In this document: piece by piece, positions 1-48,203 of the stretch
How the letters are laid out: each line of letters opens with the position of its first letter
Numbering within the stretch: the stretch's first letter is position 1
Source of the DNA: Candidatus Acidiferrum typicum
GTDB taxonomy: Bacteria; Acidobacteriota; Terriglobia; Acidiferrales; UBA7541
Assembly (NCBI GenBank): GCA_025463055.1
Contig: JAOAPV010000045.1
Location: forward strand, 1 to 48,203
Reading direction: 5' to 3'
Length of the DNA: 48,203 nucleotides
Program-made: the position numbers and the translations under genes
The notes under the pieces: model-generated
Told to the model about the DNA's origin: nothing
The model's database searches: none
Seen by the model: the letters and a program-made list of their open reading frames with translations, nothing else

Positions 1-88
1 ACAGGCTCAGCGTTTCGGTTTTCGGCTTGCAGCCGCCGAGGGCGGTGATAAGAAGGGCGGTACAGAAGAGCAGCGAGCGTTGCGTCAT
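1..88 (-). CDS. Lipoprotein N-terminus, partial (cut by window edge)
   Basis: The reverse strand from 88 opens with ATG and encodes a short basic start, a hydrophobic stretch and a lipobox ending LGGC (Cys at residue 20), followed by a polar KPKTET segment. This is a type II signal peptide, so the product is predicted to be a membrane-anchored lipoprotein; its function is not visible because only 29 codons lie in the window. A GAGGCCGG-like ribosome site lies just upstream. The start is 19 bp after the stop of the amidohydrolase gene on the same strand, so the two are probably co-transcribed. The call rests on lipobox and context only. Confidence 0.6.
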   Translation of the reverse strand, partial: MTQRSLLFCTALLITALGGCKPKTETLSL

Positions 89-107
89 TATGGTCCGGCC
101 TCGCACT

Positions 108-1817
108 TCACTGTGCCGGCGCCTGATAGACTACACGCCCGCCGACGATGGTCGTCAAGACTTTGGTTTGCGAGATGCGGTGCGGATCGACCTCGAAGAT
201 ATTCTGCGAAACGATGATCAGATCGGCAAGTTTTCCAGGTTCGATCGACCCTTCGGTTTTCTCGCGGTGCCCCGCGTACGCGGCACCAAGCGTGTATCCG
301 CGAACCGTCTCCCCCACGCTTAGCCGCTGCTCCGGAACGAAGCCGGCTTCGGGCTTGCCTTCCGTGGTCTGGCGGGTGACGGCGGTCTGAATGCCCTCCC
401 AGGGATTTAGCGTCACGACGGGCCAATCGCTGCCAAACGCAAGACGCCCGCCAGCATTCGAGATACTTTTCCACGCCCAGGCTCGCGAGGCCCGGTCCTG
501 GCCGGCGTTTCGCGCCCAGACCTCCATCGTATTCGTGTCCGGATAGGAATGTAGCGGCTGCATGCTGGCTATAACGCCGAGTTTTCCGAAGCGAGAAATG
601 TCCGCGGCGGTAATCGTCTCGATGTGCTCAATACGCGGCCGCCGGTCGTTTGTGTGGTTGACCTGCTCAGCGTGTTCATAAGCATCCAGAGCTGTGCGAA
701 CTCCATATTCGCCGATGGCGTGCGTGAAAAGTTGGAGGCCGCGCTTATCGAGTTCGGCAACCGCCGCGCTGTATTTTACCGGATCCCAAAATAACTTGCC
801 CTTCGTCGAAGGATCATCGCTGTAAGGCTCCAGCATCGCCGCGGTGTGCGATTCGATGACGCCGTCGGCCATCATTTTCACTACGTTGGTATCAATCCAC
901 TCGTCGTGAAATTTCTTGCGAGCCCCTTCGATAGCGTCAATGTCTTCGGGGCGGAGCTCCGGTGGATTCAGAAAATACGCGACGTAGAAACGGAGCGTTT
1001 GCTGGCCTTGTCGGCGCAGCTCGTTATAGAGGTCGAGATACTCGAAGTCACCACCGGCGCTGTGCACCCGCGTGAGCCCGTGTTCATTTGACCATTTCAT
1101 TCCAGCGCGAAGAGCCGCGAGATTTTCGCTGCGAGACGGCTTCGGAACAACCCGCACGACAAGGCGTTGAGCGGATTCCTTCAGCGCTCCGGTTGCTTCG
1201 TGTGTTTTCGCGTCACGCACAATCACGCCGTTCGGAGGATCGGCAGTGTCATTGGTGATTCCGGCGGCGGAGAGTGCTTTGGAATTGGCCCAATAGGTAT
1301 GGCCATCATAGCCCTCAAGAAAAACCGGGCGGTCCGGGAAAACTTCGTCGAGATATTTTTTGTGAGGCAAAGCTTCGGCGCCGAACATGGCGTAGTTCCA
1401 GCCGCGTCCCAGCACCCAGTCCTTGCCAGGATGTTTCGCGGCGTAGTCGCGCAAACGCTGCTGAATATCGGAAGCGTCCTTTGCACCTTCAAGATTTACG
1501 CGGCCGAGGCTTAAGGAGCCATCCAGAAAGTGGATGTGGCAATCGACGAAACCCGGAAGGACCAAATGGCCGCCGGCTTCGATCACCTCCGTCGTTGCAA
1601 AGTGCAGCTTGTAAATTGTTTCTTCATCCCCAACGGCCATAATTTTCCCGTCACGAATGGCCACAGCCGTTGCCCAGGGCTGCTCCTTATTGCCCGTATA
1701 CACCTTGCCCCGAGCGATGATCGTGTCTGCAATGGGTATGGGTTTTCGTGCTAAAGCCATGGTAATCGAAAGAGCCAGCGCGGCGGCGAGGAAGAACAAG
1801 ATGCTTTTAATCGTCAC
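108..1817 (-). CDS. YtcJ-like metal-dependent amidohydrolase (amidohydrolase family 3), exported
   Basis: 569 aa from a GTG at 1817, preceded by AAAGGGCG. The open frame extends 71 codons further upstream, but that part overlaps the regulator gene and lacks sense, so GTG-1817 is chosen: it gives an N-terminal hydrophobic signal-like segment (about residues 5-22). Visible family marks are the metal-binding HIH at 94-96 after LPGFVDC, a later MADGVIESHT segment, HAIGEYG, RIEHIET, and a distal GSDWPV whose Asp is the usual catalytic/metal residue. Family members hydrolyse amide, formamide or cyclic amide bonds; the substrate cannot be read from sequence. The gene starts 13 bp after the MerR-XRE-cupin regulator gene on the same strand and is followed by a lipoprotein gene, so it probably belongs to the amine-catabolism locus and acts in the periplasm. 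Confidence 0.85.
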   Translation of the reverse strand: MTIKSILFFLAAALALSITMALARKPIPIADTIIARGKVYTGNKEQPWATAVAIRDGKIMAVGDEETIYKLHFATTEVIEAGGHLVLPGFVDCHIHFLDGSLSLGRVNLEGAKDASDIQQRLRDYAAKHPGKDWVLGRGWNYAMFGAEALPHKKYLDEVFPDRPVFLEGYDGHTYWANSKALSAAGITNDTADPPNGVIVRDAKTHEATGALKESAQRLVVRVVPKPSRSENLAALRAGMKWSNEHGLTRVHSAGGDFEYLDLYNELRRQGQQTLRFYVAYFLNPPELRPEDIDAIEGARKKFHDEWIDTNVVKMMADGVIESHTAAMLEPYSDDPSTKGKLFWDPVKYSAAVAELDKRGLQLFTHAIGEYGVRTALDAYEHAEQVNHTNDRRPRIEHIETITAADISRFGKLGVIASMQPLHSYPDTNTMEVWARNAGQDRASRAWAWKSISNAGGRLAFGSDWPVVTLNPWEGIQTAVTRQTTEGKPEAGFVPEQRLSVGETVRGYTLGAAYAGHREKTEGSIEPGKLADLIIVSQNIFEVDPHRISQTKVLTTIVGGRVVYQAPAQ

Positions 1818-1830
1818 AGTTCGCCCTTTC

Positions 1831-2661
1831 TTAAAACGTCGGCGGAGTATTGACCCAGAGCAGCGAAGCTTCCGTGCGGCCGGGATTGCGCCAGCGATGC
1901 GGAGTCGAGCTTTCAAAGTAGAGACTATCACCGGTTTTAAGGTGGTAATGCTCCGTGTCGCCAAGCCAAATTTCAAATTCCCCGCGAAAAACGTGAAGAA
2001 ATTCCTCGCCCTCATGCGAATAGGGTTCACCGCTGCCGCCGCGCGGTTTTATATGGAAGAGATGGGGCTCCATGACGGTACTGCCCCAAGCGAGTAGTTC
2101 CATGCGAACGCCCGCGTTGGTCTCCAGAATTTTTCTTTGCGAAGGCCGCACGAGACGAGGATTTTCCCCAGCAGCCTCGAACAGCGAAAGAATATTGGTG
2201 CGATAGAAGCGCGCGATGCGGCGAAGAGTGGCTACGGATGAGCGCATCTGCCCACGTTCGAGCGAACTCAGAAAGCCAATGGATACGCCCGTAGCGCGAG
2301 CAACCTGCGCGAGCGAAAGCCCGCGGCGTACGCGGAGGCGGCGAAAGCGCTGTCCAGGGAGATTTGCAGCTTCTGGCGGAAGCGCCACAGCCCGCTGGCG
2401 CTTGAGCACATGAACAATGGCCGGAGGATTTAGTCCGCGAGCGCGGCGGAGAAAAAGCGCGCGTTGCAGCAGGCGCACGTCAGCTTCCGTATAAAGACGA
2501 TAGCGACTTTTTGAGCGCTGCGGTGTGACGAGGCCCAGCGCCTCCCAGGCACGCAGCGCTGAAGAGGAAATGCCAACGCGACGCGCCACTTCGCTGATGC
2601 GCAGCGTGACGCGCGCAGTGTGCTTACTCGATTTGACGGATAGATTCTTTTTCCTTGACAC
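1831..2661 (-). CDS. Three-domain transcription regulator: MerR HTH + XRE HTH + cupin sensor
   Basis: 276 aa from a GTG start. Residues about 18-90 form a MerR-type winged helix (ISEVARRVGISSSALRAWE, then SRYRLYTEADV). Residues about 105-162 form a Cro/C1-type helix-turn-helix (LRVRRGLSLAQVARATGVS, then FLSSLERGQ). Residues about 195-272 form a cupin barrel with PYSHEGEEFLHVFRG and a C-terminal SSTPHRWRNPG. XRE-cupin proteins such as PuuR commonly repress amine or amino-acid catabolic operons and bind a small ligand in the cupin. The added N-terminal MerR reader head is unusual. It is divergent from the TonB receptor gene and upstream of the amidohydrolase gene, so it is the probable regulator of both sides of the locus. 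A good sigma70-type promoter sits 30-60 bp upstream and an inverted repeat overlaps its -35 box. Confidence 0.88.
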   Translation of the reverse strand: MSRKKNLSVKSSKHTARVTLRISEVARRVGISSSALRAWEALGLVTPQRSKSRYRLYTEADVRLLQRALFLRRARGLNPPAIVHVLKRQRAVALPPEAANLPGQRFRRLRVRRGLSLAQVARATGVSIGFLSSLERGQMRSSVATLRRIARFYRTNILSLFEAAGENPRLVRPSQRKILETNAGVRMELLAWGSTVMEPHLFHIKPRGGSGEPYSHEGEEFLHVFRGEFEIWLGDTEHYHLKTGDSLYFESSTPHRWRNPGRTEASLLWVNTPPTF

Positions 2662-2683
2662 CGATGCTGGCTTTCTCTAAGTT
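2655..2683 (+). promoter_or_regulatory. Weak candidate promoter for the TonB receptor operon
   Basis: A perfect -35 TTGACA (2655-2660) lies 17 bp before TAAGTT (2678-2683), which matches the -10 consensus poorly. It overlaps the regulator start codon on the other strand. The -10 mismatch suggests a need for activation, in line with a MerR-type factor, but this is inference. Confidence 0.3.
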
Positions 2684-2689
2684 TGCGGG

Positions 2690-2718
2690 ATTATAGTAAG
2701 GTTCAGGGGATGAGGCAA
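2690..2718 (-). promoter_or_regulatory. Sigma70-type promoter for the regulator-amidohydrolase operon
   Basis: On the reverse strand there is a -35 box TTGCCT (2718-2713), a 17-bp spacer and a perfect -10 box TATAAT (2695-2690), about 30 bp upstream of the GTG at 2661. Both match and spacing are near consensus. Inferred from sequence only. Confidence 0.6.
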
Positions 2719-2722
2719 CCTC
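2712..2722. promoter_or_regulatory. Candidate operator: GAGG-CAA-CCTC inverted repeat over the -35 box
   Basis: GAGGCAACCTC is a perfect 4+4 inverted repeat overlapping the -35 box of the leftward promoter; a further GCCTC half-site follows at 2731-2735. Its position suggests autoregulation by the MerR-XRE-cupin protein and possibly control of the divergent receptor gene. The repeat is short, so it could be chance. Confidence 0.35.
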
Positions 2723-2767
2723 GAAGAGTAGCCTCGCAAAAAATTCCTCGTTAAAAGGGGTGGGGCC

Positions 2768-5700
2768 ATGAGGAAAGATCTTCACATTGGGCTGAATGGC
2801 AAGCCTTTTCGTTTCGTGTGCGCGCTGGCAATCATGTTGGCCGCCGCCGTTTTCAGCAATGCGCAGAGCACGGGCGGCCGCGTTCGCGGCACGGTGACCG
2901 ATTCCAGCGGTGCCGCGATCACCGGGGCGAAGCTCTTACTTACGAATGAAGCCAATGGGACGCAGCGAGACACCCAATCGGGATCAAACGGCGAATACAT
3001 TTTCCTCGAGGTCCCTGTAGGAACGTATCAGATCGAGGTCACCCAGCAAGGCTTCAAAAAGTATTTTCGCAAGGGGCTGGTGGTAAACCTGAACGAAGTG
3101 GTCAGTCTGGATATCCCTCTCCAAATTGGCGGAACGAGTGAGGTCGTGGAAGTTACCGGCGCGCCGCCGCTGGTGGATACGACATCGACGCAACTGGGCG
3201 CCGTGGTGAACGAACGCGCGGTAAGCCAACTGCCCCTGGCACAGCGCGACGCGTATCAATTGCTGCAGTTGCAGCCTGGCGTGCAGTCGCAAGTTGGATT
3301 GGATACGGTGTACGGCAGCGACCGCGCGGGAGTGGTCAGCGTTAACGGCGGACGCGGACGCGACAACAATTTCACCGTCAACGGCGGAGACGGGAACGAC
3401 CAATTTGCGGGATTGCCGGCGATTCAGCCTTCTCCAGACGCTATCGCAGAGTTTCGCGTATTAACCAACACGTTTGACGCGGAGTACGGGCGCAATTCGG
3501 GCGCGGTTGTGAACGTCGTGACGAAGTCCGGAACAAATAATTTTCACGGCAGCACGTACGAATTCTTCAGGAATGATGCGCTAAACGCGAAGGGTTTTTT
3601 CGACACAACAAAGCTTTCCTATTTGCAAAACCAGTTTGGAGCGACACTGGGCGGCCCCATTCACAAGGACAAGACCTTCTTCTTTGTCAGTTACGAAGGT
3701 GACCGCATTCGCCGAGGCACATCGGGAGATACCGTGAACGTCCCGACGGCGGCTGAGCGCGTCGGCGATTTTTCCGCGGGGCCGACCTTTGCCGGCACAC
3801 TCGCGAACGCCAATATCCTGAATAATCGACCAGGCTGTTTAGCAGCGCTCGGGCGCAGCTCCAATATTGCGGACGGCACGCCGTACGCGAATATTTTCAC
3901 GGCCAACCAAATTCCTACCGCGTGCATGGACCAAACGGCGCTGGACCTCATGAATCAGTTCGTCCCGCAAGCAAATATCGGGGACACACTGTTCCAGGGA
4001 GTGCCCCTGGGACATGAGCGTAGCAACCAGTTCACAGTAAAGATCGATCACGAATTGACAAAGAATCAACGCCTGACTGGCTACTACTACTTGACCGATC
4101 ATTATCTTGCCAAGCCATTCGCGCGATTTCAGGCGGGCGGAGCAAACCTTCCAGGGTTCGGCGATCTAACCGACGAGCGCATCCAGCAAATCAATATCAG
4201 CCACACGTGGACGATTGGCGCGACGGCGGTGAACGAAGCGCGGTTTACCCTGTTCCGCGAGGGCCAGGGAACGTTTTTGCATCCGCAGCATACCGCCCTG
4301 GTCCAAGACTCTTGCAAAACGGTTCCGGTAGCCAACTGCTTCGCGGACCCGACCAATCCAGACCTCGGAATCCACCCCGGACTGGGTGCGAGTCGCGAAG
4401 GAGTGCCGTTCGTCAATATTTCCGGCGGATTCAATATCGGCAACAATTTCGAAGGTGAGTTGCCGCAAATAGGCAACACCTTCCAGTGGTCGGACAATTT
4501 CAGCAAAACGATCGGCAAGCACGACCTCAAGTTCGGAGGCGACGTCCGGTACCAGAAGTTCGATCAGTCGCTGTTTTTCGACGTTAGCGGGCAATACTTT
4601 TATTTCGGTGGCGGACCAAACGATCCGTGCCTGGGCACGATCGATCCGACTTCCGGAGTCTGCAGCTCGGTCAATCTCTTTCCCAACTATTTGCTGGGAT
4701 TGCCCGATGAATACGGCCAAGGCTCCGCGCAGCAAGAGCGTGTAAGAACAAAGGCGCTCTACCTGTTCGCACAAGATAGTTACAAGCTTCGCCCGAACGT
4801 CACGCTGAACTACGGCTTGCGCTGGGAGTTGACGACTCCACAGGCCGACGCGGGACAAAAAGTGCAAACGTTCCGTCCCGGACAGGCCACAACGATTTAT
4901 CCGTGCCAACTCTCGGCCACGACTCAGGCGGCGCTTGGATACGCGGACACGAATTGCAATCCGGGCGGCTCCGCGCAGGCGGTATTTCCGTTGGGTGTAG
5001 TCGTTCCTGGTGACACAGGCGTTCCAAAAGGATTGTCCAACACATACTACAAATCATTTGCGCCCCGAATCGGTGTGGCGTGGAGTCCTGACGCCAAGGA
5101 TGGCATCTTGGGCAAGCTATTTGGAGGCACCGGCAAAACCAGCATACGCGCGGGCTTCGGAATTTTTTACAACCCGGTGGAACAATTGGTACTGGAACAA
5201 TTCAGCGCGGAACCGCCATTCGGCGGCAGCACCTTCGTGTTCAATACTCAATTCAACACGCCGTTCCTGGGCCAGGATGGGAGCACGACCTTCCCGAATC
5301 CTTTCAATGGAATCTTGAACCCACCGCGCGGGAAACCGGTAGACTGGTCCGTATTCCGCCCCATTCTCTTGTTCGGCCAGGCGGCAAAGAATCCGCGGAC
5401 CCAGTATGCGGAGCAGTACAACCTGACGATTCAGCGAGAAGTCGCAAAAGACTTAGTGCTGCAACTTGCGTACGTAGGGCGCCAGGGACATCGTCTGCTT
5501 GCGTCGCAGGATCTCAATCCTGGAAACCCGCAGACGTGCCTCGATCTGCAGACAATCTCTGCCTTGCCGCCAAACAACGATCCTTCGCTGGGTTGCGGAC
5601 CCTTCCTCGCGGACAGTGCCTATACCCTTGTTGTCCCAGCTGGCCAGACTTTCCATTTGCCCTACGCTCCACCGAAAACTCCCGGCGGGCCGAACATTCC

Positions 5701-6589
5701 GTGCCCGATTGCGAACGCTCCGGCCGCCTGCACGATCACAGGGGCGTCAGGCGGTACACCGATTACGCTGGTCGGAACTCGGCCGTACTCCTCGCCATTT
5801 TGCGACCCGCTGAGTGGGAACGGATGTCCCTCGGATGGCATTCCAGTGATCTCCGATATTTTCACGCAGAATACGATTTCCAACTCTGCTTACAATGGAT
5901 TCCAGGCCAGCCTGGAGAAGCGCTTCTCGCACGGGCTGCAGTTTGAGGCGGCCTACACCTACGGGAAGTCCATCGATAACGCGTCCACGTTTGAGAGCTT
6001 GGTGGACCCCGTGAACCCGAAGCGGAATCGCGCCCTCTCGTTGTTCGACGCGCGGAATCGGTTGGTCTTGAGCTACTACTGGGAACTGCCGGTCCCGAAG
6101 TATGAAGGTTTCAAGGGCAAGGCGCTGGACGGCTGGGGGATGTCGGGAATCACGACGTTTCAATCGGGCTTCCCGATTCGAATTACGGAGCAGGACGACA
6201 TCGAGCTGCAGTCCAGCTTTGACTTTGAGACCCCGGGGCAGCCGAATATAGCGGCCCCATTCCATAAGCTCGATCCGCGTGGCCCAGGAAACCTAGGATT
6301 TAATCCGGGCGCATTCACGGAGAATACGGTAGCGCCAGGAACAATTGGGAATGCCCCGCGAACGGTTTGCTGCGGACCAGGAATCAACAACTGGGAAATC
6401 GCCTTCCTGAAAATTACGCCGCTCAGCGAGCGTTTCAAGATGGAGTTTCGCGGCGAATTGTTCAATGCCTTCAATCACGCACAGTTCTTCCAGCCGGACG
6501 GGAATTTTACCGATGGTAGTGATTTCGGGCGCGTGAAACGCGCGCGCGATCCGCGTTTGATACAGTTCGCGCTTAAGCTGTCTTTCTGA
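2768..6589 (+). CDS. Oar-like TonB-dependent outer-membrane receptor with carboxypeptidase-regulatory domain
   Basis: 1273 aa. Residues 1-33 form a signal peptide ending near FSNAQS. Residues about 38-120 form a carboxypeptidase-regulatory-like beta-sandwich (GRVRGTVTDSSGAAITGA, then NGEYIFLEVPVGTYQIEV). A plug domain follows (TTSTQLGAVVN, QLPLAQRDAYQLL, AEYGRNSGAVVNVVTKSGTN), then a long barrel with alternating aromatic strands ending in a C-terminal Phe (ALKLSF), as expected for insertion by the Bam machinery. Such receptors are abundant in Acidobacteria and import large or scarce ligands; the ligand is unknown. The ATG is preceded by AAAAGGGGTGGGG. It heads a rightward gene set of two aminotransferases, a permease and two aldehyde dehydrogenases, suggesting outer-membrane uptake of an amine-containing substrate. 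Confidence 0.9.
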   Translation: MRKDLHIGLNGKPFRFVCALAIMLAAAVFSNAQSTGGRVRGTVTDSSGAAITGAKLLLTNEANGTQRDTQSGSNGEYIFLEVPVGTYQIEVTQQGFKKYFRKGLVVNLNEVVSLDIPLQIGGTSEVVEVTGAPPLVDTTSTQLGAVVNERAVSQLPLAQRDAYQLLQLQPGVQSQVGLDTVYGSDRAGVVSVNGGRGRDNNFTVNGGDGNDQFAGLPAIQPSPDAIAEFRVLTNTFDAEYGRNSGAVVNVVTKSGTNNFHGSTYEFFRNDALNAKGFFDTTKLSYLQNQFGATLGGPIHKDKTFFFVSYEGDRIRRGTSGDTVNVPTAAERVGDFSAGPTFAGTLANANILNNRPGCLAALGRSSNIADGTPYANIFTANQIPTACMDQTALDLMNQFVPQANIGDTLFQGVPLGHERSNQFTVKIDHELTKNQRLTGYYYLTDHYLAKPFARFQAGGANLPGFGDLTDERIQQINISHTWTIGATAVNEARFTLFREGQGTFLHPQHTALVQDSCKTVPVANCFADPTNPDLGIHPGLGASREGVPFVNISGGFNIGNNFEGELPQIGNTFQWSDNFSKTIGKHDLKFGGDVRYQKFDQSLFFDVSGQYFYFGGGPNDPCLGTIDPTSGVCSSVNLFPNYLLGLPDEYGQGSAQQERVRTKALYLFAQDSYKLRPNVTLNYGLRWELTTPQADAGQKVQTFRPGQATTIYPCQLSATTQAALGYADTNCNPGGSAQAVFPLGVVVPGDTGVPKGLSNTYYKSFAPRIGVAWSPDAKDGILGKLFGGTGKTSIRAGFGIFYNPVEQLVLEQFSAEPPFGGSTFVFNTQFNTPFLGQDGSTTFPNPFNGILNPPRGKPVDWSVFRPILLFGQAAKNPRTQYAEQYNLTIQREVAKDLVLQLAYVGRQGHRLLASQDLNPGNPQTCLDLQTISALPPNNDPSLGCGPFLADSAYTLVVPAGQTFHLPYAPPKTPGGPNIPCPIANAPAACTITGASGGTPITLVGTRPYSSPFCDPLSGNGCPSDGIPVISDIFTQNTISNSAYNGFQASLEKRFSHGLQFEAAYTYGKSIDNASTFESLVDPVNPKRNRALSLFDARNRLVLSYYWELPVPKYEGFKGKALDGWGMSGITTFQSGFPIRITEQDDIELQSSFDFETPGQPNIAAPFHKLDPRGPGNLGFNPGAFTENTVAPGTIGNAPRTVCCGPGINNWEIAFLKITPLSERFKMEFRGELFNAFNHAQFFQPDGNFTDGSDFGRVKRARDPRLIQFALKLSF

Positions 6590-6608
6590 GGCAGTAAGGG
6601 GCGTTAAA

Positions 6609-6649
6609 GTGGCGGGACGAGCGCGGCTCAAAAAGCCGCGCCTTGCCAC
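6609..6649. repeat. Nested hairpin between receptor and aminotransferase genes
   Basis: GTGGC (6609-6613) pairs with GCCAC (6645-6649), enclosing GCGCGGCT (6621-6628), loop CAAAA, AGCCGCGC (6634-6641). There is no downstream T-run, so it is not a standard terminator. It may lower readthrough, stabilise the receptor message, or be a dispersed palindromic element. Confidence 0.5.
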
Positions 6650-6715
6650 GCGCGGAGAACGATTCGAATGATACTGACTGCAGGGAAGAGACCTGCGTGA
6701 ATTACGGAGTTAGAC

Positions 6716-8098
6716 ATGCACGAAGGACTACAAAAGGAAATCGCGATTTACGAAAGGCGGACGCCGAAGTCCGCGGAGGCGCACGCGCGAGCGTTGAAGC
6801 GTATTCCGCTGGGCGTTGCAAGCAACTACCGGGCGTACGACCCGTATCCCATCTTCGTTAAGGAAGGGCAAGGCAGCAAAATCCGCGACGTTGACGGCAA
6901 CGAATATATCGACCACAACCTTTGTTTTGGCGCGCTGATGGCCGGCCACTGCCATCCCGCCGTCGTAAAGGCCATCGAAAAAGCGCTGCACATAGGAACT
7001 ACTTTCGGCATGCCTCACGATATGGAGTGGGAGCTTGCGGAGGAAATTTGCGGGCGCTACCCGGTGGAGATGGTGCGCTTCGGGTCGAGCGGCACCGAAG
7101 TCACGATGCACGCGTGCCGCATGGCACGCGCGGCCACCAAGCACGACAAAATTCTCAAATTCGAAGGTTCCTATCACGGCCTGCATGACACGGCGCTGGT
7201 AAGCGTCAAACCGAAACCAGAAGAGTACGGTGACATCAACGCGCCAACTTCAGTCCCCGGCGGGCTCGGCGTTCCTAAAGCAAGTGTTGAAAACGTGCCC
7301 ATAGCCACGTTCAACGATCTCGCCAGCGTAGAGCGGCGCTTTAAACAATTCCCCGGCGAGATTGCCGCAATCATCCTCGAGCCCATTCTGATGAACGTGG
7401 GCCTCTGCATGCCGCAGCCTGGCTTCTTGCAGGGTTTGCGCGATATCGCCACTAAAAACGGCGCGCTGCTCATTTTCGATGAAGTAAAAACCGGCGCAAA
7501 GTTGGCTTGGGGTGGCGCCAGCGAATATTTCGGTGTGAAGCCAGACATGATCTGCCTCGCGAAGTCCATCGGAGGTGGCGCGCCGCTCGGAGCATTCGGC
7601 GCAAGCCGCGCGGTTATGGACCTGATCTCTCAACACAAGGTGTTTCATGGCGGAACGTACAACACCAACCGAATCTCGATGGCCGCAGGGCTCGCAACGT
7701 TCCGCGAAGTGCTCACGCGCGAGAATTATGCGCACGTCGATAAGCTGAGCAAGAAGCTGACCGATGGTTACCGGCGAATCGTCGCAAAATCAGGATTGCA
7801 AGCATACGTGGCCACCGCCGGCGTAAACGGCGCATTGATGCTGTATCCGAAAGAAATTCACAACTACCGCGACTGGACGACGATCGATGTGGACCTCTGG
7901 CGGCAATACTGGTTCGCCATGGTGAATCGCGGCGTGCTGGCGCAACCTTACTGGTGGGACGAGCAGTGGACCATTTCGGTGCAGCATACCGACGCCGATA
8001 TCGATAAACACCTTGCGGCGTTTGAAGACGTAGCTCCGGCACTTGCGAAGGCCCAGCACGAGCGCGGCGCGGCGGCAGTCGGTTCGGCCGGACATTAG
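6716..8098 (+). CDS. Class III PLP aminotransferase, glutamate-1-semialdehyde-aminomutase-like
   Basis: 460 aa, ATG preceded by GGAG. Fold-type I hallmarks: DVDGNEYID (59-66), SSGTE binding the PLP phosphate (124-128), YHG (153-155), DEVKTG with the PLP-ring Asp (D255), and the Schiff-base lysine in LAKSIGGG (K283). Overall layout resembles glutamate-1-semialdehyde 2,1-aminomutase. However, the context (TonB receptor, APC permease, aldehyde dehydrogenases) argues for an amine or amino-acid transaminase/aminomutase in catabolism rather than HemL in haem synthesis. Substrate not determinable. Separated from the receptor gene by a nested hairpin, so it may be expressed at a lower level from the same transcript or from its own promoter. 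Confidence 0.85.
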   Translation: MHEGLQKEIAIYERRTPKSAEAHARALKRIPLGVASNYRAYDPYPIFVKEGQGSKIRDVDGNEYIDHNLCFGALMAGHCHPAVVKAIEKALHIGTTFGMPHDMEWELAEEICGRYPVEMVRFGSSGTEVTMHACRMARAATKHDKILKFEGSYHGLHDTALVSVKPKPEEYGDINAPTSVPGGLGVPKASVENVPIATFNDLASVERRFKQFPGEIAAIILEPILMNVGLCMPQPGFLQGLRDIATKNGALLIFDEVKTGAKLAWGGASEYFGVKPDMICLAKSIGGGAPLGAFGASRAVMDLISQHKVFHGGTYNTNRISMAAGLATFREVLTRENYAHVDKLSKKLTDGYRRIVAKSGLQAYVATAGVNGALMLYPKEIHNYRDWTTIDVDLWRQYWFAMVNRGVLAQPYWWDEQWTISVQHTDADIDKHLAAFEDVAPALAKAQHERGAAAVGSAGH

Positions 8099-8149
8099 CG
8101 CTATTCTCGGCTGCGCTCTCGCGTGCGCGGCTGCCAACGGAGATGAAGA

Positions 8150-9598
8150 TTGCCCAACGAAGTCATCACGCCGTCGACCCCGGCGGAAAACGAAGCTCCG
8201 CGTCTACGCCGGGTCTTGGGACGCTGGGATCTCGTCCTTTTGTTCGTAGTTGCGGTATTTAACCTGAATGTAGTGCCGTCGATAGCCGCGAACGGCGGCG
8301 TGACCGTTTGGCTGTGGATCATTTCGCTGATCTTATTTTTCTGGCCACAGGGCATAGCCGTGATTGAGCTGGCGCAACGCTATCCCGGTGAAGGCGGCGT
8401 TTACCTGTGGGCCAAGGAAGTCTTCGGCGATTTCCACGGCTTCCTCTCCGGCTGGTGCTATTGGACGAACAACATGATGTACGTTCCCACCATCATGCTG
8501 TACTTCGTTGGCGTTTCAGTGTTCATTCTCGGCCCAGGACATCAATCCCTGGCGGACAACAAAGTTTTCGCACTGAGCGCCTCGATCGTCCTTCTGGCAA
8601 TCCTTGTGGTGCTCAACGTCATCGGATTGAGCGTGGGGAAATGGATCAACAATTTCGGCGCGATCGGGACCTTCTTCGCGGCCGCGGTCTTGATCGGCCT
8701 CGGTCTGATCGTTTGGTTCCGCTTCGGAACGACAGTCACCGCGGCGGATTTTCAAATCCCGACGAACCCACGCTTTGTGCTGAACTCGTTCGGCGTGATC
8801 TGCTTTGGACTGGTGGGCCTAGAGCTGGCATCGGTAATGGGCGATGAGATCGAGAATCCCCGGCGAATTTTGCCTGGAGCGGTAGCTTGGGGCGGCATCT
8901 TATCGGGGTTGCTGTACATTGGCGCGACGCTCACGTTACTGATCGCGGTCAGCAAGCAAGATATCAGCGTTTTGCAAGGGATCGTGCAAGCAGTAAGCCA
9001 CATGGCGGACAGAGTGGGAGCACCATGGATTGTCGCTCCCTTTGCGTTTCTGTTAAGTGTGTCCATCGCGGGAATAGGTTCGGCATGGCTTGCAGGATCC
9101 GCGCGTATACCGTTCGTTGCCGGCCTCGACTCATACATGCCGTCCTGGCTCGGCAAAGTGCATCGGCGGTATTCAACCCCATACGCCGCGCTAATCGTGC
9201 ACGCGGTCGTTTCCATGATTCTGATAATCGTTAACTTTACTGCTGCGGGGGTGCAGGAAACGTTTCAAAAGCTGTTGTCGCTCGCGGTCGTGCTGCAGTT
9301 GGTGCCTTTTCTCTACATGTTCGGTGCGTTGCTGAAGCTTTCCGCCGCACCAACATTCACAAAAGCGCGGTATGGCAGGCCAACGCTCCTGTTTGCGGGC
9401 GCAAGTGGATTAATCACTACCACGATGGGTATCGCGCTAGTCTTTTTTCCGGCGGCACAAATTACCTCGCTGCTGTCGTACGAAGTATGGATGTTCGGCG
9501 GAACACTATTATTTGTCGGCTTGGCGGCATTTTTCTTTTTTGTGTACGGCCGGCGCAAGGCCGCCCGCAAGCTGGACCAAGTCGCTGCGGCAGGATGA
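8150..9598 (+). CDS. APC-superfamily amino-acid/amine permease
   Basis: 482 aa, TTG start with CGGAGATGAAG upstream; no in-frame ATG gives a better start. About twelve hydrophobic segments run from residue 24 to 470. The first transmembrane region holds the NLNVVPSIAANGG loop that replaces the glycine-rich motif of related carriers, followed by ELAQRYPGEGGVYLWAKEVFG, a typical helix 2-3 signature of the family (shared with PuuP, GABA and glutamate carriers), and later GLELASVMGDEIENPRR. It presumably brings the amine or amino-acid substrate across the inner membrane. It lies 51 bp after the aminotransferase gene and 54 bp before the aldehyde dehydrogenase gene on the same strand. Confidence 0.88.
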   Translation: MPNEVITPSTPAENEAPRLRRVLGRWDLVLLFVVAVFNLNVVPSIAANGGVTVWLWIISLILFFWPQGIAVIELAQRYPGEGGVYLWAKEVFGDFHGFLSGWCYWTNNMMYVPTIMLYFVGVSVFILGPGHQSLADNKVFALSASIVLLAILVVLNVIGLSVGKWINNFGAIGTFFAAAVLIGLGLIVWFRFGTTVTAADFQIPTNPRFVLNSFGVICFGLVGLELASVMGDEIENPRRILPGAVAWGGILSGLLYIGATLTLLIAVSKQDISVLQGIVQAVSHMADRVGAPWIVAPFAFLLSVSIAGIGSAWLAGSARIPFVAGLDSYMPSWLGKVHRRYSTPYAALIVHAVVSMILIIVNFTAAGVQETFQKLLSLAVVLQLVPFLYMFGALLKLSAAPTFTKARYGRPTLLFAGASGLITTTMGIALVFFPAAQITSLLSYEVWMFGGTLLFVGLAAFFFFVYGRRKAARKLDQVAAAG

Positions 9599-9652
9599 AT
9601 TGTGATCTGCTGCGCACCTCGTTAAGCGGGCTAAGCGAATTCGGAGGTTGTC

Positions 9653-11134
9653 ATGTCGAGCAGTGTAAAGACGGAAGTTCGAACCTATCGAAATTACGTG
9701 AACGGGCAATGGGCCGCGAGCGCTTCCGGTGAAACGATTCCGGTGTACGACCCTTCGACGGAAGAAGTGATCGCGCGGGTAAGCGCCGCCGACAAGGCGG
9801 ATGTGGACATTGCCGTTAATGCAGCGCGCCAGGCGTTTGATTCCGGCACGTGGTCGAAAACGACTGCGCAGGATCGCGGGCGCATCCTGTTCAAGCTGGC
9901 GGAGAAAATTCGACAGAACGCGGCAAGTTTGGCCGAACTCGAATCGCGAAACACCGGCAAGCCCATCGTCGAAGCGGAATACGACATCGCCGATGTGGCA
10001 ACCTGCTTTGAATATTACGGCGGCCTTGCAACAAAGATCTTAGGACACGTGAATCCGGTGCCGGCAAATGCGCTGAGCTTCACGCTGCGCGAGCCCATGG
10101 GCGTTGCCGCGCAAATTATTCCCTGGAATTATCCGCTCCTTATGGCCGCATGGAAGCTGGCTCCGGCGCTCGCTGCCGGTTGTACTTGCATCCTGAAACC
10201 TGCGGAGCAAACCCCGCTCACAGCTCTCGAGTTCGCCAACTGGTTTGAAGAAGTCGGCCTTCCTCCCGGCGTCGTGAATATTATTAATGGCTTCGGCGAA
10301 ACAGCTGGAGCCGCGCTGGTGGCCCACCCCGGCGTCGATAAGGTTGCGTTCACAGGAAGCGCCGCAGTCGGCAAAATTATCGTGAAGAGCGCGGCAGACA
10401 CGCTGAAACGCGTGACGCTCGAGCTAGGCGGCAAGTCACCTAATATTTTCTTTGCCGAAGCCGATTGGGAAGCTGCCGTGGATGGCGCGCTCTTCGGCGT
10501 TTTTATCAACCAAGGGGAAGTTTGCTCCGCAGGCAGCCGCATTCTGGTGGAAAAGAAAATCTATTCCAGGTTTGTGGAATCAATGACGGAAAAAGCCAAG
10601 CGCATCAAGCTTGGCCCGCCGCTGGAACGCGAAACCAAGATGGGTCCGCTGGTCAGCAAAGAGCAGTACGATCGCGTGCATTCCTATCTTGAGTTGGGAA
10701 AGAAAGAAGCGAAAGTCGCCATCGGCGGCGGGCGGCCAAAGCAATTCGGAAAAGGCTACTACCTCGAGCCCACCATATTCTATGACGTCGAAAATAGCGC
10801 CCGCATCGCGCGCGAAGAGATCTTCGGCCCCGTGGCATCGGTCATTCCGTTCGAAGGGGAAGCGGACGCGATCCGCATTGCCAACGATACGCCATACGGC
10901 CTTGCCGCTGCGGTCTGGACACGCGACATATACAAAGCATTTCGGGTCGTGAAGTCTCTGCGCGCCGGAATCGTGTGGGTAAATCACATGCAGCCGACCT
11001 ATGTCGAAGCGCCGTGGGGCGGCTACAAACAATCCGGTTTTGGGCGCGAGCTTGGCCCTTGGGGCTTGGAAGAATATCTGGAAACCAAACAAGTGTTCGT
11101 GAATCTCGACGAGACTCCGATCGGGTGGTACTGA
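9653..11134 (+). CDS. NAD(P)-dependent aldehyde dehydrogenase, betaine/gamma-aminobutyraldehyde type
   Basis: 493 aa with a strong GGAGG ribosome site. Family marks: PWNYP (157-161), FTGSAAVG (233-240) of the cofactor site, general base Glu in LELGGKSP (E257), catalytic Cys in NQGEVCSAGSR (C291), EEIFGPV and a C-terminal KQSGFGRELG. The Q-G-E-V-C motif and length fit the betaine-aldehyde / 4-aminobutyraldehyde / PuuC group, which oxidises amino-aldehydes made by deamination of amines. The next gene begins 1 bp after its stop codon, so the two are translationally coupled. Confidence 0.9.
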   Translation: MSSSVKTEVRTYRNYVNGQWAASASGETIPVYDPSTEEVIARVSAADKADVDIAVNAARQAFDSGTWSKTTAQDRGRILFKLAEKIRQNAASLAELESRNTGKPIVEAEYDIADVATCFEYYGGLATKILGHVNPVPANALSFTLREPMGVAAQIIPWNYPLLMAAWKLAPALAAGCTCILKPAEQTPLTALEFANWFEEVGLPPGVVNIINGFGETAGAALVAHPGVDKVAFTGSAAVGKIIVKSAADTLKRVTLELGGKSPNIFFAEADWEAAVDGALFGVFINQGEVCSAGSRILVEKKIYSRFVESMTEKAKRIKLGPPLERETKMGPLVSKEQYDRVHSYLELGKKEAKVAIGGGRPKQFGKGYYLEPTIFYDVENSARIAREEIFGPVASVIPFEGEADAIRIANDTPYGLAAAVWTRDIYKAFRVVKSLRAGIVWVNHMQPTYVEAPWGGYKQSGFGRELGPWGLEEYLETKQVFVNLDETPIGWY

Positions 11135-11135
11135 A

Positions 11136-12485
11136 ATGTCCACGATTCAGATTCGCACGGAAATTCCCGGGCCGCGGTCGCAGGCGCTAATGGCCCGCCG
11201 GGAAGCCGCGATTCCTCGCGGGCCTTACAACAGCGCTCCGATTTTCATGGCGTCGGCCGAAGGCGCCACGCTCGAGGACGTAGACGGCAATCGGTATCTC
11301 GATTTCGCCGGCGGAATTGGCTGCCTCAACGTCGGCCACCGTTCGCCGCGCGTAATATCCGCATTACGCGAGCAGATCGAGAAACACTTGCATCTTTGCT
11401 TTGCCGTGACTCCTTACGAGGGCTATGTCGCCCTCGCGGAAAAGCTGAACGCGTTGGCCCCGGGCAAAGCTCCAAAGAAAACCATCATCGTCAATACTGG
11501 CGCAGAAGCAGTGGAGAATGCAGTGAAGATCGCACGCGCCTACACCAAGCGCCCCGCGGTGATTTGCTTTGAAGATGCTTTTCACGGACGCACTCTGTTG
11601 ACCATGACGCTCACCAGCAAAACGCATCCGTATAAGGCGGGGTTCGAGCCCTTTGCCAGCGATGTGTATCGCATACCCTTCGCCTATCCGTATCGTGGTG
11701 GGAATGGCGCGACGGCGGAGATATTCGCTCATCACCTTGAAGATGCATTCAAACGCAAGGTAGCGCCCGAATCCGTCGCTGCCGTAATCGCCGAGCCCGT
11801 TTTGGGCGAAGGCGGATTTATCGTTCCGCCGAAAGATTACTTCGCGCTATTGCAAAGAATTTGCCGCCAACACGGGATTCTCTTTATTGCCGATGAAGTG
11901 CAGTCCGGCTTTGCGCGCACCGGAAAATGGTTTGCCAGCGAACACTTTGGAATTGAGCCGGACCTGATCACGATGGCCAAGTCGCTCGGCGGTGGTATGC
12001 CCATTGCCGCGGTCACCGGTCGCGCGGAAATTATGGACGCGCCTGGTATTGGCTCGCTTGGCGGAACGTTCTGCGGTCATCCGCTGTCCTGCGCCGCCGC
12101 TCTGGCCGTAATCGAAACCATTGAAAAGGAAAATCTGCTGAACCGCTCAGCCGCTATTGGCCGCCGCTTCGAAGAACGCGCCCGTGTTTGGCAAAAGAAG
12201 TGGCCCCTGATCGGTGACGTGCGCGGCCTGGGAGGGATGTGCGCGATGGAGTTGGTTCGCAACCCCGCGTCGCGGGAGCCTGCCGACACGGAAACCAAAC
12301 AGATTGCGCGTTTCTGCTATGAACACGGCCTCATTACCATCACCGCGGGAACATTTAACAATGTTCTTCGCATCCTTGTGCCGCTGGTGGTCACCGATGA
12401 GCAATTTGACGAAGGCCTCGGTGTAATCGAGGCTGCGCTCGCCGCGGTTGCGGAACAAAAGCAGCCCGCGCTTTCTCACGCTTAG
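11136..12485 (+). CDS. Class III aminotransferase, 4-aminobutyrate (GabT/PuuE)-like
   Basis: 449 aa. Visible: DVDGNRYLDFAGGIG (48-62), NTGAEAVENAVKIAR (120-134; the GabT-type TGAEA phosphate motif), FHGRT (149-153), EPVLGEGGF (220-228), DEVQSGFARTG with the PLP Asp (D253), and Schiff-base lysine K282 in MAKSLGGGMP. These signatures are those of 4-aminobutyrate and related omega-amino-acid transaminases, which pass the amino group to 2-oxoglutarate and yield a semialdehyde. The neighbouring aldehyde dehydrogenases would oxidise that product. Exact substrate is inferred from family and context, not proven. Confidence 0.88.
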   Translation: MSTIQIRTEIPGPRSQALMARREAAIPRGPYNSAPIFMASAEGATLEDVDGNRYLDFAGGIGCLNVGHRSPRVISALREQIEKHLHLCFAVTPYEGYVALAEKLNALAPGKAPKKTIIVNTGAEAVENAVKIARAYTKRPAVICFEDAFHGRTLLTMTLTSKTHPYKAGFEPFASDVYRIPFAYPYRGGNGATAEIFAHHLEDAFKRKVAPESVAAVIAEPVLGEGGFIVPPKDYFALLQRICRQHGILFIADEVQSGFARTGKWFASEHFGIEPDLITMAKSLGGGMPIAAVTGRAEIMDAPGIGSLGGTFCGHPLSCAAALAVIETIEKENLLNRSAAIGRRFEERARVWQKKWPLIGDVRGLGGMCAMELVRNPASREPADTETKQIARFCYEHGLITITAGTFNNVLRILVPLVVTDEQFDEGLGVIEAALAAVAEQKQPALSHA

Positions 12486-12497
12486 AAAGAAGAAGTC

Positions 12498-13943
12498 ATG
12501 CCGGCAGCAATCGAGTCTATCAACCTGGGCTTTCTTCTCGACGGTAAATGGCGCAACGATGGCGAGCGCATCGAGGTCCTCTCTCCCGGCACTCGCCAAC
12601 GCGTCGGCGTCACCTATCGCGCCACAGCGGCTGATGCGGAGGCTGCAATCCGCGCCGCCGTTCGCGCTTTTGAAATAACGCGGCGCATGGGCGGTTACGA
12701 ACGGCAACGTGTACTCCGGGCAGTCTCGTCCGGAATCGCAAAGCATAGCGACGACCTTGCTCGCATGGTCGCGCTGGAGGCCGGCAAGCCGATCAAGACC
12801 GCACGTGTCGAGGTCGATCGCGCGATCTTCACCTTCAGCGTCGCTGCCGAAGAAGCGGTGCGTGTCGGCGGAGAGTATCTGCCGCTTGATTGGCAGGCAT
12901 CGACCGCGGGGCGATGGGGTATCGTCCGGCGCTTCCCGCTTGGGCCGATAGCAGCGATAACGCCGTTCAACTTTCCAATCAATCTAGTCGCGCACAAAGT
13001 CGCTCCCGCCATCGCTGCGGGTTGCACGATCGTGTTGAAGCCTGCGCCGCAGACGCCTTTGACCGCACTGCGCCTGGCTCAGATTATCGAGCAGGCCGGA
13101 TGGCCGGCGGGCGCGCTCAATGTCCTGCCTCTTTCCAACGATGACGCGGGAATCCTCATCTGCGACGATCGTCTAAAGCTACTCAGCTTTACGGGCAGCA
13201 CCGCGGTGGGCTGGGCGCTCAAGCAGAAGGCTGGGAAGAAGAGAGTGGTGCTGGAGTTGGGCGGCAATGCCGGCGTGGTGATCTGCGCGGACGCGAATCT
13301 GGAGTATGCAGCAGACCGCTGCGTCATCGGCGGTTATGGTTATGCGGGCCAGTCCTGCATCTCCGTGCAGCGAATCCTTGTGGAGGAGAGCGCGTACGAT
13401 AAATTTCTGTCGGCGCTGGTTGCGCGCGTGCAGAAGCTGAAAGTCGGCAATGTCCTGGACGAAAGCACCGACGTCGGTCCGCTGATCAGCGAAGATGCCG
13501 CGCAGCGAGTGATAGATTGGATCGAGCAAGGTGTTCGCGACGGTGCCAAAATTGTTTGCGGAGGTCATCGCAAGGGCGCAATAGTCGCGCCAACAGTCCT
13601 GACGGACACAAAACCAGACATGCGCGTGAACTGCATGGAGATTTTCGGTCCTGTGGTTACAGTGGAAAAGTTTTCAGACTACGACGAATCGCTGAACACG
13701 CTGAATCGCTCCGAATTTGGCTTGCAAGCGGGCGTCTTCACGCGCGATTTCAAGCGCATCACGCGGGCGTTCGAGACCCTTGAAGTAGGCGGCTTGATGA
13801 TCGGAGAAGTTCCCACCTTTAGGATCGATCACATGCCGTACGGCGGCACAAAAGACTCCGGGCTCGGCCGCGAAGGTCTGCGTTACGCTATTGAAGAAAT
13901 GACCGAGTCGCGCCTTCTCGCTGTCAATCCTGCGGGCCTGTAA
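12498..13943 (+). CDS. Aldehyde dehydrogenase, semialdehyde-oxidising type
   Basis: 481 aa. Marks: TPFNFP (155-160), FTGSTAVG (231-238), general base Glu in LELGGNAGVV (E253), catalytic Cys in AGQSCISVQR (C287), EIFGPVV and a C-terminal KDSGLGREG. The GGNA-plus-AGQSCISVQR combination is typical of the lactaldehyde / phosphonoacetaldehyde / sulfolactaldehyde / semialdehyde subgroup and distinct from the betaine-aldehyde-type enzyme two genes upstream, so the two dehydrogenases probably act at different steps. It begins 12 bp after the GabT-like gene and ends the gene set. Confidence 0.88.
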   Translation: MPAAIESINLGFLLDGKWRNDGERIEVLSPGTRQRVGVTYRATAADAEAAIRAAVRAFEITRRMGGYERQRVLRAVSSGIAKHSDDLARMVALEAGKPIKTARVEVDRAIFTFSVAAEEAVRVGGEYLPLDWQASTAGRWGIVRRFPLGPIAAITPFNFPINLVAHKVAPAIAAGCTIVLKPAPQTPLTALRLAQIIEQAGWPAGALNVLPLSNDDAGILICDDRLKLLSFTGSTAVGWALKQKAGKKRVVLELGGNAGVVICADANLEYAADRCVIGGYGYAGQSCISVQRILVEESAYDKFLSALVARVQKLKVGNVLDESTDVGPLISEDAAQRVIDWIEQGVRDGAKIVCGGHRKGAIVAPTVLTDTKPDMRVNCMEIFGPVVTVEKFSDYDESLNTLNRSEFGLQAGVFTRDFKRITRAFETLEVGGLMIGEVPTFRIDHMPYGGTKDSGLGREGLRYAIEEMTESRLLAVNPAGL

Positions 13944-14186
13944 ATCCGCTTATCTCGTAACTGGCTTCGCGCAAAAGCAAAACTTACTCCCAGCTGCGCC
14001 GCCCCCATAATCGTGCGTTTCGATTCTATGCAAGCGAACATACGGAGCGGCGTGAATTGTGCAGACGTTGCTGAGCGCAGGCAAAATGCGGCCTCTGACC
14101 GCGTATTGCTGTAGAAAAAGTACTGCGGTGCTGGCGTCTGTGAGGTAGAGTCCAGGAATCACCCAACGACTTGCAGGAGGAGCTAT
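13944..14186. other. Intergenic gap, 243 bp
   Basis: No convincing gene, RNA or clear intrinsic terminator seen. The right end carries the strong AGGAGG site of the ankyrin gene. Confidence 0.5.
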
Positions 14187-14870
14187 ATGGAAGGCGCAGC
14201 GGCATCTGTCGACAACAAGAAGAAATTGATGGACGCGATTCGGGCGGGGGACAAAACGGGTTTGGAGGCGCTGTTGAGTGCTGAGCCGAGCTTGGCATTG
14301 TCTACGGCATCGAATGGCTCTTCCGTGATGCTGCTTTCCGCCTATTATCAGCATCCTGAGCTTGCGGAAATCTTTATGCGGCGCGGGGTGAAGCCGGATG
14401 TGTTCGAGGCGAGTGCGCTCGGCGATTTGGAGACGGTGCGACGCTTGGTTAATGTTGATCGGGCTTTGGTTAATGCCTTAGCCGCGGATGGATTTTTTCC
14501 GCTGGGTTTGGCGGCTTATTTTGGGCACCCCTCGATTGTGGAGTTTTTGCTGAAGAATGGCGCGGACGTGAAGCAGGCAGCGCGGAACGCGCAAAAAGTC
14601 ACCGCGCTGCATGCCGGGGCGAGCCGGGGTGGTGCGGAGATTGTAAAGATGCTTTTGGAAGCGGGCGCGGACCCGAACACTAAACAGGAACACGGATTCG
14701 TGCCGCTGCATTCCGCGGCCGCGAATGGCAACGTCGCCGTAATAGCGTTACTACTGAAGTATGGCGCTAGGGCGGATGCGAAGGCCGACGACGGCAAGAC
14801 ACCAGCCAACATGGCCGCGGAAGGCGGGCACAAGGATTTGGCGGAGATGTTGCGGAAAGCACAGGCGTGA
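14187..14870 (+). CDS. Ankyrin-repeat protein
   Basis: 227 aa with an AGGAGGA ribosome site. It contains about five to six ankyrin-type helix-loop-helix repeats; the clearest are DGFFPLGLAAYFGHPSIVEFLL, TALHAGASRGGAEIVKMLLEAGADPN and GFVPLHSAAANGNVAVIALLLKYGARADAK (each cited in part), with a final DDGKTPANMAAEGGHKDLAEML. No signal peptide or enzymatic domain. Such proteins mediate protein-protein contacts; the partner is unknown. It stands alone, with gaps on both sides. Confidence 0.88.
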   Translation: MEGAAASVDNKKKLMDAIRAGDKTGLEALLSAEPSLALSTASNGSSVMLLSAYYQHPELAEIFMRRGVKPDVFEASALGDLETVRRLVNVDRALVNALAADGFFPLGLAAYFGHPSIVEFLLKNGADVKQAARNAQKVTALHAGASRGGAEIVKMLLEAGADPNTKQEHGFVPLHSAAANGNVAVIALLLKYGARADAKADDGKTPANMAAEGGHKDLAEMLRKAQA

Positions 14871-15338
14871 GTTCTCCGCTATCGGCGAGTGCGAATAAAC
14901 AGCCAGGGCGAGGCGGGGCCGGTAAGATGCCGGCGCTACCCGCTAGAGCATGCTGGCGCCCCGTGAGGTACGGCAGTACTAACGGGCGAGTACGCAGGTA
15001 GCGGCGCGGAGTACTGGCGGGAATGAAACCGGCGGGCTATCGACCCGGAACGGTTACGGCGGCACAATCGCAACTGTGATCGGGGACGGCCCAACCGGAC
15101 TCGACCACGGTTCCCTCCATCCCCAACGCCCGAGCGGCCGGTCCCCCCACCGGCCGCTCACTTCTTTTGGCGAAGAAATTTAAGGTGCTTGTGTGCCTGG
15201 CTCCAACCCATTCCAAGAGCGCTCGCCTGAAGCTCACTAGTCAGGCTGAAGCCCGGCTTCTACAGGTTGCGGCGGTTTCGACGAGATGGGGCACAGCATG
15301 CCTGGGTACCGCAACGTGGCTGCGCGTCTACTCAATTG
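14871..15338. other. Structured 468-bp intergenic region
   Basis: No supported gene. The first part (about 14910-14965) is GC-rich and able to fold, with GGGGC/GCCCC arms and repeated GCCGG/GCCGGC blocks, resembling a dispersed palindromic element. The middle holds one perfect 11-bp hairpin with T-rich tail (given separately). No match to the conserved cores of 6S, SRP, RNase P or tmRNA was recognised by eye. Confidence 0.5.
15132..15168 (+). terminator. Strong intrinsic terminator
   Basis: Perfect 11-bp stem GAGCGGCCGGT (15132-15142), C6 loop, ACCGGCCGCTC (15149-15159), followed by ACTTCTTTT. It lies 260 bp downstream of the ankyrin gene, so it could end that transcript or an unrecognised small RNA. 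Confidence 0.6.
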
Positions 15339-17573
15339 CTAGAAGTGGAGTTTTAGGCTGCCGCCGACTGTGCGGGAGGGGGCGTATTGGATGGGGATTT
15401 CTTCGCTCTCTTTTGCTATCTGGTAGATGCTGTTGCTTACGTTGGTGACGTTGAATTCGAAATCGAGATACCGCGGCTCGGTCCGCCAGAGCGTGAGGCC
15501 GGAGGCGAGGTCGGTAGTGAAATGCTGAGGTAGGCGCGGGCCGTGCTCGATTATAGTGCCGCTGCCGTAGCGCATGGCGCTGCCGGCCCAGAATCCGCGC
15601 CAGTGATTGCGATAGAAAATCTGCGAGGTGCCAGTGTGCGTTTGATCGAACGCGGGAACGATGAATTCTCCCGGGGTGAGCGGCTCATTTCCGGCGAAGC
15701 CCCCGGTGATGGGTCCGTGAAAAATGGTCCGGGCGGCAGCGTATTGGAGGCGACCTGAAATCCCGAGGCGCTCGAGCTGGCGCATGTTCAGGACAAATTC
15801 GACACCTTTGGAGCGGGCGCTATCGAAATTAATAGGGGCGAAGATGCGCGAAATCGAGATTTCGTGGTTTTCGAAACTGTTGCGGCCGGTGTGGAGATAG
15901 GCGCTCAGCTCGAGACTGACGCGCGGGGCCAGCTCCTGAGACCAACCGACTTCGTAATAGTTTTGCGTGTAGGGGCGGAGGTTACCGACGCGCTGGCCGG
16001 GAGTGGCTGTGTTGTTTCCGATGAAGCTGGCGAGCAGGGAATATTCGATCGGCGGCGGGGAAAACAAGCGATTGTACGCGGCGTGAATCACGGATTTTGT
16101 GTTGATGATGTGATACGCGAGGCCGACGCGCGGGCTAGCCTGCTGGTCGGCGCTAACAAGATCGAAGTGATCGTAGCGAAGGCCTACGTCGACCGTAAGA
16201 TTTCGCAACGGAGAGAAATGGTCTTGTAAATAGAAGCTCGCCTGGCCGCCCTTACCCCAGCCTTGGAAGGCCGGGAAGGTATCCGGGTCGCCGCGCGGGT
16301 TAAAGAAAAAGCTTTCGCCCTCGCGGAGTTGGACAAGATCGATTCCCGATTTGAAGAAATGGCCGCGCCAGGAGTGCGAGAGGTCACTCTTGATGCCCAG
16401 CGCGAAGCCGGAGCGCGAAGCGTCCGAAAGGGGAGTGATGGGATCGCTGGTCGGCAAAACGTGATCGGAGCTGTTGCGTTCGTAAAGCGAAGTGTGCAGA
16501 AGGGTTTCCGGTGAGAAGGTGTGGGTCCAGCCGAGAATAGCGGTGTATTGACGAAGATGGCGCTGCGCGTCGCGGCCGACGTCTTGATCGTCAGTGATAT
16601 TAGGCTGCTGGAAATTGGCGCCGGAGCCCATAAGTAGCAATCGGATGGTGTCATTTTTGCCAGCGCGCCAGTCGAGCTGCGTGGTGGCACGTGAGCCTTT
16701 GCCGAAATCGAAGAGCTCCTTCGGTTCCGGGGGATCGAGGTAGCGGCCGGAAGTGAAGCCGTCAACGAAGAAATAGTAGCCGAGCCGGCCAGCTTGGCCG
16801 CCATAATCGGCATTGAGATCGAAATTATCGACGGTCGCGCCGCGGAAATTCACGTCGCCATGCCCGCCGAGCTCGGCGCCGGAGCGGGTCGTGATATCGA
16901 GTACGCCGCCGAAGCGATTGCCGTATTCGGGAGTGAATCCACCGGTCATGAGATCGACCGTTTCGAAGATCTGGGGGCTTACGCCTGGAGAAAATTGCGG
17001 CTGGGTATTGTCCAGAAAGGAAACGCCGTTGATGAATTCGTGGAGAGAGAATTCAGTGCCGCGAACGGCGAGGAAATTGTCGTGGCTGTCGCTGGCGCCG
17101 GGCATGAGGTTGTTGACGAGGTCACTTGTGCTTTCCACGATCGGATCGGGCAGTCTTTCAAGATCCTGGTGAGTGAAGGTGTAGGAGCTGCCGGTTTTTT
17201 CGGGATCGATGGTCAGATAGCCGGCGTGGACTTCCACGCTTTCCTGCACCGTCTCTTTTTTCTGAAGATCGAGATTGAGTGAGAGAGGCTGACGAGGACG
17301 CAGGATAAATTCGTAATGTAAAGGATAGTACTCAGATGCTTGCACTTGCAGGGAGTAAGCGCCAGCCTCGAGAGCGGAGAGACGAAACTTGCCGCTGGCA
17401 TCGGTGATGGTTTCCTGGACCTTTGCGCCGACCTGGTGCTGGAGGGAAATGGAAGCATTGGCAATAGGGAGGCCAGAGGTGTCATGGACTGCGCCTTCGA
17501 CTGTGGTTTGCGCAAGAATAATAGACGGCGAAAGGAGGAGCAAGGTGAAGAGACAAAGACGCAGCGAAGGCAT
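15339..17573 (-). CDS. TonB-dependent receptor with carboxypeptidase-regulatory domain
   Basis: 744 aa. Signal peptide about 1-21 (ending IILAQ). A carboxypeptidase-regulatory-like domain follows at about 24-108 (VEGAVHDTSGLPIANASISL, then DASGKFRLSALEAGAYSLQV), then a plug region (LERLPDPIVES, RGTEFSLHEFINGV, TGGFTPEYGNRFGGVLDI) and a barrel ending LKLHF. It is considerably shorter than the 1273-aa receptor at 2768 and closer in size to classical siderophore/vitamin-type receptors. No transport partner genes adjoin it, so the ligand is unknown. Outer membrane location is predicted. Confidence 0.88.
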   Translation of the reverse strand: MPSLRLCLFTLLLLSPSIILAQTTVEGAVHDTSGLPIANASISLQHQVGAKVQETITDASGKFRLSALEAGAYSLQVQASEYYPLHYEFILRPRQPLSLNLDLQKKETVQESVEVHAGYLTIDPEKTGSSYTFTHQDLERLPDPIVESTSDLVNNLMPGASDSHDNFLAVRGTEFSLHEFINGVSFLDNTQPQFSPGVSPQIFETVDLMTGGFTPEYGNRFGGVLDITTRSGAELGGHGDVNFRGATVDNFDLNADYGGQAGRLGYYFFVDGFTSGRYLDPPEPKELFDFGKGSRATTQLDWRAGKNDTIRLLLMGSGANFQQPNITDDQDVGRDAQRHLRQYTAILGWTHTFSPETLLHTSLYERNSSDHVLPTSDPITPLSDASRSGFALGIKSDLSHSWRGHFFKSGIDLVQLREGESFFFNPRGDPDTFPAFQGWGKGGQASFYLQDHFSPLRNLTVDVGLRYDHFDLVSADQQASPRVGLAYHIINTKSVIHAAYNRLFSPPPIEYSLLASFIGNNTATPGQRVGNLRPYTQNYYEVGWSQELAPRVSLELSAYLHTGRNSFENHEISISRIFAPINFDSARSKGVEFVLNMRQLERLGISGRLQYAAARTIFHGPITGGFAGNEPLTPGEFIVPAFDQTHTGTSQIFYRNHWRGFWAGSAMRYGSGTIIEHGPRLPQHFTTDLASGLTLWRTEPRYLDFEFNVTNVSNSIYQIAKESEEIPIQYAPSRTVGGSLKLHF

Positions 17574-17650
17574 AAGTGAAAACCCGCATCGGAGGAGCCC
17601 GTCCGTACCGAGCCTTTCGGGAAAGGCGAGTCTAGCATACGTCGAGAAGC

Positions 17651-17800
17651 TTATTGAGAGCCGGTCGGGGGCTTTTCAGGATTGGTGATTGTTGAAATGA
17701 CGTGTGTCGGCTGACTCGAGTCGCGTCTCGGGGGAGCGAATTTCGGAGTCTTTTTCTTGGGCTTTTTTGCTTCGCGGCTTCGTCTGTCTTTGTTTCCCAT
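17651..17800 (-). CDS. Very small Lys/Arg-rich protein
   Basis: 49 aa from ATG-17800. It opens MGNKDRRSREAKKPKKKT and continues with a Pro-rich neutral tail ending PPTGSQ. The basic start followed by a Pro-rich tail resembles a class of tiny uncharacterised bacterial proteins; I recall similar openings in other bacteria but cannot check this here. A competing frame on the same strand (61 codons from 17817) has a less protein-like composition. The ribosome site is poor, which lowers confidence. It lies 77 bp upstream of the TonB receptor on the same strand; a GCCTTT-CGGG-AAAGGC hairpin (17612-17627) sits between them. Confidence 0.5.
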   Translation of the reverse strand: MGNKDRRSREAKKPKKKTPKFAPPRRDSSQPTHVISTITNPEKPPTGSQ

Positions 17801-17882
17801 GTTAGATAGCATGCCACGGTTCGCGTACGGATGGCTAGCGTGTGCCTGATTGTGTAGTCCTTCTGAACTTGGCCAATGGTGC

Positions 17883-18242
17883 CTAAGCGCTTCTCAGGTT
17901 TGCTGGAACTAGAACAACCAGCGTATAGGCACCGAGGGCAATGCCGAGGGGACCGTTAATCAGACCGAAGAACGCCGCGAGCAGGCCAAGCTTTCGCGCG
18001 GACGGTCCACCCGACATCAGGGCCAGACCGGCCATGATGGAAACAATACCGGCTGCAATGCTTAGGATGATTACGAAAATCAAAAATAAATGAAATAAAT
18101 CCATCAAGGTAACCGGCTTGGGAACGCGAGTGAGCAGCGCGCCCCACATGACGGTCAGCGTGCCACTGCTCAGAAAAACTCCGAGAGCAACAACAAATCG
18201 CAGAAGGCCGTATAGAATCCAGAGAATCCCAAGATTTCGCAT
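17883..18242 (-). CDS. Small integral membrane protein, unknown function
   Basis: 119 aa from ATG-18242, chosen because CAGGAGCTTCC precedes it; the frame is open much further upstream but that part is low-quality and overlaps the divergent gene. Three to four hydrophobic segments: about 4-24 (LGILWILYGLLRFVVALGVF), 48-72 and 80-112, with a polar GGPSARK loop. Nothing more specific is visible. Divergent from the secreted protein at 18478. Confidence 0.7.
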   Translation of the reverse strand: MRNLGILWILYGLLRFVVALGVFLSSGTLTVMWGALLTRVPKPVTLMDLFHLFLIFVIILSIAAGIVSIMAGLALMSGGPSARKLGLLAAFFGLINGPLGIALGAYTLVVLVPANLRSA

Positions 18243-18477
18243 GGAAGCTCCTGGGCCGGATTCCCGTTTTCGTTTCCCGGCCGGGCCGTCAATGTACATC
18301 TGACCCCGTAAACGTGCAACGATTGGCCGCGGTTTCGGCCTCTGCCGGTCGCGGGGGGTCCCGCGGATCGCTTTTTGCGACCCTGGGCTGTGCCCATCTG
18401 GATACGATACTGGTAGAGACGACCTGCCCTTTCGGGCAATTGCGCAGCTTTTTCGCGGCTCAAATACTGTCATTACT

Positions 18478-19479
18478 ATGAAACCCACACTTGCATTCGC
18501 AATCTTGGGGACCCTCGCGCTCGCGGGAACAACATCCGCGCAACAAAAGCTCTTTGAATGGCAGCCGGCGAACGATGAGTCGGTCCGGCTGGATCCCGCC
18601 AACTACCATACGGGCCGGACCTATCGGCCTGGACCGCAGGGCGGCAACCTACACGTGGACATCGAAGCACAACAGCCGGTGACGATTTTCATGACCGGCG
18701 AAGGCGACTGGAACCAGGCGCTGCAATATCCGGAGACGATCGGCAGCATAAGAAAGTTGTGCTTGCGAGAGTACGTGGTGAAGACGACGTATCTGTGCGA
18801 CCTTCCCGGGGAACCGATGACCTTGGTGATTCGTGACGACCGCGGTAGCCGCCAGTCCGCCGCGTTTGCTGGGCTGGGCGAGGTATGGAAGCGCGACGGC
18901 GCCGTGCTTAATACTCCGGTTGGCAATGCTGTCGGCGTGGGTGTCGGTTTGGCAGCCGTCTTGAAATCGCAAGCTTCGCCCAACCGGCATTTCGTATCGC
19001 CGAACGACGTACACATCCAGTACTACCGCTGGGCGTGCATCAGCAATTGCTTCCCGCCACAGTTTCAGTGGATTCAGCAGGCGAAGGAGAAGTACGAGCT
19101 GACGTCCTTCTTGAAGGTATATGGTGGTTACTCGCCGGATCGCGATGGCGAAGTGGTGAGCATCAAGATCAAAGCGCCTACGCCGATGCTGGTGGCCATG
19201 GTGCCCTCGTCGATCGCGAACCAGCTGCATGGGAAACCAGAGATGCTGGAGCCGGCGCTTGAGAAGAATTCTTGCCAGCAGCGCGGCGTGCAGTCGCAGA
19301 CGTTTCAGTGCACGTTTAATGCCGCCGATGGGCCACAGTCGCTGATTGTGGTGCCGGAGACCGGCGAAAAGGTACCGCACAAGAAGGCGGAAATTGAGTT
19401 TTTTGCCTCGAAGTGCGTCGCGAATTGCGCGCTGCCGGCGGAGAATCCGAATAGTTCGGCCGAGAAGATTAACCCTTAG
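18478..19479 (+). CDS. Secreted protein of unknown function
   Basis: 333 aa with a signal peptide (about 1-21, cleavage near TTSA-QQ). The mature part has a region around residues 55-115 with FMTGEGDWNQAL and a C-R-E-Y-V-V-K motif, and paired cysteines (CISNC, SCQQRGVQSQTFQC, CVANC) suggesting disulfides in the cell envelope. No catalytic family recognised. A GCCC-TTTC-GGGC hairpin lies about 45 bp upstream. An intrinsic terminator follows its stop, so it is probably a single-gene unit. Confidence 0.75.
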   Translation: MKPTLAFAILGTLALAGTTSAQQKLFEWQPANDESVRLDPANYHTGRTYRPGPQGGNLHVDIEAQQPVTIFMTGEGDWNQALQYPETIGSIRKLCLREYVVKTTYLCDLPGEPMTLVIRDDRGSRQSAAFAGLGEVWKRDGAVLNTPVGNAVGVGVGLAAVLKSQASPNRHFVSPNDVHIQYYRWACISNCFPPQFQWIQQAKEKYELTSFLKVYGGYSPDRDGEVVSIKIKAPTPMLVAMVPSSIANQLHGKPEMLEPALEKNSCQQRGVQSQTFQCTFNAADGPQSLIVVPETGEKVPHKKAEIEFFASKCVANCALPAENPNSSAEKINP

Positions 19480-19504
19480 CGCATCCGGTTATCCGAAGTA
19501 CCTG

Positions 19505-19546
19505 CCGCCCGGTTGGTCGCACAGCCTCCCGGGCGGTTTTATTTTT
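19505..19546 (+). terminator. Intrinsic terminator of the secreted-protein gene
   Basis: CCGCCCGG (19505-19512) pairs with CCGGGCGG (19529-19536), followed by TTTTATTTTT. It separates the secreted-protein gene from ffh. Confidence 0.8.
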
Positions 19547-19585
19547 GATCCTCTTGATATCCCCCATTAGCATCGTGGCCGCGTT

Positions 19586-19615
19586 CGGACAGCTATGCCC
19601 GACTTTCGCTACAAT
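19586..19615 (+). promoter_or_regulatory. Candidate sigma70-type promoter of ffh
   Basis: A -35-like CGGACA (19586-19591), 18-bp spacer and -10 box TACAAT (19610-19615), 32 bp before the ffh ATG. The -10 is good, the -35 moderate. Confidence 0.5.
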
Positions 19616-19646
19616 GGTAAGAGGCTCTGGCTGAGAAAAGGCGGAT

Positions 19647-20990
19647 ATGTTTGAGAATTTGACGGAAAAGCTGCAACGGACATTTAAGAATTTACGCGGG
19701 CAGGGGAAGCTCACCGACGAGCACCTGGACGCGGCGCTGGCGGAAATTCGCGAGGCGCTGCTGGAAGGCGACGTCAATGTGGGCGTCGCGGACGAACTGC
19801 TGGCGAACATCCGGCAAAAGGCGATTGGCAGCGAAGTGATGCTGCAGCTTTCGCCCGACCAGCAAGTGGTCAAGACGGTACGCGACGAACTGACGGCGAT
19901 GCTGGGGAAGCATGCGAAGCCGCTATTTGCTTCGCGGCCGCCTTCGGTGTGGATGATTGTGGGCTTGCAAGGGTCCGGCAAGACGACGACTACTGGCAAG
20001 CTGGCGAAATGGCTGACCCAGCATGGGCATCGGCCGATTGTGGTGTCTACCGACGTGTACCGGCCGGCGGCGCGAGAACAGCTAGCGCAGGTGGCGAAGG
20101 CCGTGGGCACACAGGTCTGGCCGGGTGCGGGGACGGACAAGCCGATGGAAATTGTGCGCGGCGCGATTAAAGAGGCGAAGCTTTCAGCGAGCGATGTGAT
20201 TTTGGTGGACACGGCAGGACGCTTGCACATTGACGATGAGTTGATGAACGAGCTGAGCACGTTGAAGAAGGAACTGCAGCCAGCCGAGATTCTGTTTATT
20301 GCGGACGCGATGATTGGCCAGGACGCGGTGCGGTCGGCGGGAGAGTTTCACAAGCGGCTGGGCCTGACCGGCGTGATTTTGACGAAGCTGGACGGCGATG
20401 CGCGCGGCGGCGCGGCGCTTTCGATTGCGAAAGTTTCCGGAGCGCCGGTGAAGTTTGTGGGCTTAGGCGAGAAGTACGATGCGCTCGAGGGATTTTATCC
20501 GGAGCGTATCGTGTCGCGCGTGCTGGGCATGGGCGACCTTATGTCGCTGATCGAGCGGGCGGAGCAGGCGGTCGATAAGAAGGCCGCGATGGAGCTGGAA
20601 CGGAAGCTGCGGAAGAACGAGTTCACGCTGGAGGATTTTCGGGATCAGCTCAAGCAAGTGCGCAAGATGGGGCCACTGGAGCAGGTCGTGGACATGCTGC
20701 CGAAGATCGGGCCCCTGGCGAATCTGCCGAAGGACGCGAAAGTGGATGAGAGCATGTTGAAGCGCGTGGAGGCGATCATTAACTCGATGACGAACCAGGA
20801 GCGGCGCGACCACAACGTGATTGACGGGAAGCGTCGGAAGCGGATCGCGAGCGGTAGCGGGACTTCCGTGCAGGAAGTGAATCAGGTCTTGAAGCAGTAC
20901 ATGCAGATGCGGCAGATGATGAAGCAGTACGGGGCAATGGCGGCGCGGGCGAAGATGAAGGGGCTAGGGAAGCTGGCGGGATTGGGCTGA
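19647..20990 (+). CDS. ffh: Signal recognition particle protein Ffh (SRP54)
   Basis: 447 aa, the normal size. N domain 1-95. GTPase domain with G1 loop GLQGSGKTTTT (106-116), DVYRPAAREQL insertion-box region, DTAGR (G3) and TKLDGDARGG (G4). C-terminal Met-rich M domain (about 300-447, ending with QYMQMRQMMKQYGAMAA) that binds 4.5S RNA and signal sequences. It delivers membrane and secreted proteins to the Sec translocon together with FtsY. In many bacteria ffh is directly followed by rpsP; here that gene lies 5.9 kb away beyond accessory genes. Confidence 0.97.
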   Translation: MFENLTEKLQRTFKNLRGQGKLTDEHLDAALAEIREALLEGDVNVGVADELLANIRQKAIGSEVMLQLSPDQQVVKTVRDELTAMLGKHAKPLFASRPPSVWMIVGLQGSGKTTTTGKLAKWLTQHGHRPIVVSTDVYRPAAREQLAQVAKAVGTQVWPGAGTDKPMEIVRGAIKEAKLSASDVILVDTAGRLHIDDELMNELSTLKKELQPAEILFIADAMIGQDAVRSAGEFHKRLGLTGVILTKLDGDARGGAALSIAKVSGAPVKFVGLGEKYDALEGFYPERIVSRVLGMGDLMSLIERAEQAVDKKAAMELERKLRKNEFTLEDFRDQLKQVRKMGPLEQVVDMLPKIGPLANLPKDAKVDESMLKRVEAIINSMTNQERRDHNVIDGKRRKRIASGSGTSVQEVNQVLKQYMQMRQMMKQYGAMAARAKMKGLGKLAGLG

Positions 20991-21005
20991 GTTGCCTGAA
21001 TTTTC

Positions 21006-22178
21006 CTAGTGGGCAGCACTCTGAAACATATCGGCGACTTTGGTGGCGAGGGATTCTGGGTCGAGGTCGGTCCGGTTGCAGAGGATGATTATGGTGAGGC
21101 GGTCGGCCGGGAAACGCTCGATGTAAGTGTGGAAGCCGCTAGTATCGCCGTAATGCCACATGCGAACGTAATTGCGATAAGGATCGAGAAACCAGCCGAA
21201 GCCGTAGGCAACTGGGGTGCCTTGGGCACGGTCGGAGTTGGCGGGCCATTGTGGTTGCGCGCCAGTGGTGAGCTGCGCTGGCGTAAGCGCGAGCCGCATC
21301 CCGTTTTCGCTTAGAAGCGTGTGCTGCGCGAGCGCTTCGTCCCATTTTGCTAAATCATTTAGCGAGGAATAGATTCCGCCGTCGCCCAGAGTGGCGGAGG
21401 TGGGACTTTGGTCGGTTTGCTTCCAGGCGTCGCCTTCTTTCGAATGGCCGTAGGCGCGGTTGGTGACTTCGTTCTGTCCTTCTTGGTAGGCGATGGTTTG
21501 CGACATTTTCAGAGGGGCGAAGATGCGCTCTCGGAGAAATTCACGGAACGGCTTGCCGGAAAGTTTCGCCACTACTAATCCAAGGACAACGTAACCGGAA
21601 TTGCTGTAGCTCCATTGCGAGGCCGGTGTGAACTTGCCGGCTTTTTCCTGCTCAAGCAAATTTAAGACTTCGGCGTCTTGAATCTGGTGCGTGTCACTCC
21701 AGATGGACGCACCTTTGCGCTTTTCGGCGGCTGCCATCAGGTCTTCGTAGTCGGGGAGGCCGGAAGTGTGGTTCAGAAGATTGCGGATCGTGATGGCTTT
21801 GCCGTAGGCGGGGAAATCGGGGAAGACGTCCGTAAGTTTGTCGTTATAGCGGAGCTTGCCGTCGTGTACGAGCAGCATGATGGACATGGCGGTGAACTGC
21901 TTGGAGCAGGAAGCGAGGCGGAAATTGGTTTGGGAGTCGATCTTGGCGAAAGAGCGGAGGTCGCGGACGCCATAGCCGCGTTCGAAAGCGGTGCGCCCAT
22001 CTTTTCGGACCAGGACGCCGAGGCCCGGAGATTTGTCATCCCCGAGCGCAGTAAAGATCCGGTTAATCCGAGCGGAGAGATCATCCTCGGCGCCGCTCTC
22101 TCTCGGCCCGGAGAGGCAACAGAAAAGTAGCAGGGCTGCAGCAAAGCAGGCGTGATCCCGCAAGAAGCCTCTTTTCAC
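21006..22178 (-). CDS. Serine beta-lactamase-like hydrolase (class C / penicillin-binding protein fold), secreted
   Basis: 390 aa, GTG start. N-terminal hydrophobic signal (about 8-24). Catalytic SxxK is S90-C-S-K93 in FRLASCSKQF, and the YxN motif is Y191-S-N193 in WSYSNSGYVVLG. Both fit the AmpC/EstB/D-aminopeptidase-like superfamily, with FGWFLDPYR and MWHYGDTSGFHTYIE near the C-terminus (HxG-type third motif, WHYGD). Members include peptidases and esterases as well as lactamases; true beta-lactam resistance cannot be assumed. Convergent with ffh, 15 bp between stops. Confidence 0.85.
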   Translation of the reverse strand: MKRGFLRDHACFAAALLLFCCLSGPRESGAEDDLSARINRIFTALGDDKSPGLGVLVRKDGRTAFERGYGVRDLRSFAKIDSQTNFRLASCSKQFTAMSIMLLVHDGKLRYNDKLTDVFPDFPAYGKAITIRNLLNHTSGLPDYEDLMAAAEKRKGASIWSDTHQIQDAEVLNLLEQEKAGKFTPASQWSYSNSGYVVLGLVVAKLSGKPFREFLRERIFAPLKMSQTIAYQEGQNEVTNRAYGHSKEGDAWKQTDQSPTSATLGDGGIYSSLNDLAKWDEALAQHTLLSENGMRLALTPAQLTTGAQPQWPANSDRAQGTPVAYGFGWFLDPYRNYVRMWHYGDTSGFHTYIERFPADRLTIIILCNRTDLDPESLATKVADMFQSAAH

Positions 22179-22309
22179 GAACGCAGCATATCATCGGATA
22201 TCGGTCGGTATCACTGCTCGTTACCTCCTAGATTTACCTGATGGGAAGCGTCTGTATTCGCACACATCATCGTCATTTACAGACTAGGGCTACGCGAGGA
22301 AGGCGCTTT

Positions 22310-22681
22310 ATGAATCCCACACAAGTTCTCACGCGCGAGATGGAAGAAGCTATTCCGGACTGCTTGGAGTGTCATCGCATCTGCTTACGTACTTTCTCGC
22401 ACTTGCTGACACTGGAACCAGACGCGGAGCTTGCCGACCCCGAACAGCTCAATTGCCTGCTGGATTGCGCTGATATGTGCAGAGTTTGCGCGGATTTTCT
22501 GCTGCGCATTTCAGAGTTTTACGTTGGTGCGGCGAACCTGTGCTGCCAGATTTGCCGGCGGTGCCAGCAGCTCTGCGAGCTGCCCTCCGGGGAAGACCCT
22601 ATCGTGCTCGAGTGTGCCTCAACATGCGCGCGGTGCGCGAATTCCTGCAAGAGAGTCCTGGCCACCTCCACTGTGCCATAG
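22310..22681 (+). CDS. Cys-rich four-helix-bundle protein (DUF326, copper-storage type)
   Basis: 123 aa from ATG-22310, chosen for the GAGGAAGG ribosome site; 23 codons of open frame upstream have none. Sixteen cysteines (18, 21, 25, 49, 53, 57, 60, 78, 79, 82, 85, 89, 102, 106, 109, 113) fall in CxxC/CxxxC spacing along predicted helices (CLECHRIC, CLLDCADMCRVC, CCQICRRCQQLC, CASTCARCANSC). This is the pattern of the cytosolic Csp3-like copper-storage bundle, which stores many Cu(I) ions in its core. No signal peptide, so cytosolic. No copper exporter or sensor gene adjoins it. The usual alternative label (four-cysteine ferredoxin) is less likely given the pattern. Confidence 0.85.
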   Translation: MNPTQVLTREMEEAIPDCLECHRICLRTFSHLLTLEPDAELADPEQLNCLLDCADMCRVCADFLLRISEFYVGAANLCCQICRRCQQLCELPSGEDPIVLECASTCARCANSCKRVLATSTVP

Positions 22682-22756
22682 CGCGAAGGGAACTGCTTAC
22701 CTTTCGATTGTGAGCCGAAATCCGGATTACTCCCGACAGGGTGTTGAAAACGAGAA

Positions 22757-23509
22757 CTAAGGTGAGAGCTGCACGGCGAGCGCGGCTTTGAGGCGGTCGA
22801 TCTCTGACTGCAACTCCTCGATTTGCTGCTGCTCGGCATCGAGCTGAGGGTTGCCGCCCAGGCGTTCCGTAACCGGCACGGAATAGTAGTCGTCCTCGTC
22901 CAGCGCAAACTGGCGTTGTAGAAGATTCAGCTCATCCTCTGCTTGATAGATCGCGATCTGAATCCCTGCAGCTTCGGGAGGTTCGCAAGCGACGCGCAGG
23001 GCTTTCCGCAGATAGACAATCTGCTCCTCGACTTCGACTTCGGCGACACGCTCCGGAGCCGGCGGTTCCGCATCCAGCAGCGGCGGTGCGCCAACATCGA
23101 GGCCGGAGTTGCCGGGCTGGAAATATTGGAGGTCGAGATCGTTCTCGGAGACGACCGGTGGATTGTATTGGAGATCGCGGCGAATTTGATCGAGGTCCTG
23201 CTGGGCGGCCTGCAACTCCATGCTCAGCCTCTCGGCCTGGGGGTTATCGCAGACGTCCGCAGATTGCGGATTGGGCGATTCGTCCGCATTCGTGGAGGGG
23301 GACTGTAGATGGAAAGCTGAGGCGCTCGGCACAGGATGCGACGGGCCGAGGTCGGCGTTGGTGATGATTTTCGGATGTTTTGTTGACTTTGATCGCTGTT
23401 CGCGAGCGCTGCGCGCCGCATCGGCTACGGATTCTTGCGAGCGCGCGAGTGAGGGAAGAATAAGCGCCAAAAGCATTATGGCTATAAAGAATTTGTTACC
23501 GCTAGCCAT
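22757..23509 (-). CDS. Secreted coiled-coil protein, unknown function
   Basis: 250 aa with a signal peptide (about 1-24, cleavage near ARSQE). The mature protein is acidic, with a Pro/Ser-rich linker (about 50-85) and two helical segments with heptad character: ERLSMELQAAQQDLDQIRRDL around 95-115 and QQQIEELQSEIDRLKAALAV at the C-terminus. Two cysteines. Likely a periplasmic structural protein; no family recognised. Confidence 0.7.
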   Translation of the reverse strand: MASGNKFFIAIMLLALILPSLARSQESVADAARSAREQRSKSTKHPKIITNADLGPSHPVPSASAFHLQSPSTNADESPNPQSADVCDNPQAERLSMELQAAQQDLDQIRRDLQYNPPVVSENDLDLQYFQPGNSGLDVGAPPLLDAEPPAPERVAEVEVEEQIVYLRKALRVACEPPEAAGIQIAIYQAEDELNLLQRQFALDEDDYYSVPVTERLGGNPQLDAEQQQIEELQSEIDRLKAALAVQLSP

Positions 23510-23619
23510 GGCAACACCGTCCGCCCGAGACCCACGAACCGAGTTCCAGGCTATTAGTTCAGATGATCGATTAGTCTAAGAAGATTCGTGGACAAGAGAC
23601 TCGCGACATAAGCAAAAAT

Positions 23620-24234
23620 TCAGAACGTTTCGGGCCGGCCGCCACAGACCGCAACGGCATGCTGTAGAGCAGCAATCATGCGTGGCTCTGAATCTTCCGA
23701 TTCTTCCGATTCATCGGTATACGTGAGGTTCGTGTAGTAGGTGTTCTGGTGCGGCGATTGGAATGTGTCCACGATGGTCCGTCTGTCGTACGAGGTCGAA
23801 ATACTGATGCCCGGTACATCCCAGATCAGGCCTGGGACTTGCAAAGGGTACGGTTGGATTCTGCTTGGATCGACATCACGGAGAGGAATGATTTGATCGA
23901 TCGTGTGTTTGTCAATTTCGCCATTAATAGTGTGGTTGCGCTCCGAGCGGAAATGCGCGGAGCAGCCTTTCCAATCGACAAGAACCGTGGAATAGGAAAC
24001 TGTTTCGCTCAGATGTCCACCGGCTTGGACGTTGACTTCAAAGGGCGCCGGAAGCTTTTGCTGGATCCATCTCAGGGTGTCGTCAAGAGAAGAGTCTGGC
24101 TGTGGGGTATCCGCAACGGGCCCAGCCTTTGCTCTAACCGCAGCAACGTTGCCTACGTTTTGTTGGTGAGCTTGTTGCGCGGCGTTCAGTATGAGTCCAG
24201 AGGTGAGAATAGAAAGAACCAGGAACTTGGACAT
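23620..24234 (-). CDS. Secreted protein, unknown function
   Basis: 204 aa with a signal peptide (about 1-20, SILTSGLILNAAQQA). The mature part has a TLRWIQQKLPAPFEV segment, a central beta-rich region with two cysteines (GCSAHF, VAVCGG) and an acidic Ser-rich stretch (DESEESEDSE). Similar acidobacterial secreted proteins are common but unannotated. Function not inferred. Confidence 0.7.
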   Translation of the reverse strand: MSKFLVLSILTSGLILNAAQQAHQQNVGNVAAVRAKAGPVADTPQPDSSLDDTLRWIQQKLPAPFEVNVQAGGHLSETVSYSTVLVDWKGCSAHFRSERNHTINGEIDKHTIDQIIPLRDVDPSRIQPYPLQVPGLIWDVPGISISTSYDRRTIVDTFQSPHQNTYYTNLTYTDESEESEDSEPRMIAALQHAVAVCGGRPETF

Positions 24235-24368
24235 GTTTTGCCTCGTGCATGTACGTAGTTGAGATGCGAAGTAATTGCAGGCGGGTTCGGTCCCGATAAA
24301 AATTCCTGAAAGGAAGGCTCAGACTTCAGGGTCGCGTGTACGGGCGCGGTATATGAGTACTGGTGAGG

Positions 24369-25175
24369 CTAGAGAGCGGCGTGTTGCTTGCGGAGTGGCT
24401 CAGGGGACCCACTCCAGGTTTGTTGCAAGACGTTTCGGCTATAGAGAAGATGGTTGAGATCGGTGGCGAACACTTCCAAGGTGATTGTGCCGTCGTAACC
24501 GCAAGACTTGAGCGCCGTCACGGAATCTGCCACATCGACATTTCCAGCTCCCAGAGGTAAGTGCAGATCCAGATTGCCTCCGCGATTGTCGTGGAGGTGC
24601 ACATGCTTTAGCCGATGCCCATACGCGGCGATGATTTCCCGCGTCGTGTTCGATGCGGTCATCAGGTTCGCGTGTCCAATGTCCAGATGCAGACCCAACT
24701 CGGGCAGGGGGTCCAACAGCTCGGAGAGTTGCTGAGCCGTATTGAACCTGTCCGGCAAATTTTCAATCATGATTCCTACGGCTTTTTGTCTTCCGTAAAT
24801 TAGTAGGTCGCGCAGGGATTCCAGGTTACGGTCCACGGTGAAAGCCCTATCGTGCATGGGCGAGATACCGGGGTGTACGTTCATCCATTGCACGCCGACG
24901 CGCTGAAAGACGTCGATGCAACGGCGGAATTCGAAGAGGGCTGCCTGCCGGAGTTCCTCGACTGGACTGGCGATGGGCAGAAAGGGCGCCGTGTGGCCAA
25001 CCACTCGCAGATTGTTGGCTTCGATCATGCGCTTTATCGCGGGCGCATCGATGTTCCACGACGACGCGTGCGGAGGCTCAAGGGTGAGGTCAAGAAAGTC
25101 AAAGCCCATTTCGCCGAGCCATTGGATTTGTTCTGGGATGGGACGCGCCGGATGGTTCATTGTGCCGATTAGCAT
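24369..25175 (-). CDS. Sugar-phosphate isomerase/epimerase-like TIM-barrel protein
   Basis: 268 aa. The xylose-isomerase-like/AP-endonuclease-2 barrel is visible through MNVHPG, MIENLPD (metal Glu), HLDIGHANLM (His/Asp ligands), HVHLHDNRGG (His) and TLEVFATD (Glu) in the correct order. Members interconvert sugars or cleave AP sites; small single-domain members of this length are usually sugar/inositol metabolism enzymes of unknown substrate. The gene begins 25 bp after the nucleotidyltransferase-fold gene on the same strand, implying co-transcription. Confidence 0.85.
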   Translation of the reverse strand: MLIGTMNHPARPIPEQIQWLGEMGFDFLDLTLEPPHASSWNIDAPAIKRMIEANNLRVVGHTAPFLPIASPVEELRQAALFEFRRCIDVFQRVGVQWMNVHPGISPMHDRAFTVDRNLESLRDLLIYGRQKAVGIMIENLPDRFNTAQQLSELLDPLPELGLHLDIGHANLMTASNTTREIIAAYGHRLKHVHLHDNRGGNLDLHLPLGAGNVDVADSVTALKSCGYDGTITLEVFATDLNHLLYSRNVLQQTWSGSPEPLRKQHAAL

Positions 25176-25200
25176 TTACTTTGCTGCTCCTCTAAGGCGT

Positions 25201-25956
25201 TCATTTTGCTTGCGCGAGTTCGTTTTGCCTGTCGGACAAGAGCCCGGCGCGGGTTTCTTCGGATTCGTCCATAGATACTTGGGCTGGGTTGCGCACGACA
25301 AATTTTCCCCAGATCCATTCGGGAAGCTCAGCCGCTTTTTGTGGACTGAGCCAGGAGAAAACGCACAGCGCACCTCCCAGCAAGGGAAAATCTGGCCCGA
25401 GACGATCGTACAGATGTTGCCAGTCGAGCCCGGGGCCGCAGACGGAAATGTAGTGGAGTACGTCTGGCCAGTCGGACCGCAGCCGGTGCAACACGTACAG
25501 CTTGGCCCACATCATCTCTTCCGGAGGGGCAACGAAAACTTTTATGCCGCGCGCCTCGATTTCTCCCCAGCGCGTGAGCCATTGCATATCGACATCGGCG
25601 CGATGGTTGCGCATGGTCCATATGACTTCGACAATCGTTGACCCGTCAGTGGCGCGATAGGTCCAGTCGCGATGATACGGAAATTGATCGTAGATGTCCT
25701 TCAGGCCGAGCCCCTCGATCAACTGCTTGATGTCCTCGCGGTGCTTGGGGAGCGTGTACAGATCCATGTCATTTGTATCGCGCCAGCGTTCGGTGTGGGT
25801 AGCGGTTGCAAATGCTCCACCCAGGGCGAAGGGGATGTTGTTAGCCTTAGCTGTTTCCATGATGCGGCGGTAGATAGACCATCGCTCACCCGGAATGCGA
25901 TCGGCCCATCCAGTCCAACATTTCGAGCCGTGCCTTTGTGTGCTAGTACGCTCCAT
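25201..25956 (-). CDS. Nucleotidyltransferase-fold protein
   Basis: 251 aa. The GG at 46-47 (FALGGAFATA) followed by RDTNDMDLY (60-67), with acidic residues D63 and D65, is the Pol-beta/AbiEii-type nucleotidyltransferase core. A third carboxylate may be in TIVEVIW. The C-terminal half (about 130-250) is helical, including WAKLYVLHRLRSDWPDVLHYI. Related proteins modify RNAs or small molecules or act as toxin halves of AbiE systems; no antitoxin-like partner is adjacent, so a toxin role is not supported. Co-directional with the TIM-barrel gene downstream. Confidence 0.7.
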   Translation of the reverse strand: MERTSTQRHGSKCWTGWADRIPGERWSIYRRIMETAKANNIPFALGGAFATATHTERWRDTNDMDLYTLPKHREDIKQLIEGLGLKDIYDQFPYHRDWTYRATDGSTIVEVIWTMRNHRADVDMQWLTRWGEIEARGIKVFVAPPEEMMWAKLYVLHRLRSDWPDVLHYISVCGPGLDWQHLYDRLGPDFPLLGGALCVFSWLSPQKAAELPEWIWGKFVVRNPAQVSMDESEETRAGLLSDRQNELAQAK

Positions 25957-26157
25957 ACGGAGTACTCCCTATCGATCCTGCAATAGCATCCGATTTAGCC
26001 TGGCCTGTGTTTAGATGAAGGCGAAAGGAACAACGGACGCGTGAACACGAGAATCCGCAAGGTAGGATTGAAGGATTTCCGATTTTGCTCCACGTGGAAC
26101 TTCCTTTCTTGAGATATTCGCGGGATAGGCGATGATGGTTTTTTGGGCATAACGCTA

Positions 26158-26607
26158 ATGGAAGCCGTAATCTTTGTGGGAGTGCAAGGCTCCGGAAAAA
26201 GCACTTTCTATCGCGAGCGTTTCTTCGACACGCACGTGCGTATCAACCTGGACATGCTGCGGACGCGCCAGAGGGAACAACTCCTGCTGACCGCGTGCCT
26301 GGCGGGAAGACAGCCGTTTGTGATCGACAACACCAACCCATTGCCTAGCGACCGCGCCCGATATATTGGACCGGCGCGCCAGATCGGGTTTCGCGTAGTC
26401 GCCTATTTTTTCGAGACTCCCCTCCGCGACGCAATTCGGCGCAACAACGAGCGCGCGGGAAAGCAGAAAGTGCCGGTGCCGGGTATCGCAGGAACATTTC
26501 GGAAACTGCAAGCTCCCATACTGGAAGAGGGATACGACGCGATTTATAAGGTGACGATATCTCCTGAAGGCGCGTTCGTCGTAAGCGAAACGATCGACAA
26601 GCCGTAG
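26158..26607 (+). CDS. P-loop kinase (polynucleotide-kinase-like AAA_33)
   Basis: 149 aa from ATG-26158; an in-frame TTG at 26143 is possible, neither has a clear ribosome site. Walker A GVQGSGKST (8-16), an Asp in INLDMLR (D32), IDNTN (56-60), and a lid/Arg segment (LRDAIRRNNERAGKQKVPVPG) match the T4 polynucleotide kinase / zeta-type phosphotransferase fold. It may phosphorylate nucleic-acid ends or a nucleotide-like substrate. Single-domain, no fused phosphatase. Confidence 0.8.
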   Translation: MEAVIFVGVQGSGKSTFYRERFFDTHVRINLDMLRTRQREQLLLTACLAGRQPFVIDNTNPLPSDRARYIGPARQIGFRVVAYFFETPLRDAIRRNNERAGKQKVPVPGIAGTFRKLQAPILEEGYDAIYKVTISPEGAFVVSETIDKP

Positions 26608-26848
26608 CTTGTCGATCGAAAGCGTTACTCGGTGCCTCGGGCGGCGCGCAATGGGCACGGATTTTCTGTGTAGCAGCACTTGATGGAGCTGGCGCGGACT
26701 CGGAGGAGTCAGGCTCGCAGGCGACGTCAAACGCCATGGTCTAGCACTCCTGTATATCGCGATGGGATTCCCAGTACCCGGACCGAAAAGGTCTTACATT
26801 GCCGCAAGTGGCCTAACAGGCTAGAATAAAGCACGGAGGAATGTCTTA
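26608..26848. other. Intergenic region with the rpsP promoter
   Basis: A 241-bp gap; the right part holds the promoter described next, and no gene is seen in the left part. Confidence 0.5.
26799..26827 (+). promoter_or_regulatory. Sigma70-type promoter of the rpsP operon
   Basis: -35 TTGCCG (26799-26804), 17-bp spacer, -10 TAGAAT (26822-26827), placing the start about 15 bp before the GTG of rpsP. The rpsP operon therefore no longer depends on ffh transcription. Confidence 0.6.
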
Positions 26849-27088
26849 GTGCTGACGATTCGACTGTCAAGGATTGGCAAGAAGAAGAGGCCCTTTTATC
26901 GAGTGGTAGTGATCGAGAGGACGCGGCCACGCGATGGCCGAGTTCGCGAGTTGGTGGGGACGTACGATCCGCTCAAAAAGCCCGCGGAGATCAAGCTGGA
27001 TGCGGAACGCATCAAGTATTGGCTCGGCGTCGGCGCACAGCCCAGCGATACCGTGCGCAGCTTCATCCGTTTGCAAAAGATAGCGTAA
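26849..27088 (+). CDS. rpsP: 30S ribosomal protein S16
   Basis: 79 aa, GTG start preceded by CGGAGGA. The entire sequence is typical of S16: [29 protein letters not shown] region, [20 protein letters not shown]. It binds 16S rRNA in the 30S body. First gene of the translation operon. Confidence 0.97.
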
Positions 27089-27194
27089 GATTCCCAGCTA
27101 ATTGTTCGTCTAGTGCACCCTCTTCCTAGTCAGGGCGCCTTTTTCCAGGCTCATGTCCGAAGTTGATGAAAATCGCGTTCTTAGAGGTGCCCCC

Positions 27195-27428
27195 ATGAAG
27201 GAGCTGGTTGAATCTATCGCCAGAGCTCTCGTGGACCATCCGGAGGAAGTTAACGTCAGGTCCGTCGAGGGTTCACAAGCTACGATATTAGAATTGCGCG
27301 TACATCCGGAAGATCTTGGCAAAGTGATAGGCAGGCAAGGCCGGACGGCCAAGGCGGTGCGCACATTGCTCGGCGCCGCGGGAATGAAAGTGCGCAAGCG
27401 GTTTACGCTCGAAATACTGGAAGAGTGA
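27195..27428 (+). CDS. khpA: KH-domain RNA-binding protein KhpA
   Basis: 77 aa from ATG-27195, chosen because AGAGG precedes it at good spacing and the family begins MKELVE; an in-frame ATG at 27153 would add 14 codons. The KH fold has the nucleic-acid binding loop [16 protein letters not shown] (GxxG = GRQG). KhpA works with KhpB/Jag in RNA binding and cell-wall/size control. It overlaps the rimM start by 4 bp (GTGA). Confidence 0.93.
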
Positions 27429-28033
27429 GCGACGCAGCGCAACGCTGGGTCGCTGTGGCGCATATACTTCGTCCTCGCGGAAACAAAGGCGAAGTGGCGG
27501 CAGAGCTGTTGACGGATTTTCCGCAGCGGCTTTCGGAATTACGAGAAGCGTTTGTTGGCGATAGCCGCAAGCAGGATGGGCTGCGGCGTATCGCGATTAC
27601 AGCTTGCTGGCTTAGCCAGAATCATCCGGGGCAGGCGGTGTTTCACTTCGAGGGCTGTTCCTCGATTGACGACGCGGAAAAGTTTCGCGGCCAGGATGTG
27701 CTCCTTCCCATCGAACAGCGCGTTAGTCTTCCTGCTGGGCAATACTTCATTTCGGATCTGATTGGCTGCTCCGTGTTTGAGCTGCCACGCGAGGCATCGC
27801 CTCTGGCTTCTTCGCCGTGCTCGATGTCCACCGCCCCGGTATTGCTCGGCGGCGTCACGGATGTTCAATTTACCGGCGAAGGCGTTTCTGGAACACCGCT
27901 GCTTGTCGTGGATGCGCGAGAAGGCGAGCTGTTGATTCCGCTCGCCGAGGACATTTGCACGAAGATCGACACAGCGGCACGGCGAATCGATGTGCTGCTT
28001 CCAGACGGGCTGCGCGATCTCAACACACCGTAA
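27425..28033 (+). CDS. rimM: 16S rRNA-processing / 30S maturation factor RimM
   Basis: 202 aa, GTG start overlapping khpA. N-terminal RimM domain ([19 protein letters not shown]) and C-terminal PRC barrel ([38 protein letters not shown]). It assists maturation of the 30S head with S19. Compared with ordinary RimM, about 19 residues (121-139, rich in Pro/Ser/Ala) are inserted in the first PRC loop, where most relatives have a short turn. Confidence 0.94.
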
Positions 28034-28107
28034 CGGAACGGTGTACGCTGGCCGGAATGTCTTCCTTCGCGCTGGATTCCTCGGTTTAGAGATAAGCTAG
28101 ATTGAAC

Positions 28108-28914
28108 ATGCGATTTGATCTCATCACGATTTTTCCAGAGTTTTTTGCGGGTCCGCTGGAGCACGGAATTGTGCGGCGGGCGCGCGAGGCCGGTTTGATT
28201 GACGTGCGCGTACAGGATTTACGGGAGTTCACGAAAGATCGGCATCGCACGGTGGATGATCGTCCTTTCGGCGGCGGGGAAGGGATGGTAATGAAGCCGG
28301 AGCCGCTGTTCGAGGCGGTGGAATCTTTGCTCGGGCAGAGTGTAGGGCAAGGCTCGGGATTAGAGTCGCCAGATTCTGGGACGGCGATTGTGCTGCTGTC
28401 TGCGGCAGGCAAGCGGTTCACACAGGAAACGGCGAGGCGCTACGCTGGGCTAAATCGGATGGTTTTTATTTGTGGGCGGTATGAAGGCGTGGACGAGCGT
28501 GTGGCCGTGCACCTGGCGACGGAAGAAATTTCTGTGGGAGATTTTGTTTTGAGCGGCGGGGAGCTGCCGGCAATGTTGGTCGTTGATGCGGTGACGCGGT
28601 TGTTGCCTGGGGCGCTGGGGAACGAGGCCTCAGCGCAGAATGAGTCGTTTAGTGGCGGCGCTGGCAACGCGTTGCCAACAGGGGCGCAACATGTTGCGCC
28701 CCTACAAGGAACCGGAGATCGGGCTCGGGATGGCGACGACCGAAATGGATTGCTGCTGGACTATCCGCATTACACGCGGCCGGCGGAGTTTCGCGGATGG
28801 GCGGTGCCGGAAGTTTTAATTGGCGGGAACCATGCCGAGGTGGCGAAGTGGCGGCGGTCGGCGGCACTCGAGAAGACGCGGCGGAACCGGCCGGATTTGC
28901 TTTTGCGAGGTTGA
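28108..28914 (+). CDS. trmD: tRNA (guanine-37-N1)-methyltransferase TrmD, with in-frame palindromic insertion
   Basis: 268 aa from ATG-28108 (an upstream TTG adds two residues). SPOUT-family features: [11 protein letters not shown] start, [43 protein letters not shown] and the C-terminal LDYPHYTRP. TrmD methylates G37 of tRNAs, preventing +1 slippage, and is usually essential. In most species the ESF segment runs almost directly into the [11 protein letters not shown] segment; here roughly 29 residues (about 184-212) are inserted between them. Their coding DNA carries two perfect palindromes (28663-28676 and 28681-28702). The frame is intact, so the enzyme probably still works. Confidence 0.94.
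28663..28702. repeat. Double palindrome inside trmD (probable mobile palindromic element)
   Basis: A perfect 14-bp palindrome (GGCAACGCGTTGCC, 28663-28676) is followed after four bases by a perfect 22-bp palindrome centred on CATG with GGGGCGCAA arms (28681-28702). Both share GCAAC/GTTGC arms. They coincide with the part of TrmD absent from ordinary family members. Confidence 0.75.
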
Positions 28915-28923
28915 TTGGCGCGA

Positions 28924-28929
28924 TATACT
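28924..28929 (+). promoter_or_regulatory. -10 box of the attenuator transcript (near-leaderless start)
   Basis: TATACT (28924-28929) lies only 9 bp before the ATG at 28939, so a transcript from it would start at or within a few bases of that ATG. A leaderless message would explain the lack of a ribosome site. The -35 is poor (TTTTGC or TTGCGA about 15-17 bp upstream, inside trmD). Confidence 0.45.
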
Positions 28930-28938
28930 GGTAATTCG

Positions 28939-29070
28939 ATGAATCGCGCTACGCAATGCGATAACTTCGGGACGGCGGCGACCAGTTTTGTGCCCCAACC
29001 AGCCTGCGCTTGTTGCCGCTGCGCGTGTATGTGTTCCGCAATTAGCGGCACAGGCGATCCTGCGGTGTAA
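28939..29070 (+). CDS. Cys-rich leader peptide of a predicted cysteine attenuator
   Basis: 43 aa, ATG-28939 to TAA-29070. The N-terminal part is unremarkable (MNRATQCDNFG), the second half carries a C-A-C-C-R-C-A-C-M-C run: six Cys codons in ten (29005-29034; UGC and UGU mixed), then SAISGTGDPAV. Short upstream frames with Cys runs are known in mycobacteria and relatives to stall ribosomes when charged tRNA-Cys is scarce. Here the stop codon is 26 bp before a GC-rich terminator, the right spacing for transcription attenuation. The downstream genes fit sulfur metabolism. A role as a modified-peptide precursor for the neighbouring ATP-grasp enzyme is the main alternative. Confidence 0.65.
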   Translation: MNRATQCDNFGTAATSFVPQPACACCRCACMCSAISGTGDPAV

Positions 29071-29122
29071 GGTCAGTTGTAAACCAGCAAGATCCGGGCC
29101 GCTCGCGATGAGCGGCCTTTTT
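29014..29122 (+). promoter_or_regulatory. Transcription attenuator: alternative 1:2, 2:3 and 3:4 pairings
   Basis: Segment 1 TGCCGCT (29014-29020) lies within the Cys codons. Segment 2 AGCGGCA (29044-29050) pairs with it over 7 bp, or by its AGCGGC part with segment 3 GCCGCT (29098-29103) over 6 bp. Segment 3 is also the 5' arm of the terminator, pairing with segment 4 GAGCGGCC (29110-29117). A ribosome paused early in the Cys run would cover 1 and free 2 to sequester 3 (antitermination); one reaching the stop at 29070 would cover 2 and allow 3:4 (termination). Confidence 0.6.
29097..29122 (+). terminator. Intrinsic terminator arm of the attenuator
   Basis: GGCCGCTC (29097-29104), loop GCGAT, GAGCGGCC (29110-29117), then five T (29118-29122) and a further TTTT. 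It lies 29 bp before the ATP-grasp gene and must be read through for that operon to be expressed from upstream. Confidence 0.8.
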
Positions 29123-29151
29123 GATTTTCGGACGTCAAAGTCTGAGGGTTT

Positions 29152-30183
29152 ATGAGCAAAGCGACTATAGGGACCGGCAACAGCGAATCAAGACCGATTG
29201 CGATTTATTACGAGCAGCCAAACTGGTTTGTGCCGCTGTTTCAACAATTGGACGCACGCGGCGTGAATTGGGTGAAGCTGGACGCGCGATATCACCAGTA
29301 TGACGCGGCGTCGCCCGAGCGGAAGTATTCACTGCTGTTCAATCGTATGAGCCCCTCGGCCTGGCAGCGCGGCGTGGGGCACGGGATTTTCTATACGCTA
29401 AATTATTTGAAGCACTTGGAAGATAAAGGCGTGCGGGTGGTGAACGGATCGCGCGCCTTCAGGCATGAAACTTCGAAGGCACTGCAACTTGCGCTGCTCG
29501 AGAGGCTCGGACTGCCGTATCCCAAGGCGCGAGTGATTAACCATCCCTCGCAGGTGGTTACCGCCGCGGAAGCTGTCGGGTACCCGCTGATTGTGAAGCC
29601 CAATATCGGGGGCAGCGGGGCGGGCATCAAGCGATTTTCTTCGCGCGATGAATTGCAGGCCGCGGTCGATGAGGGCGGCTTGCAATTTGGTATTGATAAC
29701 ACGGCGCTGGTGCAGGAGTGCTTCACGGCACGAGACGGGATTATCACGCGCGTAGAAGTTCTTGGCGGAAAATATCTGTACGCAATTCAGATTCACATTA
29801 CCGGCGAGACGTTCGACCTATGTCCAGCGGACATTTGCAAGAGCACGAAAGGCGAGGAGCTGACGCGGATTGCCTGTCCGGTGGACGCGCCGAAGACAGG
29901 CATGACGGTCGAAACGTACGATGCGCCACGGCAGGTAATAAAGAAGGTTGAGCTCATCATGCAGAAGGCGGGAATTGAGGTGGGCGGTGTTGAGTATGTG
30001 ACCGACGAGCGCAGCGGGCGACAGATGTATTACGACATTAACGCGCTTTCTAACTTCGTGGCCGATCCAGAGCGCATGCTGGGCTTCAATCCTTATGGAC
30101 GCTTGGCGGATTTCTTGATCGCAGAAGCGCGAATTCACGAAGGGAAACAGACGGCGGTGGTGGCGGCAGGAGAAAAGTCATGA
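29152..30183 (+). CDS. ATP-grasp ligase (RimK/glutathione-synthase-like)
   Basis: 343 aa, GAGGG three bases before the ATG. ATP-grasp features: a nucleotide-binding lysine segment PLIVKPNIGGSGAGIKRF (about 147-164), ALVQECF, and a metal-binding end EYVTDERSGRQMYYDINALSNFV in which the conserved E/D and N residues are kept. The N-terminal pre-ATP-grasp domain (IAIYYEQPNWFVPLFQQL, FNRMSPSAW) resembles RimK-type amino-acid ligases that join a carboxylate to an amine. The substrate is unknown. It overlaps the monooxygenase gene by 4 bp (ATGA), so translation is coupled, and lies behind the Cys attenuator. Confidence 0.85.
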   Translation: MSKATIGTGNSESRPIAIYYEQPNWFVPLFQQLDARGVNWVKLDARYHQYDAASPERKYSLLFNRMSPSAWQRGVGHGIFYTLNYLKHLEDKGVRVVNGSRAFRHETSKALQLALLERLGLPYPKARVINHPSQVVTAAEAVGYPLIVKPNIGGSGAGIKRFSSRDELQAAVDEGGLQFGIDNTALVQECFTARDGIITRVEVLGGKYLYAIQIHITGETFDLCPADICKSTKGEELTRIACPVDAPKTGMTVETYDAPRQVIKKVELIMQKAGIEVGGVEYVTDERSGRQMYYDINALSNFVADPERMLGFNPYGRLADFLIAEARIHEGKQTAVVAAGEKS

Positions 30184-31223
30184 GATACGGATACTGGCTA
30201 CCGGTCTTTGGCGGATGGTTGCGCAACGTCGCGGATGAAAACATGCAGGCCACGTGGCCGTACGTGAAGCGGCTGGCACAACGCAGCGAAGAAATTGGAT
30301 TCGATGTGACGCTCATTGCGGAACTAAATCTGAACGACATCAAGGGAGTGGAAGCTCCGTCGCTCGATGCGTGGTCGACCGCGGCTGCGCTCGCGGCGGT
30401 GACCGAGCGGATCGAGTTGATGGTGGCGGTACGGCCAACGTTTCATTTGCCGGCGTTGCTTGCGAAACAGGCGGCCAACATCGATCACATCAGCGGATGT
30501 CGGCTGACGTTGAACGTGGTGTCGTCCTGGTGGGCGGATGAGGCACGCAAATACGGCGTCGGATTCGAGCAGCATGATGATCGTTATGCGCGAACGGCTG
30601 AATGGCTCGATGTGCTGAACGGAGTATGGTCGCAAGACCATTTTTCGTTTTCTGGGAAATACTACAGAGTTGAAGACAATGTCCTGGAGCCGAAGCCGCT
30701 TTCGCAGCCGCGTCCGACTTTGTACGCTGGCGGGGAATCGTCCGCAGCGAAGGAATTGATCGCCGAAAAGTGCGACGCGTACCTGATGCACGGCGATCCG
30801 CCAGAGCGCGTTAGAGAGAAGATCGCCGATTTGCGCGAACGGCGTACCCGCCGTGACCTCCCGCCGCTAAAATTCGGCGTAGCCGGATATGCGATCGTGC
30901 GCGAAACGGAGCGGGAAGCGCAGGATGAGCTGCGGCGAATCACGGACGTGCAGCAGTCCGCGGCAGGCTATGCGAATTATCAGCAATGGCTGGCAGGTAC
31001 GCAGCTTGAGCAGCGCGTTTCGCTCGAAGATTATTCGGTCTCGAATCGGGGCTTGCGCTCGGGGCTAGTGGGCACGGCGGAGCAAGTGGCCGAGCGTGTG
31101 GCACAATTTGAGGCCGTCGGCGTCGACTTGCTGTTGCTGCAATTCAGCCCACAACACGACGAAATGGAACGGTTTGCGGAAACGGTAATCCGAAGGCGCA
31201 GCGCGGCTTCCGCGCTCGCCTAG
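30180..31223 (+). CDS. FMNH2-dependent LLM-class monooxygenase, SsuD/SfnG-like
   Basis: 347 aa. Bacterial luciferase-like TIM barrel. Segments such as YGYWLPVFGGWL, SWWADEARKYGV, HDDRYARTAEWLDVL and PTLYAGGESSAAKELIAEKCDAYL parallel the alkanesulfonate monooxygenase SsuD, with the same order and spacing, and the opening also recalls dimethylsulfone monooxygenase SfnG. Members release sulfite from organosulfur compounds for sulfur supply. No flavin reductase (SsuE) or ABC transporter is adjacent, so reduced FMN must come from elsewhere. Translationally coupled to the ATP-grasp gene. A GCTCGC/GCGAGC hairpin spans its stop codon (31214-31232). Substrate inferred only from family. Confidence 0.85.
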   Translation: MRYGYWLPVFGGWLRNVADENMQATWPYVKRLAQRSEEIGFDVTLIAELNLNDIKGVEAPSLDAWSTAAALAAVTERIELMVAVRPTFHLPALLAKQAANIDHISGCRLTLNVVSSWWADEARKYGVGFEQHDDRYARTAEWLDVLNGVWSQDHFSFSGKYYRVEDNVLEPKPLSQPRPTLYAGGESSAAKELIAEKCDAYLMHGDPPERVREKIADLRERRTRRDLPPLKFGVAGYAIVRETEREAQDELRRITDVQQSAAGYANYQQWLAGTQLEQRVSLEDYSVSNRGLRSGLVGTAEQVAERVAQFEAVGVDLLLLQFSPQHDEMERFAETVIRRRSAASALA

Positions 31224-31245
31224 TAAGCGAGCGGCACGATTCCGC

Positions 31246-31274
31246 TAGGCAATTCGCGGGAATTTGCCTATAAT
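31246..31274 (+). promoter_or_regulatory. Sigma70-type promoter of rplS
   Basis: -35 TAGGCA (31246-31251), 17-bp spacer, perfect -10 TATAAT (31269-31274). It lets rplS be expressed independently of the attenuated operon placed upstream. Confidence 0.6.
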
Positions 31275-31331
31275 TAAAGATTGCGTTTGGTGTGCTGGCC
31301 CCGCCCGAGTGGGTCTGCAGGGAATACGAAC

Positions 31332-31742
31332 ATGAATCTTGTAATTGCAAAACTACACGACGCGCAACTGCGCAAAGACCTCCCCGACTTCCGGCCGGGG
31401 GATACGGTCCGCGTCAACGTGCGCCTGAAGGAAGGCGACGGCGAGAAAGAAAAGGAGCGCCTGCAAGCGTTTGAGGGCGTGGTGATCTCGAAGAAGGGCC
31501 GGGCTTCCGGAGCCACGTTTACGGTGCGCCGCGTCAGCTTTGGCGTGGGCATCGAGCGAATTTTCCCCCTGCATTCGCCAACGATCAGCTCGATAGAAGT
31601 GGTCGGCAAAGGCAAAGTGCGTCGTGCGCGGCTTTATTATCTGCGCGAACTTCGCGGCAAAGCAGCCCGCATCAAAAGAGCTGCGCGCGAAGAAGCGCCG
31701 GCTGCGGCCGCTGCTACTGCCGGAACAGACACAAAGGCTTAA
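31332..31742 (+). CDS. rplS: 50S ribosomal protein L19
   Basis: 136 aa from ATG-31332 (AGGGA upstream); earlier in-frame codons lack a ribosome site. Typical L19: [72 protein letters not shown]. It sits at the 30S-50S interface. The C-terminal 20 residues are an Ala/Glu-rich extension beyond the normal end. Normally follows trmD directly; here two accessory genes intervene. Confidence 0.97.
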
Positions 31743-33661
31743 GCGTTTTCATCTATCAGCTTTCGGAAGAGCCCTGCGTAAGCGGGGCTTTTTATTTGCC
31801 GGGTGCTGAGGGCATCACCAACGTTCAGCCATAACCCTAGTTCAGCACGAAGCGCCGAGCGCTCCCAAGCCACATCCGTCAAATTGCCCTGGTGCAAGAA
31901 CTGGCCGAACTCCATCTCTTCGTATTGATTGTAGTAGGTCATGTAGTTGTAACTGATGAGATTGGAGATACCGGCGATTGGGACCGCAGCCTTGAACTCG
32001 TTCGTTTGCGTGATTAGCCAGTCCGTGAGCTGGCCGCCGTAGCTCACGCCTTCGATGCCCATGCGCTCGCGGTCAATCCAAAGATAACGGCGCACAGCCG
32101 CGCTGACTCCGTACAGAACGTCTTGGCCTTCGTTTCCGTCCTGGTCTCCGAACACAGCATCGGCAAATTTTTGTCCGTAGCCGGCTGAACCGCGAAAATT
32201 CACGTTCAGCGTGGCCCAGCCGCGCGCCGCATAGACTTGGTTCTTGAAGTTGAACGCCGGACCATTCTGACCGTGTGGACCGCCGTGAATATTGACGATT
32301 AGCGGGTGCTTTGACGTGCCGGCCACCGACGCCGGCTTGGTGAGAAAAGCTTCGACCTCGAATTTGTTGTCATTGCTGGTGAACGTAAAGGACTCGACCT
32401 CACCAAGCTGCTTTCCCTTCAGGATGTCGGCGTTTAAATCGGTCAGCTTGCGCGGACTTCCCGTGCCGCTCTTGAGATAAAGCTCAGACATGTCGCGCGG
32501 CGACGTAAAGCTGTAGGCGAGCGCACCGTCCTTGGCCATGGACCAACTGCCAACCGCGCCTATCTCGTTCACAATGTAATCCGGTTTGCCTCCGGAAATC
32601 GACAAGCGCACCAAATGAACGCTGCCGCGCTCCTGCACCGTGAAATATACGGAGTTGCCATCCGGCGCCCATTGCAGCGCGCCCTGGCGATTGTCTATCA
32701 CCGCGCCAATTTCGCGGCGGTCAGTTCCGTCCGCGTTCATCACCCAGACGTGAGTGTCTTCCATCGTGGTCTCACGGTCGGTCAGTCCGCGGCGCGTGCC
32801 TCGATAAACAATGCGCTTGCCGTCTGGAGACCAGAGCGGCTCGTATTCGTTGTATTCCGTGGCGGTAAGCCGGCGAATGCTGCCGTCGCTGACGCACAAC
32901 GCAAAAATGTCGTAATTAAAGAACTCGTCTTGATTGGGCTCGCGGTTGGAGGCGAAAAGTATCTCGTTGCCGTCGGGCGACCAGTCAATGGAATGCTCGT
33001 CTGTCTCGCCCGTAGTTAGTTGCCGAATCCGCTTGCTCGCGAGGTCTACGACGAAAATGTGCAGCCGCTGGTTGTCGTTGAAGCGCGTCATGCCTTCGCC
33101 CGCATCCGGCTTGTAAAGATAGCGCGTGATGACCATCGGATCGCCGGCAGCTTGCCCCGATTCCGCGCCGGGCGTGGAAGAGATGAACGCGATCTGCTTA
33201 CCATCAGGCGACCAAGTTATTTCTTCGCCACTCCCAGGCAGCGGGCTATTCGTGCCGGTCATCGGCGCGAGAAAATTGACATCCGAGCCATCGGCGCGCG
33301 CGACCAAAAGTCCATGCCTTTCGCCCTGGCTTCCCTGAAAAGCCACCCATTTGCCATCGGGCGACCAGCGGGGATTGCCGGCTGGCGCTTTGCCGTCGCC
33401 CACGGGCACCGATTTCTGTGTGGATAAATCCATGATCGAGAGCAGCGGATAAGGACGGCCGGGGCGATCGTACATAATCACCGTATAAGCTGCGCGATGA
33501 CCGTCAGGAGACAATTGCACTCCGCCAACGAAGCGAAACCGCGAAAGGTCAGAGCTGGCTAAGCTTTGTGCTTTGGCAGACGCGCCAAACCCAGTCAGGA
33601 TGAACATGCACAGTGTCAACAAACCCACCGAATGGCGCGCGAAGCATTGAGGTGCATGCAT
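31739..33661 (-). pseudogene. S9-family serine peptidase (prolyl-oligopeptidase type), catalytic C-terminus lost
   Basis: 640 aa from ATG-33661 (GGGGG upstream; a TTG three bases earlier is also open). Signal peptide about 1-31. A seven-bladed beta-propeller follows, with repeated WSPDGK motifs (TolB/WD40-like), then an alpha/beta-hydrolase domain with the nucleophile in EGVSYGGQ (S540). In acylaminoacyl-/dipeptidyl-peptidase relatives, the segment SALR is followed by VKTPTLLLHG-type sequence holding the catalytic Asp and, 30-40 residues later, the catalytic His. Here SALR is followed by 35 unrelated residues that run through the rplS terminator and stop inside the end of rplS. Asp and His are therefore missing, and hydrolase activity is not expected. 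Cause: deletion at the 3' end, inferred. Confidence 0.8.
31770..31793 (+). terminator. Intrinsic terminator of rplS
   Basis: AGCCCTGC (31770-31777), loop GTAA, GCGGGGCT (31782-31789) with one G-U pair, followed by a T-run through 31793 and ATTT. The S9 peptidase reading frame on the other strand passes right through it. Confidence 0.85.
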
Positions 33662-33810
33662 CAAATCCCCCTAATTACGAAATTTTGCTGCGCCATGCTA
33701 GCCGGGCGCTAGCAGCGGGTCAACTTGGGGCCCGCTCGATGTCGACTTTGGCGAGTTACTCGCACAACTCCTGTGGCGAAATTTGCCCTCGTGCTAAAAT
33801 CGCGCCCGAA

Positions 33811-34479
33811 ATGAGCCGCCTCTGCTCTTCCCGTTTCGAGCGAGCGGCGCGCAAACTTGGCTGGACGCGCATCGCCGGCTTGGACGAGGCCGGGCGTGGC
33901 GCGCTGTTCGGGCCGGTCGTTGCCGCCGCAGTGATCCTGAACCCCAAGCGCCGCATTGTGGGGCTGGATGATTCCAAGCAGATTGCGCCAGAGCGGCGCG
34001 GACAATTGGCGGATCGGATCCGCGAACACGCACTCGCATGGGCCGTTGCGGAAATCGATGCGCAGCGCATTGACGCCTGGAACATCTATCAGGCTAGCCG
34101 CCAAGCAATGACCGCCGCGCTGCAGCAACTCTCGATTGTCCCCGATTACCTGCTCATCGATGCGCTTCAACTGGACGTGCTGATCGAGCAGAAACCCCTG
34201 ATCAAGGGCGATTGCCGTAGCGTTTCCATTGCCGCCGCTTCGATCCTGGCGAAAACGCATCGAGATACACGAATGGAAGAGTGGGACACTGTCTATCCTC
34301 AGTATGGCCTGGCGCGCCATAAGGGCTATGCCACCGCCGATCACCTGGAGGCTTTGCGACAACATGGTCCCACGCCGCTGCACCGGTATTCGTTTGCGCC
34401 GGTACGCGACGCAGGCTGCTGGTCCGCTGGGGCGACACAGATCGCATTATTGCCCGACGCCGTTCTGCCGGAAGTGTGA
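33811..34479 (+). CDS. rnhB: Ribonuclease HII
   Basis: 222 aa from ATG-33811; the frame is open 66 codons further upstream but that stretch overlaps the peptidase start and is not conserved-looking. Catalytic DE pair D25-E26 in AGLDEAGRG, third Asp in LLIDALQ (D117), fourth in KTHRDTRM (D152), plus DDSKQ (53-57). Cleaves RNA in RNA-DNA hybrids and single ribonucleotides in DNA. An AAAAT/TAAAAT box at 33795 may be a -10 element. Usual neighbour of rplS. Confidence 0.95.
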   Translation: MSRLCSSRFERAARKLGWTRIAGLDEAGRGALFGPVVAAAVILNPKRRIVGLDDSKQIAPERRGQLADRIREHALAWAVAEIDAQRIDAWNIYQASRQAMTAALQQLSIVPDYLLIDALQLDVLIEQKPLIKGDCRSVSIAAASILAKTHRDTRMEEWDTVYPQYGLARHKGYATADHLEALRQHGPTPLHRYSFAPVRDAGCWSAGATQIALLPDAVLPEV

Positions 34480-34744
34480 CTGCGTTCTAGATACAAGCAC
34501 TAGTCAAATATCAGACAGTTTTCCGGCTTAGAGCATCTTTCCGCGGTTTCGCCCGGTTTTCGCCAGCGCGTTCCTAAGTCCAACGGGGATAACTGGCTGC
34601 TCACACGAAATTCTGGGTTCGTTGACTTGTCTTTTCCCTGCCTGCTAGCGTAGGCAAGCACAGCTTCTGCCTGCCTTTTTTACCTTCGGGCGCGAGGACA
34701 AACCTCTCCAGCAGGCGCGGGTGGCGCTGTGTCTGAGTTAACGA
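34480..34744. other. Intergenic gap, 265 bp
   Basis: No gene seen; holds the rnhB terminator (34652-34681). Confidence 0.5.
34652..34681 (+). terminator. Intrinsic terminator after rnhB
   Basis: AGGCAAGC (34652-34659), loop ACA, GCTT-c-TGCCT (34663-34672, one bulged C), then GCC and six T (34676-34681). Confidence 0.6.
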
Positions 34745-37639
34745 ATGGCCTATAGCAAAAGCAAATACGTCGAAGCCGCACAAAAGCTCCTGAACCAGGG
34801 CAAGGTCCCGCAGGCCATCGCGGAATATCAACAAATATTGAAGTACGAACCCAAAGACCAGGTCACCCTGATGACCATTGGGGAGCTGTACATCCGTCAG
34901 GGCGAGACGTTTCAGGCAATCGATTATTTTGAACGCCTTGCACAGATATTCGTGGGCGACGGCTTCCTTACTAAGGCGATTGCGGTCTACAAGCGTATCG
35001 CCAAGCTGGCTCCCGAAGAAATTCGCGCACTGGAGAAACTCGCCGACCTGTACGTGCAGCAAGGGGTGATGAGCGAGGCCCGGCCACTATTCCTACAGCT
35101 CGCTGAAATCCATCTGAAGAGCAATCGCCAGCCGGAAGCGGTGGCCCTCCTTAAGAAGCTGCTGCTGGCCGAGCCGGACAATCTGCGCATTCAGATTCGC
35201 CTGGCTGATCTTTACACCGCGATGGGGCAGACGGCTGACGCCATTGAAGCTTACGTGTCGGCTGCGCAACGCGCTTTGGCGCGTGGCGATTCCGTGGAAT
35301 GCGAGAAGCTGGCGGACCGGGCATTAAAGCTCGATCCCAAGAACATGGCGGCGGTGATCGTCAAGGCCCGCATTCACTCATCCAAAGGCGACGTGGCGGA
35401 GGCGGCCAAGGCCCTCGAGCAAGTCGCCGATCTGGATAAGGGCGGCGAGCAAACCGACTTGCTGCTCGACATGTATCTGAAGAACTCGGACTGGAAGAAT
35501 GCCGCGGCATTGGCGTTGAGAGTCTTCGACGCCGATCCCAAGAATTTCGGCACGGCTCAAAAAGTCACGGAAGCGCTGCTACAAGCGGATGAAGGCGAGC
35601 GGGCAATGGAGTTGCTGAAGCGCATCCGCATGCCCATGGTTGACGCAGGGGAGCAGGAGCGCGTGGGCCGGCTCCTTAACGAGCTGACCACTCGCCTGCC
35701 TGGACGCATCGAGCCGCTTGAATGGCTCGTAGAATTCTACGGGCGCACGAGCGATTCTTTCCGACTAGCGGACTCTCTCGCTCACTTGGGCGACGCTCTG
35801 ACAGGCGCCAGGCAATATGACCGTGCGAAAGAAATCTACGAGCAACTTGTTGCGCGGCAGCCAGAGAGCGATTCTCCCAAGCGCAAACTCAACGCAGTTC
35901 TGCGCAAACTTGGGCATGACGTGGCCGAAGAGGCCCCCGTACCGGCGGCGAAGGAAGAGGAAGAAGAGGGCTTGTCAGTCGAGTTGGTGAAGCCGGCTGC
36001 TGCGAAATTGCCCACGGAAGCTGAGACACCGGAAGTCAGAGCAAAGCCCGCAGGGGAGTCCCCGGATAGCCAGCTCGATGATGAGACGCAAAAATTCATT
36101 GCGCAGTCGCTCACAGATGTTGACCTTTTTGCGAGTTATGGACTGACGCAGAAAGCTATCGGTTTACTGGAGGCGATCCTCCGGCGAGCGCCTCGGCATG
36201 CCCCGACGCTGGAGAAACTGCTGGATTTTGTCCTCGGTGCAGGCGACGACCGCCGCACCGCGGAACTCGCGGCGCAATTAGAGCAAATTCATACCGAGCG
36301 CGGGGACGTCCGCAGCGCAGAACGCTTCGAGGAACTTCGCCGGCGCTTCCAACGCGCCGCAGGTTTGAGCGATGAAGATTTGGCTCCCGCCCAAGCTGTT
36401 GCTCCCGACCCCCCGCCAGCCGAGGCCAAAGCCGCACCGCCGGAGATTGAGTTGGCCGAGGAATCCCCTCCAGCCCGGGAAGAAGTCCACGAAGTCGATT
36501 TATCGGACGAATGGGCATCGATGCTCAATGACACGCGGCCGGCCGAACCTGCCGCGAAAACGCCCGCTGTTGGCGACGATGCGGCGCCTGAGTTTGAAAT
36601 CCCGCTGGAAGCGGCCGCGCCTGAGGCCACAAATCCTTTCGCCGAAACTTCTGGAGAAATTTCCGTCGCAGAAGATCTGCCCGAAATTTCGATTCGCAAG
36701 GAAGCCCACGAATCTGCGTCGATTTTCGAGAAAGAATCGTTACCAACATCCTCCGGCGAACCGGCTTTCCGCACGGAGCCGCCGTTGGCAGCAAAGCCTC
36801 CCAAGGAAAAACCGCTTGTCAAGGAGAAGCCCAAAGCACCGGAGCCGGAGCCGGAATCTGAGTTCGAGGTGGAGCAGGAGTACGAACTGGTGCTCGATGC
36901 CGAGCCTCTCGTTCCCGCGCATGAGCAAAGGCCGCCGACTCCTCCGCCCGCGAGCCGCAAGCCGGAGCCGGTTCACCAAAACGCCGCGCCTCCTGCAGCG
37001 GTGGACAGCTTCGCTTCCGACCAATTCCTGGCGGACCTCGCCAGTGAGATCGACCAGCTTGGTATAGGCGAACCCGCGCCTCCTGTCGCTGCTTCGACTC
37101 CGAGAGTCGACGCACGTGTAGCAGGGAACAACTCATCCAAACCTGCGCCCAAGCCAGCCTCCACGTCGACGTCGATGGAGAGTGGCCCGCTGAAAGAAGT
37201 GTTCGACGATTTCCGCTCGGAGTTGGGCGAAATGGGAGGAGCGGAAGAGGAAGACCTCGAAACGCACTACAATCTCGGCATTGCCTTCCGCGAGATGGGC
37301 CTGCTGGAAGAAGCGATCAGCGAGTTTCAAAAGGTAGCCAAGGCTACGGATCGCGGCCGGCCGTTTCCCTACACGATGCAGTGCTGCATATTTTTGGGGC
37401 TTGCATTTATGGACAAGGGACAACCGGGCGTCGCTGCTATTTGGTATGACCGCGCGCTGCGCACTCCAGACCTCGACCCGGAAAGTGCTCTCGCGTTGCG
37501 GTATGATTTAGGTGTAGCCCAGGAGTCAGCGGGTGAGCCGGACGCGGCCCTGAAGAGTTTTTCCCAGGTTTACGCGATGAACATTGATTATCGCGATGTG
37601 GGTGAGCGCATCGCCGCTCTTCAGAAGCCGATCCGTTGA
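34745..37639 (+). CDS. Large TPR-repeat scaffold protein
   Basis: 964 aa. Residues about 1-400 are many tandem tetratricopeptide repeats (for example AEYQQILKYEPKDQVTLMTIGELYIRQG, EKLADLYVQQG; each a helix pair). A further TPR block spans about 445-545, then a long low-complexity Pro/Glu/Ala region (about 550-830) with several short acidic motifs (EVDLSDEW), then a final TPR block (about 835-964: LETHYNLGIAFREMGLLEEAISEFQKVAK). No signal peptide or enzymatic domain. Such proteins assemble complexes; partners unknown. Followed by a small membrane protein gene and thiE on the same strand. Confidence 0.88.
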   Translation: MAYSKSKYVEAAQKLLNQGKVPQAIAEYQQILKYEPKDQVTLMTIGELYIRQGETFQAIDYFERLAQIFVGDGFLTKAIAVYKRIAKLAPEEIRALEKLADLYVQQGVMSEARPLFLQLAEIHLKSNRQPEAVALLKKLLLAEPDNLRIQIRLADLYTAMGQTADAIEAYVSAAQRALARGDSVECEKLADRALKLDPKNMAAVIVKARIHSSKGDVAEAAKALEQVADLDKGGEQTDLLLDMYLKNSDWKNAAALALRVFDADPKNFGTAQKVTEALLQADEGERAMELLKRIRMPMVDAGEQERVGRLLNELTTRLPGRIEPLEWLVEFYGRTSDSFRLADSLAHLGDALTGARQYDRAKEIYEQLVARQPESDSPKRKLNAVLRKLGHDVAEEAPVPAAKEEEEEGLSVELVKPAAAKLPTEAETPEVRAKPAGESPDSQLDDETQKFIAQSLTDVDLFASYGLTQKAIGLLEAILRRAPRHAPTLEKLLDFVLGAGDDRRTAELAAQLEQIHTERGDVRSAERFEELRRRFQRAAGLSDEDLAPAQAVAPDPPPAEAKAAPPEIELAEESPPAREEVHEVDLSDEWASMLNDTRPAEPAAKTPAVGDDAAPEFEIPLEAAAPEATNPFAETSGEISVAEDLPEISIRKEAHESASIFEKESLPTSSGEPAFRTEPPLAAKPPKEKPLVKEKPKAPEPEPESEFEVEQEYELVLDAEPLVPAHEQRPPTPPPASRKPEPVHQNAAPPAAVDSFASDQFLADLASEIDQLGIGEPAPPVAASTPRVDARVAGNNSSKPAPKPASTSTSMESGPLKEVFDDFRSELGEMGGAEEEDLETHYNLGIAFREMGLLEEAISEFQKVAKATDRGRPFPYTMQCCIFLGLAFMDKGQPGVAAIWYDRALRTPDLDPESALALRYDLGVAQESAGEPDAALKSFSQVYAMNIDYRDVGERIAALQKPIR

Positions 37640-37674
37640 GGTTTCGGTCCGCTTGCCGGACCAACCCATCTTTC

Positions 37675-37929
37675 ATGAATAGAATGCTTAGCGCGCTGCT
37701 GGTGGTCATCCTGTGCATTATGGGTGCTATCTTGTTTTATCTCCCGTGGACCTCGATCTGGGAGAAGAATTATTTTCTTAACCATTTTCCTTCGCTGATG
37801 CGCATTCTGCTGCACCCCGCATTTCGCGGGGCTGTAAGCGGTCTTGGCGTGCTGGACATTTTTTTAGCCGTCAACATGATTGGGGCTGACCCCGCGCCAT
37901 CTGCTGCACCCCGTGTCCACCCGCAATAA
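37675..37929 (+). CDS. Small membrane protein, unknown function
   Basis: 84 aa from ATG-37675. Two hydrophobic segments: about 5-25 (LSALLVVILCIMGAILFYL) and 48-68 (AVSGLGVLDIFLAVNM), both consistent with transmembrane helices. It begins 35 bp after the TPR gene and ends 16 bp before thiE, so probably co-transcribed. The coding DNA has a perfect CCCCGC-ATTTC-GCGGGG hairpin (37815-37831), which could reduce readthrough into thiE. Confidence 0.7.
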   Translation: MNRMLSALLVVILCIMGAILFYLPWTSIWEKNYFLNHFPSLMRILLHPAFRGAVSGLGVLDIFLAVNMIGADPAPSAAPRVHPQ

Positions 37930-37945
37930 CCCGCTTACGGGACGC

Positions 37946-38641
37946 ATGTCTCCGCTGCTCTGCTACGTCACGGACCGCCATAGCCTGCGTGTTGCAAATC
38001 AAGCGGAATCGGTTGCAGCGTTGATTCCAAAGACCGAGGAGATCGCGGCCGCGGCTGTGGATTGGGTGCAGATTCGTGAGAAGGATTTGCCAGCCAGAGA
38101 GTTGGCATCGTTCACGCGGCAAGCTCTGGCCATTGCGGAGAAAGTTTCTGCAAAGCGCGCGAGCGCCCTTCGCGTTTTGATCAATGACCGGCTGGATGTC
38201 GCCATGGCCGAGCGTGCCGGTGGCGTCCATCTCGGCGAAAAGAGCCTGCCTGTAGCTGTAGCCAAGCGATTGGTTGAGTCCGCGGTTCGGAAGCAGATTG
38301 TTGATGAGTCGTTCCTAATCGGCGTCTCGTGCCATTCGCTCGAGACCGCGCAGGCGGCCCAGCGCGATGGCGCCGATTATGTTTTCTTTGGTCCAATTTT
38401 CGCGACGCCCTCCAAAGCCGCGTTCGGGGCGCCGCAAGGCTTGGCGCGTCTCGCGCAAGTCTGCCGCGCCTTGAAGATTCCTGTCCTCGCCATCGGCGGC
38501 ATCACGTTGGAGAACGCAGAGCCTTGCATAATCGAGGGCGCCGCGGGTGTCGCAGCCATCCGTTTGTTTCAAGACGCGCCCGACCCAGTTGGCCTCGTTC
38601 AGACGTTGCATCGAGTCGTTCGGGGGTTTACATCGGCATGA
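37946..38641 (+). CDS. thiE: Thiamine-phosphate synthase ThiE
   Basis: 231 aa from ATG-37946 (ACGGGA upstream). TIM-barrel features of ThiE: YVTDR start, VQIREKDLPARELASF, LINDRLDVAMAERAGGVHLGE, GVSCHS, DYVFFGPIFATPSK, VLAIGGI. It couples the thiazole phosphate and the pyrimidine pyrophosphate to give thiamine monophosphate. No other thi gene and no TPP riboswitch adjoin it. Its 3' end overlaps the convergent lipoprotein gene by 14 bp. Confidence 0.93.
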   Translation: MSPLLCYVTDRHSLRVANQAESVAALIPKTEEIAAAAVDWVQIREKDLPARELASFTRQALAIAEKVSAKRASALRVLINDRLDVAMAERAGGVHLGEKSLPVAVAKRLVESAVRKQIVDESFLIGVSCHSLETAQAAQRDGADYVFFGPIFATPSKAAFGAPQGLARLAQVCRALKIPVLAIGGITLENAEPCIIEGAAGVAAIRLFQDAPDPVGLVQTLHRVVRGFTSA

Positions 38642-39119
38642 CGTGCGGGTCTACCTTCACCATAGTCCCGTCTTTTCTCTTGACCGCAATGGAATACTCA
38701 TAGCATTCAGCATACTTGCCCGTCACTCCCGCAACAGTCTGATCCGGTGTTAGTCCATTGGCGTTTGAGGAGAGTACCGTAGGTGTCGGCCCAAACGGCC
38801 ACCCATTGTTTGTGAAAGTAATTGTGTACGAGGCCACATTTGCGTCTCCGGAGGAATTCCAGCGAACAATCTCGCCCTTACAAACAAAGACGACTTGGTC
38901 TTCGTCCTGAATGGCTTTATTTGACGAGTTGATTGCAATCTCTACCGGGCCACCTCCCAAATGTTGTTTGCACTTTACGTGTTTCAGATTGTTTGAGTCG
39001 CCGCCCCCGGGTTGTACTACGGGTGCTACCTGTGGTTTACAGCCGCAGAGACCCACGAAAGCGCCTAGAAAAAATACACCGAGAATCCGGAACCCTGCCG
39101 AGGAACTCCGATTCAACAT
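38628..39119 (-). CDS. Lipoprotein, unknown function
   Basis: 163 aa. Signal peptide with lipobox ending GLCGC (Cys about residue 27). The mature part has a cysteine pair region (KHVKCKQHLGG, VFVCKGEIVRW) and a beta-rich ASYTITFTNNGWPFGPTP segment and a C-terminal ECYEYSIAVKRKDGTMVKVDPHV, suggesting a small Ig-like or cupredoxin-like domain, though metal ligands are incomplete. Its tail overlaps the 3' end of thiE by 14 bp on the opposite strand. Lies 15 bp upstream of the start side... its own start faces the end of the kinase gene on the same strand. Confidence 0.7.
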   Translation of the reverse strand: MLNRSSSAGFRILGVFFLGAFVGLCGCKPQVAPVVQPGGGDSNNLKHVKCKQHLGGGPVEIAINSSNKAIQDEDQVVFVCKGEIVRWNSSGDANVASYTITFTNNGWPFGPTPTVLSSNANGLTPDQTVAGVTGKYAECYEYSIAVKRKDGTMVKVDPHVMPM

Positions 39120-39134
39120 GGTTATTTTCCTTTC

Positions 39135-41723
39135 TTAGTGACTCGATGAAATAAGGGCCTGGAAACGGGGATCCTTCGAAAGCACAGCGAAATTTGGCGT
39201 GTCGCGAATTGCGGCCGGCGAGTAACCAGCGGCCACTGCCTGCTGTAGGGACTCTAACGCTTTCTGCGCCTCACCTAATTGAGCATAGACAAGGCCTGCG
39301 TAGGACAGCACCTCGGGATCGCGAGGCATCAGGCGCAGCGCCTCTGCAATCTTTTCGTGCGCGGGCCGGACCTCACCCAGCATGGCGTGGTAGCCGGCGA
39401 GATAGCTAAGCAAGTTCGCGTTCCGCGGATTCACCTTTCGTTGTTCTTCCCCCAACGAGAGTGCCTTCCGATAAGCCTCCACGGAGCGATCCCGCATCCC
39501 CGGGGTCCAGTAGTACGCGTCTCCCAGATTTCCCCAAATTTCGTAGCTCCAAGGATCGAGCGATGCCGCCTGCTCAAAAAATCTAGCGGCGTCGCTGAAT
39601 CGTTTTTGCTGAAAATAGGCGGTGGCCAAATTTGATGTTGCTGGTCCAGTCTTCCTGATTTCCAGGGAGCGCTTTAGAGGCTCCACGGCCTCGGCATATC
39701 TGCCTTGCTGCACGCGGGTGATGCCAAGGTTTGAATAGCCCGTAAAGCTATCCGGAACGAGAGAGATGACGTGGGTATACATCTCGGCAGCTTGATCGAG
39801 CTTGCCTTGCCGCAAATAGAAGGTTCCTAAGCGGTTGTACCCGGCCCAATAGTTGGGCCGCAGTTTAATGGCCGCCTTGTAAGCTTGCTCCGCATCGTCC
39901 AGCCGATTAAGACTTTCGTACGCTCGAGCCAAGCCGGCGGCGGCGGCATCCTGGGTTGGTTCGCTTTGCGCTGCTTTCTCAAACTCTGCTACGGCCAACT
40001 CGTACTTGCCGGTACCTTGCGCTACCATGCCCAAACACGTATGCGCCTCGCTTAGCGCACTGTCCCTCTGATTGGCCTCGCGGCATGATTCCGTTGCTCG
40101 CTGAACCAAGTGTTGATCGTGAACTAATTCAAATTTTCGCCAGTATGCCTCGCCTAAACCCGCATAAGCGGCTGCGAATCCCGGATCTTTCTGCAGCGCC
40201 CGTCCAAACACAGACAGCGCGCTTTCGACGTTTTCCTGCTTGCCGAAATCTTGCAGGTAGCCCCGCCCTTGCAGATAGAAATCATAGGCGGCGGGCTCAG
40301 TGGTGCCGTGCGCCTGCATCGCGCTCTTCTCCTGAGGTTGCAGTTGCAACTCGAGCGCTTGGGTTACGCTCTCCGAGACTTGGTCTTGCAGTGCAAACGG
40401 ATCGCCGCGCGGCGCGGTAATGGTTCCGCCGCGCAACTGTTGGTGAGAACTAGCGTCCACCAGCGAGTAATTTACTCGCTCCTGTCCTCCCGCGTGCTGT
40501 ACGTTTATGACTAAGCCGAGGTTAATGCCGAACTCCGCACGCGCGGCATCGACAGTGCCGACTTTGCGAGCGCGCACTTCGCTAGCTGGAATCACCGCGA
40601 GCGGATGTTTTTCCGTCAGCGCCGTCAGTCGCGAAGTTAGTGTTTCCACCAACCCGTCATTGAACGCGCTGTCTTCGGAACCGGCCACGTCGCTAGGGGG
40701 CAGAACCGCGAGCTGCACCCTTTGTGGAACGCTGATCGCCGGCGTGCTAACACTTTTCAGCCCGCCGCTGTTGCGCCATAATAAGGCGCCGCCAAAACCC
40801 AAGAGAACGAGGGCAACGCCAACTGCAATCCACAATGCAGTTTTGCGGTCGCTAACAGCCTTAGGCAGCGTCGGCGGCGCTACCACGCTCGTGCTACTTA
40901 TCTCCAACGCTTCCAGAGCGGCGCGCAGCTCGCTTGCCCGTTGGTAGCGCCGCGCCTGCTCCTTCTCTAAGCAGCGTTTGATAACCGCGGCAAAGCCCGC
41001 TGGAACGTGCGCCGGCAGTGGTGGCATCGGCTCTTGAATGATTGCGGTGCACAGCCGGTACAGATTCTCCCCTCGAAAGGGTCGCGCACCCGACGCCATC
41101 TCATACAACATCACGCCCAGTGACCATATGTCACTCTGCGGCCCAGTTTCGCCGCCTTGCAGTTGTTCCGGCGACATGTACGGGAGGGTTCCGGTGAGTC
41201 CGACGCTGCTCTCTGTCGCCACACCTTGCGTTGTCTTGCGCTGGAGATCGGGGTCACTGCGCTTCGCGAGGCCAAAATCCAGGATCTTAGCCGTCCCATT
41301 AGGCGTGATCACCACGTTCGCGGGTTTAAGATCGCGATGCACGATTCCGCGTTCATGCGCGTGTTCCAGCGCGCCAGAGATTTGTCGCCCGTAGCGCAAA
41401 ACTGTTTCCACGGCCATCCCGCCTTCGCGCAAAGACTCTGAAAGCGGCCGGCCCTCCACATACTCCATGGCGATAAACAGCTCGCCTTCCTGTTCTCCTA
41501 CTTCATAGATAGTGCAAATGTTGGGGTGATTCAGGGAAGATGCCGTGCGCGCTTCATCGCGAAAGCGCTCCACACGCTTGGGATCCTGCGCAATTTGTGA
41601 AGAAAGAAACTTCAGAGCAACCGTGCGGCCCAGTGCAGTGTCTTCTGCCCGGTAGACTACGCCCATTCCACCACTGCCGAGCGGATTAAGTAGACGGTAA
41701 TGCGAAACTACGGAGCTTGGCAA
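39135..41723 (-). CDS. Membrane-anchored serine/threonine protein kinase with C-terminal TPR domain
   Basis: 862 aa, TTG start. Hanks-type kinase at residues 9-275: glycine loop LGSGGMGVVYRAE, ATP lysine K38 (VALKFL), HRDLKPANVVI (129-139), DFG (149-151), activation-segment TLPYMSPEQL. One transmembrane helix at about 295-316. The extracytoplasmic half first has a TolB-like N-terminal domain (about 335-470: RVQLAVLPPSDVAGSEDSAF, LTSRLTAL), then about ten TPRs (490-850). Protein kinases of this design are common in Acidobacteria; signal and targets are unknown. Confidence 0.92.
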   Translation of the reverse strand: MPSSVVSHYRLLNPLGSGGMGVVYRAEDTALGRTVALKFLSSQIAQDPKRVERFRDEARTASSLNHPNICTIYEVGEQEGELFIAMEYVEGRPLSESLREGGMAVETVLRYGRQISGALEHAHERGIVHRDLKPANVVITPNGTAKILDFGLAKRSDPDLQRKTTQGVATESSVGLTGTLPYMSPEQLQGGETGPQSDIWSLGVMLYEMASGARPFRGENLYRLCTAIIQEPMPPLPAHVPAGFAAVIKRCLEKEQARRYQRASELRAALEALEISSTSVVAPPTLPKAVSDRKTALWIAVGVALVLLGFGGALLWRNSGGLKSVSTPAISVPQRVQLAVLPPSDVAGSEDSAFNDGLVETLTSRLTALTEKHPLAVIPASEVRARKVGTVDAARAEFGINLGLVINVQHAGGQERVNYSLVDASSHQQLRGGTITAPRGDPFALQDQVSESVTQALELQLQPQEKSAMQAHGTTEPAAYDFYLQGRGYLQDFGKQENVESALSVFGRALQKDPGFAAAYAGLGEAYWRKFELVHDQHLVQRATESCREANQRDSALSEAHTCLGMVAQGTGKYELAVAEFEKAAQSEPTQDAAAAGLARAYESLNRLDDAEQAYKAAIKLRPNYWAGYNRLGTFYLRQGKLDQAAEMYTHVISLVPDSFTGYSNLGITRVQQGRYAEAVEPLKRSLEIRKTGPATSNLATAYFQQKRFSDAARFFEQAASLDPWSYEIWGNLGDAYYWTPGMRDRSVEAYRKALSLGEEQRKVNPRNANLLSYLAGYHAMLGEVRPAHEKIAEALRLMPRDPEVLSYAGLVYAQLGEAQKALESLQQAVAAGYSPAAIRDTPNFAVLSKDPRFQALISSSH

Positions 41724-41869
41724 CGTACACCGCCGGGGATCACGCAGAATCGGCCAGGAAGGAGGGCAATGTGCGCCCTGTCCGGCAGATGATGCGCAGT
41801 TTAGGATGCAGTGCCGCGTAAGTCAATGAACTCGGGAGTGGCTGGCACATGCATTCCCGACAGCGCTCA

Positions 41870-42334
41870 CTATTTCTTGCCACCCATCAGCCTTAGCAGC
41901 AGCCGTATTTGACCCGCGTGGTAAATATCGTGAAACGCGATGCCCCACAATTTTGGCAGTAGTTTCTCCCATCGCGGCGTTCCCCTCAGTTTTTCGATTG
42001 CGAGTCGCAGTTCGCGGTGCTCGCGTTCGAGCAATTGTTTGTCCGCGGTCCACGCCGCCTCTATATTGGCTCCCGGTTCTGGCCGGACAAAAAAGTTGCT
42101 GCCTTTTAATACAAAAGAGCCACGCTTGCCTCCCGCAATTCTTCGCCGCAGAACGTATTTCCAATATGCTGCGTGCAGCGCCACTTCCCAGATGTTGTGC
42201 CGATCGCGGCCCGGACGCCACGCCGCCTGCTTTGCCGTTACTCCGCGCAGAGACTGCTTCAGATTTGGACCATGCCATGTGCGTTTTTCATAGGCTTCAT
42301 CGAGCAGGGCAAGAACGAGATCGGCGGAGTCCAC
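41870..42334 (-). CDS. DinB/YfiT-family four-helix-bundle protein
   Basis: 154 aa from GTG-42334, preferred over the TTG at 42349 because GGGAG lies 8 bases upstream of it. The metal-dependent bundle is indicated by NIWEVALHAAYWKYVLRRR (first His ligand) and the C-terminal GIAFHDIYHAGQIRLLLRL (HxxxH pair). Members include bacillithiol/mycothiol S-transferases and many unassigned enzymes; which of these applies is unclear. Confidence 0.85.
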   Translation of the reverse strand: MDSADLVLALLDEAYEKRTWHGPNLKQSLRGVTAKQAAWRPGRDRHNIWEVALHAAYWKYVLRRRIAGGKRGSFVLKGSNFFVRPEPGANIEAAWTADKQLLEREHRELRLAIEKLRGTPRWEKLLPKLWGIAFHDIYHAGQIRLLLRLMGGKK

Positions 42335-42421
42335 GGCGGATTCTCCCAAAAAATATGTCTGCCCAGAAACGCGGCCAGAATCGCGCTATAGCTGCGTCCC
42401 TGTCAACGTGTTTGTGGGAGT

Positions 42422-43828
42422 TTAACCGGAGCTCACGCGTCGCGCATGTGCTGCCTTCTTGCGCTTGTATAAGTACCGGTCCGCGGCTTGCAATAGTTCT
42501 GGGACGGTCCGGCCATCTTCCGGAGAAGCGCTCATTCCAATACTGACGGTGAGCGCAGGCAGTTCCCGGCCGTCGCGCAATGCCTTCCGCACGCGCTGCG
42601 CAATCCGATTTGCCATACCAGGGTCAGCGTCGATCAGTACGACCGCGAACTCGTCGCCCCCGTACCGAGCGACTAGATCGGTCGCCCGAGAGTGTTCCTT
42701 GATCACCTCGGACAATCTCTTAAGGGCGCGATTTCCCACCAGATGCCCGTACTTGTCGTTGACCGCCTTCAACCCGTCCAAATCCAGGAGAAGCAAAGCG
42801 AAGGAATGTTTGCTGCGCTCGGCGCGTCGCACTTCGCGGTCCATCGTGTCAATGAATTCGCGGTAGTTCGCTAACCCGGTCAGCGCGTCGTGGGTCGCTT
42901 GGTAGCGAATTTGATCCTCGCTTCTCTTCCGGTCCGTGATGTCGACACCCGCACCGACGCAACCTGTGATTTCGCCGGACGGTGCCCGCAATGGGCTGAG
43001 ATGAAGAGCAAAGTGCCGGCTGCCGTGCCGGTACTCGAAATAAGAAGGAATCCCCCGCAGCGCATTTGCATGCTGCGCGATAGGGGGAGCGAGAGGATCC
43101 TGGCACCCCAAGTAATCGTGGAGTGTCCGGCCCACAAAATCCCCTGCTTTGACTTTCGACGAATTGAGACCTGTTCCCCAGTTGGAGGTGATTCGCAGTT
43201 GCTGGTCGGTAGTCCAGAGTATCGCGGGCATCTGCTCCACTAGGGCCTGCAGCTGGCTATTCGCGGCGGCGCCCTCCGCATCCCACCCTCTTGCGCTGGC
43301 AGTCTCCACAATTCCCGTAATTGCGCCACTTTCGTCGCGAACCGCCGCCCTTTTCAGCGCCACGCGGATCTTTGCTCCGTCTTTCCGCAGACGCTCCGCG
43401 TTTTCACAGGAATCGTCGATTCCGTCTTTGGCCGCCCTCAAGAACTCTTCGCAAGCGGGTACCTGGCGGACCGGTAGCAACACCTTGATCGCCTGGCCGG
43501 TGATTTCCGCTTCCGAATATCCATACAGCCGCTCTGCTCCACGGCTCCAGGATTGGATTATTCCATCGAGCGAAAATGAGAGTAGACCGTCCTCTGTCGA
43601 AGACAGTATGGTGGCAAGCAAGTGCTCTGGCCGCAGGCTGGGCGGCATTCGTTGCTTCTCGGCTTTCAGAACGGAGAGGGCGTTCGTGGAAGGGTCAGTT
43701 TCCCGTCGGCGAGAGGGTCGAGCCGCGCGGGGCAATTCTTGTTTCGGTAAACCTAGGCTACCACTTACACCGCGAATAGCAATAGGCACGAATCGTGACA
43801 GTCCGTCGGACGCATCGTTGCGATTCAA
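42422..43828 (-). CDS. Diguanylate cyclase with two PAS sensor domains
   Basis: 468 aa as drawn from a TTG; the true start may be internal, since the first 60 residues show no domain. Two PAS domains: about 66-180 (TILSSTEDGLLSFSLDGIIQSWSRGAERLYGYS) and about 190-305 (LVEQMPAILWTTDQQLRITSNWG ending VGAGVDITDRKRSE). The C-terminal GGDEF domain starts about 310 (ATHDALTGLANYREF), with the active-site GGDEF at 390-394 and an intact inhibitory RxxD site (RATD) five residues ahead. It would make cyclic di-GMP from GTP and be product-inhibited. No transmembrane helix, so cytosolic. No EAL partner adjoins. Confidence 0.9.
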   Translation of the reverse strand: MNRNDASDGLSRFVPIAIRGVSGSLGLPKQELPRAARPSRRRETDPSTNALSVLKAEKQRMPPSLRPEHLLATILSSTEDGLLSFSLDGIIQSWSRGAERLYGYSEAEITGQAIKVLLPVRQVPACEEFLRAAKDGIDDSCENAERLRKDGAKIRVALKRAAVRDESGAITGIVETASARGWDAEGAAANSQLQALVEQMPAILWTTDQQLRITSNWGTGLNSSKVKAGDFVGRTLHDYLGCQDPLAPPIAQHANALRGIPSYFEYRHGSRHFALHLSPLRAPSGEITGCVGAGVDITDRKRSEDQIRYQATHDALTGLANYREFIDTMDREVRRAERSKHSFALLLLDLDGLKAVNDKYGHLVGNRALKRLSEVIKEHSRATDLVARYGGDEFAVVLIDADPGMANRIAQRVRKALRDGRELPALTVSIGMSASPEDGRTVPELLQAADRYLYKRKKAAHARRVSSG

Positions 43829-43881
43829 ATCGGACTAAGTTAGTCTTATATCTTGTTGCAACCTAGTTGCAGGAGAGCCGT

Positions 43882-44772
43882 ATGTCGATTAGCCACTCTC
43901 GATTGCTCCGCGGCTTGCTCCTCTTTGCGCTCGCGCTATGGCTTCCTGCACGCGCCAAGAGCCAGGAGAGCGCTTACTTTGTCACCTACGACCACTATCT
44001 TGAAGAGCCGGGCAATCTAGAGATTGAATACTTTTCGACGTTCGGCACCCAGCACGGCGGCAATGACTTCCATGCTTTCTGGATTGAGTTGGAATACGGT
44101 GCCAAGGCATGGTGGACGACGGAGTTTTATCTCGATGGCCAAACCACCTTCAACGACAGCACTCTTTTTACCGGGTTTCGCTGGGAAAATCGGTTTCGTA
44201 CTCTTAAGCATGAACATTTCATCACCCCGGTGATTTATGTCGAGTACGCGAGGCTCAGCGGAGCCGATAAAATAATGAAAGAAGTGGAAGGCCACGATGT
44301 TGCCTCTGATTTCGATGAGCCTAACTCGCTTCTTCGGCGGGAAACCAAACACGAACTAGAATTTAAGCTTCTGCTCTCAAGCACCTATAAGGGGTGGAAC
44401 TTCGCCGAAAATACCCTTGCCGCCAAGAATTTGTCGAACCAACCCTGGGAGTTCGGCTACGCACTCGGTGCAAGCCGGCCGCTCCAACTGGCGGCCTCTT
44501 CCAAACGCTGCAGTCTTTGCCTTCAGAACTTTGTCGCCGGGGTCGAGATATACGGGGGTTTGGGCGATCGTCATAGTTTTGGCCTGAAGGACACATCGCA
44601 ATATCTCGCTCCGGTAGCCGCTTGGAATTTGCCCTCGGGTTGGACGCTGCGGGTTTCGCCGGCATTCGGGCTAAACGACACCAGTCGCGGCTTCCTCCTC
44701 CGCTGGGGGCTTTCCTATGAAATTAACGGATTCGGCGAGAGGGTGGGGCGCCTGTTTGGACGTGGCCAGTGA
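43882..44772 (+). CDS. Secreted, outer-membrane-barrel-like protein
   Basis: 296 aa from ATG-43882, with CAGGAGAG upstream. Signal peptide about 1-28 (RGLLLFALALWLPARAKSQ). The mature part shows alternating hydrophobic/aromatic strands (FHAFWIELEYGAKAWWTTEFYLDG, RFRTLKHEHFITPVIYVEYAR) typical of barrel strands, and an odd CSLC pair (KRCSLCLQNF) about residue 217. No family recognised. The next gene (cytochrome c) begins at the overlapping GTGA of its stop codon, so the two are coupled and may form an electron-transfer or uptake unit. Confidence 0.75.
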   Translation: MSISHSRLLRGLLLFALALWLPARAKSQESAYFVTYDHYLEEPGNLEIEYFSTFGTQHGGNDFHAFWIELEYGAKAWWTTEFYLDGQTTFNDSTLFTGFRWENRFRTLKHEHFITPVIYVEYARLSGADKIMKEVEGHDVASDFDEPNSLLRRETKHELEFKLLLSSTYKGWNFAENTLAAKNLSNQPWEFGYALGASRPLQLAASSKRCSLCLQNFVAGVEIYGGLGDRHSFGLKDTSQYLAPVAAWNLPSGWTLRVSPAFGLNDTSRGFLLRWGLSYEINGFGERVGRLFGRGQ

Positions 44773-45222
44773 AGGCTTACGTTGCAACATTCTGTATCTC
44801 AGCGACCCGCGTCGCGTGGTCCGCCGTAGCCAGGCAAGATGCTGGGAGCGCCAGCACGAGAGTACGGGACTCCGTATATAGCGAAATTGTAGAGGCACCG
44901 GAGAAAGCCCGCGCGAAACGCAACCCTTTCGAGCAGAATGCTGACGCTGTTACCGCAGGTAAAATCCTATTTGAGCAGCACTGTGTTGAATGTCACGCCG
45001 AGACAGCACTCGGCAGCAAGAAGGCGCCCAGTTTGCGTGTTGTGGAGGTCCAGAGCGCCAGCCCGGAGCCATTTTTTGGATTCTGACGAATGGCGTAGTG
45101 CGGCGGGCATGCCCGTCTGGTCGAAGTTGCCCGAGCCGCAACGCTGGCAATTAGTGACCTACATCAAATCGCTCGGAATGGTTCCTTCGGAAACAGCGGA
45201 CTGCGCTCCGAAAAAGCCATAG
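44769..45222 (+). pseudogene. c-type cytochrome gene with two frameshifts
   Basis: GTG start overlapping the previous stop. It encodes an N-terminal signal-like segment and a haem site C72-V-E-C75-H76. Relative to a normal monohaem cytochrome c, one base is missing in the C-run at 45062-45064 and one in the G-run at 45105-45107. Restoring both gives a continuous ending of the type S-P-G-A-I-F-W-I-L-T-N-G-V then G-M-P-V-W-S-K with the axial-ligand Met, and a C-terminal helix LPEPQRWQLVTYIKSLG. As written the frame stops at 45086. Either the gene is broken or these are homopolymer sequencing errors. Confidence 0.75.
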
Positions 45223-45244
45223 CGGCCATTTCCAAAAAAGTTTG

Positions 45245-46207
45245 CTATAGGCTGGCTTTGGCCGCCTCGTTGAGAATCATTGCCAACCGTATTCCCGCTT
45301 GCGCCAAACGCTCCTCAACTACCGATCCCGCTTGGTCGCGGTAAGGGACCCCGATCACAAGGTGTTTATGCAGCATGCGTTGCCCGATGTTGTTATCGTC
45401 CGCGCACGAGTTCACCGGAGCGTCCGGCTCAACAGGAACAGGTTTGCTGAAAGCTCCATAGGCTGTCTCCACAGCATGGTCGTGGCTTTCCCAAGCCCAC
45501 CCGTCCAACTGCATGCCGCCCTGCTGCCACGCCGCGAACGAACTCTCGAACGCAGCATCGAGCGTGTCCGCAAACTCCGAGGCGTCGGCTCCCTGCATCT
45601 GGCTTTCCGGAATTTCCGTGTCCCAAACGTGATGGAGATTCGGAGTGTAGGAATTGTTCCGGACATGCGGATTTCGTGTGAAGTATTTCACCGGGACGCA
45701 ATTTCCGCCTCGGTCGCTGTTGGTCGACCCGTGGAGTGGCTGGTGCAAGTCGCCGACAAAGTGAATGATAAATCGCAGCGCGTCAGCACGCTTGGCTCCC
45801 GGCGCGTTCTTGTCTTTCAGGATGGCGAGTTGGGCCGTGATGGCCGACAACACGCAGCCGCCTGCGCCACAGAAATCTTGCGCCGAGCCGTGCGTCACGC
45901 CTAGGGGAATGTCGATGAAGTGCCAGGGCGCCGTGCTCGGATCGCGGCCGCGCTCATCGTCGGCCCAAGTCGAGGAATCGACAAAGGGGTCGAGTCCCAT
46001 TTGCCCGCAATAGCGTTTTAGTTGCGGATCGATCGGGTTTGCGGTCAACAATGCGAGCAATGCTTGCTTCGCCTGCGGAGTCAGGTGCTTTTCCGCCAGT
46101 GCGGCGACCGCTTGATGACCTCGGCAGCCCCATGCTTGCGCAGCTGGCGCGCCTTCGAAACACAGCCAGCACAACGCGACACACACATACGCTAAATGAC
46201 GTTTCAC
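45245..46207 (-). CDS. S1/P1-type zinc nuclease, secreted
   Basis: 320 aa from GTG-46207, with GAGAGGA upstream. Signal peptide about 1-25, and the mature N-terminus begins AWGCRGH, giving the N-terminal Trp and first His ligands. The other zinc ligands are visible in order: D in TWADDER, H in PWHFID, HxxxD..H in FIIHFVGDLHQPLH, and H/D in NLHHVWDTEI. The family cleaves single-stranded nucleic acids and nucleotide 3'-phosphates outside the cytoplasm. It begins 17 bp after the AI-2E-type permease gene, same strand. Confidence 0.92.
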   Translation of the reverse strand: MKRHLAYVCVALCWLCFEGAPAAQAWGCRGHQAVAALAEKHLTPQAKQALLALLTANPIDPQLKRYCGQMGLDPFVDSSTWADDERGRDPSTAPWHFIDIPLGVTHGSAQDFCGAGGCVLSAITAQLAILKDKNAPGAKRADALRFIIHFVGDLHQPLHGSTNSDRGGNCVPVKYFTRNPHVRNNSYTPNLHHVWDTEIPESQMQGADASEFADTLDAAFESSFAAWQQGGMQLDGWAWESHDHAVETAYGAFSKPVPVEPDAPVNSCADDNNIGQRMLHKHLVIGVPYRDQAGSVVEERLAQAGIRLAMILNEAAKASL

Positions 46208-46224
46208 GGAATCAGGTCCTCTCT

Positions 46225-47427
46225 CTAGGCGCTCAGCCAGCGCCCAATCGGGCGCAACGAGTCTGTGTGGTCGCAAATCACGCGCAGCGTCGCCGTAATC
46301 GGTATTGCCAAAAGCAGCCCCATGCCGCCCCACACCCAGCCCCAAAAAAGCAGCGAGATGGTGATCGCCACGGCGTTAAGCCGAACCCGGCGCCCCACCA
46401 ATTGCGGAGCGACAAAGTTGAGCGCCACGACGTGAATCGTTGTCAGGCCGACAGCAATCAGCACAAAGTTGCCAATGGTCTTCCACTTCGCCAGGCCGAT
46501 TAAGAATGCCGGCAGCCATGCCATTACCGCCCCAATGTACGGCACCATATTCAACAAGCCGGACGCAATACCGGTGAGGATGGGATAGTCCAGATCCATC
46601 CACCAGAAGAGAACGCTGCTCGCTGTGATCACGATCAGCGTGACCAAGGTCATTCCGGCCAGATAATCACGCAAAACATCGCGCAGGTCTTCCAACGTCT
46701 CCTTTACCCGGGTTCTCTGGGAGACTGGAAACAGTTGTAGCGTGCCGTGCCACACTTCACGTTTTGCGGCCAGCATAAAGAACACCAGAAAGGGCACGAA
46801 GGTCACTTCCAGGAATAACGCATATAAAGAACCGATGCTTCGCACGATCAGCGTGCGCACGACGCCCGGCTCAGGGCGAAAGTCCGCGCGCACCTTCCCT
46901 GCCTCTTGCCCGATTTCCGAGACGTGCCCCTCAAGCCCGCTGATCTTGCCTTCGACTGTGTTGGCTGCCTGCTTTAGCATGCCGCCATATTTTGGCCAGT
47001 TCGCGGCAAAGTCCGCGGTGCGTTCGCCCAAGCCATAGCCCACCGCCACCAACACTGCTATAAGTATCAACACCATGGTCATAGCACCCACGGTGCGCGG
47101 CACGTGCGCACGCTCCAGAAGCTCCACCGCGGGGTCCAAGAAATACGCCAGCAAGATGGAGAGCAGCAGCGTAATCACCACACCCTGGGCGTAATAGCAG
47201 AAGAGGAGAATGATCGCGGCTGCGATCACCCGTAGACTGAACGTCGACCCGCTAATGCGAACCAGGCTCGGCGGCGCTTCCGTTAACGGCACTTTGACCC
47301 CGTTTCCGACCCCACTCGTTCCCAACAAAATAGCACATTCGCGCAAGCCCCATTGGCTTTCGAGCCTGGCATTGTAACTTTGTCGCCATCGCAGCAATCT
47401 TTTGAGTGCCATCGAAATCGTTAACAC
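46225..47427 (-). CDS. AI-2E-family (PerM-like) membrane protein
   Basis: 400 aa as drawn from GTG-47427; ATG-47412 is an alternative. About seven to eight transmembrane helices. The first pair spans residues 65-100 (SLRVIAAAIILLFCYYAQGVVITLLLSILLAYFLDPAV) with the AYFLDP motif, then a soluble stretch (about 140-200), and later GIASGLLNMVPYIGAVMAWLPA and LNFVAPQLVGRRVRLNAVAI motifs characteristic of the family. Many members export small molecules or act in Na+/H+ exchange; AI-2 export is not shown here. Upstream of the S1/P1 nuclease gene. Confidence 0.88.
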   Translation of the reverse strand: MLTISMALKRLLRWRQSYNARLESQWGLRECAILLGTSGVGNGVKVPLTEAPPSLVRISGSTFSLRVIAAAIILLFCYYAQGVVITLLLSILLAYFLDPAVELLERAHVPRTVGAMTMVLILIAVLVAVGYGLGERTADFAANWPKYGGMLKQAANTVEGKISGLEGHVSEIGQEAGKVRADFRPEPGVVRTLIVRSIGSLYALFLEVTFVPFLVFFMLAAKREVWHGTLQLFPVSQRTRVKETLEDLRDVLRDYLAGMTLVTLIVITASSVLFWWMDLDYPILTGIASGLLNMVPYIGAVMAWLPAFLIGLAKWKTIGNFVLIAVGLTTIHVVALNFVAPQLVGRRVRLNAVAITISLLFWGWVWGGMGLLLAIPITATLRVICDHTDSLRPIGRWLSA

Positions 47428-47495
47428 TGATTCTGCAAGCGGCGTAGCGGAGGCCTATACCAACCAGCGGCTGCTGGTGTACAACCATACGCACC

Positions 47496-47918
47496 ATGTC
47501 TATACGCATAGTGCCGGACGAAGACCAACCATCCGCTTCTATTGAGATCGCGTTGGAAAAACCCTTGCCCGATTACGACCTTGAAGAAGTGGAGCAGCCC
47601 ACCCCCCGCCACGTGGACGCTATTTTGGTTTCTCAGGGCTTTCGCGATCTCGTCGACGACACGCGCGGCATTTTGATGGACCTTCTGGCCCAGCACCATC
47701 CGCATCATCCCGGGTTCGATCTTTCCAACGATCCCCCTCTTGTACTTGCGCAGCTAACGGGGGCGATTTGTCCTGGCAACGATGAGGTGTACAGGCCGGG
47801 CCTATGGATTGTGCTGCAGGATCCGCACGGCAAGCCCAAGACGGCGCTGCCCGCCGCAACCCGGGAACGTATCGCCGCGATCGCAAGCGAATTGGCCAAG
47901 CGGCTCCAACTCAACTAA
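47496..47918 (+). CDS. Small acidic protein of unknown function
   Basis: 140 aa; no clear ribosome site. Sequence is acidic at the N-terminus (PDYDLEEVEQPT) with a His-rich loop (AQHHPHHPGF, about 65-74) and two cysteine-poor alpha/beta segments; no recognised family. It lies 10 bp upstream of the cobalamin adenosyltransferase gene on the same strand, and divergent from the AI-2E gene. Confidence 0.65.
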   Translation: MSIRIVPDEDQPSASIEIALEKPLPDYDLEEVEQPTPRHVDAILVSQGFRDLVDDTRGILMDLLAQHHPHHPGFDLSNDPPLVLAQLTGAICPGNDEVYRPGLWIVLQDPHGKPKTALPAATRERIAAIASELAKRLQLN

Positions 47919-47928
47919 GGGCCACCAG

Positions 47929-48203
47929 ATGCCGGAAGAAAAGGGACTCTTGATCGTTTACACCGGACCGGGCAAGGGTAAGACCACTTGCGCACTAGGC
48001 ACGGCATTTCGCGCGGTCGGCCAGGGTCTGCGCGTGCTGATGGTGCAGTTCATCAAAGGGTCCTGGCACTATGGTGAGCTGGACGCCGCCAAGATGCTGG
48101 GCGACGACAAGCTTGAGATTCGACCTATGGGCCGCGGCTTTGTCAAAGTAGGCGGTGCCGAGACCGATCCTGAGGACGTCAAGATGGCGCACGACTGCTG
48201 GCA
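47929..48203 (+). CDS. cobO: Cob(I)alamin adenosyltransferase, CobO/BtuR type, 3' end cut by window edge
   Basis: 91 codons of the start of the gene; ATG-47929 follows the previous stop by 10 bp. The opening GLLIVYTGPGKGKTTCALGTAFRAVGQG carries the P-loop (GPGKGKTT) that is used in reverse orientation for ATP binding in this family, then VQFIKGSWHYGEL and RPMGRGFV. The product would add the adenosyl group to corrinoids. The rest lies outside the window. No cobalamin riboswitch was seen upstream. Confidence 0.88.
   Translation, partial: MPEEKGLLIVYTGPGKGKTTCALGTAFRAVGQGLRVLMVQFIKGSWHYGELDAAKMLGDDKLEIRPMGRGFVKVGGAETDPEDVKMAHDCW

Follow-up and report, generated by a model that had tools for sequence, protein, structure and literature searches.

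A predicted cysteine-codon attenuator upstream of an ATP-grasp/monooxygenase operon in Acidobacteriota and a Cys-ending leader ORF of the same operon in Bacteroidota

Genomic context and anatomy of the leader

The window, i.e. the whole stretch of 48,203 nucleotides from Candidatus Acidiferrum typicum that was analyzed, contains between positions 28102 and 31742 a pair of overlapping genes, encoding an ATP-grasp protein and a monooxygenase, that sits between trmD and rplS; the same order was found in many loci of the same genus. The trmD and rplS genes are usually neighbors. In the window, trmD (28102-28914) ends just upstream of the leader region studied here, and further neighbors are genes that we take to be khpA, rimM and, after the monooxygenase gene, rplS. 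A promoter-like site at 31246-31274 lies upstream of rplS, and the attenuator proposed below therefore need not control this gene. The features of the locus, all on the plus strand, are as follows.

28903-28908, plus strand: weak -35-like TTGCGA, followed by a 15-nt spacer (from sequence)
28924-28929, plus strand: -10 box TATACT of the predicted leader promoter, with ATG 9 nt downstream (exact check)
28939-29070, plus strand: leader ORF of 43 codons, MNRATQCDNFGTAATSFVPQPACACCRCACMCSAISGTGDPAV, with ATG at 28939 and a TAA stop at 29068 (exact check)
29005-29034, plus strand: predicted regulatory codons CACCRCACMC, six Cys in ten codons (exact check; conserved in relatives)
29014-29020, plus strand: segment 1, TGCCGCT, inside the Cys run and able to pair with segment 2 (exact check)
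29044-29050, plus strand: segment 2, AGCGGCA, 5' arm of the antiterminator (exact check and relatives)
29056-29070, plus strand: 5' arm of the stop-codon hairpin, which extends the antiterminator and contains the TAA stop (exact check and relatives)
29081-29094, plus strand: 3' arm of the stop-codon hairpin (exact check)
29097-29104, plus strand: segment 3, 5' arm of the terminator, GGCCGCTC, with segment 2 as alternative partner (terminator scan, exact check)
29110-29117, plus strand: segment 4, 3' arm of the terminator, GAGCGGCC (terminator scan, exact check)
29118-29122, plus strand: T run (TTTTT) of the intrinsic terminator (exact check)
29152-30183, plus strand: ATP-grasp ligase-like gene, RimK / D-Ala-D-Ala ligase type (family models)
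30180-31223, plus strand: luciferase-like FMN monooxygenase gene, SfnG/SsuD-like (family models, PDB matches)

The -10 box 9 nt before an ATG, the 43-codon frame with its six clustered Cys codons, and three alternative pairings followed by a T run had been described for this region in an earlier note, and all of them were recovered exactly. TGCCGCT of segment 1 pairs perfectly with AGCGGCA of segment 2, AGCGGC at 29044-29049 pairs with GCCGCT at 29098-29103, and GGCCGCTC pairs with GAGCGGCC directly before TTTTT. An additional hairpin (29056-29070 with 29081-29094), absent from that note, lengthens the antiterminator and encloses the stop codon. The Cys run is separated from the stop codon by 11 codons, and a seventh Cys occupies codon 7 of the ORF.

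The terminator scan found one site in 700 bases against a shuffled mean of 0.8, which is not significant alone, and no covariance model of Rfam 15 matched the window at its gathering score. The -35-like TTGCGA of the predicted promoter had no match in the consensus promoter scan; TTGCGC or TTGAGA, as read by eye, stands 16 nt upstream of TATACT in four relatives of the same genus. All five own-genus loci examined have TATACT followed 9 nt on by ATG or GTG (no shuffled control was made), a gap that suggests a near-leaderless mRNA, and a pair of the TTGAC/TANNNT type lies upstream in 8 of 13 leaders of other clades (without a chance control). A near-leaderless start is thus probable, as inferred from these motifs without transcript-start or ribosome data. 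The poly-Cys leaders of mycobacteria are reportedly also called leaderless, in the title of a 2020 paper by Canestrari.

The ATP-grasp protein is weakly similar to RimK and D-Ala-D-Ala ligases, under the cut-offs of the NCBIfam models listed for it. The monooxygenase had been called SsuD-like in the earlier note, which is a fair description; its best NCBIfam model, however, is SfnG (265 bits, not reaching the cut-off of 383), with the SsuD models next, and its PDB matches are chains named luciferase-like, alkanesulfonate and dimethylsulfone monooxygenase. Ten genes neighboring the operon, inspected in seven loci, included none recognized as a sulfur gene, and no function can therefore be assigned by neighborhood.

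Distribution of the leader in Acidobacteriota

Of the 399 genomes available for the class, 128 have the ATP-grasp gene. Upstream DNA was examined for 110 of the 131 matches to this gene, the other 21 being left out except one of genome G265; we added all nine genomes of one genus of another family and the best 80 of 572 named relatives. The relatives, including these best 80, are named as Candidatus Acidoferrales or Acidiferrales, gp2 MAGs, Candidatus Angelobacter, and Terriglobia and Acidobacteriales bacteria. A GCCGC..GCGGC terminator with a T-rich tail was found upstream of the ATP-grasp gene at 27 loci after deduplication. This number excludes L175, which was caught by the terminator expression and has no Cys ORF. 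Two further loci, L120, missed by the expression because of a longer loop, and L290, raise the leader set to 29 distinct loci. These comprise nine genomes of the same genus, six genomes of other genera of the family, two members of family f10, all nine genomes of genus g75 and three named MAGs. At all 29 loci a short ORF, in most cases carrying a Cys run, has its stop 21-36 nt upstream of the terminator, and the 10-codon window richest in Cys begins 88-117 nt upstream of it.

The covariance search was performed with a model, R1, in which the terminator stem is the only structure and which otherwise represents mainly sequence. It was retained despite this limitation because it still separated the locus within its own genome, with one strong site of 65 bits and the next site at 23 bits. 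At E <= 1e-5, R1 matched 20 of the 399 genomes of the class at one site each, all just upstream of the ATP-grasp gene. Nineteen of these 20 matches are training sequences. The twentieth, in G265, was not used for training and carries the motif MCACPCCMAM; it is only a modest test since its genus is shared with the training sequence L048. With a model built in this way, weaker relatives upstream of other genes may have escaped detection. Searches of viral contigs yielded 38 pattern matches with no relative among them.

The occurrence of the leader is patchy. Among own-genus genomes the ATP-grasp gene is present in 27, of which 18 gave no R1 match. Upstream DNA was examined for 17 of these, and in 16 of them trmD ends 50-220 nt before the gene, the remaining one (L026) being without a trmD match; no terminator was found at 16 of the 17 loci, and one (L066) has a weak 5-bp hairpin. 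In family f11 (Acidobacteriaceae-type) no leader was found at the loci examined outside genus g75 and the three named MAGs. A rapidly built tree places the rows that have a leader on several branches, so there was repeated loss or repeated gain of the element, or a mixture of the two. This tree has many open forks, the 30 most distant rows were dropped from it, and it labels three Bacteroidota loci (L230, L234, L240) as having no leader despite their Cys-ending ORFs.

Two side observations concern loci outside the leader set. A conserved stretch resembling a palindrome, TCTAAA-TTGAGATATTAGA, lies some 80-90 nt before the ATP-grasp gene at five loci without the Cys leader (L037, L042, L046, L050, L163); it may serve as operator for a protein regulator in place of the leader. 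In a MAG labeled Cyanobacteria (L177), VMCTCACCCLEAP occurs at about -165 before the ATP-grasp gene, and this is perhaps a further independent Cys leader.

Conservation of the Cys run

Chance is an unlikely source of the Cys run in the window. Among 75,961 stop-free 10-codon windows in the six frames of the whole window, that of the leader is the only one holding six Cys codons, and none of 3000 dinucleotide shuffles of 28939-29150 reached six in ten codons, with a maximum of five. The leader uses four TGC and three TGT codons for Cys; the corresponding counts for the window's ATG-started frames of 250 codons or more are 92 TGC and 17 TGT.

Cys runs in the relatives include ACACCRCACMC, ACACPCCVCMC, ACACRCCCMC, NMAMCCCMCMC and SMAMCMCMCCC; outside the run the leader peptides differ between clades. 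The comparison covered 163 distinct ATP-grasp loci, each with 250 nt or more of upstream DNA. At least four Cys in ten codons were found at 24 of 27 loci with the terminator versus 7 of 136 loci without it, the latter counting L175 (Fisher 2e-19, not corrected for relatedness). Conversely, the terminator is present at 24 of the 31 high-Cys loci; of the seven lacking a terminator call, L120, L154, L158 and L177 are leader-like and L040, L182 and L199 are not. The p-values are too small because the sequences are related, and the presence of the terminator is not an independent result since loci were picked by it.

Among the leaders with few Cys codons, L029 and L030 have three each in the densest window, and L014 retains the hairpins and has only two. 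Most Cys codons of L014, upstream of its ATP-grasp gene, read Arg (ACRRRARCR), and a suggested reading is a decaying or re-targeted leader. Near the Cys run (14-codon windows of 27 leaders) Cys makes up 128 of 378 residues, and Met, with 58 of 378, is the second commonest residue; some leaders may therefore sense both sulfur amino acids.

Terminator and antiterminator structures

The structural significance of the leader comes from the set of relatives and not from the window alone. Folding of the whole window leader gave a z-score of -0.52, with 53 of 200 shuffles at least as stable, and its antiterminator alone was not significant (z -0.86, p 0.17). When RNAs ending at the 5' arm of the terminator were folded, 26 of 27 leaders paired at least five of the seven nucleotides of this arm with upstream sequence; shuffled leaders did so in 30-71% of cases. 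The antiterminators had a mean z-score of -2.33 against shuffles, and p <= 0.05 was reached in 20 of 27 leaders, with L115 and L156 just under this value. In the other seven (L001, L004, L027, L030, L048, L056 and L152), which include the window, p exceeded 0.05.

Covariation was scored on alignment A3, consisting of nine own-genus leaders and L028, with the structure taken from one of its ten rows (L008). In A3, 77.8% of the antiterminator cells are paired. Five pairs are changed on both sides, a number equaled or exceeded in 11 of 500 shuffles, and the covariation score of 0.167 was reached in none of 500 shuffles (mean 0.118); sliding the structure along the alignment lowered all values. 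The number of pair types showed no excess over shuffles (136 of 500). In two other leaders, L029 and L058, a long antiterminator hairpin is likewise formed from a quite different sequence. The stop codon lies inside the antiterminator, as TTCGGTNTAG in seven of the ten rows and as TGCGGTGTAA in the window.

Conservation of the Cys run and of the pairing segments in related Acidobacteriota had been proposed as a check of Cys-codon attenuation in the earlier note. The run, the terminator and the antiterminator are all conserved over several genera and families, and this comparison supports attenuation.

We also calculated pairing probabilities of the antiterminator for different ribosome positions, at equilibrium, without folding kinetics and with an assumed footprint of 14 nt ahead of the A site. 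The mean probability is 0.84 for the free leader (0.85 in the window) and 0.88 when a ribosome occupies the first, second or third Cys codon of the stretch (0.86-0.99 in the window). It decreases to 0.67 with a ribosome at the last Cys (0.77 in the window) and to 0.36 with one at the stop codon (0.28 in the window). The antiterminator thus falls mainly with a ribosome at the stop codon, so a ribosome at the end of the ORF probably permits termination, and stalling upstream would keep the antiterminator. These computed values suggest that the off-switch is the stop codon, which lies within the antiterminator, a point absent from the earlier note. In the earlier proposal an early stall frees segment 2; the hairpin of segments 1 and 2 does not appear to be the main switch, given the values for the free leader and the stop-codon ribosome.

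The helix of segments 1 and 2 was considered as the off-switch and given up, as equilibrium pairing gives it no support. It is present in the window, can be drawn in some relatives and is unneeded in the pairing computation. Its pairs were listed and not scored because MAFFT misaligned the Cys region, with codon-sized gaps.

A second leader of the same operon in Bacteroidota

ORFs ending in six to seven Cys codons precede the same operon in named genomes of Pontibacter and Nafulsella. Of 150 genomes in the family to which one Pontibacter genome belongs, 44 have the ATP-grasp gene, and 31 of the 45 matches to it were examined. A SAM riboswitch (RF00162) was found upstream of the operon at 30 of these 31 loci and also in Nafulsella, giving 31 distinct riboswitch loci; the exception, a contig of Pontibacter pamirensis (L219), has neither a riboswitch nor a Cys tail. 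At these loci (L211-L241 and L165) the SAM riboswitch is followed at once by the Cys-ending ORF, for instance after the aptamer at 1021-1123 of L211. The chosen ORF starts 6-12 nt past the 3' end of the aptamer at 30 of 31 loci and at -1 at the other. ORF starts were chosen for the most Cys at the end, and the exact starts are uncertain. The last ten residues contain three to seven consecutive Cys in 29 of the 31 ORFs (no shuffled control), while L215 ends in CCFC and L234 in CCWC; the ORF of L235 ends CCCCCWLA. Beyond the Cys-rich end these ORFs have little in common, and they stop 195-362 nt before the enzyme gene.

Six such genomes contain 36 sites with four Cys codons followed by a stop, versus six sites for the reversed pattern. 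Of 30 sites scanned among these 36, eight have a SAM aptamer and 22 have none. Five of the eight belong to the ATP-grasp/monooxygenase operon and three to other genes: an O-acetylhomoserine sulfhydrylase/cysteine synthase gene in L256 (684 bits, cut-off 495) and transporter genes of the Na+/H+-antiporter family in L246 and L270. Since the composite of SAM aptamer and Cys-ending ORF also precedes a sulfur gene, the Cys-ending ORF, and thereby the ATP-grasp/monooxygenase operon, is tied to sulfur metabolism independently of the window. The sulfur role that the earlier note had assumed for the operon is backed by these riboswitches. A riboswitch scan of other phyla and leaderless Acidobacteriota covered 32 named loci from the best 80 of 572 relatives. 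A SAM aptamer was confined to the five Bacteroidota loci that have Cys tails, and the other 27 loci, including Pontibacter pamirensis and six Chitinophagaceae/Chitinophagales loci, had no riboswitch before the operon.

Because relatives in two phyla share the logic of a Cys leader, the two uncharacterized enzymes probably help the cell to obtain sulfur when cysteine is short. This role, which we infer to consist in releasing or recycling sulfur, is assigned by association.

Proposed mechanism and alternative explanations

We are highly confident, in the absence of expression data, that the region 28924-29122 acts as a ribosome-mediated transcription attenuator, through which the ATP-grasp/monooxygenase operon is controlled in response to charged tRNA-Cys. 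Transcription from the promoter at 28924 would yield a nearly leaderless mRNA, of which the leader ORF would be translated at once. With plentiful Cys-tRNA the ribosome would clear the Cys run and arrive at the stop codon at 29068, where it would cover the 5' arm of the stop-codon hairpin and crowd segment 2. The antiterminator would then be blocked, and the terminator hairpin of segments 3 and 4 with its T run would end transcription. When Cys-tRNA is scarce, the ribosome is predicted to stall within 29005-29034 and to leave segment 2 and the stop-codon hairpin free; these could join segment 3 in a single long antiterminator, which would let RNA polymerase enter the operon. Both the stalling and the direction of the response to cysteine are inferred.

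Alternatively, the ORF could be a Cys sensor with control exerted mainly by translation coupling or Rho, the hairpin being less important. Such control has already been proposed for the actinobacterial poly-Cys leaders, for which the available part of the source reports no obvious terminators (PMC1262725). Likewise, none was found by the terminator test at the five named Bacteroidota loci with Cys tails, and the Bacteroidota ORFs stop far from the enzyme gene. The Acidobacteriota terminator, however, has a T-rich tail, a fixed spacing from the ORF and a conserved antiterminator, and we consider a different switch at this locus unlikely.

A small Cys-rich ORF next to an ATP-grasp gene also brings to mind a functional product, either a RiPP precursor or a metal-binding peptide, that is modified by the adjoining ATP-grasp and flavin enzymes; the ATP-grasp protein weakly matches TIGR04187, an ATP-grasp ribosomal peptide maturase (22 bits, cut-off 350). 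We regard this as very unlikely, as the peptides look unrelated between clades outside the Cys run and a terminator separates the ORF from the enzymes, while the Bacteroidota ORFs, with little in common besides their Cys-rich end, follow SAM riboswitches and once precede a homocysteine/cysteine synthase gene. Scarcely credible is an ordinary terminator of the trmD operon combined with a Cys-rich frame arisen by chance. The element does directly follow trmD, and a single terminator-like site in 700 bases differs little from the chance level; but terminator and Cys ORF also occur where the DNA examined has no trmD match (e.g. L029-L031 and L115-L117), their spacing is fixed, and the Cys run is not due to chance.

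Comparison with known systems

Classical trp-type attenuators combine regulatory codons, mutually exclusive antiterminator and terminator structures, and the ribosome position as signal. The window leader is predicted to follow the same three principles and differs by its Cys codons and by the stop codon inside the antiterminator; moreover, its free form is predicted to favor antitermination. Of the features that define an attenuator, a cluster of codons for one amino acid and an intrinsic terminator before the first structural gene are present in the window itself, and an evolutionarily kept antiterminator exclusive with the terminator is established through the relatives. By mode of action the element belongs to the leader-peptide transcription attenuators, among which Cys attenuation with an intrinsic terminator is already described before cysS in Rhodobacterales, according to the accessible portion of PMC8632094. 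Poly-Cys frames were cited in the earlier note for mycobacteria; this cysS case indicates that Cys leaders are not confined to that group.

The Rhodobacterales element, uORFC-8-2, resembles the window leader in that its short upstream ORF contains Cys codons and that it has stems and a U run, the latter compatible with an intrinsic terminator; ribosome-mediated attenuation has likewise been proposed for it. As far as the available text of PMC8632094 describes it, uORFC-8-2 has a tandem of two Cys codons, mostly at positions 14-15, and lies before cysS of Alphaproteobacteria. The window leader differs in having up to six Cys in ten codons and in its RNA, gene and phylum; it precedes an ATP-grasp gene in Acidobacteriota rather than cysS in Rhodobacterales, and is thus not a member of this group. 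The actinobacterial poly-Cys leaders of cys and cbs genes are similar in that a short ORF with a Cys run precedes sulfur genes, with the run near the stop and, in the part of PMC1262725 at hand, no conserved terminator. With 11 codons between run and stop and a terminator present, the window leader does not belong to them; the Bacteroidota leader resembles them more, judging by the same part of that source. The metL leader before metNIQ in Streptomyces lividans is alike in its leaderless peptide, mixed Cys and Met codons and sulfur amino-acid operon, although it is annotated as a Met leader and, as the available sections of PMC8079986 have it, lacks a typical intrinsic terminator. In open-licence literature we found no description of the ATP-grasp/monooxygenase operon or of Cys attenuation in Acidobacteriota.

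Biological implications

Through the leader, an uncharacterized operon of several phyla gains a testable function, namely sulfur supply under cysteine shortage. The chances appear even that one sulfur operon is read out by way of Cys codons in two phyla, through two leaders that are unrelated and arose separately, one with an internal Cys run and a terminator/antiterminator pair in Acidobacteriota, the other in Hymenobacteraceae with a SAM riboswitch whose 3' end lies some 6-12 nt before a Cys-ending ORF. The repeated combination of SAM riboswitch and Cys-ending ORF in Bacteroidota would join two sulfur signals in one 5' region. If true, the Hymenobacteraceae leader would act as a device with two inputs, SAM gating translation of the leader and the leader then sensing cysteine.
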